Below are positions 1 to 42,309 of a DNA stretch of 42,309 nt, piece by piece. A program made the translations under genes and the position numbers. Source of the DNA: a virus; IMG/VR virus record IMGVR_UViG_3300037137_000583, positions 1 through 42,309 of that record, one strand, 5' to 3'. The notes under the pieces were generated by a model that saw only the letters and a list, made by a program, of their open reading frames with translations, was not told the origin of the DNA and did not search any database. Numbering within the stretch: the stretch's first letter is position 1; each line of letters opens with the position of its first letter.

Positions 1-1041
1 TCGAAAGATATCGGTCAGCTCATTGCAAGCATTTATAAGGCTATTGGAAAAGAGGGTATCATTATCCCCGAAGGAAGCAACACATATAAAACATCGTATC
101 AGATTATTAACGGAGTCAGGTTTGCCGATGCTGGATATCTATCGCCGTATATGGCAAGAGACAGCGAAGCTGAAAAGGATGGAAGAACAGAAACAAAAGC
201 AATCTACAAAAACCCCATCATCCTTGTCACCAAAAGGAAAATAGAAAAGGATGATGACATAGCCAAGGTGGCTGACTTCTGCATAATAGAAAACAGAGCA
301 TTGGTTATCTTCACAGATGATATGGACACCAATGTGGCAGCCCGAATGGTGGCAACCCATAGAGCAAAGGTGCTGAATATCCTCATCATAAAAGCTCCGG
401 TGCTATGGAAAAACTACATATTCGAGGACTTTGCCAAAGTGACCGGATCAACCATCGTGGAAGATGCCAGCGGTGTGAAGTTTAAAAATCTTGAGTTCTC
501 TCACCTTGGAACTTGCGAACAGATAACCACAAACAAAGATGAGACTATCATTCTCCCTTCAGTGGACTTCTCCAAACATCTATATGAACTGGACTGCTTG
601 AAGAAGATTGATAATGATGCCGCCCTAAGACTATCATGGCTACAAACCAAGACAGCAATACTAAAACTTGGAGCGAATAGCGAGAGTGAATTATCGTACA
701 TACGGCTTAAAACGGAAGATGCGATTAATAGTGCAAGATTGGCACTGAAAGATGGAGTGGTTCCTGGCGGAGGCATATGCCTGGATTACATAGCCCCATA
801 CCTGTCAACATCAGTTGCCGGAAAGATTCTGACAAAAGCATTGGAAGCTCCACTCAAACAAAACTTAGATAATATGGGATTGGCAACACCAGACTGGGGC
901 GATGAAGTGGTCGATGCAGCTTCAGTAGTTAAGAACGCAGTCAGGAATGCGGTGGCCCTGGCTTCAACCATACTGACTACAGGTATGGTTATTAATCTGC
1001 CACCTAAAAAACCTGAACAAAATGTTAAACTCCCCTTCTAA
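1..1041 (+). CDS. groEL: Chaperonin GroEL, 5'-truncated second allele
   Basis: The reading frame is open from the first base and encodes 346 residues of a GroEL-type chaperonin ending in NVKLPF. Its first codon corresponds to residue 150 of the complete copy at 40728-42218, so the equatorial ATP-binding start and the beginning of the intermediate domain are missing because the window begins here. The apical domain and the C-terminal equatorial segment (TEDAINSARLALKDG, with the Asp equivalent to ATP-hydrolysis Asp398 of E. coli) are present. It is about 80-83% identical to the complete copy by eye. Differences cluster around 580-620 and 780-830, where small in-frame indels occur. The first 78 bases and the last 127 bases of the shared block (to 1132) match the other copy exactly. 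I read it as a strain allele at a circular contig junction. A true tandem duplication is the alternative. Confidence 0.93.
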   Translation, partial: SKDIGQLIASIYKAIGKEGIIIPEGSNTYKTSYQIINGVRFADAGYLSPYMARDSEAEKDGRTETKAIYKNPIILVTKRKIEKDDDIAKVADFCIIENRALVIFTDDMDTNVAARMVATHRAKVLNILIIKAPVLWKNYIFEDFAKVTGSTIVEDASGVKFKNLEFSHLGTCEQITTNKDETIILPSVDFSKHLYELDCLKKIDNDAALRLSWLQTKTAILKLGANSESELSYIRLKTEDAINSARLALKDGVVPGGGICLDYIAPYLSTSVAGKILTKALEAPLKQNLDNMGLATPDWGDEVVDAASVVKNAVRNAVALASTILTTGMVINLPPKKPEQNVKLPF

Positions 1042-1132
1042 AATAGCAATGAAAAGATTAAAGCGTAAAAGAGAATTGGCTAAGCGAGTGAAATGCCATG
1101 GCAATACGATGAGTGAAAAGTTTGTGCATCCA
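1006..1132 (+). repeat. 127-bp exact terminal repeat (partner 42183-42309)
   Basis: Bases 1006-1132 are identical to the last 127 bases of the window. The match breaks at 1005 (T here, C at 42182). A 127-base overlap equals a common maximum assembler k-mer, which suggests a circular or permuted genome whose contig ends share one k-mer. The block covers the end of groEL and the start of the next small gene. Confidence 0.95.
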
Positions 1133-1219
1133 GTCAAGATGAGAATAGTTCCACCACCACTCATTCTTAAGAAGCAAAGCTGGTGGAAGAGATTACTAAG
1201 ATGGCTCAGAATCATATGA
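1022..1219 (+). CDS. Small basic hypothetical protein
   Basis: A 65-residue ORF overlaps the end of groEL by 20 bases in the +1 frame. An internal ATG at 1049 gives a 56-residue version starting MKRLKRKRELAKR, which may be the true start because the first nine codons overlap groEL. The product is strongly basic, with Lys/Arg clusters at both ends and a C-terminal WWKRLLRWLRII amphipathic stretch. That suggests nucleic-acid or membrane binding, but no family is recognised. The same ORF begins again at 42199 in the terminal repeat. It overlaps the next gene by 19-37 bases, as expected inside a compact operon. Confidence 0.5.
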   Translation: MLNSPSKIAMKRLKRKRELAKRVKCHGNTMSEKFVHPVKMRIVPPPLILKKQSWWKRLLRWLRII

Positions 1220-1482
1220 AAGAGAATAAAAAAGGTCAAAATTGGAGAATGGGATACCAGACTGGATACGAAGAAGCATCGAAGGCATTCGGAGGGTGTA
1301 CGGATTGTTATGGCAAAGGATACGCCACCACGATTGATTATACAGTGGGTCACCCAGACTTCAGTGATGATCCAGAATATATGAAACAAAATCCCATTAT
1401 GAGATTCTGTGACTGTGACAGAGGCAAGCAATTAAAAAAACATTACAATGATATTCAAGGCAAAATGCACGGGATGCAATAA
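1201..1482 (+). CDS. Small Cys-motif protein, zinc-ribbon-like
   Basis: A 93-residue protein; I chose the ATG at 1201 because GGAAGAG lies about 8 bases upstream, one of the few Shine-Dalgarno-like sites here. A GTG at 1183 would add six residues. Two Cys clusters are visible: CTDCYGKGY near residues 33-41 and FCDCDRGKQ near residues 71-79. The first resembles the CxxCxGxG zinc knuckle of DnaJ-type domains. A metal-binding fold is likely, but the function is unknown. The 3' end overlaps the next small zinc-ribbon ORF. Confidence 0.6.
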   Translation: MAQNHMKENKKGQNWRMGYQTGYEEASKAFGGCTDCYGKGYATTIDYTVGHPDFSDDPEYMKQNPIMRFCDCDRGKQLKKHYNDIQGKMHGMQ

Positions 1483-1600
1483 GGTGAAGTGGTTTGTGAG
1501 ATACAGAACATTCAAACCAGGACAGCTGGATGAGGTGATAACCTCCAGCGGAAAGCTCTGTGGTAAGTGTTTCCGAGCTATTAAAAATATGGTAAAATAA
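1448..1600 (+). CDS. Short zinc-ribbon protein
   Basis: A 50-residue ORF overlapping the preceding gene by 35 bases and ending 5 bases before the next start. It has a CTGCNK motif at residues 7-12 and a CGKCF motif at about residues 39-43. The ~30-residue separation of the two CxxC pairs is typical of a four-Cys zinc ribbon. No good ribosome-binding site is visible; translation may be coupled to the upstream gene. Its position directly before ParB/methyltransferase genes that also carry Cys motifs is suggestive, but the role is unknown. Confidence 0.5.
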   Translation: MIFKAKCTGCNKVKWFVRYRTFKPGQLDEVITSSGKLCGKCFRAIKNMVK

Positions 1601-1604
1601 TACT

Positions 1605-1835
1605 ATGAAAGAACTCAAAGATGTCTATAAAAATGACAATGAACTGATGAAAATGTTAAAGGTCGGAGAGATTAGGCATGTGCTGGCTCATACCGATAAA
1701 GGCGACCTATGCCTGATGATTCGAAAGGGTCAACTGATGGGAGATTACAGATTCGTCTTGGATGCCGTGCCGGTGAGCGAAGAAGTCAATAAATACCTGA
1801 TCAAACAGCTGGACGGAATGTACTACAAACTATGA
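1605..1835 (+). CDS. Hypothetical protein (76 aa)
   Basis: A 76-residue, mixed alpha/beta-looking protein starting MKELKDVYKNDNELMKML and ending DGMYYKL. No family is recognised. The stop overlaps the start of the ParB-like gene (ATGATGG at 1832), so the two are probably translationally coupled. A weak TATAAT-like spacing is not evident upstream, so it probably belongs to the operon running from groEL to terminase. Confidence 0.65.
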   Translation: MKELKDVYKNDNELMKMLKVGEIRHVLAHTDKGDLCLMIRKGQLMGDYRFVLDAVPVSEEVNKYLIKQLDGMYYKL

Positions 1836-2311
1836 TGGATATAAACCTTATAAAACCATACGAGAAGAATGCCAAGAAGCATCCGATGGCACATGTGAAA
1901 CAAGTGGCAGCTTCAATCAAAGAGTTTGGCTTCAATCAGCCCATTGTGGTGGACAAAAACAATGTGATTATAGTCGGCCACGGAAGGTTTGAGGCGGCCA
2001 AGATGCTGGGAATGAAAGAAGTTCCCTTCATTATGGTGAACCTGACCGAAGAGCAAGCCAAAGCATACCGATTGGCTGACAACAAACTGAATGAATCGGA
2101 ATGGGATATGGGACTGGTGATTGAAGAGCTGAAAGGACTATCGGAAGAAATGCTGGAGATGACCGGCTTTGATAAAGACCTGATACTGGAACCCGATGAG
2201 AATGATGATGTAATACCGGAGAATGTTCCGGCCATAACCCAGCCAGGCGACCTATACGAAATGGGAGCATATGTTCTTTGTAAAAAATGCGGTAAAAAAC
2301 ACTATGTCTGA
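1832..2311 (+). CDS. ParB/sulfiredoxin-fold protein, DNA-methylase-associated
   Basis: A 159-residue protein with a ParB N-terminal-like domain: INLIKPYEKNAKKHP at the start, then the signature IIVGHGRFEAAKMLGM (residues ~46-61) that corresponds to the nucleotide-binding G-H-x-R box, then LTEEQAKAYRLADNKLNE. In many phages this domain is fused in one protein to a DNA methyltransferase. Here the expected linker GDLYEMGAY (residues ~137-145) is followed by CKKCGKKHYV and a stop, while the methyltransferase continues in another frame. ParB-like domains bind CTP or ATP, and some have nuclease activity. A role in guiding or partnering the methyltransferases is inferred from the overlap. Confidence 0.9.
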   Translation: MMDINLIKPYEKNAKKHPMAHVKQVAASIKEFGFNQPIVVDKNNVIIVGHGRFEAAKMLGMKEVPFIMVNLTEEQAKAYRLADNKLNESEWDMGLVIEELKGLSEEMLEMTGFDKDLILEPDENDDVIPENVPAITQPGDLYEMGAYVLCKKCGKKHYV

Positions 2312-3110
2312 ATGTGAACACGAATGGGATACGGAAGTGAAGTATGATCACCGACTGGTATGCGGTGACAGTACTAAGGCGGAAGACTATGACAAACTCT
2401 TCGCCGGACAGCCACCGGCCAAACTGATATTCACTTCCCCGCCTTACAATATGAATGCCAACCTTTATAAGGAATACAAAGATAACAAACAGAGCCAGGA
2501 GTACATAGACTTCAATCTGAATGTGATACAGAACTGCGAGAGATACACGAAGGGCTTCCTATTCTGGAACATAAGCTACAACAAGAACTCAAGATCGGAA
2601 TGGATAAAGATATTCGGTGAGATACTGATGAAGACCGGCTTCAAGTTCTTGGAGCATATCATCTGGGATAAGGGACATGGCATGCCTATAACCAGCCCGA
2701 GTATGCTGACTAGAAGGTACGAAATGATTCTGGCGACAGAGAACGAGGACACGGAGAATAGAGAGCTGGACTATAACTATGTGGGAGCAAACGGAACGGT
2801 AACCTTCAACAAGAGAACCAACCGAAACCTGACAAACTATTGGTACATAACAACCTTCAAGAGCCAGACGGATACGAATAAGGCTTGCTTCCCGGTAGCC
2901 CTACCAACCAAAGCGATTGTAGTGATGACTCTGCCGGGTGATGTGGTGCTTGACCCTTTCATGGGATCAGGAACGACCCTCATAGCCGGAGAGAAATCAG
3001 ATAGGAAGGTGTATGGTATGGAAATGGAACCAGGTCAGTGCGATGTAGCCATTCAAAGATTCAAAAACTATAGCAATAAATCAATATACAAAAATGGTCA
3101 AAAAGTGTGA
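2304..3110 (+). CDS. DNA methyltransferase (beta class, SPPY)
   Basis: A 268-residue S-adenosylmethionine-dependent DNA methyltransferase. Catalytic motif IV is TSPPYN at residues 44-49 and the SAM-binding motif is DPFMGSGTT at 217-225. Motif IV precedes motif I, which places it in the beta class (N6-adenine or N4-cytosine). The HRLVCGDST entry motif begins at residue 16. I prefer the ATG at 2304, which overlaps the upstream stop as ATGTCTGA; an ATG at 2271 is possible but lies inside the ParB-like gene. The first residues, MSECEHEW, carry a Cys/His pair that may have formed one zinc site with CKKC at the end of the ParB-like protein. No cognate restriction enzyme is seen. Confidence 0.93.
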   Translation: MSECEHEWDTEVKYDHRLVCGDSTKAEDYDKLFAGQPPAKLIFTSPPYNMNANLYKEYKDNKQSQEYIDFNLNVIQNCERYTKGFLFWNISYNKNSRSEWIKIFGEILMKTGFKFLEHIIWDKGHGMPITSPSMLTRRYEMILATENEDTENRELDYNYVGANGTVTFNKRTNRNLTNYWYITTFKSQTDTNKACFPVALPTKAIVVMTLPGDVVLDPFMGSGTTLIAGEKSDRKVYGMEMEPGQCDVAIQRFKNYSNKSIYKNGQKV

Positions 3111-3972
3111 TTGTGGGGAAGACATAGAGATTAACGAGAATGCAAGGCATAAGGTGCTTTGCGGAGATTCAACCAACCCTGAGGACTTTGAGAGGCTTTG
3201 TGGGGACTTCCGGGCCGATATGGTGTTTACAGATCCGCCTTACAATGTGAATTACTCGGGAACGGGGGAAAATACCAGCAACACCATAATGAATGACAAT
3301 ATGAGTGATGCATCGTTCCAAGAGTTTCTAACCAAAGCATTTGAGCAAATGGCAAGATATTCGGAAGGCGGAGCGGCATGGTATGTGTTCCATAGTCCGC
3401 TTACCCAAGACCATTTCAGAAAAGCAATCAATGAAACGAATTGGAAGGTAAAAACCCAGCTCATATGGAATAAACCAAGTGCCGGTATGGGAATGAATGA
3501 ATACAGACCAAAGCATGAACCATTCTTCTACTGCACCAAAGAGAATGCCAACTTCTATGGAGACCGGACTGGAACATCCGTATGGGACTTCCAAAAGAGT
3601 GACATAGAACTTATGAACTGGGCTAAGAAGATGAAGAAGATGGAAGCAGAAGGCAAAACAACCATATGGACTATGAAGAGAGAGCCAACCGGAGACTATG
3701 TGCATCCAACCCAAAAACCTGTAGAATTGATACAAAGAGCAATAGTAAACAGCACACAGAGAAATGAGAAAGTGCTTGATCCATTTCTAGGGAGCGGAAG
3801 CACTCTTATAGCAAGTGATAAGACCGGAAGAGTGTGCTATGGAATGGAGTTAGATCCTAAGTATGTCGATATTATTATACAAAGATATGTTGACTACACA
3901 AATAATGAAACAATTATTAAGAATGGTCAACCAATGATATGGAAGAAAACAGTGGAAAAAACACAGGAATAG
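3094..3972 (+). CDS. DNA adenine-type methyltransferase (beta class, DPPY)
   Basis: A 292-residue methyltransferase, overlapping the previous one by 17 bases. Motif IV is TDPPYN at 46-51 and the SAM motif is DPFLGSGST at 229-237, again beta-class order. DPPY is characteristic of N6-adenine enzymes. The HPTQKPVELIQRAI box sits just before motif I. The N-terminus has CDCGEDIE, a Cys pair analogous to those in the two preceding proteins, then HKVLCGDST. It is probably a paralogue of the 2304-3110 gene with a different target sequence. The role is likely to protect phage DNA from host restriction, or epigenetic control. Confidence 0.93.
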   Translation: MVKKCDCGEDIEINENARHKVLCGDSTNPEDFERLCGDFRADMVFTDPPYNVNYSGTGENTSNTIMNDNMSDASFQEFLTKAFEQMARYSEGGAAWYVFHSPLTQDHFRKAINETNWKVKTQLIWNKPSAGMGMNEYRPKHEPFFYCTKENANFYGDRTGTSVWDFQKSDIELMNWAKKMKKMEAEGKTTIWTMKREPTGDYVHPTQKPVELIQRAIVNSTQRNEKVLDPFLGSGSTLIASDKTGRVCYGMELDPKYVDIIIQRYVDYTNNETIIKNGQPMIWKKTVEKTQE

Positions 3973-4313
3973 AAAACTTGCAACCCTGGAAGCCAGGTGA
4001 AACAGGAAATCCAAATGGCAGACCACTTGGACAGCGTAACTATGCAACAATCTATCGTGAAGCTTTAATTAAGTTAGCAAAGTTAAACAATAAAACTCCC
4101 GAGGAACTTGAGGAAGAAATACTTTCAAAAGGATTATTGAATGCTCGTGGTGGAAACTATGCATTCTACAAAGATGTGCTGGACAGATTACATGGCACAG
4201 CAACTACAAAGACTGAAACAAAAGTAGAGATGACTGGATCAGTAGATGTGAAGAGTAAGGAAGCACAAGCAATAGCACAAAAGTATGAAGAGGAGATTAA
4301 GAAAACTTTATAA
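3939..4313 (+). CDS. Terminase small-subunit-like protein (DUF5681 type)
   Basis: A 124-residue protein with the motif KPGETGNPNGRPLGQRN at residues ~18-34, the GNPxGRPxG signature of DUF5681-type proteins found immediately before phage terminase large subunits. The rest is helical and ends in a charged tail (AQAIAQKYEEEIKKTL). It overlaps the upstream methyltransferase by 34 bases and the terminase large subunit by one base (TAATG), so translation is probably coupled. By position it is the DNA-recognition subunit of the packaging motor; direct DNA binding is inferred. Confidence 0.8.
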   Translation: MEENSGKNTGIENLQPWKPGETGNPNGRPLGQRNYATIYREALIKLAKLNNKTPEELEEEILSKGLLNARGGNYAFYKDVLDRLHGTATTKTETKVEMTGSVDVKSKEAQAIAQKYEEEIKKTL

Positions 4314-5917
4314 TGGAATTAGAGAAAATCTCAATCATAAGCTGGATAAAAAACAATCAGATAAAAACTGAGAATGGTAAGCCATTGGACTTTGAAACCC
4401 ACCGATACTTATACGACATCTATCGGGACAATTCAAAGTATCTGTGTTGTTTGAAAGCCGGACAGATTGGATTCAGCACAATGGCAATACTCAAGACCAT
4501 ATGGTTGGCTCGCAATCAACGAATGGACATAGGATACATATTGCCGACAGTAGAAATGGTGCAGAAGTTCGTTGGTTCAAAGGTCAATCGTATGGCTCAA
4601 CAGAACCCTATTATCGAGAAGTGGTTCAAAGAGAAAGACAGCATAAGCCAGAAGCAGATAGATGAAAACTATGTATTCTATCTCGGAGCTCAAACAGATC
4701 GCAGTGCCATTATGCTTACACTGGATATGCTGGTGGCGGATGAATACGACAAAGCACCGCAAGAGATACTTGAAATATATGACTCCCGCTTACAGCACAG
4801 CAAGTACGGATACAAATGGGTGTTCAGTAACCCAACCATTCCAGAATTTGGGGTGGACAGATTCTGGCTACAATCAGATCAAAAGAAATGGCATATCAAA
4901 CACAGTTGTGGCAAGCAGTATGTGATGGATGAATCGTGCATAAACTACACATCAGAGATATATCAATGTCCACACTGCCAAGGAGTGATAACCAGAGAAG
5001 AAATACGAATGGGTGAGTGGATACCAACGGCAGTGGGAGAATGGAGCGGATACTGGATACCGCTATGGATCAACCCAATGATTGAAGCCAAGAAGATATG
5101 CGAGCATAAGAAGACAAAGAGCAGAGAATACTTCTACAACTTCGTTGCCGGACTCCCATATGTAAACCCAAATGATGCACTCAACCAAAGAATACTGGAT
5201 GGATGTCTAACAGAGGAAATCAATCAACGACTGAGCCGGACCATCATAGGATTGGATACGGGACACTCCTTGCATTACACGATGATGAACCGAGAGGGAG
5301 TATTCTATTACGGGTATTGTCCGTCAGTGGCTGAATCAAATATCAAAGGATACGATCCATACGATGAGATAGATAAGATAATGGAAGAAGATAAGAATGC
5401 AATACTGATATCAGACCAGGGAGGTGACCTGATTGGAGTGAGAAAGCTTCAGGCTAAATATACAGGTCGAGTATATCTGTGCTGGTTCGTAAAGGAAACA
5501 CGCAATCAGCAACTGATTCGCTGGGGTGATGGCGATGAATGGGGTAAAGTGTTGGTGGACAGGAACCGAGCGGTACAACTGGCAGTAGATCAACTGAATG
5601 AGACCAGAATACAATTCAACGGTTCAAAGGAAGATTGGCAGGACTATTTCAATCACTGGCTGAATATATACCGCATCAAAGAGATTGAAATGGGTGAAGA
5701 GAATGACCCGCAATACTCATGGCGATGGGTATGGAAGCGTAAAGGACCGGATCACTGGGCTATGGCGACAATCTATGGATTGGTCGGTATGGACAGATTC
5801 GCTGAAGAACTGGCAGAGATCATACATAAAGATACATTCATGGCGGGAGTATCAATCGGTAGTCGAGCCGATGGAGTGATAACCGGCAGACGGCTGGGAG
5901 TTAAAGCAAATTTCTAA
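4313..5917 (+). CDS. terL: Terminase large subunit (GpA-like)
   Basis: A 534-residue packaging ATPase/nuclease. The ATPase has a deviant P-loop LKAGQIGFST at residues 47-56, comparable to KSARVGYSK of lambda gpA, and a Walker B segment LVADEYD near residues 141-147. A zinc-finger-like insertion follows (HSCGKQY and CPHCQG, residues ~196-225), also seen in the gpA family. The nuclease domain starts with IIGLDTG (~304-310), followed by ISDQGGD and GPDHWAM as likely metal-ligand motifs. The length is shorter than gpA (641 aa) but within the family range. It cuts and translocates concatemeric DNA into the prohead through the portal encoded at 6424. The ATPase and nuclease halves both appear intact. 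Confidence 0.95.
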   Translation: MELEKISIISWIKNNQIKTENGKPLDFETHRYLYDIYRDNSKYLCCLKAGQIGFSTMAILKTIWLARNQRMDIGYILPTVEMVQKFVGSKVNRMAQQNPIIEKWFKEKDSISQKQIDENYVFYLGAQTDRSAIMLTLDMLVADEYDKAPQEILEIYDSRLQHSKYGYKWVFSNPTIPEFGVDRFWLQSDQKKWHIKHSCGKQYVMDESCINYTSEIYQCPHCQGVITREEIRMGEWIPTAVGEWSGYWIPLWINPMIEAKKICEHKKTKSREYFYNFVAGLPYVNPNDALNQRILDGCLTEEINQRLSRTIIGLDTGHSLHYTMMNREGVFYYGYCPSVAESNIKGYDPYDEIDKIMEEDKNAILISDQGGDLIGVRKLQAKYTGRVYLCWFVKETRNQQLIRWGDGDEWGKVLVDRNRAVQLAVDQLNETRIQFNGSKEDWQDYFNHWLNIYRIKEIEMGEENDPQYSWRWVWKRKGPDHWAMATIYGLVGMDRFAEELAEIIHKDTFMAGVSIGSRADGVITGRRLGVKANF

Positions 5918-5918
5918 T

Positions 5919-6101
5919 ATGGGAGTACCGGGATACAAACACACAGCCAAGGCGAAAAGCAAGATGAGAAAAGCTTGGGATAAAGAGAGACTTGCTGAAA
6001 GGAAAAGAATGTTGAAAGAACATCCAGAGCAATGTGGAAACAACTTCAAGAAAACAATTTATTGTAATGAGAACGGAGTGTGCATTGACTTAAATCTATG
6101 A
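5919..6101 (+). CDS. Small basic protein with NUMOD3-like motif
   Basis: A 60-residue basic protein starting one base after the terminase stop. GYKHTAKAKSKMRKAW at residues 5-20 resembles the NUMOD3 DNA-binding module (KHS/T...K..K.) normally found in GIY-YIG and HNH homing endonucleases. No nuclease domain accompanies it, so it may be a stand-alone DNA-binding remnant. The C-terminus contains CGNN and YCNENGVC. The 3' end overlaps the next gene by four bases (ATGA). Confidence 0.6.
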   Translation: MGVPGYKHTAKAKSKMRKAWDKERLAERKRMLKEHPEQCGNNFKKTIYCNENGVCIDLNL

Positions 6102-6310
6102 ATACCGAAACAATAAAAGAAGAGATGGTAACTGTATTCTTAACTACAGAAGATGTGGATAAGTTCGTGCGGTTTCAGAAACATTATGACCTATTTACGA
6201 CTCTGGAAGAGAAGAAAGCATTCGACATAAACTTCGGAAAAGTCATATTTAACATAGCATTTGGGGAAGTACAGAACATAGTTAAAGAAGAAATTGTATG
6301 GAAGAAATAA
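6098..6310 (+). CDS. Hypothetical protein (70 aa)
   Basis: A 70-residue protein, MNTETIKEEMVTVFLTTEDV at the start, acidic at the N-terminus with a hydrophobic segment KVIFNIAFGEVQNIV near residues 48-62. The four-base ATGA overlap with the preceding gene supports coupled translation. No family is recognised. It closes the terminase gene cluster before the promoter at 6326. Confidence 0.6.
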   Translation: MNTETIKEEMVTVFLTTEDVDKFVRFQKHYDLFTTLEEKKAFDINFGKVIFNIAFGEVQNIVKEEIVWKK

Positions 6311-6325
6311 TACTATCCACAAGAT

Positions 6326-6354
6326 TTGCGTTGACATTTCGAAAGGTGTATAAT
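6326..6354 (+). promoter_or_regulatory. Putative promoter of the virion-structure operon
   Basis: A perfect TATAAT lies at 6349-6354. At the standard 17-base spacing the -35 is TTGCGT (6326-6331). A perfect TTGACA at 6331-6336 is only 12 bases upstream of the -10, too short for normal sigma70 use. It sits in the 113-base gap before the portal gene. Confidence 0.6.
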
Positions 6355-6388
6355 ATGTGCATATTAATAAATCCTAACCTAACAAAGG

Positions 6389-6408
6389 CGGACACAGAGA
6401 TGTGTTCG
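6389..6408 (+). promoter_or_regulatory. Leader hairpin with GAGA tetraloop
   Basis: Bases 6389-6396 pair with 6401-6408 (8 bp including one G-U) around a GAGA loop, followed by GTTATTTT. It lies in the 5' leader of the portal gene. It could be an mRNA stabiliser or a weak attenuator; the U-tract is too poor for a confident terminator. Confidence 0.5.
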
Positions 6409-6423
6409 TTATTTTAATAACAA

Positions 6424-8220
6424 ATGGAAGACTCATTCCAAAAGAATATCTCAGGCGTAGCCAATCTCGTTGAAAGCGGGATCAATAAAACTAATGCCGA
6501 GACAGGTAAAGAAGAAGGAACACAGGGAGAAGAAATGGATGTGTTGAAATTGCCGATGACCGATCAGGAATTGTTAGACCTCAAAGATGAATGGGAAGGA
6601 AAGTGGAACGGCTATGGACCTAAAGTAAAGCCGAGACAAGATAAAAATAAAATATACTACGCAGGTAGACAAAGAAGCCCGGCCGGAGAGGATCGGGTAG
6701 TTTCGTCTAACCTCATATTTGAAGCTGAAGAGACTTTCATACCGCAAGCCCTCTCAAAGAACCCGGAGCCGGTAGTGTGGAGTGACAACACTGAAGAAGG
6801 CAAGAAGGCATCCGATGACATCAAGTCAATGCTTCAATACCATGCCGATGTGCTGTGTCTGCGAAAGAAATTGGGTGTGATGGTTAGGCACTGGTCAATA
6901 TACTTCATAGGCGTAATCAAACACGGATGGGAAGAAAAGGTCAAAGACATCAAACTTGATTTAAGAAAACCGCAGAACTTCCTATTGGATCCCGATGGAT
7001 ATGTGGATGAGTATGGAAACTTTGTGGGTCAATTCTTAGGAGAGCGAATTGAAAGCACAGCTGGAGAGCTCATAGACATGTTCCCAAGCATATCAAGTTA
7101 TATAAAGCTAAAAGTTGATAACAAACTCGGCACAAAAGTGGTGCGAACAGAATGGTGGACAGATGACTATTGCTTCTCAACCTATCAAGACAAAATATTG
7201 GATAAACACAAGAACGAGTTCTTCAATTACGAAAATAATATCAATCACTTCGCAGTACCTAAAATGCCGTATACCTTCCTTTCAGTGTTCTCCCTGCAGG
7301 AACGACCGCATGACATAACAAACCTGATTGAACAGAACATACCCAATCAAGACAGAATCAATGACAGAGATGACCAGATAACAAGAAACCTGAGAACCGG
7401 CAACAACTCAATTGCCCTCTCGGGACTATCATTCAATACCGAAACAGCCCATCAGGCAGCCACAGCCCTAGAAGATGGTGACCCTGTACTGGTGCCGGGC
7501 GGAAAGGTAAATGAAGCCATTCAAAGACTGCCAGCGGCCAACATTCCATCAGCAGTATTCCAAGCACAAGAGAATGACAAGATAGCACTCAGATCCATAT
7601 TCGGAACACAAGGCATCAGTGCTCAACCGCAAGATGAACAGACTACAGCCAGAGGTATGATACTCAATCAGAGCCACGATACGACAAGAATAGGCGGCGG
7701 TATAGGCGATGCACTGGAGCAAGTGGCAGATAACATCTTCAATTGGTGGGTACAACTCTATGCGGTCTTCTATGATGAGCCACACTATGGAGCCATCATG
7801 GGCAATGGCAGAGCAGTAGAATATGTTCAAGTTCAGAGTTCAAATCTGGAAAGGAAGTTTGTCATTTCAGTGTCTCCAAACTCTATGCAACCGAAGGATG
7901 AGATCACAGAGCAGAACTTAGCAATAGACTTGGCTAATAAAGGATGGCTTGATCCGATAAACCTATTCAAAAAACTCAATTACCCGGACCCAATGGAGAC
8001 AGCCAAAATGGTCACAATGTTCAGAGTAAATCCACAGCAATATATGCAACAGTATTTCCCAGAGTCAATGCCCCAGATGGGTGGTACGAACCTTCCTAAC
8101 AACCCACCAAACCTTGGGGCAGTTTCAGGGCAACCAGAGGCATCCTTGAGCCTCGCTCAACCCCCAGCAAGTAGTGCATTATCAAATGTCCCCATTAACA
8201 CTAACGCCTTGCCTGTTTAA
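6424..8220 (+). CDS. Portal protein (P22/podovirus type)
   Basis: A 598-residue protein with the features of the P22-like portal family. It has an acidic N-terminus, LLDLKDEWEGKW near residue 48, and a core with NIFEAEETFIPQALSKNP-like spacing (residues ~100-118, EAEETFIPQALSKNPEP). There is a long helix-rich crown with QPQDEQTTARGMI near residue 402 and a Pro/Asn-rich tail. Twelve copies form the ring through which terminase pumps DNA and to which the short tail attaches. It follows terminase and the promoter at 6326, and precedes scaffold and capsid, the normal order for head genes. Confidence 0.88.
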   Translation: MEDSFQKNISGVANLVESGINKTNAETGKEEGTQGEEMDVLKLPMTDQELLDLKDEWEGKWNGYGPKVKPRQDKNKIYYAGRQRSPAGEDRVVSSNLIFEAEETFIPQALSKNPEPVVWSDNTEEGKKASDDIKSMLQYHADVLCLRKKLGVMVRHWSIYFIGVIKHGWEEKVKDIKLDLRKPQNFLLDPDGYVDEYGNFVGQFLGERIESTAGELIDMFPSISSYIKLKVDNKLGTKVVRTEWWTDDYCFSTYQDKILDKHKNEFFNYENNINHFAVPKMPYTFLSVFSLQERPHDITNLIEQNIPNQDRINDRDDQITRNLRTGNNSIALSGLSFNTETAHQAATALEDGDPVLVPGGKVNEAIQRLPAANIPSAVFQAQENDKIALRSIFGTQGISAQPQDEQTTARGMILNQSHDTTRIGGGIGDALEQVADNIFNWWVQLYAVFYDEPHYGAIMGNGRAVEYVQVQSSNLERKFVISVSPNSMQPKDEITEQNLAIDLANKGWLDPINLFKKLNYPDPMETAKMVTMFRVNPQQYMQQYFPESMPQMGGTNLPNNPPNLGAVSGQPEASLSLAQPPASSALSNVPINTNALPV

Positions 8221-8238
8221 GTCAGGTATGGCTTAATT

Positions 8239-8424
8239 ATGAGTATGAAAAATTCAAAAGCAAAAGCATTAGAAAAGTGGGAAAGATTTCATCTTAAAAA
8301 GTACATGAACTCAAAAGAATACAAACAGGAACAAAAAGAAAGTTCCCCTGTTCATCAAGAGAAAATGTATAGAAAATCTCGTGGATTATCAGCCAAAGAT
8401 GTTAGGGGAGGTCAAGTAAGTTAA
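8239..8424 (+). CDS. Small Lys-rich protein 1
   Basis: A 61-residue highly basic protein (MSMKNSKAKALEKWERFHLK; ATG at 8245 is an alternative start). It is the first of seven small, mostly basic ORFs placed between portal and scaffold. KxKALEKW is echoed as KHKVLRKM, KHKALQKK, RSKALHKA, KNKALKKM and KEKALKKA in the following genes. Abundant small basic proteins in a head cluster could be DNA-condensing virion proteins; that is inference. Confidence 0.6.
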   Translation: MSMKNSKAKALEKWERFHLKKYMNSKEYKQEQKESSPVHQEKMYRKSRGLSAKDVRGGQVS

Positions 8425-8429
8425 AATAT

Positions 8430-8612
8430 ATGAAAAATCCAAAACATAAAGTATTAAGAAAGATGGCATCAAAAGGTGGATTCATTGAAAGATTAGAAGC
8501 CCACAAAAAAGAAGCACAAAGTTTCGATAATGGAACATGGAAGCCAAAAAGAAAAGGTCAGACTTTCATTCAAGCGTTAGAAGAACATAAAAGTCATCGT
8601 GAATTTGATTAA
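8430..8612 (+). CDS. Small Lys-rich protein 2
   Basis: A 60-residue basic protein, MKNPKHKVLRKMASKGGFIE at the start, ending EEHKSHREFD. It begins from the AAATATATG context. It shares the K-x-K-x-L-x-K motif with its neighbours. No known family is recognised. Confidence 0.6.
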   Translation: MKNPKHKVLRKMASKGGFIERLEAHKKEAQSFDNGTWKPKRKGQTFIQALEEHKSHREFD

Positions 8613-8617
8613 ATAAA

Positions 8618-8896
8618 ATGAAAACCATCAAAGATTTAAAAGCAATGATCGCTCAACCTGCTAGTAAGGAATGGTTCAAGAAGCATGGTGCTCCCAAACA
8701 TAAAGCACTACAAAAGAAAAAAGATAGTGGTCATTATGTATCACCTCAAGGTGTCAGATATCTAAGCAAAGCAGAACAGAAAGCTAAAATGAAAGACTGG
8801 CCTAATGCTAAACCAAAAGGTTCAGTAGAATGGCCTAAGACAGCTGAACAAAAAAGACAACATCAACATAAATTTAAAAGAGCGTGGAATGATTAA
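8618..8896 (+). CDS. Small Lys-rich protein 3
   Basis: A 92-residue basic protein. KHKALQKKKDSGHYVS (residues ~28-43) repeats the family motif, followed by GVRYLSKAEQKAKMKDWPNA and a Trp/Lys/His-rich C-terminus ending FKRAWND. It is five bases downstream of protein 2. The function is unknown; DNA packaging or condensation is possible. Confidence 0.6.
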   Translation: MKTIKDLKAMIAQPASKEWFKKHGAPKHKALQKKKDSGHYVSPQGVRYLSKAEQKAKMKDWPNAKPKGSVEWPKTAEQKRQHQHKFKRAWND

Positions 8897-8912
8897 TTAA
8901 TAATATAAATAT

Positions 8913-9080
8913 ATGTCACACGATTTAGAAAGCAGATTTGATAGGGCAATGAAAAAAGCAGACAAGTTCGAGGCTCGTTCAAAAGCGTTGCATAAAGCAA
9001 AAAGAAGCTTTCCATTTATTGCAACGGATAGCAGTAGGAAATCGATGGAAAAGTTTAGAATTAAAAATAAAAAACAATAA
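8913..9080 (+). CDS. Small Lys-rich protein 4
   Basis: A 55-residue ORF starting MSHDLESRFDRAMKKADKFE at an AAATATATG start and ending RIKNKKQ one base before the next ATG. It carries ARSKALHKAKRS, matching the motif of its neighbours, which supports its being real despite its size. Confidence 0.6.
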   Translation: MSHDLESRFDRAMKKADKFEARSKALHKAKRSFPFIATDSSRKSMEKFRIKNKKQ

Positions 9081-9081
9081 C

Positions 9082-9282
9082 ATGTCACATCCAAATCCAC
9101 ATCACGATCCAGAGAATGTCCGTTCAGAGGATTCGAAGTTTGCTCCTAAAGCGAAGAATAAAGCGTTAAAGAAAATGAGTGGCAAATGGCACTCAATCGG
9201 TGCAGGAAGAGTTGGTGATCGCTACAAAGGAGGAATTATTAAAAAAATAGATGCTAAGAATGCAAAAGCATTTGTTAGATAA
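9082..9282 (+). CDS. Small Lys-rich protein 5
   Basis: A 66-residue protein starting MSHPNPHHDPENVRSEDSKF. The ATG at 9082 is preferred over 9019, which lies inside the preceding gene. KAKNKALKKMSGKWHSIGAG (residues ~26-45) carries the shared motif. It is basic apart from the His/Asp-rich start. Function unknown. Confidence 0.6.
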   Translation: MSHPNPHHDPENVRSEDSKFAPKAKNKALKKMSGKWHSIGAGRVGDRYKGGIIKKIDAKNAKAFVR

Positions 9283-9310
9283 AAATTATTAATCAATTAA
9301 CACAAATAAC

Positions 9311-9526
9311 ATGGAAGAAGAAAATGTAAAAACAAGAGAAGAAATGGTAGCTGAGCTCGGAGAAGAGGCAGTTGCTAAAATCGAAGCAGAAGCAGTTCCT
9401 GTTGAATCAATGGAAGAAGCTCTTGCTGTAGCCGAGGAAGCTCCCGTCACAGAGGAGACTCCAGTCGAAGCCCCTGTTGAAGAAGTTGCTCCAGTCGAGG
9501 AAGCACCAGTTCATGATGCAGAATAA
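9311..9526 (+). CDS. Acidic Glu/Ala/Val/Pro-rich protein
   Basis: A 71-residue very acidic protein whose second half is built from EAPV/EEVAPVEEAPV-type repeats. It contrasts with the Lys-rich proteins on both sides. It is likely unstructured. It could be a charge partner or chaperone for them, or a head-assembly factor; nothing in the sequence proves either. Confidence 0.6.
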   Translation: MEEENVKTREEMVAELGEEAVAKIEAEAVPVESMEEALAVAEEAPVTEETPVEAPVEEVAPVEEAPVHDAE

Positions 9527-9536
9527 TTCAAAATAT

Positions 9537-9698
9537 ATGGAAATTCATCCAAAAGTAACAAAAAAATTAGGTTCATATTCTAAACTAAAACATGAGAGAC
9601 ACGAAGCCAAAGAGAAGGCGTTGAAGAAAGCTAAATCTCCCAAAGGATTTCATTGGGAGGGTTCAAAGAGTGGTGAAGTTAAGAGAGTGCATAATTAA
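9537..9698 (+). CDS. Small Lys-rich protein 6
   Basis: A 53-residue basic protein starting MEIHPKVTKKLGSYSKLKHE at an AAATATATG start (9537); the longer frame to 9477 overlaps the acidic gene and is less likely. KEKALKKAKSPKGFHWEG repeats the motif of the cluster. It is the last of the set. Confidence 0.6.
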   Translation: MEIHPKVTKKLGSYSKLKHERHEAKEKALKKAKSPKGFHWEGSKSGEVKRVHN

Positions 9699-9704
9699 AT
9701 AACA

Positions 9705-9728
9705 ACTCTTGTTCCTCGAGCTAAGAGT
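9705..9728 (+). promoter_or_regulatory. Intergenic hairpin before the scaffold gene
   Basis: ACTCTT (9705-9710) pairs with AAGAGT (9723-9728) around a loop holding CTCGAG. It lies in the 104-base gap before the scaffold gene. No T-run follows, so it is not a clear terminator. Confidence 0.35.
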
Positions 9729-9802
9729 ATAAAGACAAAGCTCTGTGAAAGCATTAATCATATTAAAGGTCTCTCTGTGAACCTGAATCACACCGCAAAT
9801 TT

Positions 9803-10576
9803 ATGGCTAATGAAGTAGACGAGTTTTTGAGTGGTTTAGACAATCAACCAAAAGATGATCCGTTTAAGCCCGAAGAGAAAGATCCGCTGGGTACTCCCGA
9901 AGAAAAGAAAGAAGAGAAGCCAGCAGAAGAAAAGGAAGAAAAGCTTCCTTACCACAAAGACCCTAAAGTTCAGCGATTCATTGAGAAGGAAGTCGCAAGA
10001 CGATTCTCCGAGATGAAGCCGCCTGAACCCCAGTACATTGAGAAAGAAAAGGAAGAATCTCCCGATGTCATCGGTGCCCTTGAAACGATAATAGGCAATG
10101 ATACACCTGAAAAGGTGAGAGCATTAAAGTCGTTTGAAAAGGCACTGAAAGATGTTGAAGAGAATGCTTCCAGACGAGCAATCCAAGAACTTGAATCTCA
10201 GAGGGATGAAGAGGTAGCAGAAGAGGCGGCAGCATTCGAGGAACTCTCCCGTGGCTTTGAGGCCATAGAAGATGAACACGATGTGGACCTGACTTCCAAC
10301 ACCCCGGCAGCCCGTAAGATGAGAAGCGAGTTTGTAGACTTCATCACCGCCATCTCTCCTAAGGATGAGTATGGACAGGTAAAAGACTACCCAGATCTTG
10401 ATGCGGCATTCAGCCTATTCAAGGATCAGAGAAAATCCGATGCACCTGCAAACTTGAAAGCAAAAGAGTTGGCGGCCAGAGGTATGCAAAGGTCTGCCGA
10501 TGCATCCAATGCCCCAGTTACTACCGATAAATCTTGGAGTGCCGTAGACAGAATCTTCGGTAATTTATTCAAATAA
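9803..10576 (+). CDS. Putative scaffolding protein
   Basis: A 257-residue, highly charged, helix-rich protein. Residues 15-60 are Glu/Lys/Pro-rich low complexity, the centre is predicted coiled coil (ALKDVEENASRRAIQELESQ), and the C-terminus is SWSAVDRIFGNLF. Its position between portal and major capsid protein, its composition and its length all fit a phage scaffold that drives prohead assembly and is then removed. No protease gene is seen nearby. The assignment rests on composition and context, not on sequence homology I can name. Confidence 0.75.
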   Translation: MANEVDEFLSGLDNQPKDDPFKPEEKDPLGTPEEKKEEKPAEEKEEKLPYHKDPKVQRFIEKEVARRFSEMKPPEPQYIEKEKEESPDVIGALETIIGNDTPEKVRALKSFEKALKDVEENASRRAIQELESQRDEEVAEEAAAFEELSRGFEAIEDEHDVDLTSNTPAARKMRSEFVDFITAISPKDEYGQVKDYPDLDAAFSLFKDQRKSDAPANLKAKELAARGMQRSADASNAPVTTDKSWSAVDRIFGNLFK

Positions 10577-10588
10577 CCATTAATCACA

Positions 10589-11614
10589 ATGCCTCCATCA
10601 ATTAATATCCAGACAACCACGAACCAATACCTCGCTCCAGCTTGGGTAGACCAAGTATTGCGAGATAACTTCTTCTTCGGTGAAATCCTAGGGAACACCG
10701 AAAAATGGGACGGTTCGCAGATGTTGTTCCCTATAAAGTACCAGAAAGGAGTGGCTTCTGTAGCCTTCAACGGCTTCGATCAGTTGCCAACCACACAGCA
10801 ACCTGTGTCAGTTAACATGACATTCTACCCGACCTTCGTCGCTACAAATGTCGCTTTGGCTGGTTCAGATTTGTCTGTTAACAAGACTCCGCTTCAGAGA
10901 TTGAATCTCATGAAGACCATGATGAAGTCCAGAGCTCAAGATGCTGCCGATGATATCGGTAACTTCTTCCAGGGTGATGGCACTTCCTTCGGTGGCAAAG
11001 CTCCTGCCGGTCTCGCCAACATCGTTGACGATGGCTCAGTTGCTTCCACTTACGGTGGTCTGTCCAGAGCAACCTATGCGGGTCTTAACGCAACTGTCAC
11101 AGCTTCAGGTGGAACAATTTCGCTCTTGAAAGTCAGACAGCTTGCTAACTCAATCACTGATGGTCGTGTAGCTCCATCGTTTGCCTACACTGATTACACC
11201 ACTTGGTCATACTTCGAACAGCTCTTGCAACCATTCCAACGCAATACATACTCTGACTTCCAGAATATGGATGCCGGAACCGGATACAAGGCTAAGGGTC
11301 TGATCTGGGATGGCTTGACCATCTATAAGGATAAGAAGTGTCTAACAGGTAACTTCTATCTCTTGAATCTTGACTACCTCAAATTCTTCGGACTGAACTG
11401 GTGGGAAGGAGAGGCTGTTTCTCTTGAAGACAAAAATATCAAGGGTAACATCTATGCCTACAACCCAGCCAATGCAACCAAAGCCTTTACATGGACTAAT
11501 TGGATCAAAGCTTACAACCAGGGAGCAGTAAATGGCTTCATGATTATGGGCGGTCAGTTGATCTGTACTAACCCATTCCGTAACGGCAAACTCACCGGTG
11601 TAGCTGGTGTTTAA
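10589..11614 (+). CDS. Major capsid protein (HK97-fold type)
   Basis: A 341-residue protein starting MPPSINIQTTTNQYLAPAWV. DNFFFGEILGNTEKWDG at residues ~26-42 resembles the N-terminal region of a family of phage major capsid proteins. The C-terminal part contains KAKGLIWDGLTIYKDK, typical of the HK97 A-domain. It directly follows the scaffold gene and precedes decoration-like genes. No N-terminal delta domain is obvious, consistent with a separate scaffold. Hundreds of copies form the icosahedral shell. A perfect palindrome CCATATATGG (11615-11624) follows the gene. Confidence 0.85.
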   Translation: MPPSINIQTTTNQYLAPAWVDQVLRDNFFFGEILGNTEKWDGSQMLFPIKYQKGVASVAFNGFDQLPTTQQPVSVNMTFYPTFVATNVALAGSDLSVNKTPLQRLNLMKTMMKSRAQDAADDIGNFFQGDGTSFGGKAPAGLANIVDDGSVASTYGGLSRATYAGLNATVTASGGTISLLKVRQLANSITDGRVAPSFAYTDYTTWSYFEQLLQPFQRNTYSDFQNMDAGTGYKAKGLIWDGLTIYKDKKCLTGNFYLLNLDYLKFFGLNWWEGEAVSLEDKNIKGNIYAYNPANATKAFTWTNWIKAYNQGAVNGFMIMGGQLICTNPFRNGKLTGVAGV

Positions 11615-11655
11615 CCATATATGGTCGTAGATTATCAGTCTAAATAAAATCATAT

Positions 11656-12351
11656 ATGATAAACATAGACACAACGATAGAAGGATCCCTTCCAGTAGTG
11701 GCGTTGTTTGGCTTGAAAACCAACAAGGACCTTACTATGGAGAAGGCTCCAACTGGCTTGACAGCGGGTGATAGACAGGGAGCTATCAGCCTTTCGCTGG
11801 ATAGAACTTCAGGCTATGCCCTAACCAGTTGGGATGGAAACCCTGATTGTGGATTCAAAATGTCTGTCTACAATAGTGCCGTCAATGGTACTAATGGTGC
11901 GACAAGAGGTTTTGATGTAACAGTCAGAAATGCTGCCGGTGCAACTGAATCGTGGATCAACGGTATGGCTCTAACGGCAGAAAACAAGACTGGTGCCGGA
12001 ACATTAGGTTCCGCAATTACTGCTCAATTCAACCTCAAAAATAATGGAGTAATAAGTACTTCCAACTATGGGGTTGTGATTCAAGACCAGTCTCAGGGTA
12101 CAAACCCTGCCGATACAGCAATGTTAAGGATTACAACTGGGGCTGATAGTCCAGCTTCAGGTGCAGTGCCTGCTGTTATAAACATAGCAGCTAAAGACAG
12201 TGCTGGATTCACAAACTTGATTTATGCTGAAAGTACAACTCTTGACTGTGCAACAGTTGGTGCTGGAACTTATTCTACGGCAGATGGATATTTCACCGTT
12301 AAAGTTGGTGCGAATACCTATCGAATGCCGTTCTTCACAGCAGTAGATTAG
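11656..12351 (+). CDS. Putative capsid decoration/structural protein
   Basis: A 231-residue Gly/Ala/Thr-rich beta-type protein with no obvious helices, starting MINIDTTIEGSLPVVALFGL. The start codon lies inside the 12-base palindrome ATCATATATGAT (11649-11660). SLSLDRTSGYALTSWDG and FTVKVGANTYRMPFF are reminiscent of beta-sandwich virion surface proteins. Because it follows the capsid gene it may decorate the capsid. The exact role is inferred from position. Confidence 0.55.
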   Translation: MINIDTTIEGSLPVVALFGLKTNKDLTMEKAPTGLTAGDRQGAISLSLDRTSGYALTSWDGNPDCGFKMSVYNSAVNGTNGATRGFDVTVRNAAGATESWINGMALTAENKTGAGTLGSAITAQFNLKNNGVISTSNYGVVIQDQSQGTNPADTAMLRITTGADSPASGAVPAVINIAAKDSAGFTNLIYAESTTLDCATVGAGTYSTADGYFTVKVGANTYRMPFFTAVD

Positions 12352-12362
12352 AAATTATTAAC

Positions 12363-12420
12363 TTATGTAATGGATAACAAGCACACGCTATATGGGGAAA
12401 CCCATATGACCATTGCATAA
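12363..12420 (+). promoter_or_regulatory. Two-tier leader stem-loop with GAAA tetraloop
   Basis: An outer 11-bp stem (12363-12373 with 12410-12420, one G-U) encloses an inner 8-bp stem (12389-12396 with 12401-12408) capped by GAAA. It lies just before the start at 12434. No T-tract follows, so mRNA stabilisation, processing or translational control is more likely than termination. Confidence 0.6.
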
Positions 12421-12433
12421 TAACCAAAACAAA

Positions 12434-13186
12434 ATGTCTTACATATCAGATTTCAAAGGTGCTCCGTTCTCACTGTTTGGGAGTAGAGGTGGTGTTACAC
12501 CAACAGTAGCTTCGGATGCGTCGCCTACAACCCTTTGCGGTGCAAAGTTTCAAACCGCAGATGGTCGTGAATTGGTCTTAGTTCAGAATGGTGCAGGTGC
12601 ACTGGTTGCGGGAAACCTCGTACAGGCTCCGGCCTCCATAGGTGCAAATCACACTGGCTTAACTTGTGCAACAGCAGCCATTGGTGCAACTCAAATCACA
12701 GTGACTTTGGGTGGTACAGCTGTCACAGCTAATCAGTATGCGGGTGGATTCGCAGTAGTTTCTGCAGGAACTGGCATTGGTCAGACCCTCAGAATCAACT
12801 CACATCCAGCTCAGGCAGTCACTTCTGGAACAGTTGTACTTACATTGGAAGATCCATTGTCAGTAGCAACAGCGGTAGCTGATTCAAAGGTATCTCTAAC
12901 TCTTAATCCTTTTGTCAATGTTATTATCTCTCCGGCAGCCGCAACTGGAGCTTCAGTTGGTGTAACAGTTACTCCAATTCCAGCTCTAAGTTATGGATTC
13001 CTCGTTAAAAGAGGACCGGTAGCTTGTCTGAATGATAGTGCAACGGCAATTGGCTTGGATGTTATGCCTTCAAGTTCTGTTCCTGGGGCAGTTGTCACAT
13101 ATGTGGCAGCAACTCGCAATAGAATTGGAACTTCAACTGTAGCCGGTGAAAACACCAAGTGTCAGTTGATCAATGTTCAGCTCTAA
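12434..13186 (+). CDS. Putative head decoration protein
   Basis: A 250-residue Val/Ala/Thr/Gly-rich beta protein. The ATG at 12434 (MSYISDFKGAPFSLFGSRGG) is preferred to a TTG at 12413, which lies in the leader stem. It has LVLVQNGAGALVAGNLVQAP and repeated short beta segments, as in phage head-decoration or capsid-cement proteins. It is separated from its neighbours by strong RNA hairpins, which may give it its own mRNA level. Function is inferred from context and composition. Confidence 0.55.
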   Translation: MSYISDFKGAPFSLFGSRGGVTPTVASDASPTTLCGAKFQTADGRELVLVQNGAGALVAGNLVQAPASIGANHTGLTCATAAIGATQITVTLGGTAVTANQYAGGFAVVSAGTGIGQTLRINSHPAQAVTSGTVVLTLEDPLSVATAVADSKVSLTLNPFVNVIISPAAATGASVGVTVTPIPALSYGFLVKRGPVACLNDSATAIGLDVMPSSSVPGAVVTYVAATRNRIGTSTVAGENTKCQLINVQL

Positions 13187-13214
13187 AGTCCATTAAGGAC
13201 ACTTTAGTAGTTCC

Positions 13215-13257
13215 GTCAGCTCCTTGTGAGGGGCTGACATGAGCTCCGAAAGAGTTC
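13215..13257 (+). promoter_or_regulatory. Tandem intergenic hairpins
   Basis: A strong hairpin pairs GTCAGC-T-CCT (13215-13224) with AGG-G-GCTGAC (13229-13238) around TGTG. A second pairs GAGCTC (13241-13246) with GAGTTC (13252-13257). No U-tract follows. They could mark an RNA-processing or stabilising element between decoration-protein and downstream genes. Confidence 0.45.
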
Positions 13258-13303
13258 AATAATAATAACCAAGGTTCTGCTGTACCTGAAATCAGCAATT
13301 ATT

Positions 13304-13771
13304 ATGGAAATTGCAATAAACGAAGACTTCGATGGGGTGTTTCGATTTACTAACGCAACAGAGGAGGACTTCAAAGTTCTTTGGAATAATGTAGAGTATC
13401 TGTATCCTGCAGGCACTTCTTGCCCGATGATTATCTCTAACGAATCGTTGGAGAATATCCAAGAAATCAGGAAGAAATTTGCTTACAAACTTGCATCACG
13501 AGAGTTCTATAAAAGCAAGGAGTATATCAGAATGTCAAAGCTGGGAGGCGGATTGCCCCCTACCTTCGATGAGAAATTGCTCCAACCTTGGATAGATCAG
13601 TGTTTGTCTCCATTACCAAAAGCACAAGCAAAGGTAAAGGACATTCCTCGAGCAAGTGATAAGACATTCAAAGGGTCAAAGGCTATATCGGACAAAGACA
13701 ATCCGAACTATGTCTTTAAGGATGATGTCCCTGAAGAAATGGGTAAAATGCCCGATACAGAAACAAAATAA
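13304..13771 (+). CDS. Hypothetical structural-module protein (155 aa)
   Basis: A 155-residue protein. The N-terminus (MEIAINEDFDGVFRFTNATE) looks beta-rich, the middle has KFAYKLASREFYKSKEY, and the C-terminus is Lys/Asp-rich and probably flexible. It is located between the decoration protein and a coiled-coil protein. I do not recognise a family. It may be a head or neck accessory protein. Confidence 0.6.
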   Translation: MEIAINEDFDGVFRFTNATEEDFKVLWNNVEYLYPAGTSCPMIISNESLENIQEIRKKFAYKLASREFYKSKEYIRMSKLGGGLPPTFDEKLLQPWIDQCLSPLPKAQAKVKDIPRASDKTFKGSKAISDKDNPNYVFKDDVPEEMGKMPDTETK

Positions 13772-13773
13772 CA

Positions 13774-14481
13774 ATGAAACTGCTCAAGAAAAGCACAATT
13801 CAAAAGGACATTGCTGAGCAAAAAAGACAGCAGATCGATGAAGGTTTGACTATTGCCAGAAAAGTTGATGCTTTGCGATTGACTTTAGCCAATTTAGAGG
13901 GCCAGCATGCCAAGTTTATAGAGGGTATGAAGGCTGAACTGGAGAGGCAGACGGGTCAACTAAGCAAGGATGTCGATAATAAGAGGCAAGAAGTGGCATA
14001 TTTGGAGGCAGAACGGCTCGAATTGATCAAACCTTTGACGGCTGAATGGGAAGAAGTTGCGAAGAAAAGTGCCGAAATTGAGCAAATTAAGAGCGATTTA
14101 CTGGTGGTTTCAGCGGAAACTCTGAAGAAAGAGAAGGTGCTGGAAAACAAAACTCGGCTCGAATCTGAAGCCCTTAACCGCATAAAAGTGCGGGAAAGAG
14201 AGCTGATCCGAGTATATGACGGGGTAGCACAGAACCTTCAAGATACCGAAAGAATTAAACAGGAGACAATTACAGAAAAGAATCGCTGGGATAAATATTA
14301 CGATATCAAAAATGCTGAGTTCGCAGAGAGAGAGAAAGGCATCACATCATATCTGTTCACTCTTGATAAGAGAAAGGAGCAGATAGAGGTAGAAGAGAAA
14401 GAAATAGTAAATGAAAAACTCAGATTAAAAGACCAAAGGGAAACATTAGAAAGAACATTAGCAAGAATTAACAAACAATAA
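13774..14481 (+). CDS. Long coiled-coil protein
   Basis: A 235-residue protein that is almost wholly predicted coiled coil, rich in Glu, Lys, Gln, Arg and Leu (for example ERLELIKPLTAEWEEVAKKS, RKEQIEVEEKEIVNEKLRLK). It begins two bases after the previous stop. It could be a second scaffold, a tail-assembly factor or a fibrous virion protein. Nothing catalytic is visible. Confidence 0.65.
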   Translation: MKLLKKSTIQKDIAEQKRQQIDEGLTIARKVDALRLTLANLEGQHAKFIEGMKAELERQTGQLSKDVDNKRQEVAYLEAERLELIKPLTAEWEEVAKKSAEIEQIKSDLLVVSAETLKKEKVLENKTRLESEALNRIKVRERELIRVYDGVAQNLQDTERIKQETITEKNRWDKYYDIKNAEFAEREKGITSYLFTLDKRKEQIEVEEKEIVNEKLRLKDQRETLERTLARINKQ

Positions 14482-14482
14482 T

Positions 14483-14941
14483 ATGACAGACCAATTAACA
14501 ATGAGAGGAGCATTTGTAAGGGATGATAACGATGTGCCGATAACCGGCATGGGTCTTATCTCTTCAAAGGCAATCACTTATGCAGCCGCTACTACTGGGG
14601 CAATAGGAATAACCCCCTTGTTCACGGTAACCGGCACTGTAGCTATTCAAGTATTTGCTGTTGCTGGGGCAGTTGATTTGACTGGGTCTGGCACATTGGA
14701 AGTTGGTATCTCAGGAAATACGGCAGCCATAATTGCTCAAACCGCAGCCACCGCAATTGATGCAGGCGAAATCTGGTATGGCTTAAATCCGCCAACAGTA
14801 GGAGTGATGCCTAACCAACTTATCGTGGCATCAACAAACATAATTCAAACTATAGCAACTGATACGGTTACGGCTGGAACCCTGACCTTTTATTGTCTAT
14901 GGTATCCAATATCACAAGATGGAAATGTAGCAACAGCATAA
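14483..14941 (+). CDS. Ala/Thr-rich beta structural protein
   Basis: A 152-residue protein, MTDQLTMRGAFVRDDNDVPI at the start, then an Ala/Thr/Ile-rich beta-sandwich-like body (VTGTVAIQVFAVAGAVDLTG) ending WYPISQDGNVATA. It begins two bases after the coiled-coil gene and sits just before the fibre genes, so it is probably a virion surface or fibre-base protein. No family is recognised. Confidence 0.6.
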   Translation: MTDQLTMRGAFVRDDNDVPITGMGLISSKAITYAAATTGAIGITPLFTVTGTVAIQVFAVAGAVDLTGSGTLEVGISGNTAAIIAQTAATAIDAGEIWYGLNPPTVGVMPNQLIVASTNIIQTIATDTVTAGTLTFYCLWYPISQDGNVATA

Positions 14942-14945
14942 AAAT

Positions 14946-15227
14946 ATGAGTAACGCAAAACACGATGAAAACACAAGACCGACAATGATTGCATCATCAA
15001 GAAATGATGGAGTAACTATTGTGCCGTTGGTAGCCGATCCGACAAGTCATTGGTTGCGTGTAAGCGATGGAACGACTGGAGTTGATAATGGAAACAATCT
15101 TGGAAATGCCATGCTGGATGAAAATGGAGTGCCTGTATTGACTGCCCTTTCATCGGCAGCAGACGGCTCAATTGTAGAATTATACGCAGATCCTTTAACA
15201 CAAGCTTTATTAATTAATATAAACTAA
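14946..15227 (+). CDS. Fibre-associated protein with duplicated ~35-aa module
   Basis: A 93-residue protein made of two copies of one module: [20 protein letters not shown] followed by [13 protein letters not shown] (residues ~7-39), and [20 protein letters not shown] followed by [13 protein letters not shown] (residues ~58-90). A third copy forms the N-terminus of the fibre at 15229. The shared pattern is D-x-N-x-x-P-x-x-x-A-x-S-x-x-D-G-x-x-V-x-L-x-A-D-P-x-T. The module probably mediates assembly or attachment of the fibre to the virion. The one-base gap to the fibre gene supports a joint role. Confidence 0.7.
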
Positions 15228-15228
15228 C

Positions 15229-18183
15229 ATGGCAGAAGTAGCCAAAATAGACCAAAATTCAAGACCTACCCTCACCGCATTATCTAATGCCGGAGATGGA
15301 GAGATCGTAACTTTGTATGCAGATCCGGTGACTCATCGGCTACTTGCTGATGGTGCAGGCCCAGCGGGACCTACTGGCTACACAGGCTACACAGGATTCA
15401 CGGGACCTCAAGGAATTGCTGCTTCCACTGGAGCTACCGGCTATACAGGATACACGGGGTATACGGGAGATACTGGTGCTCCTGGTTTGGCTACTAATAC
15501 AGGTGCTACTGGCTATACAGGATTTACAGGTCCGCAAGGAATAGGATTTACAGGTTACACCGGTTATACCGGAGATTTTGGGCCAACAGGTCCCACTGGA
15601 CTTGAAGGGTCAACTGGTTACACGGGTTACACAGGACCAGGAATTACTGGTTATACAGGATATACAGGACTGGAAGGAGTGACAGGCTATACTGGATCCA
15701 CTGGCTATACGGGTTACACAGGAAGTCCTGGATCAGCAACAAATACAGGTGCCACAGGCTATACGGGCTACACCGGAACAGAGTTTCCTTGGCAAGGAGC
15801 ATACAGTGCCGGTACGAATTATCTTCCAAATGATACAGTTCAATATCAAGGATCTGGTTACATTTGTCTCATAGCAAATGGACCGGGCTCGGCAGTTCAC
15901 GCACCAATTCTCGCTGGAAATACTTGGTGGGATTTGTTAGTTGAAAAAGGATTTACAGGATACACAGGATACACTGGTGCTGGAAATTTCACAGGTTATA
16001 CCGGATATACAGGTCCAGAAATTACTGGATATACTGGCTACACTGGTCCTCAAGGAGAAACTGGTTTTACAGGATTCACAGGATACACGGGTGCCGGTGC
16101 GTTTACTGGATATACTGGATATACAGGCTGGACAGGTTTACCAGCACTTCCAGGAGTCTCTGCTTATGGAGAATTATTTGTTATAGACAATACTAATTCT
16201 AATGTACTCACTACTTTAGGTACTCCTTATCTTGTTACTGCTGGCGGAAACTGGACAGATGGAGAAAATAATGGATTTACTCCAGACCAAGCTAATTCTA
16301 AATTAACTTGTAATGTTGGTTCTACTTATCTATTAACATTTACGGCATCACTCACGGGCACGGCTTCTGACCAAATTGATTTTAACATTCAGATTAATGG
16401 TGCCCCTATTACAAGTTTACATTCATCAGTTATAATTCCTGTTATATTCTCTACAGAAGTAGCCCTTTCTGGTTTAATTGTTTTAGTACCAGATGATATT
16501 GTTGAAGTCTGGGCTACTGGACAAACAAGTAGTCCTCAAACATATACACTTGTAGATGGTAACTTAAACTTAGTAGCTATTGCTGGAAGTGATGGTGCTA
16601 CAGGATATACAGGATATACAGGATATACAGGTCCAACAGGACCGACAGGATTTACTGGTTACACTGGTCCGAATATCACGGGTTATACTGGATACACTGG
16701 TCCAATAGGATTCACTGGATACACGGGCGAGACGGGTTATACCGGATACACAGGTATTCCGGGTTCAGCAACAGCAACTGGTGCTACCGGATATACAGGA
16801 TTTACTGGCTATACTGGAACCCAATTCCCTTGGCAGGGTGCTTATAGCGCTGGAACTGATTACTTACCAAATGACACTGTTCAATTTGAAGGCTCGGGTT
16901 ATGTTTGCTTAGTAGCAAACGGTCCCGGCTCTGCCGTCCACTCTCCCGTACTCGCGGGAAACACTTGGTGGGATTTACTGGTTGAAATTGGATATACGGG
17001 ATACACCGGTCAAATTGGTGCAACCGGATATACTGGTCCAAACACGACAGGTTATACAGGATTTACTGGCTATACAGGATTTACTGGCTACACTGGTCCA
17101 GACATCACAGGTTATACCGGATATACTGGACCGATAGGACCAACAGGATTTACTGGCTACACTGGTCCGAACATTACTGGATACACAGGTCCAACTGGAT
17201 ATACAGGTGAGACTGGATTTACGGGTTACACTGGTCCGAACATTACTGGATATACAGGTCCAACGGGATATACCGGAGTCACCGGATATACTGGCTACAC
17301 TGGTCCAAACATCACAGGCTATACTGGATATACAGGTCCAACTGGATATACAGGTCCAACTGGATTCACAGGATTTACTGGTACAGAATTTTTCTGGATG
17401 GGAGTTTATAGTGCTGCCACCGACTATTCTCTAAATCAAACTGTTCAATTCGAAGGTTCTGGATATGTTTGTTTGGTTGCAAACGGACCAAGTTCTGCTA
17501 TTCATGCGCCTATTCTTGCCGGAAATACTTGGTGGGATTTATTGGTTGAAATTGGATACACGGGGTACACTGGATACACGGGTCCTGGAAATTTCACTGG
17601 ATATACAGGACCAACTGGATACACTGGCGCTACTGGTTATACCGGTTATACTGGTCCAAACATCACTGGCTACACCGGTCCAACAGGATTTACTGGAACA
17701 ACTGGCTACACCGGTCCAGACATTACTGGATACACAGGTCCAACGGGATATACTGGCGTTACTGGTTATACTGGATACACAGGTTATACAGGACCATCAC
17801 AAGCAAGTATAAGATTCATAACTCTTGCTGCTCTTTCAAATGTTACTAACGCAACAAGATTCTTTATAGTAAGTGCAGGAGCTATGTCCACTATAGATAC
17901 TATTGCAGATGGTACAAAACAATTAATATCAGCTTCTTGTACAATATCTAAATTGTATGTTGAATTAGCAACAGCACCTGGTGCCAACGGAAGAACAATT
18001 ACAGTCTATAAAAATGGTGTGGCAACAGCACTTACCACTGGAGTATTTACAACAGCAACAGCTAGTGACATTACTCACTCATTTACTGCAGTTGCGGGAG
18101 ATTCAATAAGTTGTGCAGTTGTAAATGGAGCATCAGCACCAACGGGAAGTTCAGGTGCAACTGTTAGCGTATTAGTAACTTAA
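15229..18183 (+). CDS. Collagen-like tail fibre with carbohydrate-binding-like modules
   Basis: A 984-residue fibre. Residues ~6-40 are the attachment module shared with the previous gene. From residue 45 to ~855 it is largely G-x-y triplets, dominated by [10 protein letters not shown]-type repeats with Tyr or Phe at the second position and Thr at the third, plus GPTGPTG. Three near-identical modules of ~57 residues interrupt the repeats, starting near residues 184, 531 and 719. Each begins W-x-G-x-Y-S-A and continues with NDTVQxxGSGYxCLxANG and ends [11 protein letters not shown], resembling CBM5/12-type chitin-binding folds. A globular beta domain occupies ~304-454 and a C-terminal beta domain ~857-984. 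It is probably the host-recognition fibre binding surface glycans. Confidence 0.9.
15362..17797 (+). repeat. Collagen-type repeat tract (9-bp units)
   Basis: Degenerate 9-base units encoding Gly-Tyr/Phe-Thr or Gly-Pro-Thr run through most of this span, broken by the three ~170-base carbohydrate-binding-like modules and one globular domain. Synonymous positions vary (GGATATACA, GGTTACACT, GGCTATACG), which shows selection on protein rather than recent slippage. Confidence 0.9.
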
Positions 18184-18200
18184 TAATTAATTAAAAAACT

Positions 18201-18833
18201 ATGAATCCTTGGACATTTACAGAAGATTTTGAAACATTAAACCTTGCCACAATTGATGGACAAAACGGGTGGTATGTGACAACGCCAGGAAATGCTACTT
18301 ATGATGTGGTCAATACAAATAGTCCGTATCTTGGAACTCAACAACTCAAAATTACAGCAGGGACTTCTGGTACTCCAACAGTAAGACATGCTATATCAAA
18401 TTATACCAATGGCACAGTATATTTTTCTGTAAAAAACGGAGGTAACTCTGCTGATATTGCATGTGCTTTGTATCCCGATGCAGTCATTATGAATTTTAAT
18501 GGAAGTAGTGGAGCGATAAATTCTTATGATGGTCATGGCGCTGTTCAAGTTGGTACATTTACTCCTGGCACTTGGGTTCGTATTGGTATTGCTTTTGAAT
18601 GTGGTGCTGGTGGTTGGGAAGGTCTATCTGCTGATACCTATAAAGTAAGTATCAATGGTGGTGCTTGGAGCGCTCCTCTAAATTTCTATGACCCTCAAAC
18701 TTCTGTTGATTTGATTTTTTTCCAAAATCCTAACAGTTCTGGAAAAATTGTTTATGTTGATGATATATCTGCTACTTATGGTCCAACACCAGGATTCCAC
18801 TTTAGTCCGTTTCCTAGTCACTATAATACTTAA
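18201..18833 (+). CDS. LamG/jelly-roll-like virion protein
   Basis: A 210-residue protein, MNPWTFTEDFETLNLATIDG at the start. FEDFE-xxG-W onset, a Trp/Tyr/Gly-rich beta body (GTVYFSVKNGGNSADIACAL, TWVRIGIAFECG) and KIVYVDDISATYG near the end are typical of concanavalin-like (LamG) sugar-binding folds. It directly follows the collagen-like fibre and may be an accessory adhesin or fibre tip. The fold assignment is by pattern only. Confidence 0.6.
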   Translation: MNPWTFTEDFETLNLATIDGQNGWYVTTPGNATYDVVNTNSPYLGTQQLKITAGTSGTPTVRHAISNYTNGTVYFSVKNGGNSADIACALYPDAVIMNFNGSSGAINSYDGHGAVQVGTFTPGTWVRIGIAFECGAGGWEGLSADTYKVSINGGAWSAPLNFYDPQTSVDLIFFQNPNSSGKIVYVDDISATYGPTPGFHFSPFPSHYNT

Positions 18834-18838
18834 AATAT

Positions 18839-18982
18839 ATGACACCAGAACAATTAATTGAAGCGTTAAAAACAGTCCTAAATAACTTTCTTGCAAAAAA
18901 GAAAGGCGACCCTGGATACAATAAAGAGGAAGAAACTGCTGAATATTTATTAACCATAATCAACGGCTACCCATGGCAATGA
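18839..18982 (+). CDS. Small hypothetical protein (47 aa)
   Basis: A 47-residue ORF starting at an AAATATATG site, MTPEQLIEALKTVLNNFLAK, ending NGYPWQ. It is helical and Lys/Glu-rich. It overlaps the next gene by 10 bases (or 4, ATGA, if that gene starts at 18979). It sits between fibre and XhlA-like genes. Function unknown. Confidence 0.55.
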   Translation: MTPEQLIEALKTVLNNFLAKKKGDPGYNKEEETAEYLLTIINGYPWQ

Positions 18983-19275
18983 TAAAAGCAACTGATCATG
19001 ACCTTCTCATAGAGCTTCGGACCGAAATGCAAAATGTTCGGAATGACATTAAGGAATTGAAAGACGGAACCGCCACAAGAATTGCAGCACTTGAAAAAGA
19101 TAAAGCTGACCGGCATATCGTTGATGGTTTGCAGAAGACGGTGAATGAAGATCATGAAGTTAGAATCAGAACTTTAGAATCATCAAAAGGAAATTACTTT
19201 ACGGCAATGCTGATATATACTGCAGTTGGAGTAGCAATGATTGGTTTAATAATTTATCACTTATTCCAAAACTAA
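18973..19275 (+). CDS. XhlA-like coiled-coil membrane protein
   Basis: A 100-residue protein (ATG 18979 is an alternative start giving 98 aa). Residues ~10-70 form a coiled coil (ELRTEMQNVRNDIKELKDG) and residues ~76-96 a single C-terminal transmembrane segment (LIYTAVGVAMIGLIIYHLF). This is the layout of haemolysin XhlA-type proteins, which act with holins in some phages and defective prophages. It lies about 6.4 kb upstream of the lysis genes, among tail genes, so it might instead be a virion protein that contacts the host membrane. Confidence 0.6.
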   Translation: MAMIKATDHDLLIELRTEMQNVRNDIKELKDGTATRIAALEKDKADRHIVDGLQKTVNEDHEVRIRTLESSKGNYFTAMLIYTAVGVAMIGLIIYHLFQN

Positions 19276-19276
19276 T

Positions 19277-21085
19277 ATGAGTTATAAGATAGAAGGTAAA
19301 GATATCGTCATATCAGGATTTGAAAACGGCATCGCAGATGATCCGTACAAAGGTATTGGTGATATGCGAAATGTTAACTTCTCTTCTATTCCCGGTGAAG
19401 CATCGGTAGCATTTGCAACTATAAAATCCTCCCTTCCTAGTGTCTCTGGAAATTTGGCTGGAGTTAACACTATTACTGGAGTAATTGGTCTTGGAAGTGT
19501 CGGGCTTGTAGGAACTCTTGCCAATTATCAGGCCGTAATATTTACGGGAGCAACCTTACCAACAGGTATAACAGCCGGAATCGTCTACTATCTTGGAAGC
19601 GTATCATTTGGAACAGCCAAAATATACACCAGAGGGGATTTGGCCGGTGCAAGTCAAGTTATTCCATCAGATCAGGGTAGCGGAGTTATGACTTATGCCA
19701 GCGTGAATATGTCTCAAATTAAATACTATACCAACTGGACTTTTACAGGAAATGGCATACCTTTCTATCAATACTTCTGTGTGGATTCCAATGGAAGAGT
19801 TTGGGTTTATGATGGAACAAATTCAGTATGGATATTCCTTAGAAATACAATGGTCACACCTGCCAACCAAGCATACGGAAATGGCTTATGTGTTTGGCAC
19901 AGATACTTATTTGTTTGGAGATCAGCCTCTCTGGACTACTTACCATTGACGGATATATACGACAGTTCAAAATGGGTATATGGTTGGTATTCTCCTACAG
20001 GAAGCGATGGCCTTCCAATAACAAACTTAGGAGCTCCAAATACAGCATTCTCACATGAAACAATTGTGGGAGCTACTGATGATGTGATGTACTCTTGTGA
20101 TGGACCATGGCTTCAATCTTGGTCAGTTGTAAGTCCATCAATAACTTTTGATCCAACAAACATAACAACTTATACATACAATCAAAAAGCATTGGCTCTG
20201 CCGACAAATGATGTGGCTCAATGTCTGGCTATACTTGGTACCAATCTTCTTATAGGCGGAGTACTCAATATAGTATATTCGTGGGATAGAACATCAATCG
20301 GATTCTTGCCGATATATATTACTGAAAGTTTCGTGAAAAAAATTGTTACAGCAAATACAAATTCATACATATTTGCCGGTAGAAGAGGCAGAATCTATGT
20401 AACGAACGGAGCTCAGGCACAACTTTATAAAGAAATACCAGATCACCTCTCTGGAATACCCGAGCCATACTTCACTTGGGGAGGAGCAATAAATGACAGA
20501 AATAGCCTATTCTTTGGAGTTCAGGCAACTGATAATGCTGGTAACGCCATCAATCAATTTGGAGGACTCTGGGTGATTAACCTAAGCGACGGATCAATGT
20601 GTCAACTCAATAGACTTTCTTACGGAACATATGAAGGATTAGCTTCAGCTATTCAATCAAGATATCAAAATCCACCAACAGTACCTTATCCTGGATACAG
20701 CCTGTTTATTGGATGGGTGGATGGAAGTGCAAATGGAGGTGTAGATACTTACTCAGGCAATCCATACACCGGTGGAGAATCTTATGTGGATACAGATATT
20801 ATACCGATAGGCACATTTATCAATCCATTTACGCCTACTCAAGTGGAATGGAAAACATCAACTCCTCTGGTTGCCGGAGAATCTGTCTCACTTTATTACA
20901 GGTTGAATTTGACAGAAGCTTATACTCTGATAGGCACGACCACTCTTCTTCAAATGTCGGATATGTTCCAGACAAACTTTCAAAAAGCTCAGTGGGTGCA
21001 ATTGCGGGCAGTGCTGACTTCAACCAATACAACTCCAAGTTATTGTCGATTAACTGAGATTAGAATTAGGGAATTAAGAAAATGA
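19277..21085 (+). CDS. Large beta-rich tail/head-completion protein
   Basis: A 602-residue beta-rich protein with repeated short segments containing Gly, Trp, Tyr and Asn (RVWVYDGTNSVWIFL, LLIGGVLNIVYSWDR, FGGLWVINLSDGSMC), suggestive of a beta-propeller. Podoviruses carry a large tail-hub or stabilisation protein at this place (P22 gp10 is a comparable role), so I propose a tail-hub or plug function by context. The N-terminus is MSYKIEGKDIVISGFENGIA. No catalytic motif is visible. Confidence 0.55.
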   Translation: MSYKIEGKDIVISGFENGIADDPYKGIGDMRNVNFSSIPGEASVAFATIKSSLPSVSGNLAGVNTITGVIGLGSVGLVGTLANYQAVIFTGATLPTGITAGIVYYLGSVSFGTAKIYTRGDLAGASQVIPSDQGSGVMTYASVNMSQIKYYTNWTFTGNGIPFYQYFCVDSNGRVWVYDGTNSVWIFLRNTMVTPANQAYGNGLCVWHRYLFVWRSASLDYLPLTDIYDSSKWVYGWYSPTGSDGLPITNLGAPNTAFSHETIVGATDDVMYSCDGPWLQSWSVVSPSITFDPTNITTYTYNQKALALPTNDVAQCLAILGTNLLIGGVLNIVYSWDRTSIGFLPIYITESFVKKIVTANTNSYIFAGRRGRIYVTNGAQAQLYKEIPDHLSGIPEPYFTWGGAINDRNSLFFGVQATDNAGNAINQFGGLWVINLSDGSMCQLNRLSYGTYEGLASAIQSRYQNPPTVPYPGYSLFIGWVDGSANGGVDTYSGNPYTGGESYVDTDIIPIGTFINPFTPTQVEWKTSTPLVAGESVSLYYRLNLTEAYTLIGTTTLLQMSDMFQTNFQKAQWVQLRAVLTSTNTTPSYCRLTEIRIRELRK

Positions 21086-21086
21086 T

Positions 21087-21602
21087 ATGGATGAATCAAA
21101 ATTAGAACAATACGCAAAGATTCAAGCAATGGTGCAGAAGGAAGCACGAGAAATTGCTGAGCAAGTCTATACTCAAAAGGCCGCTCAATTTGCTGTGCCG
21201 AAAGTTCCCTACCATGAACATAATGGAGTTGATAGTCCCTCTCTTAATCCCCCAGTTGCCACATATATTGGATTCGTTCCATATGATATTACAGATGTGA
21301 CATTACAATACATACTTCCGGGAGGATGGTCACTCAGATACGATGGTGTGGGAATCTATACAATAATTCATAATTTGGGAAAAATAAGCAATCAAAATTT
21401 CTATGCATTCGTAGCTAATGCGACTCAATCAACAAATGTAGTGGTGATTCCGGTTATAACAACCTTTGAAAATGAAGTTACAGCTACTTGGTTTGATGTT
21501 GATGGGGTGACAAAAAAAGATACAAGCTTCAATTTTATACTAACGATAGGCAACAAAAAATTACCAGCACAGACGGGCTATGTAACCAGAAATGTTATTT
21601 AA
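21087..21602 (+). CDS. Tail protein with HEHNGVDSP motif
   Basis: A 171-residue protein. Residues 1-35 are a helical coiled coil (IQAMVQKEAREIAEQVYTQK), then PYHEHNGVDSPSL at ~46-58, a H-x-H-x-G-x-D-S-P motif frequent in phage tail-tip and fibre-connector proteins and possibly metal-binding, then a beta domain. It starts one base after the previous stop. It could be a tail needle or fibre adaptor. Confidence 0.55.
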   Translation: MDESKLEQYAKIQAMVQKEAREIAEQVYTQKAAQFAVPKVPYHEHNGVDSPSLNPPVATYIGFVPYDITDVTLQYILPGGWSLRYDGVGIYTIIHNLGKISNQNFYAFVANATQSTNVVVIPVITTFENEVTATWFDVDGVTKKDTSFNFILTIGNKKLPAQTGYVTRNVI

Positions 21603-21618
21603 TTAATAATCAAAATAT

Positions 21619-22524
21619 ATGAAGTCATTCACAACACTCAAAAATCTAGCTACTAACCTTTCAAACAACACATCAAGTGCCAATGATACTTTGATGGGGC
21701 AGTTGATCAACGACCAGCACAGATACTTGCTTCAGAAGTACTATTCAAACGAAGGTAGCTACACAATGCCAACTGTGTCTTTACAGCAGTTCTATAAAAT
21801 GCCGCCAAACTATTCCAAACTGAAAACTCTGACCATAACAATTGGCAATCTGAAGTGGACTCCAACAGAAGTGTTGACCAGGGAAGAATGGGACAAGTTG
21901 AATGTGTTTCCATACTACTCAGACATTCCAAATAACTATTTCATATACCCTGGAGGTGACCATGGAGGTCAAGTGGGCATCTGGCCTATTCCTTCCAGTA
22001 ACGGAAATATTATAACTTTCAACTACAAGTTCCGAGTGCCGGAGTTGAGCATAGCGGATGTAACAGATGCCGCCACAACTTCAGTAACAACCTTAACAAC
22101 CGCAGTAACTAACTCAGCAACTCCTTGGGCAGTAACCACAAATGCCGGACAGGAAAGCAGATGGCTGAGAATAGCTGAACCGAAAGGAGACAATCTCTGG
22201 TATCAGATCGCAGCAGTGACCACAACCGCAGCCCTCACACTCTATCAACCTTACCAAGGCATCACCGTAGTGAGCGGAACAGGAACGGTCGGACAGATGC
22301 CATTACTAGCGGAAGACTTTCACGATATGCTGGTCTATGGAGCTTTGAAGACATACTTCTCATCCATTAAGCCGGACATAAATGCCTTCAAACAATATGA
22401 TGCGATGTACAAAGAAAGACTGGAGCTCATGGAAGAATACTCGGGATCAAACACCATCAATGTGAATCTTGGAAGAAGACCGCAGCAAGTGAATCCGAAT
22501 TTATTCCCACAATCAATAGGATAA
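21619..22524 (+). CDS. Head-tail adaptor protein
   Basis: A 301-residue protein starting MKSFTTLKNLATNLSNNTSS from an AAATATATG site. LINDQHRYLLQKYYSNEGSY, then LQQFYKMPPNYSKLKTLTI, GQVGIWPIPSSNGNIITFNY and a C-terminal helical part (EDFHDMLVYGALKTYF) match the pattern of phage adaptor/connector proteins that dock under the portal. The beta insert (IADVTDAATTSVTTL to GTGTVGQMP) is typical of the same family. It probably joins the portal to the short tail. Confidence 0.72.
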   Translation: MKSFTTLKNLATNLSNNTSSANDTLMGQLINDQHRYLLQKYYSNEGSYTMPTVSLQQFYKMPPNYSKLKTLTITIGNLKWTPTEVLTREEWDKLNVFPYYSDIPNNYFIYPGGDHGGQVGIWPIPSSNGNIITFNYKFRVPELSIADVTDAATTSVTTLTTAVTNSATPWAVTTNAGQESRWLRIAEPKGDNLWYQIAAVTTTAALTLYQPYQGITVVSGTGTVGQMPLLAEDFHDMLVYGALKTYFSSIKPDINAFKQYDAMYKERLELMEEYSGSNTINVNLGRRPQQVNPNLFPQSIG

Positions 22525-22546
22525 TTATTAAATTAACAATAAATAT

Positions 22547-24139
22547 ATGCCATTAGGAACATCATTCAATCTCTCGGGGGCAACTCCCTTCAACAACCAG
22601 CCCTTCAAATTCACAGGAGCTCCAGCTCAGCCGTCACTTGTCGGGACTACCGCCAAGAGCAATGCTTTGAATGCAATGGCATCTGGTCAGCCAGGGGTGA
22701 ATATGAGTCCAGTTCCTCCAAAGCCGACTACTCCAGTGAAGAAACAAAGTACGACTGATGCGGCCGGAAATACTACAACAACTGAGTATCATGCTCCGGC
22801 TACAGGCACGACTGCTACTGGTACAAACAAGGGACTGATGGATCAAACTAATGCCATAAAACAGCAAGCTCTGGGCATACAAAGCCAGATTCAAGGACTC
22901 GGTGGCAGCCCAAACAACCCACCCGCAGTGAATATAGGGCAAAGAATAGCGGGTCAAACACAAAATCAAGCGGATGTTCAAGCAAATTTGCCTCAATATA
23001 ATGGTGGTCAGGTGGTTTCAGGTAACCCAGCGACTTCCCCTACCTTCCCAGGAGTGGTAGGACAGACAATTCAGACAGCCCAAACAGGCAGTCCAGTGGC
23101 AAGTCAGGCAAGTGCCGGACTCTTAGGCATGGGAACACAACCCTCTGATGCATATACACAAGCGGTTAAAAATCTTCAAGACTTTAGAAATAAATACTCA
23201 CAAGCACTGACAGGAGTGGAACTTGGCGGAACCGATATAGCATTCAAGACAGGGGCCGGAGCAGTATTGGCAAGACAAGCGGCAGCACAGGAATCAGCAC
23301 TTCAACAGGCAGTGACGAACACCTTACAGGGTCAACAACAACAGATCGGGGCTCTAACGGCAGCCGGTGGAATAGGTACGACAGCACAAGGACTGCAACA
23401 GAGCGGTCTCTTGGGTGCGGCCGGACTTGCTCCTGAAGCACTTCGCTTTGGAGCATTCGGAAATGCCGGTGGCGGTCAAGCGGGAGCATCAACTCTCAGT
23501 TACAATCCGCAAACTGATGCAAATACTCTGGCAAAACAAGTTATCAGTATGCAAGTTCCATTTACGGATGCGGTCAACGCTCTCGGATATGCTGGCAGTA
23601 TAGGCAGAGGACTACTGACATCAGCTATTGCCGCTCAGGGAGGCGATCTGACAAAAATTCAAGCTCAGCAATCTGCAATTCAATCAAACATTCAAACGGT
23701 AGGAACCGCTCAGAAAAATGCGGCTAATGCCGGATATGCGGGAGCAATACAACAAAGAGCTGATGCAGATGCAAACTACAGCAGATTGACCGGCATATCT
23801 TCTCAACTTACAGGCACACTGGCTAACTGGAGCAATTCAGGGGTATTGACGGATGTTAACTCAGCCGTAAATAAAATAGCCGGTAAATTATCAAGTGCTG
23901 ATTACCAGCAATTCGTGACAGCATTAGGCAACACTCAGGCGGCATACCAGGGAATCTTGGGATCCTCGGGAGTAACTCCAACTAAGGCAGACCAGGATGC
24001 AATGGCAGCTCTTGATCCAAGTAAGTCAGCTTCAACAATTGTGGCAGCTCTTAACCAACTCTCTAAGGATGCACACGCCCTTCTGGTTGAACCTGCATAC
24101 TCAAAGGTAACAGAATATGAAAGTCAGTTGGGTATTTAA
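22547..24139 (+). CDS. Gln/Ala/Gly-rich putative ejection protein 1
   Basis: A 530-residue protein of low complexity: Thr/Pro-rich up to ~95, then Gln/Ala/Gly-rich with helical segments (AQESALQQAVTNTLQGQQQQ) and a C-terminal helical part ending KVTEYESQLGI. It has no enzyme motifs. Size, composition and placement between the adaptor and the next hydrophobic protein fit internal virion (ejection) proteins of podoviruses such as P22 gp7/gp20/gp16, which leave the capsid with the DNA. Confidence 0.6.
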   Translation: MPLGTSFNLSGATPFNNQPFKFTGAPAQPSLVGTTAKSNALNAMASGQPGVNMSPVPPKPTTPVKKQSTTDAAGNTTTTEYHAPATGTTATGTNKGLMDQTNAIKQQALGIQSQIQGLGGSPNNPPAVNIGQRIAGQTQNQADVQANLPQYNGGQVVSGNPATSPTFPGVVGQTIQTAQTGSPVASQASAGLLGMGTQPSDAYTQAVKNLQDFRNKYSQALTGVELGGTDIAFKTGAGAVLARQAAAQESALQQAVTNTLQGQQQQIGALTAAGGIGTTAQGLQQSGLLGAAGLAPEALRFGAFGNAGGGQAGASTLSYNPQTDANTLAKQVISMQVPFTDAVNALGYAGSIGRGLLTSAIAAQGGDLTKIQAQQSAIQSNIQTVGTAQKNAANAGYAGAIQQRADADANYSRLTGISSQLTGTLANWSNSGVLTDVNSAVNKIAGKLSSADYQQFVTALGNTQAAYQGILGSSGVTPTKADQDAMAALDPSKSASTIVAALNQLSKDAHALLVEPAYSKVTEYESQLGI

Positions 24140-24156
24140 TAGATAAAATTACCATT

Positions 24157-25566
24157 ATGGCAAAACAACAAATGCCTTCAGTCGCACAGTTTAGTCTGCC
24201 AACAGGACAGGCTCCGGCAAGCGAACCAGTGAAAGAGAAAACAAAAGGAATGCCGGAAGTGGCTCAATTCAGTTTGCCTGGTGGTGCGGAAAAACAAGTA
24301 ACTCCAAAGAAGGACTGGTTACAGAAAACCGGAGATGTTGTTAATGCCATATTCCCGGGAAAACAGGTGGGAGAAGCAATAGGAACTTTGGGCGGTTATA
24401 TAGCAAGTCCCAATAAGGAGTTTTACGACACTTCGGCTCCTTCCCCGCTTCAAGTGGCTGGAGATGTGGCCCAGGGAGCTTTGATGGTTGGAACTGGAAT
24501 GCCTGAAACTGCGGGAGTAAGTAATGTAGGAAAGGCGGCGGGAATAGGCGAAAAGGTCTTTGGAAAGGCTTTACCGGCTATGAAGGTAGCAAAGACAGCT
24601 TTGGGAAGGATCGGGCAGACGGGGCTCGTAGGGGCCGGATTTGGAGCCACACAGGCTCTTAAGGAGGGTCAGACAGGTGTTAAAGAAATAGGCAAACAGG
24701 CGGCTATTGGGGGTCTTGTTGGAGGTGCTCTTGGAACAGCTGGAGAAATAATCAGTGCAGCTGCCAGCCATTTACCTGAAAGAATCACAAGACAATTTAT
24801 ACCGGGAATTAATGAGGAGACGAATAAATATGCTGTTCAAAAAGGACTGGGAGCTCCAAAGACAATGCTGAATGAAAGCGATACATCAATAAAAACATTA
24901 GGATCACAACTGGGAGAAGCACTGAAAGCCAAAGGAAAGGTGTATGTTCAACCAACAGGCGAAGAAATATTGAATCAAGTAGTCAATCAATTCCCGGACT
25001 CGGGAATGGGTGCGGAAGAAATTGCAGCAAATCTTAAAAAATTGGCACCACTTAAAAGCAAGTTGATAGACAAAGTAGTAGCCGGTGAAGCATCACTGAC
25101 AGAACTTCATAATCTCAATTCAGCAATTGGAGATGCAACTTTCAAGAGTGTCTTTGATGATCCAACAGTGAAAGCCGGTAAACAAATCGGATCGGCTTTC
25201 TATCACACAGTTTCAGATCTGTTAAAAACAGAGTTGCCAGAGAGTGCTCCGCTGTTTGACAACCTCACAAAAGAATATCAACTTAATCAGGCATTAAGAC
25301 AGGTTGTAAGACGAGGAGCAAAAGCCAAATCAATTACATTGAGAGACATAGTCGCATTTACATCTGGACTTGGTGCATTGGGGCCTATAGGGGGTGCTGG
25401 TGCGGTGCTTGCTGAAAAAGGATTGGTTAACCCAACAATAAACTTACAGACAGCAGGACTGATGAGCAAACTAGCAAAGCCGGTAGTTGGAAAAGCCGCT
25501 CAAGCAATAAGAGCTCCATTGATCGGAGCTGTAACAAAAGGGGTTTCTGGTCTACTCCCCAAATAA
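24157..25566 (+). CDS. Putative ejection/internal virion protein 2
   Basis: A 469-residue protein. The N-terminus repeats a short motif: MPSVAQFSLPTG (6-17) and MPEVAQFSLPGG (32-43). Gly/Ala-rich hydrophobic stretches near residues 150-208 (AIGGLVGGALGTAGEIISAA) and 400-422 (GLGALGPIGGAGAVLAEKGL) could insert in membranes. The helical middle has a TKEYQLNQALRQVV-type region. This composition is typical of podovirus ejection proteins that form a channel across the cell envelope. It is the last gene of the virion module. Confidence 0.65.
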   Translation: MAKQQMPSVAQFSLPTGQAPASEPVKEKTKGMPEVAQFSLPGGAEKQVTPKKDWLQKTGDVVNAIFPGKQVGEAIGTLGGYIASPNKEFYDTSAPSPLQVAGDVAQGALMVGTGMPETAGVSNVGKAAGIGEKVFGKALPAMKVAKTALGRIGQTGLVGAGFGATQALKEGQTGVKEIGKQAAIGGLVGGALGTAGEIISAAASHLPERITRQFIPGINEETNKYAVQKGLGAPKTMLNESDTSIKTLGSQLGEALKAKGKVYVQPTGEEILNQVVNQFPDSGMGAEEIAANLKKLAPLKSKLIDKVVAGEASLTELHNLNSAIGDATFKSVFDDPTVKAGKQIGSAFYHTVSDLLKTELPESAPLFDNLTKEYQLNQALRQVVRRGAKAKSITLRDIVAFTSGLGALGPIGGAGAVLAEKGLVNPTINLQTAGLMSKLAKPVVGKAAQAIRAPLIGAVTKGVSGLLPK

Positions 25567-25676
25567 ATCAATGCCACAAATGACTGGAAGAAACCAGAAA
25601 AGTATAAATATGAAAGATATTAATCCAATAAGTCTCATATAACAACTATAACATAAAGTATAATTAAAGTAAAGCT

Positions 25677-26282
25677 ATGAAATACAAATTGCCATTAGCG
25701 GTGCCAAAGGGAGAAAAACCAATCATTACAGGGCCTTATGGGGCTAATGATCCCGAACTTCTGGCTTGGTATGCTGAACATGGACTGAACTTGACAGCTC
25801 ACAACGGAGTAGACATAGTAGTGGGAGATAGCATCCTAACCTACGGGACCCGGATCGTATGCCCCGTGCCGGAAGCCGAACTCTCGCAGACTTGGTGGGA
25901 TTATCCGATGTCAACCAAAGGAAACGGGATCCAGATAGCATGGGAAGAGGGACCGGACAGGTACAATATGAGAGCATGGCATTGCTCGGAGATTGTGACA
26001 AATAGACTTAGCTTTAAGGAGGGAGATGTGATTGGATACATAGGAAACTCGGGATTGGTGCGACCGGCACCGACTCCACAGAGGCCATTTGACGGATCCC
26101 ACATACATCTGATGCTGTACAAGAATGGTGTTATAATAGATCCAATGACCGTTTTTAATATAAAAGACTGGTTTACTCAAGAAGATACAGGCGTAGAAAA
26201 AGACCTCCCACCTTTGCAGTGGGCTCTTAAATATGCCAAAGAACAATTTGAGAAATTAAAAAAATTATTAGGTTATAAGTAA
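25677..26282 (+). CDS. M23-type peptidase endolysin
   Basis: A 201-residue LytM/M23-fold metallopeptidase. Zinc ligands are H42-x3-D46 (HNGVD) and H144 of H142-x-H (GSHIHLMLY), with H102 (AWHCSE) as the likely catalytic-site His. FKEGDVIGYIGNSG (~116-129) is the family's characteristic turn before the HxH. A Lys-rich C-terminal helix follows. No signal peptide is seen, so release depends on the holin at 26293. It should cut peptide cross-links in peptidoglycan. The 110 bases upstream contain TATAAT at 25659-25664 without a convincing -35. Confidence 0.87.
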   Translation: MKYKLPLAVPKGEKPIITGPYGANDPELLAWYAEHGLNLTAHNGVDIVVGDSILTYGTRIVCPVPEAELSQTWWDYPMSTKGNGIQIAWEEGPDRYNMRAWHCSEIVTNRLSFKEGDVIGYIGNSGLVRPAPTPQRPFDGSHIHLMLYKNGVIIDPMTVFNIKDWFTQEDTGVEKDLPPLQWALKYAKEQFEKLKKLLGYK

Positions 26283-26292
26283 CATTAAATAT

Positions 26293-26550
26293 ATGGTAGA
26301 AACATCAGTCGTAGTGCTTGCCGTCAACATATTGACCGCAGTTTTAAGAAAATGGATCTTTCCTAAATTCGGAAGGATCGGTGTTCAAGTAATTGCATTC
26401 GTATTGGCTCTCATTGGGGCTGGATGGATGACATATTCAAGTGGTTTTCCTTCTCTCGTTGACTTTGTAAAAGAGGGATTGAAACTCCTTGCTTTGGCTA
26501 TTGCCTTCTACGAGATTGTATTGAAATACATTCCCGTCTTTAGGAAATAG
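26293..26550 (+). CDS. Holin
   Basis: An 85-residue membrane protein with two to three hydrophobic segments (VVVLAVNILTAVL near 5-17, VIAFVLALIGAGWMTY near 34-49, LLALAIAFYEIVLKYI near 64-79) and a basic end, VFRK. It lies 10 bases after the M23 peptidase and starts AAATATATG. Size, topology and position are those of a small phage holin that permeabilises the inner membrane at lysis. Confidence 0.75.
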   Translation: MVETSVVVLAVNILTAVLRKWIFPKFGRIGVQVIAFVLALIGAGWMTYSSGFPSLVDFVKEGLKLLALAIAFYEIVLKYIPVFRK

Positions 26551-26609
26551 ACAAAGATTACAATTAGCCAACAATCATTTTACCTAAACTTGTAGAATGG
26601 ATAATTCCT

Positions 26610-27011
26610 ATGGCTTTTGCTGCAAGTCTTATACCAAGCGTAGCGACGACTACAGCTTTAGAGGCACCTTTGCCGGTTCCTGAGACCATCGAGGCACCAC
26701 AGGAGCCACAGCAAGCCACAGGGGGAATTGAGTGCTCTTGCGTCCTTTTCGTGAAATCTTTGGGCTTTAAACTGCCCAGATTGATCGATGCCGGAAACTT
26801 GGATACTAATTCAAGAGTACCAATCAAGGGAGGCATCATTTCGTTCGTCTATGAAAACGGAATGCATCATCTTGCCTATGTAGAAAGCATTCAGCCGGAT
26901 GGCATTCACATCAAAGAATCAAACTTTGAAAAGTGCAAAATTGGAGAAAGAATTATATCGCCAAACGATGAACATATCATTGGATTCTGGCGATCTCCCG
27001 ACATCGATTAG
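26610..27011 (+). CDS. CHAP-like cysteine peptidase/amidase with hydrophobic N-terminus
   Basis: A 133-residue protein. The first ~20 residues are hydrophobic (MAFAASLIPSVATTTALEAP) and the frame is open to 26568, where further hydrophobic codons precede the ATG, so a rare start codon upstream could extend a signal or anchor segment. A Pro/Glu linker follows, then ECSCVLFVKSLG (Cys42/Cys44), PIKGGIISF and NGMHHLAYVESI (His86/87), the Cys...His order of CHAP/NlpC-type wall hydrolases. It may be a second lysis enzyme or a virion-borne wall hydrolase. A terminator follows at 27086. Confidence 0.6.
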   Translation: MAFAASLIPSVATTTALEAPLPVPETIEAPQEPQQATGGIECSCVLFVKSLGFKLPRLIDAGNLDTNSRVPIKGGIISFVYENGMHHLAYVESIQPDGIHIKESNFEKCKIGERIISPNDEHIIGFWRSPDID

Positions 27012-27039
27012 TCGTCGTACTAAGGGGGCATTTAGTATG

Positions 27040-27061
27040 TAATTATTAACACTAATAATTA
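27040..27061 (+). repeat. AT-only perfect inverted repeat
   Basis: TAATTATTA (27040-27048) pairs with TAATAATTA (27053-27061) around ACAC. It lies between the CHAP-like gene and the terminator and is likely part of the transcription-end region. Confidence 0.45.
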
Positions 27062-27085
27062 TTACTAACTAATAAATAGCAGGAG

Positions 27086-27106
27086 AGGCGAGTCGATTCG
27101 CCTTTT
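27086..27106 (+). terminator. Intrinsic terminator of the structural/lysis operon
   Basis: AGGCGA (27086-27091) pairs with TCGCCT (27098-27103) around a 6-base loop, with TTTT following at 27103-27106. It ends the operon after the lysis genes and lies just upstream of the small-RNA promoter. Confidence 0.75.
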
Positions 27107-27109
27107 CTG

Positions 27110-27124
27110 TTGTGGTATAATTTA
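27110..27124 (+). promoter_or_regulatory. Extended -10 promoter for a small RNA
   Basis: TTGTGGTATAATTTA contains TGgTATAAT (27113-27121), an extended -10. The -35 is weak. The same 15 bases recur at 39794-39808 ahead of the chaperonin leader. Transcription would begin near 27128. Confidence 0.7.
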
Positions 27125-27127
27125 GAT

Positions 27128-27272
27128 GAAATGGTTTTTGTAATCTGACAGACGGCTTCCACCGACTAACCCTAAACACTGACTATTGAGCCAAGTGTTC
27201 CCAACCTACTAGCGGTGGTGTCTTCAGATTCACTGGAGGGGAGAGTTGTACACTCTTCCCTTCTTTCTGTTG
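27128..27272 (+). ncRNA. Self-contained pseudoknotted small RNA
   Basis: A ~145-nt transcription unit bounded by the promoter at 27110 and a terminator at 27238. P1 pairs 27142-27148 with 27224-27230 and, past a bulged C, 27150-27153 with 27220-27223 (11 bp). P2 pairs CCACCG (27159-27164) with CGGTGG (27213-27218). P3 pairs AACACT (27175-27180) with AGTGTT (27194-27199). GGCT in the P1-P2 internal loop (27154-27157) can pair with AGCC in the P3 loop (27189-27192), forming a pseudoknot. No ORF of note lies inside. I cannot assign it to a known RNA family. Confidence 0.7.
27238..27272 (+). terminator. Intrinsic terminator of the small RNA
   Basis: GGGGAGAGT (27238-27246) pairs with ACTCTTCCC (27252-27260) over 9 bp with one G-U and a 5-base loop, followed by the T-rich TTCTTTCTGTTG. 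Confidence 0.75.
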
Positions 27273-27285
27273 TGAACATTCTACC

Positions 27286-27306
27286 TGTGGATAACTCTGT
27301 GGATAA
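27286..27306. promoter_or_regulatory. Two perfect DnaA boxes
   Basis: TGTGGATAA occurs at 27286-27294 and again at 27298-27306, direct repeats separated by CTC. Each is the complement of the consensus DnaA box TTATCCACA. They lie 17 bases before the gene at 27323 and may let host DnaA regulate it or take part in replication. Confidence 0.75.
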
Positions 27307-27322
27307 CTGATATTGTCTGGGT

Positions 27323-27508
27323 ATGAAACCGGATCCAAATAACGACATGATTCCAAGAATGCGATCGATCGTGCAGAGGCAAAAACCATGTAAAGACTGC
27401 GGGGAAATGATGGATTATGTCAGTATTCATAAAACATTCTGCTTTGAATGTAAGTTGAGAAGAAAGGAGGAATTGAGAAGTAAACGAAAAAATGAGAAAA
27501 GAAAGTGA
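27323..27508 (+). CDS. Small zinc-ribbon protein
   Basis: A 61-residue protein with CKDCGEMMDYVSIHKTFCFE at residues 23-42 (CxxC...CxxC) followed by a basic tail (KLRRKEELRSKRKNEKRK). The four-Cys ribbon plus basic tail suggests DNA or RNA binding. Similar short ribbon proteins accompany HNH genes in phages. It overlaps the next gene by 17 bases. Confidence 0.65.
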   Translation: MKPDPNNDMIPRMRSIVQRQKPCKDCGEMMDYVSIHKTFCFECKLRRKEELRSKRKNEKRK

Positions 27509-27899
27509 TGAAATTCGTAAAGAGAGATGCAGAAAAGCCGCTATAACACACGGTATGAGCAAAACCAATTTCTATGCTGTATGGAAAAGCATAAAGCAAA
27601 GGTGTACAAATCAAAAGACCTCTAGTTTTAAGGATTATGGTGGTAGAGGAATAAAACTATGTAAAAAATGGTTGAAATTCAAAAACTTTAAAGAAGATAT
27701 GTATGAAAGTTATCTTGATCATAAGAGAAATTATTCATCTACCACGATAGAAAGAATCAATAATGATAGTGATTATTCAAAAGATAATTGTAAGTGGGCA
27801 GTTTGGAGTGAACAATTCTCAAATAGAAGAATCCCTAGAGGATATGTTTGGAAAAAAAGAAAATCTAGTATTTTATTTATTGGATTGATTTATATATAA
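27492..27899 (+). CDS. HNH/AP2-type homing-endonuclease-like protein
   Basis: A 135-residue protein. HGMSKTNFYAVWKSIKQRC, then FKDYGGRGIKLCKKWLKFKN, TIERINNDSDYSKDNCKWAV and EQFSNRR are the ordered hallmarks of a family of phage endonuclease-like proteins in which an HNH-derived core (D-R-I-N-N-x-x-x-Y-x-x-x-N-C-x-W) recognises DNA. It is probably a mobile nuclease. It sits at the edge of the non-coding RNA region, where such elements often insert. The C-terminus (ILFIGLIYI) is atypically hydrophobic. Confidence 0.8.
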   Translation: MRKESDEIRKERCRKAAITHGMSKTNFYAVWKSIKQRCTNQKTSSFKDYGGRGIKLCKKWLKFKNFKEDMYESYLDHKRNYSSTTIERINNDSDYSKDNCKWAVWSEQFSNRRIPRGYVWKKRKSSILFIGLIYI

Positions 27900-27956
27900 T
27901 AAAAAAGAAAAATAAACTCATATTTTAAATAAAAAAGAGTTCTATATTTTTCGTAC

Positions 27957-28054
27957 GCTCCAGTAAAAAGGAGCAGACAGAGAGAAATCTCTGCAGGTGA
28001 ACAGCCCGTCGGCAGATCAGTGTAAGCTTGTCTGTGCGATAGGGCTGTTTGTCT
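27957..28054 (+). ncRNA. Three-hairpin structured RNA
   Basis: GCTCC/GGAGC (27957-27961, 27970-27974) is followed by CAGAGA-GAAA-TCTCTG (27978-27993), a GNRA-capped stem. An 8-bp stem AACAGCCC/GGGCTGTT (28000-28007, 28042-28049) follows, with an inner 5-bp stem (28012-28016, 28031-28035). AGACA (27975-27979) can alternatively pair with TGTCT (28050-28054) to close a junction. It ends just before the promoter at 28056. No coding potential. It may be a separate small RNA, a terminator complex or the 5' part of the large RNA. Confidence 0.55.
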
Positions 28055-28055
28055 C

Positions 28056-28084
28056 TTGACTATTTACAAGTATCTTGCTATACT
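28056..28084 (+). promoter_or_regulatory. Sigma70-type promoter for the large structured RNA
   Basis: TTGACT (28056-28061), a 17-base spacer, and TATACT (28079-28084) with an extended TGc. Initiation is expected near 28091, the first base of a 6-bp stem-loop. Confidence 0.75.
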
Positions 28085-28301
28085 AGTAAAACTTCCTTAA
28101 TGGAAGTCACGCTTTTGGCAAGTAGTCAATATTGCCTCGCTAAAAGATATCACCAAAACATCACTTGTGGGCGAGTGGTGTTTTGATTTATAATGAAGAC
28201 AAATCTCTTCGCCTCATCAGCTGGAGCTTCCAAATGAGTAGATTTGCATGAAAGATGCATAGATTTGGAGGGGGGAACGGGTAACCTCCCTATGATGCAA
28301 T

Positions 28302-28487
28302 ATGAATTACAAAAGAAGATCGTGCCGTCACAGATTCCTGAACGGCAAGTTTATGTTTAACAGCGTGTGGTGTTTCAAAAAGAGTTTCCTCCGGGATTAT
28401 TTGGATAAAAGCATATGGAAAAAAAGTATAAAAAATGCCCGAAATGCTGGTGTCATTATACCGGAAACCATAGATGCGATGGACTAA
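28302..28487 (+). CDS. Doubtful short ORF inside the structured region
   Basis: A 61-codon frame, MNYKRRSCRHRFLNGKFMFN at the start, basic with two Cys. It is preceded by a GGAGG/CCTCC hairpin (28267-28271, 28285-28289). It overlaps the 28415 ORF in another frame. It may be a spurious frame in an RNA gene. Confidence 0.2.
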   Translation: MNYKRRSCRHRFLNGKFMFNSVWCFKKSFLRDYLDKSIWKKSIKNARNAGVIIPETIDAMD

Positions 28488-28564
28488 TGAGACTACTTGT
28501 GGAACACTATAAAAGCAAAAAGAAGAGTTCTTTGAGTCTTGGGTTGACTGAAACAACGCTATAG
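28415..28564 (+). CDS. Possible 49-aa Cys/His-rich protein
   Basis: MEKKYKKCPKCWCHYTGNHR at the start with a further Cys at 21; the C-x2-C-x-C-H-x4-H-x-C spacing (residues 8-21) is consistent with a zinc site, then a basic helix. The stop falls inside the stem 28555-28572. It may be a real micro-protein within the RNA region or a chance frame. Confidence 0.35.
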   Translation: MEKKYKKCPKCWCHYTGNHRCDGLMRLLVEHYKSKKKSSLSLGLTETTL

Positions 28565-29012
28565 CCAGCGTTAAAGTGAAGCGAAAGCCAATAGGTTGGG
28601 TGAGTAGTTCGCTTACGGGGATTAACATCTGGTTTAACTTACGGCTATGCAAACGGCTCCAGATAAACTGAGTGAGCCATGCGGGCAAAGGGTAGAGAGA
28701 AGCATTCTAGATTGTTTATCTTTACTTCCGCATTAGGACAAGATCCTGCTGGGTAGCGGGAAGTCCCTTCGGATCAGGGTGGGCCCTGGTTGATGCAAAA
28801 ATAAAAGCTGAATTACCCCCCGTATTGTGAGTAAAAAGTAGACTCACACCCAAGACTTGGAGAGTTCTTTGTCGGCTCGGAGTCATGCTCCGAGACAATC
28901 CTAGTCCTCGGAGGACGGACTACTAGGCAGGCTCCGGGCCGATAGAGAATTATCAACAGGATATCTACTTTTAAGATATAGACTATCCTAACCACCACGG
29001 TATGATGTTGGT

Positions 29013-29082
29013 ATGGGAAAGAGTGAAAATATTGTAATTAATAGCCACCAGCGACCAAGAGACTTATTCACTCTCTTCCCAT
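29013..29082 (+). promoter_or_regulatory. Putative antiterminator helix
   Basis: 29013-29027 pairs with 29067-29082 over 15 bp with one bulged C. The 3' arm abuts the 3' arm of the terminator and the terminator's 5' arm lies inside, so the two helices cross and should exclude each other (or form an unusual pseudoknot). This would make readthrough into the replication gene conditional. Confidence 0.55.
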
Positions 29083-29099
29083 TCGCTGGTGGCTTTTGA
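29013..29099 (+). CDS. Possible 28-aa leader peptide
   Basis: ATG at 29013 opens 28 codons (MGKSENIVINSHQRPRDLF at the start) ending at TGA 29097-29099, nine bases before the replication gene. The ORF spans all arms of the antiterminator/terminator pair, as leader peptides in attenuators do. It could also be chance. Confidence 0.25.
   Translation: MGKSENIVINSHQRPRDLFTLFPFAGGF
29043..29098 (+). terminator. Strong intrinsic terminator before the replication gene
   Basis: AGCCACCAGCGA (29043-29054) pairs perfectly with TCGCTGGTGGCT (29083-29094) over 12 bp, with an inner AAGAGA/TCTCTT stem, followed by TTTT (29094-29097). It ends the structured RNA and lies 10 bases before the ATG at 29108. 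Confidence 0.8.
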
Positions 29100-29107
29100 T
29101 TATAAAT

Positions 29108-29827
29108 ATGGCAAATCCACAAAAAGAACATGGGTACACGGGGATCGCAAACGAAATACTGGATCATTTGGTCGAGCCAGGAATCAATGGCAGTGAATAC
29201 CGAGTCCTTCTATTTGTGATCCGAAAGACATATGGGTTTCATAAGAAAAAAGATCGAATATCATTATCACAATTTGCTAAATCAACAAAAATGAACAGGA
29301 GAGAAGCGATTAGGACCATCAAAAGGCTAGTAGGTAAAAGGATAATACTAAAGGAAAACGGAGTATATTCCTTCAATAAAAATTGGGAAGAGTGGGTAGT
29401 GGGCAAACGCCCACATAGTGGGCAATTGGACACTGGGGGGGGTGGGCAATTGTACCCCAAAAGTAGTGGGCAATTGACCACCCACAAAAGAAAGAAAGAA
29501 ATAGAAACAAAAGAAACTCTTGCGGCTAAAGCCGCTTCATGGGTTTTGGAAGAAAAACTTCAGGAAATGGAAGAAGTGCAAAATTCATACAAAGACATTA
29601 TCGCCACCTTTATTCGAGAGAAGCCAGTCAAGGTGGAGAACGCCAAACAACTTTCAAATATCATAGGTCGATATTGTAGGATCGCCCAGAAACTTTCGGG
29701 GGCGTATACCAACAAACAGATATTTGAAGTAGCTGAGCGGATTAAGAAAGACAATGAGAAACGACAGCGTCAAGGCGATGAAATTGATTGGACTCTCGAG
29801 ACAATTTATAAGTATTTAACAAAATAA
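29108..29827 (+). CDS. Replication initiator, lambda O-like N-terminal domain
   Basis: A 239-residue protein. The ATG at 29108 (MANPQKEHGYTGIANEILDH) is preferred over TTG at 29096. GSEYRVLLFVIRKTYGFHKK (~28-47), DRISLSQFAKSTKMNRREAI and RTIKRLVGKRII are the winged-helix DNA-binding domain of phage replication protein O. A linker of GQL-x-T/Y repeats (~101-122) is encoded by DNA carrying four iterons. The C-terminal part is helical and would recruit the host helicase loader or helicase. As in lambda, the initiator should bind an origin located in its own gene. Expression is probably controlled by the terminator/antiterminator just upstream. Confidence 0.88.
   Translation: MANPQKEHGYTGIANEILDHLVEPGINGSEYRVLLFVIRKTYGFHKKKDRISLSQFAKSTKMNRREAIRTIKRLVGKRIILKENGVYSFNKNWEEWVVGKRPHSGQLDTGGGGQLYPKSSGQLTTHKRKKEIETKETLAAKAASWVLEEKLQEMEEVQNSYKDIIATFIREKPVKVENAKQLSNIIGRYCRIAQKLSGAYTNKQIFEVAERIKKDNEKRQRQGDEIDWTLETIYKYLTK
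29397..29515 (+). other. Putative replication origin: four iterons plus A-rich tract
   Basis: Four copies of GTGGGCAA(TT/AC)G start at 29399, 29418, 29442 and 29466 (spacing 19, 24, 24). The first forms an inverted repeat with GCCCAC (29409-29414). A purine/A-rich tract (about 29483-29515) follows, as expected for an unwinding element. The arrangement inside the O-like gene mirrors lambda ori. Confidence 0.75.
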
Positions 29828-29828
29828 C

Positions 29829-30224
29829 ATGGCAAAGAAAGAAAAGGATGAAAAACCAAAAGTGGAAATGAAGCAATATACAGATGCCGAGCTTCAAAAG
29901 TTCCACGGTCTGGTGCAGAAGTACTACTACGACTACACGCTGGAAACTGGCAAGGATGCTGGGCAGGTGATCCGAATGCTCGACAAAAAGAAGCTGATGG
30001 TCGCTTACGGGGCGATAAACGAGCGGGGAGCGGTCTCCAAGATGGACCTGGAGGTGCCGCCAAGCCGACTGGTACAGTTCGAGAATATATACGAGCAATG
30101 GCAGTACTGGAAAGTTAAGACTGGATTAGAACCAAATCTGGGGGAACGAAAGAAATTGGAACAACTGGATGAGGTTGCCCAGCAGATGACAGTGGATCCT
30201 GGACCTGAGGAAATCCCATTTTAG
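29829..30224 (+). CDS. Hypothetical protein ending in an SSB-like acidic tail
   Basis: A 131-residue protein starting one base after the initiator gene. The N-terminus is Lys/Glu-rich, the body helical (LQKFHGLVQKYYYDYTLETG), and the last residues are DPGPEEIPF. The final E-E-I-P-F resembles the C-terminal peptide of single-stranded-DNA-binding proteins (DDIPF), which recruits replication and repair enzymes. The protein has no OB-fold signature, so it may dock on the same partner as the SSB at 35143. Position beside the initiator suggests a replication accessory role. Confidence 0.65.
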   Translation: MAKKEKDEKPKVEMKQYTDAELQKFHGLVQKYYYDYTLETGKDAGQVIRMLDKKKLMVAYGAINERGAVSKMDLEVPPSRLVQFENIYEQWQYWKVKTGLEPNLGERKKLEQLDEVAQQMTVDPGPEEIPF

Positions 30225-30257
30225 GGACTGGACAGGAGTATTGCACTGTGATACCAT
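30224..30257 (+). repeat. Intergenic element copy 1 (partner 33424-33452)
   Basis: ACTGGAC (30227-30233) followed 10 bases on by CACTGTGATACCAT (30244-30257). At 33424 the same order ACTGGAC...CACTGTGATACTAT occurs with 9 bases between. GGGACTGGAC here can also pair with GTCCAGCCC at 30287-30295. Probably a binding site or shared regulatory RNA element. Confidence 0.5.
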
Positions 30258-30283
30258 TACCATTAGGCTCATTGATAATATAT

Positions 30284-30297
30284 TTAGTCCAGCCCGT
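30284..30297. repeat. 14-bp inverted repeat, left copy (partner 31064-31077)
   Basis: TTAGTCCAGCCCGT here is the exact reverse complement of ACGGGCTGGACTAA at 31064-31077. The two flank the ParB-like gene at 30307 closely (9 bases before the ATG, 10 after the stop). Confidence 0.75.
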
Positions 30298-30306
30298 ATA
30301 AAATAA

Positions 30307-31053
30307 ATGTTAAAACAAATTGGATCTATACCATTATATGAAACTGATGATTACAAAATCTTCAAAATCATGACGGACAATAGATCCCAAAATAAGTTAC
30401 AAACAAATAAACTCGCAAGAGTAATACGGCTGAAAGGAAACATAACGGAACTTGCTCCGCTGATTGTTAACGAGAAGCATGAAGTGATAGACGGACAGCA
30501 TCGCCTCTGGGCAACCGAACTGGTAGCCGAAGAGGGTGGTGTAAAACACAAAATCTTCTTCATGGTGCGTGAGGGTCTTGGAGCAGAGGAAGCAATAAAA
30601 CTTAACTCGGGTGCAAAACCTTGGAATCCAGATGACTTTGCCAAATACCACGCAAAGAACGGTAACAGCAATTACAAAACCTTCCTGGCATTCAGGGAAA
30701 GGTATGAATTGAATGCCGAAGTGCTGATGAGATACTTGGCACCCCATGATGGAAAGAGGCAGGAGTTCCAAGACGGCGGATTCGTAGTTGAAAGTGAAGC
30801 TAAAAGTAAAGCTTGGTGCAACAAGTTGGAGTCGATGAAAATCTACTACCAAGACTTCAAACACCGATCCTTCGCTCTGGCATACCTGGACCTGGTGTCA
30901 TTCAAAAGATATGACCATGACAGGATGATAAAACAGCTCGACCAATATGCCAGCGAACTGATCAAGATTCCGCTTAAGAATAAACCCATGAGGGAGGCGA
31001 TGATTGAGATCTACAACAGAAAGGTTGCTGATAAGGAATTGTTCGAAGATTAA
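30307..31053 (+). CDS. ParB/DGQHR-type protein
   Basis: A 248-residue protein with VIDGQHRLWATEL (residues ~60-72), the D-G-Q-H-R box of ParB/Srx-fold nucleases and DndB-like proteins, preceded by LAPLIVNEKHE and followed by GAEEAIKLNSGAKPWNPDDF. The C-terminal half is helical and may bind DNA. Partition is unlikely in the absence of a ParA. A nuclease, nucleotide-binding or DNA-modification accessory role is more likely. The gene is bracketed by perfect 14-bp inverted repeats, which could be its own operators or the ends of a mobile cassette. Confidence 0.82.
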   Translation: MLKQIGSIPLYETDDYKIFKIMTDNRSQNKLQTNKLARVIRLKGNITELAPLIVNEKHEVIDGQHRLWATELVAEEGGVKHKIFFMVREGLGAEEAIKLNSGAKPWNPDDFAKYHAKNGNSNYKTFLAFRERYELNAEVLMRYLAPHDGKRQEFQDGGFVVESEAKSKAWCNKLESMKIYYQDFKHRSFALAYLDLVSFKRYDHDRMIKQLDQYASELIKIPLKNKPMREAMIEIYNRKVADKELFED

Positions 31054-31063
31054 AAACTAATTC

Positions 31064-31077
31064 ACGGGCTGGACTAA
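31064..31077. repeat. 14-bp inverted repeat, right copy
   Basis: ACGGGCTGGACTAA, the reverse complement of 30284-30297. Its CTGGACTAA core also appears at 33425-33433. Confidence 0.75.
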
Positions 31078-31116
31078 GTAAGTTATTAAAATAAGATTAT
31101 AAGTAAATTAAAAAAT

Positions 31117-31599
31117 ATGAGTTTATTCACAGAGAAAGTAGAGGGTAATTATGATTCTAAGTATAAAGTTGGAAATATAATTGTGGCGTGTGTTTTGGCG
31201 GTGATTATTATTTATTTATTTTTCTTTGCTTTTGGGTTTGTAACCAAGGCGTATGAAAGATACCAAGCAAGATTAGATGCTCAAAACGCCATTTTGGTTC
31301 AAGAGCAGGGTCGGCTTCAGGCAAGACTTAACGCTGAAAACGAAGCAACCCTTAACGAAATTAAAATAAAACAACAGGAGCAGTTAATTCAAGTTGAAAA
31401 ACAGAAAGCCGAGATTAGGGTTCAAGAGGCATTAGGTATTGCAAAGGCACAGGAGATTATAAATGCAACTCTTACAGACAAATATCTGCAACACGAAGCA
31501 ATACAAGCTCAAGAAGTTATGGCATCCAGCCCAAACCACACAACAATTTACATTCCATCAGGTCAGAATGGAATACCATTGGTTAAAACATTAGAGTAG
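31117..31599 (+). CDS. Membrane-anchored coiled coil, band-7/prohibitin C-terminal-like
   Basis: A 160-residue protein. One transmembrane segment at ~20-43 (IIVACVLAVIIIYLFFFAFG), then a long Gln/Glu/Ala coiled coil, then LGIAKAQEIINATLTDKYLQ and HEAIQAQEVMASSPNHTTIY ending IPSGQNGIPLVKTLE. The last part closely resembles the C-terminus of stomatin/prohibitin (SPFH) proteins (A-x-A-N-x-x-L-T-x-x-Y-L-x-x-x-A-I), but the SPFH domain itself is absent. It may co-assemble with, or interfere with, host band-7 complexes at the membrane. Confidence 0.68.
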   Translation: MSLFTEKVEGNYDSKYKVGNIIVACVLAVIIIYLFFFAFGFVTKAYERYQARLDAQNAILVQEQGRLQARLNAENEATLNEIKIKQQEQLIQVEKQKAEIRVQEALGIAKAQEIINATLTDKYLQHEAIQAQEVMASSPNHTTIYIPSGQNGIPLVKTLE

Positions 31600-31617
31600 T
31601 TTAAGTTCTAAGATTAT

Positions 31618-31770
31618 ATGGAAACTCCAACAAAAGAACAATGGCAAAAGTGGTATAACCATAAATCCAATAAAGAAGCTTTTATTGAAAGAGAAGAAGC
31701 CCGCCAAGATGAAATTCAAGAAGATACCACCTCAATGGAAGAAAAACTTATAGATTTGAATAAAAACTAA
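31618..31770 (+). CDS. Small acidic hypothetical protein (50 aa)
   Basis: A 50-residue ORF (METPTKEQWQKWYNHKSNKE at the start, ending KLIDLNKN), rich in Glu/Lys/Gln and probably helical. The A/T-rich start (ATTATATG) matches that of neighbouring genes. No family is recognised. Confidence 0.5.
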   Translation: METPTKEQWQKWYNHKSNKEAFIEREEARQDEIQEDTTSMEEKLIDLNKN

Positions 31771-31818
31771 TGCAATTTTATCACCCTAACCAAGCAAGAG
31801 ATTAAATAATCAATCATT

Positions 31819-32103
31819 ATGACAACAATTGAAGAAATATTAGCGGAGTTCGATGAGAAATTTAAAAAATCAGATGGTTGGAATCCATCATCCATTGGTT
31901 CCGCCTTAGAAAGTGAAATCAAATCCTTCATCTCCTCCACCCACTCTCACCTTATAGAGGAAATTATAAAGGAAATAGAAAACTTTGATATTCATTACGG
32001 AATACACGGCGAGCCAGTAGAAAATCCATTGATGCATACAAAAGATTTTAAGCGATTACTTATTATCAATTTATCAACTTTAATAGAGAAGAAAGATGAA
32101 TGA
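31819..32103 (+). CDS. Hypothetical protein (94 aa)
   Basis: A 94-residue, helix-rich protein: MTTIEEILAEFDEKFKKSDG at the start, HSHLIEEIIKEIENF in the middle, ending LIEKKDE. Similar-looking short helical proteins are common in metagenomic phages, but I cannot name a family. The stop overlaps the next start. Confidence 0.6.
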   Translation: MTTIEEILAEFDEKFKKSDGWNPSSIGSALESEIKSFISSTHSHLIEEIIKEIENFDIHYGIHGEPVENPLMHTKDFKRLLIINLSTLIEKKDE

Positions 32104-32269
32104 AAATATAGTTCAAAAATATACAAGACAAATGGCGGAAAATCACGCCCGAAAGATAGATGAAAATTTTTGGCTTGTAATAAAACAAAAACCCAAATGG
32201 ATGCCAGCATTTTTATACCGAGCGGTAATCAAAGAATTAGTAGAATTTCAAGAACATATAAACATTTAA
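32096..32269 (+). CDS. Small hypothetical protein (57 aa)
   Basis: A 57-residue ORF overlapping the previous gene by 8 bases. MNENIVQKYTRQMAENHARK at the start, then FWLVIKQKPKWMPAFLYRAV, a Trp-rich, amphipathic region. The overlap and sensible composition support it. Function unknown. Confidence 0.5.
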   Translation: MNENIVQKYTRQMAENHARKIDENFWLVIKQKPKWMPAFLYRAVIKELVEFQEHINI

Positions 32270-32313
32270 TCCCTCCAAAAGAGTAAATAATATGTTAGAT
32301 AAGAAAGAAGACA

Positions 32314-33099
32314 ATGGAACAATACTTAAATAAAGTAATAACAGGGAACAATGTAGAAGTTTTGCGGGATTTTCCTAACGAATGTATTGATATGGTTTTA
32401 ACTTCACCTCCCTATGACAATTTGCGAGATTACAAGGGATATACTTTTGACTTTGAAGGATTGGCGAAAGAGTTATACCGAGTATTAAAGGTTGGTGGTG
32501 TAGTAGTTTGGGTAGTGGGAGATGCTGTCGTAAACAAGAGCGAGACGGGAACATCTTTTAAACAAGCACTCTATTTCAAAGAAATTGGTTTTAATTTACA
32601 TGACACAATGATTTATGAAAAAAGTGGTATTCCCTTTCCTTCTATGACTAGATATAATCAATCTTTTGAATTTATGTTTGTTTTTAGTAAAGGAAAACCA
32701 AAAACAGTTAATTTGATTACTGATAAAAAAAACTCAATGGCAGGAGAGTCAAGAAAAAAAATCAAACAAAGAACAAAAAATGGATTTTCAAAATCAGAAG
32801 GTTGGACAATAAAGGATTTTGGCATAAGAAATAACATTTGGAAATACAAAACTGGTTCCAACAAGTCTACTACAGATAATCTTGCTTATAAACATCCAGC
32901 AATTTTCCCAGAACAATTGGCACAAGACCACATCAACTCTTGGAGTAATGAAGGAGATATTGTATTAGACCCTTTTAATGGAAGTGGCACTACTACAAAA
33001 ATGGCAAAGATACTCGGCAGAAAATACATAGGAATAGATATAAGCGAGGAATATAACCAAATTGCAGAGAAAAGATTATCTCAAGATTTATTATTTTAA
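32314..33099 (+). CDS. DNA methyltransferase 3 (beta class, SPPY)
   Basis: A 261-residue site-specific DNA methyltransferase. Motif IV is TSPPYD at 30-35, the SAM motif is DPFNGSGTT at 219-227, and HPAIFPEQLAQDHI precedes it, all in beta-class order. It is distinct from the pair at 2304-3972, with no Cys stub and a shorter N-terminus. SPPY fits N4-cytosine or N6-adenine modification. No restriction nuclease is adjacent, so it is an orphan enzyme, probably protecting replicating phage DNA. Confidence 0.92.
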   Translation: MEQYLNKVITGNNVEVLRDFPNECIDMVLTSPPYDNLRDYKGYTFDFEGLAKELYRVLKVGGVVVWVVGDAVVNKSETGTSFKQALYFKEIGFNLHDTMIYEKSGIPFPSMTRYNQSFEFMFVFSKGKPKTVNLITDKKNSMAGESRKKIKQRTKNGFSKSEGWTIKDFGIRNNIWKYKTGSNKSTTDNLAYKHPAIFPEQLAQDHINSWSNEGDIVLDPFNGSGTTTKMAKILGRKYIGIDISEEYNQIAEKRLSQDLLF

Positions 33100-33109
33100 C
33101 TTAATTTCT

Positions 33110-33367
33110 ATGGATAAACAAGAAGAATTTGTTGATGAACTTGTTAGAGATATAACTAAAGTCGGCTCTATCTCTAAAAGTGAAGTTAGAAGAAGAATCA
33201 ATGATTTGCGTTCCAAAGACCGTGATACATTGATTGAGAAAATTACCAAATTAGGTAAAAAGGTTCCGCTTCAAGAAGGTAAATGGTTCCCAATGGATGA
33301 TAAACACGAAGGTTTCAACTCCGCTTTAGATTCTGTCAAACAAATAATATTAGAACTTTATAAGTAA
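33110..33367 (+). CDS. Hypothetical protein (85 aa)
   Basis: An 85-residue protein; the ATG at 33110 (MDKQEEFVDELVRDITKVGS) is chosen over one at 33062 inside the methyltransferase gene. SISKSEVRRRINDLRSKDRD looks helix-turn-helix-like, followed by KKVPLQEGKWFPMDD. It may be a small DNA-binding partner of the methyltransferase, by position only. Confidence 0.55.
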   Translation: MDKQEEFVDELVRDITKVGSISKSEVRRRINDLRSKDRDTLIEKITKLGKKVPLQEGKWFPMDDKHEGFNSALDSVKQIILELYK

Positions 33368-33423
33368 TATGAAAAATCCCAATGTTTGACTTAAATACAT
33401 ATATGCTCCCGAACTACTTTAGC

Positions 33424-33452
33424 ACTGGACTAATGCAACCACTGTGATACTA
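33424..33452 (+). repeat. Intergenic element copy 2 (partner 30224-30257)
   Basis: ACTGGACTAA (33424-33433) then CACTGTGATACTAT (33440-33452 and one base on). It lies in the 92-base gap before the 33460 gene, which otherwise shows no feature. Confidence 0.5.
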
Positions 33453-33459
33453 TGACACT

Positions 33460-33618
33460 ATGAGTAGAATATTTAAAAAAGCATACACGGGATTCCAACG
33501 ACAGATTTTGGCAGAGTTTATGAGCGACAAAGAGTTGAAAGAACTTGATCGCAAATACAACGAAGCAAAATTGAAAAGGTTGGAAAGGCGAGCTCGTGAT
33601 GATATGAAAAAGAAATAA
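33460..33618 (+). CDS. Small basic protein (52 aa)
   Basis: A 52-residue basic helical protein, MSRIFKKAYTGFQRQILAEF at the start, ending ERRARDDMKKK. No family is recognised. It directly follows the second copy of the intergenic element. Confidence 0.5.
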   Translation: MSRIFKKAYTGFQRQILAEFMSDKELKELDRKYNEAKLKRLERRARDDMKKK

Positions 33619-33635
33619 TTATAAATGAAAAAAAT

Positions 33636-33782
33636 ATGAAAAAAACAAATGTAAAACGAAAGACATACTTCCTCTACCCAGAGGACATAAAGAAAGTCGC
33701 TAGAATGGCAAAGATCCGAACCACTAAGGTCGACAAGTGGACTGATTCAAGAGTTATAAGAGAACTAATTAACAAAGAATGA
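33636..33782 (+). CDS. Small ribbon-helix-helix-like protein
   Basis: A 48-residue protein: KRKTYFLYPEDIKKVARMAK (residues 7-26), a beta strand followed by two helices (WTDSRVIRELINKE), as in CopG/Arc-type ribbon-helix-helix regulators. It may be a small transcription regulator acting as a dimer. The stop overlaps the next start as ATGA. Confidence 0.5.
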   Translation: MKKTNVKRKTYFLYPEDIKKVARMAKIRTTKVDKWTDSRVIRELINKE

Positions 33783-33958
33783 AAATAGAAACAATAAATA
33801 AGATGGACAAAGAAATTGAAATGTTAATAAAAATAAACACCTTAAGAGATGTAGAAATAAAGTTTAGAGAAGCATTGCTAAAGGGTTTTATCATACCAGA
33901 ACTAGTCTTTGAGGTAATGAAAGATTTAGAAGCTGGTTATAGAAAAGAAAATGAATAG
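33779..33958 (+). CDS. Small hypothetical protein (59 aa)
   Basis: A 59-residue helical ORF (MKIETINKMDKEIEMLIKIN at the start, ending LEAGYRKENE). It overlaps both neighbours by 4 and 8 bases, consistent with coupled translation. No family is recognised. Confidence 0.5.
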   Translation: MKIETINKMDKEIEMLIKINTLRDVEIKFREALLKGFIIPELVFEVMKDLEAGYRKENE

Positions 33959-34709
33959 AGATATACAAACAAACGAATATCGATTCAACGAAGCAAGACA
34001 TCTCCATCAACTTCTGGTGGAAGGCGAATGGAAGAACCTGACGGGCTGTACCACGATACTCGGGGTGCTAGCCAAGCCAGCGCTGATCCAATGGTCAGCA
34101 AATATGGCGGCAGAATATGTGAAAGAACATTGGTACGAAAGAGAAGCGTACACTCAAAAGAACATAGACGAAATTATAGCAGAGGCAAAAGTAGCTCACC
34201 GCAAAAAGAAAGAGAAAGCTGGAGACTGGGGAACTGCAATGCACGAATGGGTAGAAAGATACATCAAATGTCAGATCGCCAATGACGGATCAACCGCAGG
34301 CGAGCCAACCGAACCCATGCAGGCAGCCAACTCCGCTCACTTCATCAAATGGGAGCAAGACAACAAGGTCAAATTCATAGACAGCGAGAGGGCGATATAC
34401 AGCAAGTCCTTGTTCCTTGGGGGCATAGTGGACATCCTGTGCGAGATAGAAGGGGAAATGTGGATTTGTGATGTGAAGACCTCCTCTTCAATTTATCCAG
34501 AAAGTATGTTCCAGTGTGCTGGGTACGACATAATGTTGTCTGCAATGGGACTGGATAAACCCGTAAAGGGGTATATCATCTTGAACCTGAAGAAGACGGG
34601 TGAATTTGAAGAAAAACGAAGCATAAGTAACGAGGAAAACAAGGAAGCGTTCATGGCATGCCTTAAGCTATACAGAACAATGGAGAAATTGAAAAACCAA
34701 ATTATATGA
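33951..34709 (+). CDS. PD-(D/E)XK exonuclease-like protein
   Basis: A 252-residue nuclease of the RecB/Cas4-like PD-(D/E)XK superfamily. GTAMHEWVERY near residue 95 supplies a conserved His; the core is GGIVDILC (Asp161) and WICDVKTSS (Asp174-x-Lys176), followed by FQCAGYDIML where Gln/Tyr form the RecB-type motif. Such genes sit in phage recombination or replication modules and trim double-strand ends or process branched DNA. Here it is followed by an HNH nuclease and an SSB-like gene, consistent with recombination. Confidence 0.82.
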   Translation: MNRDIQTNEYRFNEARHLHQLLVEGEWKNLTGCTTILGVLAKPALIQWSANMAAEYVKEHWYEREAYTQKNIDEIIAEAKVAHRKKKEKAGDWGTAMHEWVERYIKCQIANDGSTAGEPTEPMQAANSAHFIKWEQDNKVKFIDSERAIYSKSLFLGGIVDILCEIEGEMWICDVKTSSSIYPESMFQCAGYDIMLSAMGLDKPVKGYIILNLKKTGEFEEKRSISNEENKEAFMACLKLYRTMEKLKNQII

Positions 34710-35131
34710 AAGGAAAACAAGGATTCCAGATAGGGCACGGTAAATTCAGTGGTAGTGAAAAAGGAGAATTTAAGAAAGGCGATGTTCCTTACAATAAAGG
34801 GATTGCACAGAGTAAGGAAGCTAAAGAAAAACAACGGAGAAGTTGGACTCTTGAAAAAAGAGAAAAAGCCAGAAGGGAAAAATTGCAAGACAGAAATCCA
34901 CATTGGAAAGGTGATGATGTTGGATATTCGGGTGTTCATTTATGGATTTATAAAAAACTTGGTGCACCTAATTATTGTGAAAGGTGCAAGAGGTCGAACA
35001 AGAAAAAATATCATTGGGCAAACAAGGATCACAAATACCAAAGACGGATTGAAGACTACATGAGACTGTGTGCTGGTTGCCATATTAAATATGATATGGA
35101 AAACAATAACAGACCAGATAATTATCATTAA
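34706..35131 (+). CDS. HNH endonuclease
   Basis: A 141-residue protein. The N-terminus is Gly/Lys-rich with repeated G-x-F/K-x-G units (GKFSGSEKGEFKKGDVPYNK), like the modular DNA-binding part of phage HNH enzymes. The zinc-containing HNH core is YCERCKRSN (Cys ~91/94), then HWANKDHKY (His catalytic region) and YMRLCAGCHIKYD (Cys-x-x-Cys-His). It overlaps the PD-(D/E)XK gene by four bases. It may be a mobile nuclease or a functional replication/packaging nuclease. Confidence 0.85.
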   Translation: MKGKQGFQIGHGKFSGSEKGEFKKGDVPYNKGIAQSKEAKEKQRRSWTLEKREKARREKLQDRNPHWKGDDVGYSGVHLWIYKKLGAPNYCERCKRSNKKKYHWANKDHKYQRRIEDYMRLCAGCHIKYDMENNNRPDNYH

Positions 35132-35142
35132 AATTAATTAAC

Positions 35143-35559
35143 ATGGCAATATATCAAAAGAAAGTTTCAGTCGGTTCATTTCTCGAGAAAGGAAAAGACA
35201 TAAAAGATAAAGACATCGTGGAAATTGCAAGTGAGGGGAAAGAGGTTGAAGGAAAGTTTGGATTACAAAATATCTTCCTCGTAAAATTGGCAGATGGAAA
35301 AGAGGGAAATGTTGCGATGAATCAAACAAGCTTAAATAACTTTATAGATGCATGGGGTGAAGATTCCCTTAAATGGATTGGGAAAAAAGCTCTCGTCTGG
35401 GCAATCTTATCAAATGTTCAGGGGAAGATGACAAAGGTCTACTACTTCACGCACCCGGAGGCAACCTTAAGCGAGAGTGGAGAGTTCGTGATCCCGGGCC
35501 AAGAAAGACCGGCACAAGAGCAAGAAGAAGTTGTGAACCCGGATGACATTCCCTTCTAA
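35143..35559 (+). CDS. SSB-like protein with DDIPF tail
   Basis: A 138-residue protein predicted to be beta-barrel for ~100 residues (KVSVGSFLEKGKDIKDKDIV, ALVWAILSNVQGKMTKVYYF), then a Gln/Glu/Pro linker and a C-terminal NPDDIPF. That acidic tail is the conserved SSB interaction peptide. Together they indicate a single-stranded-DNA-binding protein protecting replication intermediates. The OB fold is inferred, since the core is not a close match to bacterial SSB. Confidence 0.7.
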   Translation: MAIYQKKVSVGSFLEKGKDIKDKDIVEIASEGKEVEGKFGLQNIFLVKLADGKEGNVAMNQTSLNNFIDAWGEDSLKWIGKKALVWAILSNVQGKMTKVYYFTHPEATLSESGEFVIPGQERPAQEQEEVVNPDDIPF

Positions 35560-35568
35560 TCCAAATGT

Positions 35569-35841
35569 ATGGAGAAAATAGATTATAGATGCCGCAATCC
35601 GTTCAATAGCCGGATTGGGCAGTTCGAAGACGGTAAACACACCTTGGTAGTCGGCATAGACAGGAATGCAATCTATGCGAAGAAGAGCGGAACATTCAGA
35701 ATGACTATAGGAAAGTCAATCAAGGTATACACAATGCTCTATGAAAAACTTCAATTACCAGTAGTCCATACGAAATGGACTAACCCTCAGGGTCGAGAGG
35801 TTTGGATCATCCCACTTGTGGAATTTGACACAGAAGAATAA
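35569..35841 (+). CDS. Hypothetical protein (90 aa)
   Basis: A 90-residue mixed beta protein, MEKIDYRCRNPFNSRIGQFE at the start, with GREVWIIPLVEFDTEE at the end. No family is recognised. It lies between the SSB-like and DUF1064-type genes and may be part of the recombination/replication set. Confidence 0.6.
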   Translation: MEKIDYRCRNPFNSRIGQFEDGKHTLVVGIDRNAIYAKKSGTFRMTIGKSIKVYTMLYEKLQLPVVHTKWTNPQGREVWIIPLVEFDTEE

Positions 35842-35850
35842 AATGTATGC

Positions 35851-36183
35851 ATGTACTGGCAGAAAAAACAGAACAAGTATGGCAATAAAAGTACAGAATA
35901 TAACGGAAGTAATTACCATAGCATTAAGGAAGCTGCCTATGCTCAAGAACTGGACTGGCGGATCAAAGCCGGAGAGCTCCGGGAATGGAAACGCCAGGTG
36001 CCAATCGACCTCTATGTCGGTGACATGAAGATCTGCACTTACACAATTGACTTTGTGGAGATAGACAAAAATGGTGGAGAGATGTGGACAGAGGTCAAAG
36101 GATTCGAAACTCCCGAGTGGAGACTCAAATGGAAATTATTCGAAGCATTATATCCCGAGAGAGATAAACAAGTAATTAAATGA
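35851..36183 (+). CDS. DUF1064-type nuclease-like protein
   Basis: A 110-residue protein of the DUF1064 family, thought to be a PD-(D/E)XK/resolvase-like nuclease of phages. NKYGNKSTEYNGSNYHSIKE (8-27) and EAAYAQELDWRIKAGELREW precede the core TYTIDFVEIDKNGG (Asp) and MWTEVKGFETPEWRLKWKLF (Glu-x-Lys). The D...E-x-K arrangement fits metal-dependent cleavage. It may act as an endonuclease on branched DNA or packaging intermediates. Confidence 0.8.
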   Translation: MYWQKKQNKYGNKSTEYNGSNYHSIKEAAYAQELDWRIKAGELREWKRQVPIDLYVGDMKICTYTIDFVEIDKNGGEMWTEVKGFETPEWRLKWKLFEALYPERDKQVIK

Positions 36184-36329
36184 AAAAGAAAATAGAGAAA
36201 GTTAAAGCTAAAACTGTATTGCAGAGATTTGCAGACTGGCTGGCGACTGGTTCTCGAGAGAGAGATGAAAAATTTACTGTGCAATCTAGTGAAAGGACAA
36301 TAGTGATTATAAGAGTTAGAGAGAAATAA
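36180..36329 (+). CDS. Small basic protein (49 aa)
   Basis: A 49-residue ORF overlapping the DUF1064 gene by four bases (ATGA): MKKKIEKVKAKTVLQRFADW at the start, ending RTIVIIRVREK. Basic, helix then strand. It ends one base before the next start. Function unknown. Confidence 0.5.
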   Translation: MKKKIEKVKAKTVLQRFADWLATGSRERDEKFTVQSSERTIVIIRVREK

Positions 36330-36330
36330 A

Positions 36331-36723
36331 ATGAATGAATCAAATAAAATCTACTATGTGAAGATTGCCGGAAAAGTAAACATACCAACTGAACTATCAA
36401 TCGGACATAACTACAAGCTGATGGCTGACTGCTCCATAGTGAGCGAACAGAAATCAGACCTGGAGAACGGAGAATACTCAATCACATACAAACTGGTACC
36501 GATCAATGCTGAGATCCAAAAGGATAATGGCGAGACGGTCAAGGCAAAGGATCCGAGAAGGAATAGTGAGAAGTTCAGAAAGTATCTATTCAAATTATGG
36601 AGCGATGATGGCATATTGCACGAATTTGATAAAGTCTACGAGATGGTTACAATGAGTGCCATGTCAGACATGCCTCATTATTTACGAGAAGTTGTAAAAA
36701 AATTAGATGGAACAGCTATGTAG
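36331..36723 (+). CDS. Hypothetical protein (130 aa)
   Basis: A 130-residue protein: beta-rich first half (KIYYVKIAGKVNIPTELSIG, EYSITYKLVPINAEIQKDNG), helical second half (FRKYLFKLWSDDGILHEFDK). No family is recognised. It overlaps the next zinc-ribbon ORF by 17 bases. Confidence 0.6.
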   Translation: MNESNKIYYVKIAGKVNIPTELSIGHNYKLMADCSIVSEQKSDLENGEYSITYKLVPINAEIQKDNGETVKAKDPRRNSEKFRKYLFKLWSDDGILHEFDKVYEMVTMSAMSDMPHYLREVVKKLDGTAM

Positions 36724-36916
36724 CAAATGCGGTGGTGAACTTGAAAAAAGGAGAGTAAAATACTTTGTGGGGTTTACCAGGTGTCTGAAATGTGAAGATA
36801 AATGGAAAAAGGAATATGTCAGAAAACACAAACCAAATAAAAAGTATTATTATCCACCCAAAAAAGAACCAAGTAAAAAACAAAAGTTCCATTATTCAAA
36901 AACATATAACAAATGA
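36707..36916 (+). CDS. Small zinc-ribbon protein with basic tail
   Basis: A 69-residue protein with CSKCGG (residues 5-10) and CLKCED (26-31), a four-Cys ribbon, followed by a Lys/Tyr/Pro-rich basic tail. It overlaps both neighbours. Likely nucleic-acid binding; role unknown. Confidence 0.65.
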   Translation: MEQLCSKCGGELEKRRVKYFVGFTRCLKCEDKWKKEYVRKHKPNKKYYYPPKKEPSKKQKFHYSKTYNK

Positions 36917-39153
36917 GTAAACCAAAATTCAGTATCGTGATGATTGCAAAGAATGAAGCCAAGACGCTTCCTAAATGCATGGCATCACTGAAAGAGTTCA
37001 CGGACCGAGGAGGCGAAGTAATTCTCTGCGATACTGGATCAACCGATGGCACGGCAGAATTAGCTAGGTCTCTTGGATGTACAGTAGCAGAGGTCGGGGA
37101 AAAGTTTATCACAACGATAGACGAAGATCTGGCACAAAAACTAAACAAGAGATTTGTGGTTAAAGGTGAGGAGCCGATAGTTAAAGATGGTAACAAATTG
37201 TTTGACTTCGCATCGGCTCGGAACTTCGCAAACAAACTGGCAACGAACGATATGATATGCACACTGGATGCAGACGAGGCATACTCGGTACTCAACATAG
37301 ATAAATTAAACGAACTGATTGATGAGGGATACACCCAATTCGAATATCAGTTCGTTTTCGCACATGACCAGTGGGGTAAACCGGCAATTCAGTTTGTGCA
37401 GAGCAAGTTCTTCAATCGTTCGAATATTCAATGGACAGGAATCGTGCATGAAGTCCTGTCCGGTGCCGGAAACATAAAAATGCTTGGCACTGATGTAATT
37501 TATCTGGAACATTGGCAAGAACCGGCAAAAGACCATAGGGGAAACTACCTTGTGGGACTTGCACTTGATTGTTACCAGAATCCAGAGAAGGATCGCCAGA
37601 GTCATTACTTAGCGAGGGAAATGGTATGGAATGGGCATCCAAAATCAGCTATCAAGGAGTTTGAGAGGCATATTAAGATGGACCGATGGCCTGCGGAGAA
37701 GTCTCAATCAATGATATTTATGGGAGATTCTTATGGGATGCTCAATCAACCAGAGGAGCAAATCAAGTGGTATGCATTGGCATTCCATACTGATCCAAAT
37801 AGACGGGAATCACTTATAAAGTTGGCAAGATTCTACCAATTCAATAACAAACCTTTGGCGGTTCTAGCTTATGCAAAGGCGGCACTGGAAATTCCTTGGA
37901 CTGATTACTATGCAAACGATAAAGCTATGTACGAGCAAGTTCCTCACGAACTGCTTTACTGGGGATACGGATGGACCGGAAACATACCAGAAGCACAAAA
38001 ACATATTATGAAGGCATTGGAATACCAGCCATACAATCAGAAATATTTGGAGGAAACAAAATACTACTTCGAATATCCAGCAAACAAAGTAGAAGGATGG
38101 ATGACCTTCCCTGAACTGCAGTGGATATATAACACAGCCAAGAGGCATATAAGAATAGCCGAGATTGGAAGTTGGAAAGGCAGATCAACTCACGCTTGGG
38201 CCAGTGGCACAAAAGGATTCATCACGGCAATAGACACTTGGGAAGGATCAACCGATATGGCTGATGGAACCTATGAGATTGCCAGACGGGAAGATGTATT
38301 TCAGCAATTCAAAGAAAATACTAAACAATTTGAAAACATAATTACTCATCAGGAAGCAAGTCCGAAAGCGGCGCAATACTTTGAAGACAAGTTATTTGAT
38401 GTGGTCTTCATAGATGCCACGCATACTTACGCTGAGGTTAAGGCAGATATAGAAGCATGGTTGCCAAAAGCAAAGATGGTTATAGCCGGACATGATTACT
38501 TACCAAACATATGGCATCAAGTAGTGGAAGCGGTGGATGAGAAATTCGGAAAGCCGGATGGTGTGGCGGGAAGCATTTGGTACAAATATCTGGTACCAAC
38601 AGTTACCTTCATAGTGCCGACTTTGGGAAGACCGGAGGGACTGAAGCGATGCTTGGATTCAATTGAAAAACTTAACTATCCAAAGGAACTGATCCAAACA
38701 ATAGTGATTGATGGAGAAGGAACAGTGCCGGAGAAGGTTGCCAGAGGATTGTGGCAAGCCAAAGGCGAATACATCGTATATGGAAGCAACGATGTGGAGT
38801 TCACACCGGACAGCTTATACAACGCTCTGCAAACAGACAAAGGACTGGTGGCATTCAATACGGGAGAATTACTGCCGGATGAGGGAAACATATGCGAACA
38901 CTTCATAATCAAAAAAGACTTCATTAAAAGAATAGGTGGCGAAATCTTTGATACGGAGTTCCACCATGTTGGAGTAGACAACTTACTCTGGGCTAAAGCT
39001 CTTAAATTGGGACAGGCGGCCAGACGGCAAGATGCGATTGTGAAACATTATCACTTCTCAACTGGAACTCCCAATGATGCAATCTATCAAAAAGGATGGA
39101 GCAAGGTAGAAGAAGATCGTGCCTTACTGGCTAAAAAAATGAAAGAGATATGA
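36913..39153 (+). CDS. Fused glycosyltransferase-TPR-methyltransferase-glycosyltransferase
   Basis: A 746-residue multidomain protein. Residues 1-~230 are a GT2 glycosyltransferase (FSIVMIAKNEAKTLPKCMAS, GSTDGT, LDADEAY at 118-124 as the metal/nucleotide site, VHEVLSG). Residues ~230-395 are TPR-like helical repeats. Residues ~400-545 are a class I SAM methyltransferase (IAEIGSWKGRSTHAWA at ~414; DVVFIDATHTYAEVKADIEA). Residues ~563-746 are a second, shorter GT2 domain (TFIVPTLGRPEGLKRCL, VYGSNDVEFTPDSL). It probably assembles and caps a glycan by methylation. It is followed immediately by another glycosyltransferase. Confidence 0.88.
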   Translation: MSKPKFSIVMIAKNEAKTLPKCMASLKEFTDRGGEVILCDTGSTDGTAELARSLGCTVAEVGEKFITTIDEDLAQKLNKRFVVKGEEPIVKDGNKLFDFASARNFANKLATNDMICTLDADEAYSVLNIDKLNELIDEGYTQFEYQFVFAHDQWGKPAIQFVQSKFFNRSNIQWTGIVHEVLSGAGNIKMLGTDVIYLEHWQEPAKDHRGNYLVGLALDCYQNPEKDRQSHYLAREMVWNGHPKSAIKEFERHIKMDRWPAEKSQSMIFMGDSYGMLNQPEEQIKWYALAFHTDPNRRESLIKLARFYQFNNKPLAVLAYAKAALEIPWTDYYANDKAMYEQVPHELLYWGYGWTGNIPEAQKHIMKALEYQPYNQKYLEETKYYFEYPANKVEGWMTFPELQWIYNTAKRHIRIAEIGSWKGRSTHAWASGTKGFITAIDTWEGSTDMADGTYEIARREDVFQQFKENTKQFENIITHQEASPKAAQYFEDKLFDVVFIDATHTYAEVKADIEAWLPKAKMVIAGHDYLPNIWHQVVEAVDEKFGKPDGVAGSIWYKYLVPTVTFIVPTLGRPEGLKRCLDSIEKLNYPKELIQTIVIDGEGTVPEKVARGLWQAKGEYIVYGSNDVEFTPDSLYNALQTDKGLVAFNTGELLPDEGNICEHFIIKKDFIKRIGGEIFDTEFHHVGVDNLLWAKALKLGQAARRQDAIVKHYHFSTGTPNDAIYQKGWSKVEEDRALLAKKMKEI

Positions 39154-39788
39154 TTAAAAAATTCAAAGAGATGATTGAAAAGGGAGAGAACTTCTCATTC
39201 GTAAAGCAAGGAGATGGGGAGATTCTTTGCATGCTTGGAGAAGTTGGAAGGAACTGTGACGGGCATCCGTATTCAAAGGAATTGGGAGATGCACTGACAG
39301 ATGCCTATACCTTCTTCAACACATTGGAGAATTGTTATGTAACCGGATGGAAGGACTTCGATATTCCAGGGGACTATGTGAGATCAAAAGGAAATGTGGA
39401 TGGAGATACATTCTTGCACAACGATGTCAGTATGGACAAGTTTGACTTCTTCAAGACAGTCAAGGAATCAGGAAGGAGAAAGATATTCATCGGACCGGCT
39501 CATCTATTGGGAGTGATAAACTTCTTAAACATAAATGGATATGTGGAAATACCGGCAGTTAATTCATTCTCTTACAAGTTTGCAGTTGAACCGGAAGATA
39601 ATGCTATATACTTATTCAGTGCCGGAATGCCAGCAAAGGTTTGGATAGCAAAACTACTGAAGAAGAATATCAACATAACCTGCATTGACATCGGCAGTGG
39701 ATTTGATCCCATATTCGTAGGGCAGACAAGGACACGACAGTACCACAGGGACTATTTACAAGAGTTCTATAAACCCCTCTTGCAATGA
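39150..39788 (+). CDS. GT-D-type glycosyltransferase
   Basis: A 212-residue protein overlapping the fusion gene by ATGA. FSFVKQGDGEILCMLG (residues 15-30) matches the R/K-x-G-D-G-E box of GT-D-fold (DUF1792/GT101-like) glycosyltransferases, and LFSAGMPAKVWIAKLL with CIDIGSGFDP near the end matches the family's C-terminal region. It probably adds a sugar in the same pathway as the fused enzyme. The targets may be virion fibre proteins or host surface glycans; this is inferred. Confidence 0.72.
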   Translation: MIKKFKEMIEKGENFSFVKQGDGEILCMLGEVGRNCDGHPYSKELGDALTDAYTFFNTLENCYVTGWKDFDIPGDYVRSKGNVDGDTFLHNDVSMDKFDFFKTVKESGRRKIFIGPAHLLGVINFLNINGYVEIPAVNSFSYKFAVEPEDNAIYLFSAGMPAKVWIAKLLKKNINITCIDIGSGFDPIFVGQTRTRQYHRDYLQEFYKPLLQ

Positions 39789-39793
39789 AAGGA

Positions 39794-39808
39794 TTGTGGT
39801 ATAATTTA
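39794..39808 (+). promoter_or_regulatory. Extended -10 promoter of the chaperonin operon
   Basis: TTGTGGTATAATTTA, identical to 27110-27124. TGgTATAAT is at 39797-39805; the -35 is weak (TTGCAA at 39780, spacing 14). Transcription would begin near 39812. Confidence 0.7.
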
Positions 39809-39811
39809 AGG

Positions 39812-39948
39812 GAAACAACCCTCTGCGTAAGCAGGGGCGGGGTCGTGGAAAAATCAGTCGTTGATTTCGACCATCAACGATAGTGGGGGTTCCATGACTC
39901 CACTCTTGCTTATCAGGTCGATCAAGTTATTAAAAATAAACCAAACAT
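39812..39948 (+). ncRNA. Structured leader RNA of the chaperonin operon
   Basis: A 137-base leader. H1 pairs 39820-39826 with 39831-39837 around a GTAA tetraloop. A 9-bp stem pairs 39842-39850 with 39890-39898 and encloses an 8-bp stem (39858-39865 with 39873-39880). The loop of that stem contains CGACC (39868-39872), which can pair with GGTCG (39841-39845), giving an alternative pseudoknot. There is no terminator U-run. It could be a riboswitch-like or temperature-sensitive leader. Confidence 0.6.
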
Positions 39949-40137
39949 ATGGAAAATAAATATAACGAAGAAGAGATCAAGGACATAACCGAGCGTGAAA
40001 AGAAATGTCTGGATTTCTTAAAGGAAAATGAAATGACTCCGGCAGCTCAAGTGTTAAAGGTAAATGTCGGCAACGACATGTTCGCAGACAAAGTAGTGCC
40101 ATACTTACAAGATATTAAATACAAAAAGGATGCTTAA
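39949..40137 (+). CDS. Hypothetical protein (62 aa), chaperonin operon
   Basis: A 62-residue acidic helical protein, MENKYNEEEIKDITEREKKC at the start, with NEMTPAAQVLKVNVGNDMFA in the middle. First gene after the structured leader. No family is recognised. It overlaps the next gene by 8 bases. Confidence 0.6.
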   Translation: MENKYNEEEIKDITEREKKCLDFLKENEMTPAAQVLKVNVGNDMFADKVVPYLQDIKYKKDA

Positions 40138-40309
40138 TTACATACTGGGCATCCTTTCTGGTATAGGTCTCTCAATCTTGGCAGTGCTGGTAGGTAAAAG
40201 ATTTGGAGAGGGTATCAATCAACCGATAGACCACCTTCCTCTCATTGAAAGAAAAAAGATGGCTGAAATTATTAGTAGAAAGAATATGCTAGATGAAATA
40301 CTAAAATGA
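40130..40309 (+). CDS. Small membrane protein (59 aa)
   Basis: A 59-residue ORF with one N-terminal transmembrane segment (YILGILSGIGLSILAVLVGK, residues 4-23) and a charged cytoplasmic tail ending ISRKNMLDEILK. It overlaps its neighbours by 8 and 4 bases, placing it firmly in the chaperonin operon. Its role is unknown. Confidence 0.6.
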   Translation: MLNYILGILSGIGLSILAVLVGKRFGEGINQPIDHLPLIERKKMAEIISRKNMLDEILK

Positions 40310-40620
40310 TAAAACCATTCGGAGACAACATACTGGTCAAACCAGTTGAAAAGAAATCCATCCTTATGAGTGACATGAACTCTCTCTGTGAATACGGAGA
40401 AGTGATTGCGATAGGCGATGAGGTCAAACATATCAAGGTCGGAGATATGATTGGATACACAATTTGGGGAGTTAACAAATTACAAATAGATGAACAAACA
40501 CATTACTTCATCCCGGAAGACAGCAGATTCATTCTGGGGACAATCGGAGTGTCTGGGGAGTTGGCTTCACAGATTCAAGATCCTTCAAAGCTTGGAAACA
40601 GGAGTACTGGAAGTCTGTGA
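40306..40620 (+). CDS. groES: Co-chaperonin GroES
   Basis: A 104-residue GroES-type protein. IKPFGDNILVKPVEKKS at the start, EYGEVIAIGDEVKHIKVGDM in the middle (the beta-barrel core) and YFIPEDSRFILGTIG near the end match the GroES10 fold. The mobile loop (residues ~17-27, KSILMSDMNSL) is present and should contact GroEL. Length is near the usual ~97. It lies upstream of groEL. T4 gp31 and similar phage proteins fill the same role, but a phage carrying both subunits is unusual. Confidence 0.9.
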   Translation: MIKPFGDNILVKPVEKKSILMSDMNSLCEYGEVIAIGDEVKHIKVGDMIGYTIWGVNKLQIDEQTHYFIPEDSRFILGTIGVSGELASQIQDPSKLGNRSTGSL

Positions 40621-40786
40621 AATATGCGGACAGAAAAAGTTCTTCAAAGTGATAGATGGTCGAATAAATAATACAGAATATCTCTCATTCCATGCAAGAC
40701 AAGCATTACCAAAACAACATCCTAGATATGAACACGAATATGACAATAGGGAAAGAAGCTACCCAAGGAATGCTATCCGGTATTAA
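40592..40786 (+). CDS. Possible small Cys-motif protein between groES and groEL
   Basis: From TTG at 40592, 64 codons containing VCEICGQKKFFKVI and FHARQALPKQHPRYEHEYD. The CxxC and the HPRYEHEYD segment look like a real small zinc-ribbon protein, although only one Cys pair is present. It overlaps groES by 29 bases and groEL by ~59. The upstream frame to 40490 is a shadow of groES. Existence is uncertain. Confidence 0.4.
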   Translation: METGVLEVCEICGQKKFFKVIDGRINNTEYLSFHARQALPKQHPRYEHEYDNRERSYPRNAIRY

Positions 40787-42218
40787 ACGAGCTACGGAAG
40801 CAATCCGGCTGACATACGGGCCCAAGGGAGTGAATGCGGTGGTAGAGCAAGAGCTCTATCCGTACCACATGGTAGCCAACGATGCCCAAACAATCATTCA
40901 AGCCATAGAGGTAGAAGATCCGCTAGAGAAGCGTGGCTTGGCATTCTTAAAAGAACTGAGTGATAAAGCTCACAAAGATAGTGGTGATGGTCGAAAAACC
41001 ACTTGTATATTAGCAGAAGAAATATTAGAGGCTGGATTCAAATCGGAACTGACCGGACTGCAACTCAAAGAAGAGTTGGATAAACTTATTCCGATAATCG
41101 AGCAGAAAATAGATGAACAGAAAAAAACAATTACCGAAGAAGAAGTTGAGCCCGTTGCAACAATTGCTGCTGAGTCGAAAGATATCGGTCAGCTCATTGC
41201 AAGCATTTATAAGGCTATTGGAAAAGAGGGTATCATTATCCCCGAAGGAAGCGGAACATATAAAACATCATATCAGATTATTAGCGGAGTCAGGTTTGCG
41301 GATGCTGGATATCTATCGCCGTATATGGCAAGAGATGACGAAGCCCTTAAAGACGGAAGAACGGAAACAAAAGCAATCTATAAAAACCCCATCATCCTCG
41401 TCACCAAAAAGAAAATCGAAAAAGACCAAGACATTGAAAAAGTCGCCAACCACTGCATTAAATCTAATAGAGCTCTGGTAATATTTACTGACGACATGGA
41501 CTCCAATGTGGCAGCCAGAATGGTGGCAACCCATAGAGCAAAAGTGCTTAATATTCTGATCATAAAAGCACCAGTGCTATGGAAAAACTATGTATTTGAG
41601 GACTTCGCTAAAGTGACTGGATCAACGATTGTGGAGGATGCCAGCGGAGTAAACTGGAAGAACCTTGACCTGCCTCACCTCGGAACATGCGAGCAGATAA
41701 CCACAGACAAAGACGAAACAATAATTATTCCGTCGGTGGACTTCTCAGAACATATAACAAACCTTAAAAACAATGCCGCTGAAGATGGTAACCTATTACG
41801 ATTATCATGGCTACAAACTAAGACAGCGATACTAAAACTCGGAGCGAATAGCGAAAGTGAGCTCAGTTACATCAGACTTAAAACCGAAGATGCAATTAAT
41901 AGCAGCCGCCTGGCGCTGAAAGATGGAGTGGTAATTGGTGGTGGAGTTTGTTTGGATGAGATTGCATTAACTGGAATAACAAATACTACTGAAGTAGGAA
42001 AGATTATACAAAAAGCATTAATGGCACCATTCGAACAGAATCTAAAAAATATGGGGAAAGAAACGCAAGATTGGGGTGATGAAGTGGTCGATGCTGCCTC
42101 AGTGGTCAAGAATGCAGTCAGGAATGCAATTGCATTAGCGGGAACGATATTAACAGCTGGCATAGTGATAACTTTGCCACCCAAAAAACCTGAACAAAAT
42201 GTTAAACTCCCCTTCTAA
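40728..42218 (+). CDS. groEL: Chaperonin GroEL
   Basis: A 496-residue chaperonin. The ATG at 40728 (MNTNMTIGKEATQGMLSGIK) aligns with the E. coli start; an ATG at 40692 would add 12 residues. TYGPKG (29-34) and GDGRKTT (Asp87, as in E. coli) form the ATP site; the usual GDGTTT is changed to GDGRKT. Asp388 (TEDAINSS) corresponds to the hydrolysis residue Asp398. The protein lacks ~50 residues relative to E. coli GroEL and lacks the Gly-Gly-Met tail, ending NVKLPF. It probably folds phage proteins with the GroES encoded upstream. A second partial allele is at 1-1041. Confidence 0.96.
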   Translation: MNTNMTIGKEATQGMLSGIKRATEAIRLTYGPKGVNAVVEQELYPYHMVANDAQTIIQAIEVEDPLEKRGLAFLKELSDKAHKDSGDGRKTTCILAEEILEAGFKSELTGLQLKEELDKLIPIIEQKIDEQKKTITEEEVEPVATIAAESKDIGQLIASIYKAIGKEGIIIPEGSGTYKTSYQIISGVRFADAGYLSPYMARDDEALKDGRTETKAIYKNPIILVTKKKIEKDQDIEKVANHCIKSNRALVIFTDDMDSNVAARMVATHRAKVLNILIIKAPVLWKNYVFEDFAKVTGSTIVEDASGVNWKNLDLPHLGTCEQITTDKDETIIIPSVDFSEHITNLKNNAAEDGNLLRLSWLQTKTAILKLGANSESELSYIRLKTEDAINSSRLALKDGVVIGGGVCLDEIALTGITNTTEVGKIIQKALMAPFEQNLKNMGKETQDWGDEVVDAASVVKNAVRNAIALAGTILTAGIVITLPPKKPEQNVKLPF

Positions 42219-42309
42219 AATAGCAATGAAAAGATTAAAGCGTAAAAGAGAATTGGCTAAGCGAGTGAAATGCCATGGCAATACGATGAGTGAAAAGTTT
42301 GTGCATCCA
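42183..42309 (+). repeat. 127-bp exact terminal repeat, right copy
   Basis: Identical to 1006-1132. See the left copy for the circularity argument. Joining at this repeat would give a genome of about 41,177 bases carrying the full groEL allele. Confidence 0.95.
42199..42309 (+). CDS. Small basic hypothetical protein, 3'-truncated copy
   Basis: The first 37 codons of the same ORF as 1022-1219, interrupted by the end of the window. After circularisation the two would be one gene. Confidence 0.45.
   Translation, partial: MLNSPSKIAMKRLKRKRELAKRVKCHGNTMSEKFVHP

Follow-up and report, generated by a model that had tools for sequence, protein, structure and literature searches.

A putative attenuator in the leader of phage repO genes and a probable structured non-coding RNA upstream of it in a virus genome

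The rep leaders of plasmids pT181 and pIP501 are transcription attenuators of replication-initiator genes; they are short, form two mutually exclusive pairings and place a terminator before the start codon. The large RNAs GOLLD and ROOL are phage-associated, several hundred nucleotides in length and highly structured. A further phage RNA, manA (RF01745), is found upstream of genes (Weinberg et al. 2010, PMC2864571). Here we analyse a 1-kb region, flanked by an HNH endonuclease gene (27492-27899) and the replication gene repO, in a 42-kb virus record (IMG/VR record IMGVR_UViG_3300037137_000583; its 42,309 nucleotides are referred to below as the window). The initial annotation treated this region as a single structured RNA with its own promoter and terminator. 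We divide this unit into an orphan structured body and, following on from it, a probable repO attenuator that had not been recognised before; on balance we favour the view that the region is a long structured plus-strand transcript running into the repO leader.

Nearly all genes in the window lie on the plus strand and include those for terminase, portal, major capsid and collagen-like tail proteins, with a chaperonin gene at the window end. The repO gene (29108-29827, plus strand) encodes a replication initiation O-like protein (Pfam Phage_rep_O, E=3.2e-23; PHROG replication initiation O-like), and its start was set at the ATG at 29108 because the same MANPQ/MASPQ peptide opens its relatives. 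Phages related through this capsid gene, at identities reaching 94%, have different early regions. The capsid protein itself (gene 10589-11614) is 67-94% identical across records with GC contents of 0.31 to 0.61, and comparison of its gene with genome contigs, which bears on the question of the host, gave only two binned contigs. Two of the capsid relatives, G031 and G025 (L134, L139), contain tRNA gene arrays within long non-coding stretches, and a sub-threshold match to Y RNA-like (YrlA) sequences (30.5 bits, E=0.0035) occurs near the G031 array (L135:383-437, minus strand).

The leader of repO contains four segments on the plus strand, in the order A-B-A'-B'. Segment A (ATGGGAAAGAGTGAA, 29013-29027) forms the 5' end of the leader and starts 95 nt upstream of the repO ATG. 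Segment B (29032-29054) is the 5' arm of a hairpin abutting repO and forms 22 bp (mean P 0.97) with segment B' (29083-29105), a terminator-like 3' arm with a U-run, as judged from folding and from comparison of leaders. Segment A' (TTCACTCTCTTCCCAT, 29067-29082), identified by shuffle and rank tests, occupies the loop of this hairpin directly 5' of B' and can form 15 bp with A (p=0.010 against shuffles; best rank among the loci). Since A' joins B' without a linker in the window, the A/A' and B/B' helices can hardly coexist, which is the layout of an attenuator. The B/B' hairpin had been annotated as the terminator of the 1-kb RNA itself; the hairpin is real, but it belongs to the repO leader, lies 2 nt from the ATG with a promoter-like site just 5' of it, and recurs in repO phages that do not carry the 1-kb RNA. 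For example, L003 and L006 encode a related repO and possess no such body, yet have a terminator-like hairpin immediately before the repO ATG.

A long B/B' hairpin, usually with a U-run, is found no more than 20 nt from the repO start in 27 of the 79 repO loci examined, these hairpin loci having been picked partly after their folds were seen. When upstream sequences were swapped among phages and a place in the best tenth was taken as a pass, A fitted A' better than 90% of the upstream sequences of other phages at 15 of the 27 hairpin loci, compared with none of 12 control loci lacking the hairpin. A dinucleotide-shuffle test of the A/A' complementarity gave p<0.05 at 10 of 24 loci (combined p=1.7e-8). 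Complementarity is maintained with a sequence particular to each phage, as in L159 (TACCCCGCAAA/TTTGCGGGGTA), L161 (GAAGTATTGGCA/TGCCAATACTTC) and L166 (CTTGTGCAAGAGG/CCTCTTGCACAAG), and in L226 the pairing of A reaches into B'. Significant A/A' pairing is absent from 12 of the 27 hairpin loci, L006 and L153 among them. The leader element is the strongest result of this analysis, since complementarity has survived the turnover of sequence. It can be regarded with good confidence as a real, conserved RNA. The A-B-A'-B' order combined with sequence turnover looks like the mark of an attenuator with mutually exclusive helices, although A and A' could instead be inverted repeats at the DNA level.

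A second, weaker promoter-like sequence (TAGACT-16-TATGAT, 28979-29006, plus strand) is located 6 nt 5' of segment A, and similar sites are present in several other repO leaders: a -10-like hexamer lies 6-10 nt before A in the window and in L155, L161, L166, L167, L173 and L203, several of which also have a TTGACA-like -35. The leader resembles the pT181 and pIP501 rep leaders in being short, in having two exclusive pairings of which the alternative one is kept despite changed sequence (15 of 27 loci), and in carrying a terminator-like hairpin between a promoter, recognised as a sequence match, and the start codon. It differs from them in that the arms are interleaved as A-B-A'-B' with A' in the terminator loop, the gene controlled would be a phage repO, no Rfam family covers it, and no antisense promoter is apparent, a search of the minus strand from 27000 to 29300 having revealed no promoter-like site. 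An attenuator controlled by antisense RNA is not supported, as no opposing promoter was found within the leader.

We propose, on this comparative evidence of A-B-A'-B' complementarity across phages and of its place before repO, that the last ~95 nt (29013-29107) constitute a repO attenuator, with the promoter at 28979-29006 starting an mRNA near segment A. During transcription A would pair with A' once the latter is made, and B would then be barred from closing on B'. Were A already occupied, whether by a protein, by an RNA or within some other structure, B/B' would close as a terminator beside the start codon and repO would be off. If true, phages of otherwise unrelated sequence decide replication via a short RNA switch in which the sequence is free and the order of pairing is fixed; this would also offer a simple rule by which the leaders of replication-initiator genes could be sought in metagenomes, along with an RNA decision point open to testing.

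The region ahead of the leader begins with a strong promoter-like site, which the initial annotation had proposed as a promoter, TTGACT (28056-28061) and TATACT (28079-28084) on the plus strand, separated by 17 nt and with an extended -10 (TGn). As a match to the consensus this claim was borne out, since no other site in the 42-kb window matches 10 or more of 12 positions and also has TGn; weaker promoter matches in the window are not above the numbers in shuffles. The non-coding character of the region was likewise confirmed by codon statistics, as none of the frames between 28000 and 29100 has a score resembling those of this phage's genes and 28086-29008 is non-coding by this measure. Two small plus-strand open reading frames (28302-28487 and 28415-28564) score -0.10 and -0.20, compared with 0.03 to 0.33 for genes. 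A hidden protein was ruled out, there being no coding frame and no homologues of these small open reading frames.

The sequence from 28086 to 29008, which we term the body, folds at -304 kcal/mol on the plus strand and -257 kcal/mol on the complement, corresponding to z-scores of -7.0 and -5.3 against dinucleotide shuffles; 13 control windows ranged from +2.5 to -5.1, the lowest starting at 26901 and including a structured stretch at ~27001-27200. All the predicted domains are on the plus strand. The 5' domain (28086-28300, z=-4.18) includes a 14-bp hairpin at 28154-28185 (helix P=0.99). This is followed by a weakly structured middle (28301-28510, z=-2.25), with a predicted long-range helix (28366-28388/28489-28511) and the two unsupported open reading frames, and by a multi-helix junction (28511-28872, z=-5.34) closed by 28530-28543/28849-28862. 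Beyond the junction lies a 25-bp hairpin with six G-U pairs (28864-28889/28926-28950; mean P 0.97), the interval 28860-28960 having z=-5.92. The folding energy is thus concentrated in the 5' domain, the junction and the interval of this hairpin. An exact 11-nt direct repeat, AGAGTTCTTTG, is present on either side of the junction at 28524-28534 and 28861-28871.

The dozen or more stems annotated earlier are upheld in so far as 31 helices have a predicted pairing probability >0.6 and the folding energy is unusual, but the 228 confident pairs are not far above the 167 +/- 39 in shuffles. As the number of long-range pairs is also not clearly above shuffles, a compact overall fold is unsupported, whereas local stable domains are supported. 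A suggested pseudoknot between TCGC (28137-28140) and GCGA (28171-28174) had to be abandoned, the GCGA lying mostly inside the 14-bp stem 28154-28167/28172-28185 (P 0.99), which leaves only TGGG in the loop.

Stems of this kind might instead be DNA features of a replication origin beside repO, comprising palindromes, DnaA boxes and an AT-rich tract. Two tandem perfect DnaA-box sequences (TGTGGATAA; 27286-27306) and, further on, an AT-rich tract (27880-27950) would fit a possible origin 5' of repO, the adjoining gene is a replication initiator, and good folding is seen on the complement strand as well (z -5.3). However, the plus strand folds 47 kcal/mol better than its complement and G-U pairs lie within the helices, which points to a plus-strand RNA, and the interleaved A-B-A'-B' order with its U-run and promoter-like sites suits RNA attenuation; we consider it improbable that the stems are such DNA features. 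The support for an RNA body comes from the folding of a single sequence, which suggests that the body is likely a structured non-coding RNA matching no known class, and that it is probably functional.

Searches for relatives of the body, in sets from which near-identical records may be absent, were negative throughout. No homologue was detected by blastn among 50,697 phages, 72,556 plasmids or 40 related phage records, and within 2 Mb of related-phage loci only AT-rich sequence outside the RNA was matched. DNA pattern scans of IMG/VR gave chance matches in unrelated sequence, and no relatives were found via the neighbouring gene 30307. In the non-coding gaps of relatives no comparable large RNA was found, the long ones being tRNA arrays or weakly structured. 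One match, of H73 in a Lachnospiraceae phage, was dismissed as chance because it lies within a gene. In consequence the body has no covariation support, and the new class of large RNA raised by the initial annotation cannot be claimed. At curated thresholds no Rfam family matches the 1-kb stretch. Group I and group II introns beside the HNH gene were also rejected, no Rfam intron family being found in 27050-29200 at E<=5.

The likeness to GOLLD or ROOL proposed for this region holds in so far as the body is probably a structured non-coding RNA and is, like these, phage-associated, several hundred nucleotides long and highly structured, but it has no sequence or structure match to either at E<=10. 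The GOLLD model (RF02032) finds nothing in the window record at this threshold or at its gathering score, and the ROOL model (RF03087) likewise gives no match at either level (at E<=10 control genomes gave none either); membership of both families was rejected on these grounds. The size of the region, its strong promoter, the phage setting and the low folding energy would nevertheless suit a free-standing large phage RNA (28086 to ~29094), a particle or scaffold like GOLLD or ROOL of which the repO hairpin is merely the end. We regard this as unlikely, given that neither model matches at E<=10, that the sets searched yielded no homologue and no relative was seen to carry the body, and that long-range pairs are as numerous as in shuffles.

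The best Rfam match in the 2-kb stretch under relaxed thresholds is to manA (E=7.8e-4 over all families), which raises the possibility that 28518-28857 is a diverged member of this cyanophage cis-regulatory domain controlling repO. The two agree in the helix that closes the junction, in UGACUGAA...UAAAGUGA and in the loop UANNNAGUA. The score of 24.9 bits compares with a gathering cut-off of 55.2 and with 146-186 bits for true cyanophage and marine phage members; neither of the conserved segments that make up the core of those members, GGUGGUGC and CUGUAG...AUGCCC, is aligned, and an insertion of 191 nt is required. The body thus shares with manA a place 5' of genes in a phage and a partial junction resemblance, but with a score far under the cut-off and the core motifs missing, membership was rejected and a diverged manA appears very improbable.

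In the account that we favour, the body and the attenuator belong to one transcript. The 28056 promoter would produce a non-coding RNA of ~0.9-1.0 kb, mostly ending at the same B/B' hairpin, and the folded body would most likely be a cis-acting extended leader tuning repO expression or the start of replication. Transcription, termination, the signal and the link between body and attenuator are all points that we infer, and judged from its position alone the body may regulate repO. Masking of A by upstream sequence in read-through transcripts was tested and rejected (combined p 0.95), so that a cis link of body and attenuator is unsupported. A bolder reading, which we put forward only tentatively and think rather doubtful, takes the two parts together as new RNA families. 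One would be a repO attenuator widespread in phages, the mRNA 5' end invading the loop of a terminator next to the start codon; the other would be a class of large orphan RNAs, placed ahead of the attenuator and governing phage replication. If true, the upstream body represents another orphan large structured RNA beside the few known in phages.

Two further elements lie 5' of the body. A strong hairpin within 27950-28056 (z=-6.0) directly precedes the 28056 promoter and may terminate upstream transcripts. Further upstream, 27107-27268 contains an extended -10 (TGTGGTATAAT) followed after ~140 nt by a terminator-like hairpin (27235-27263), and may encode a small RNA.
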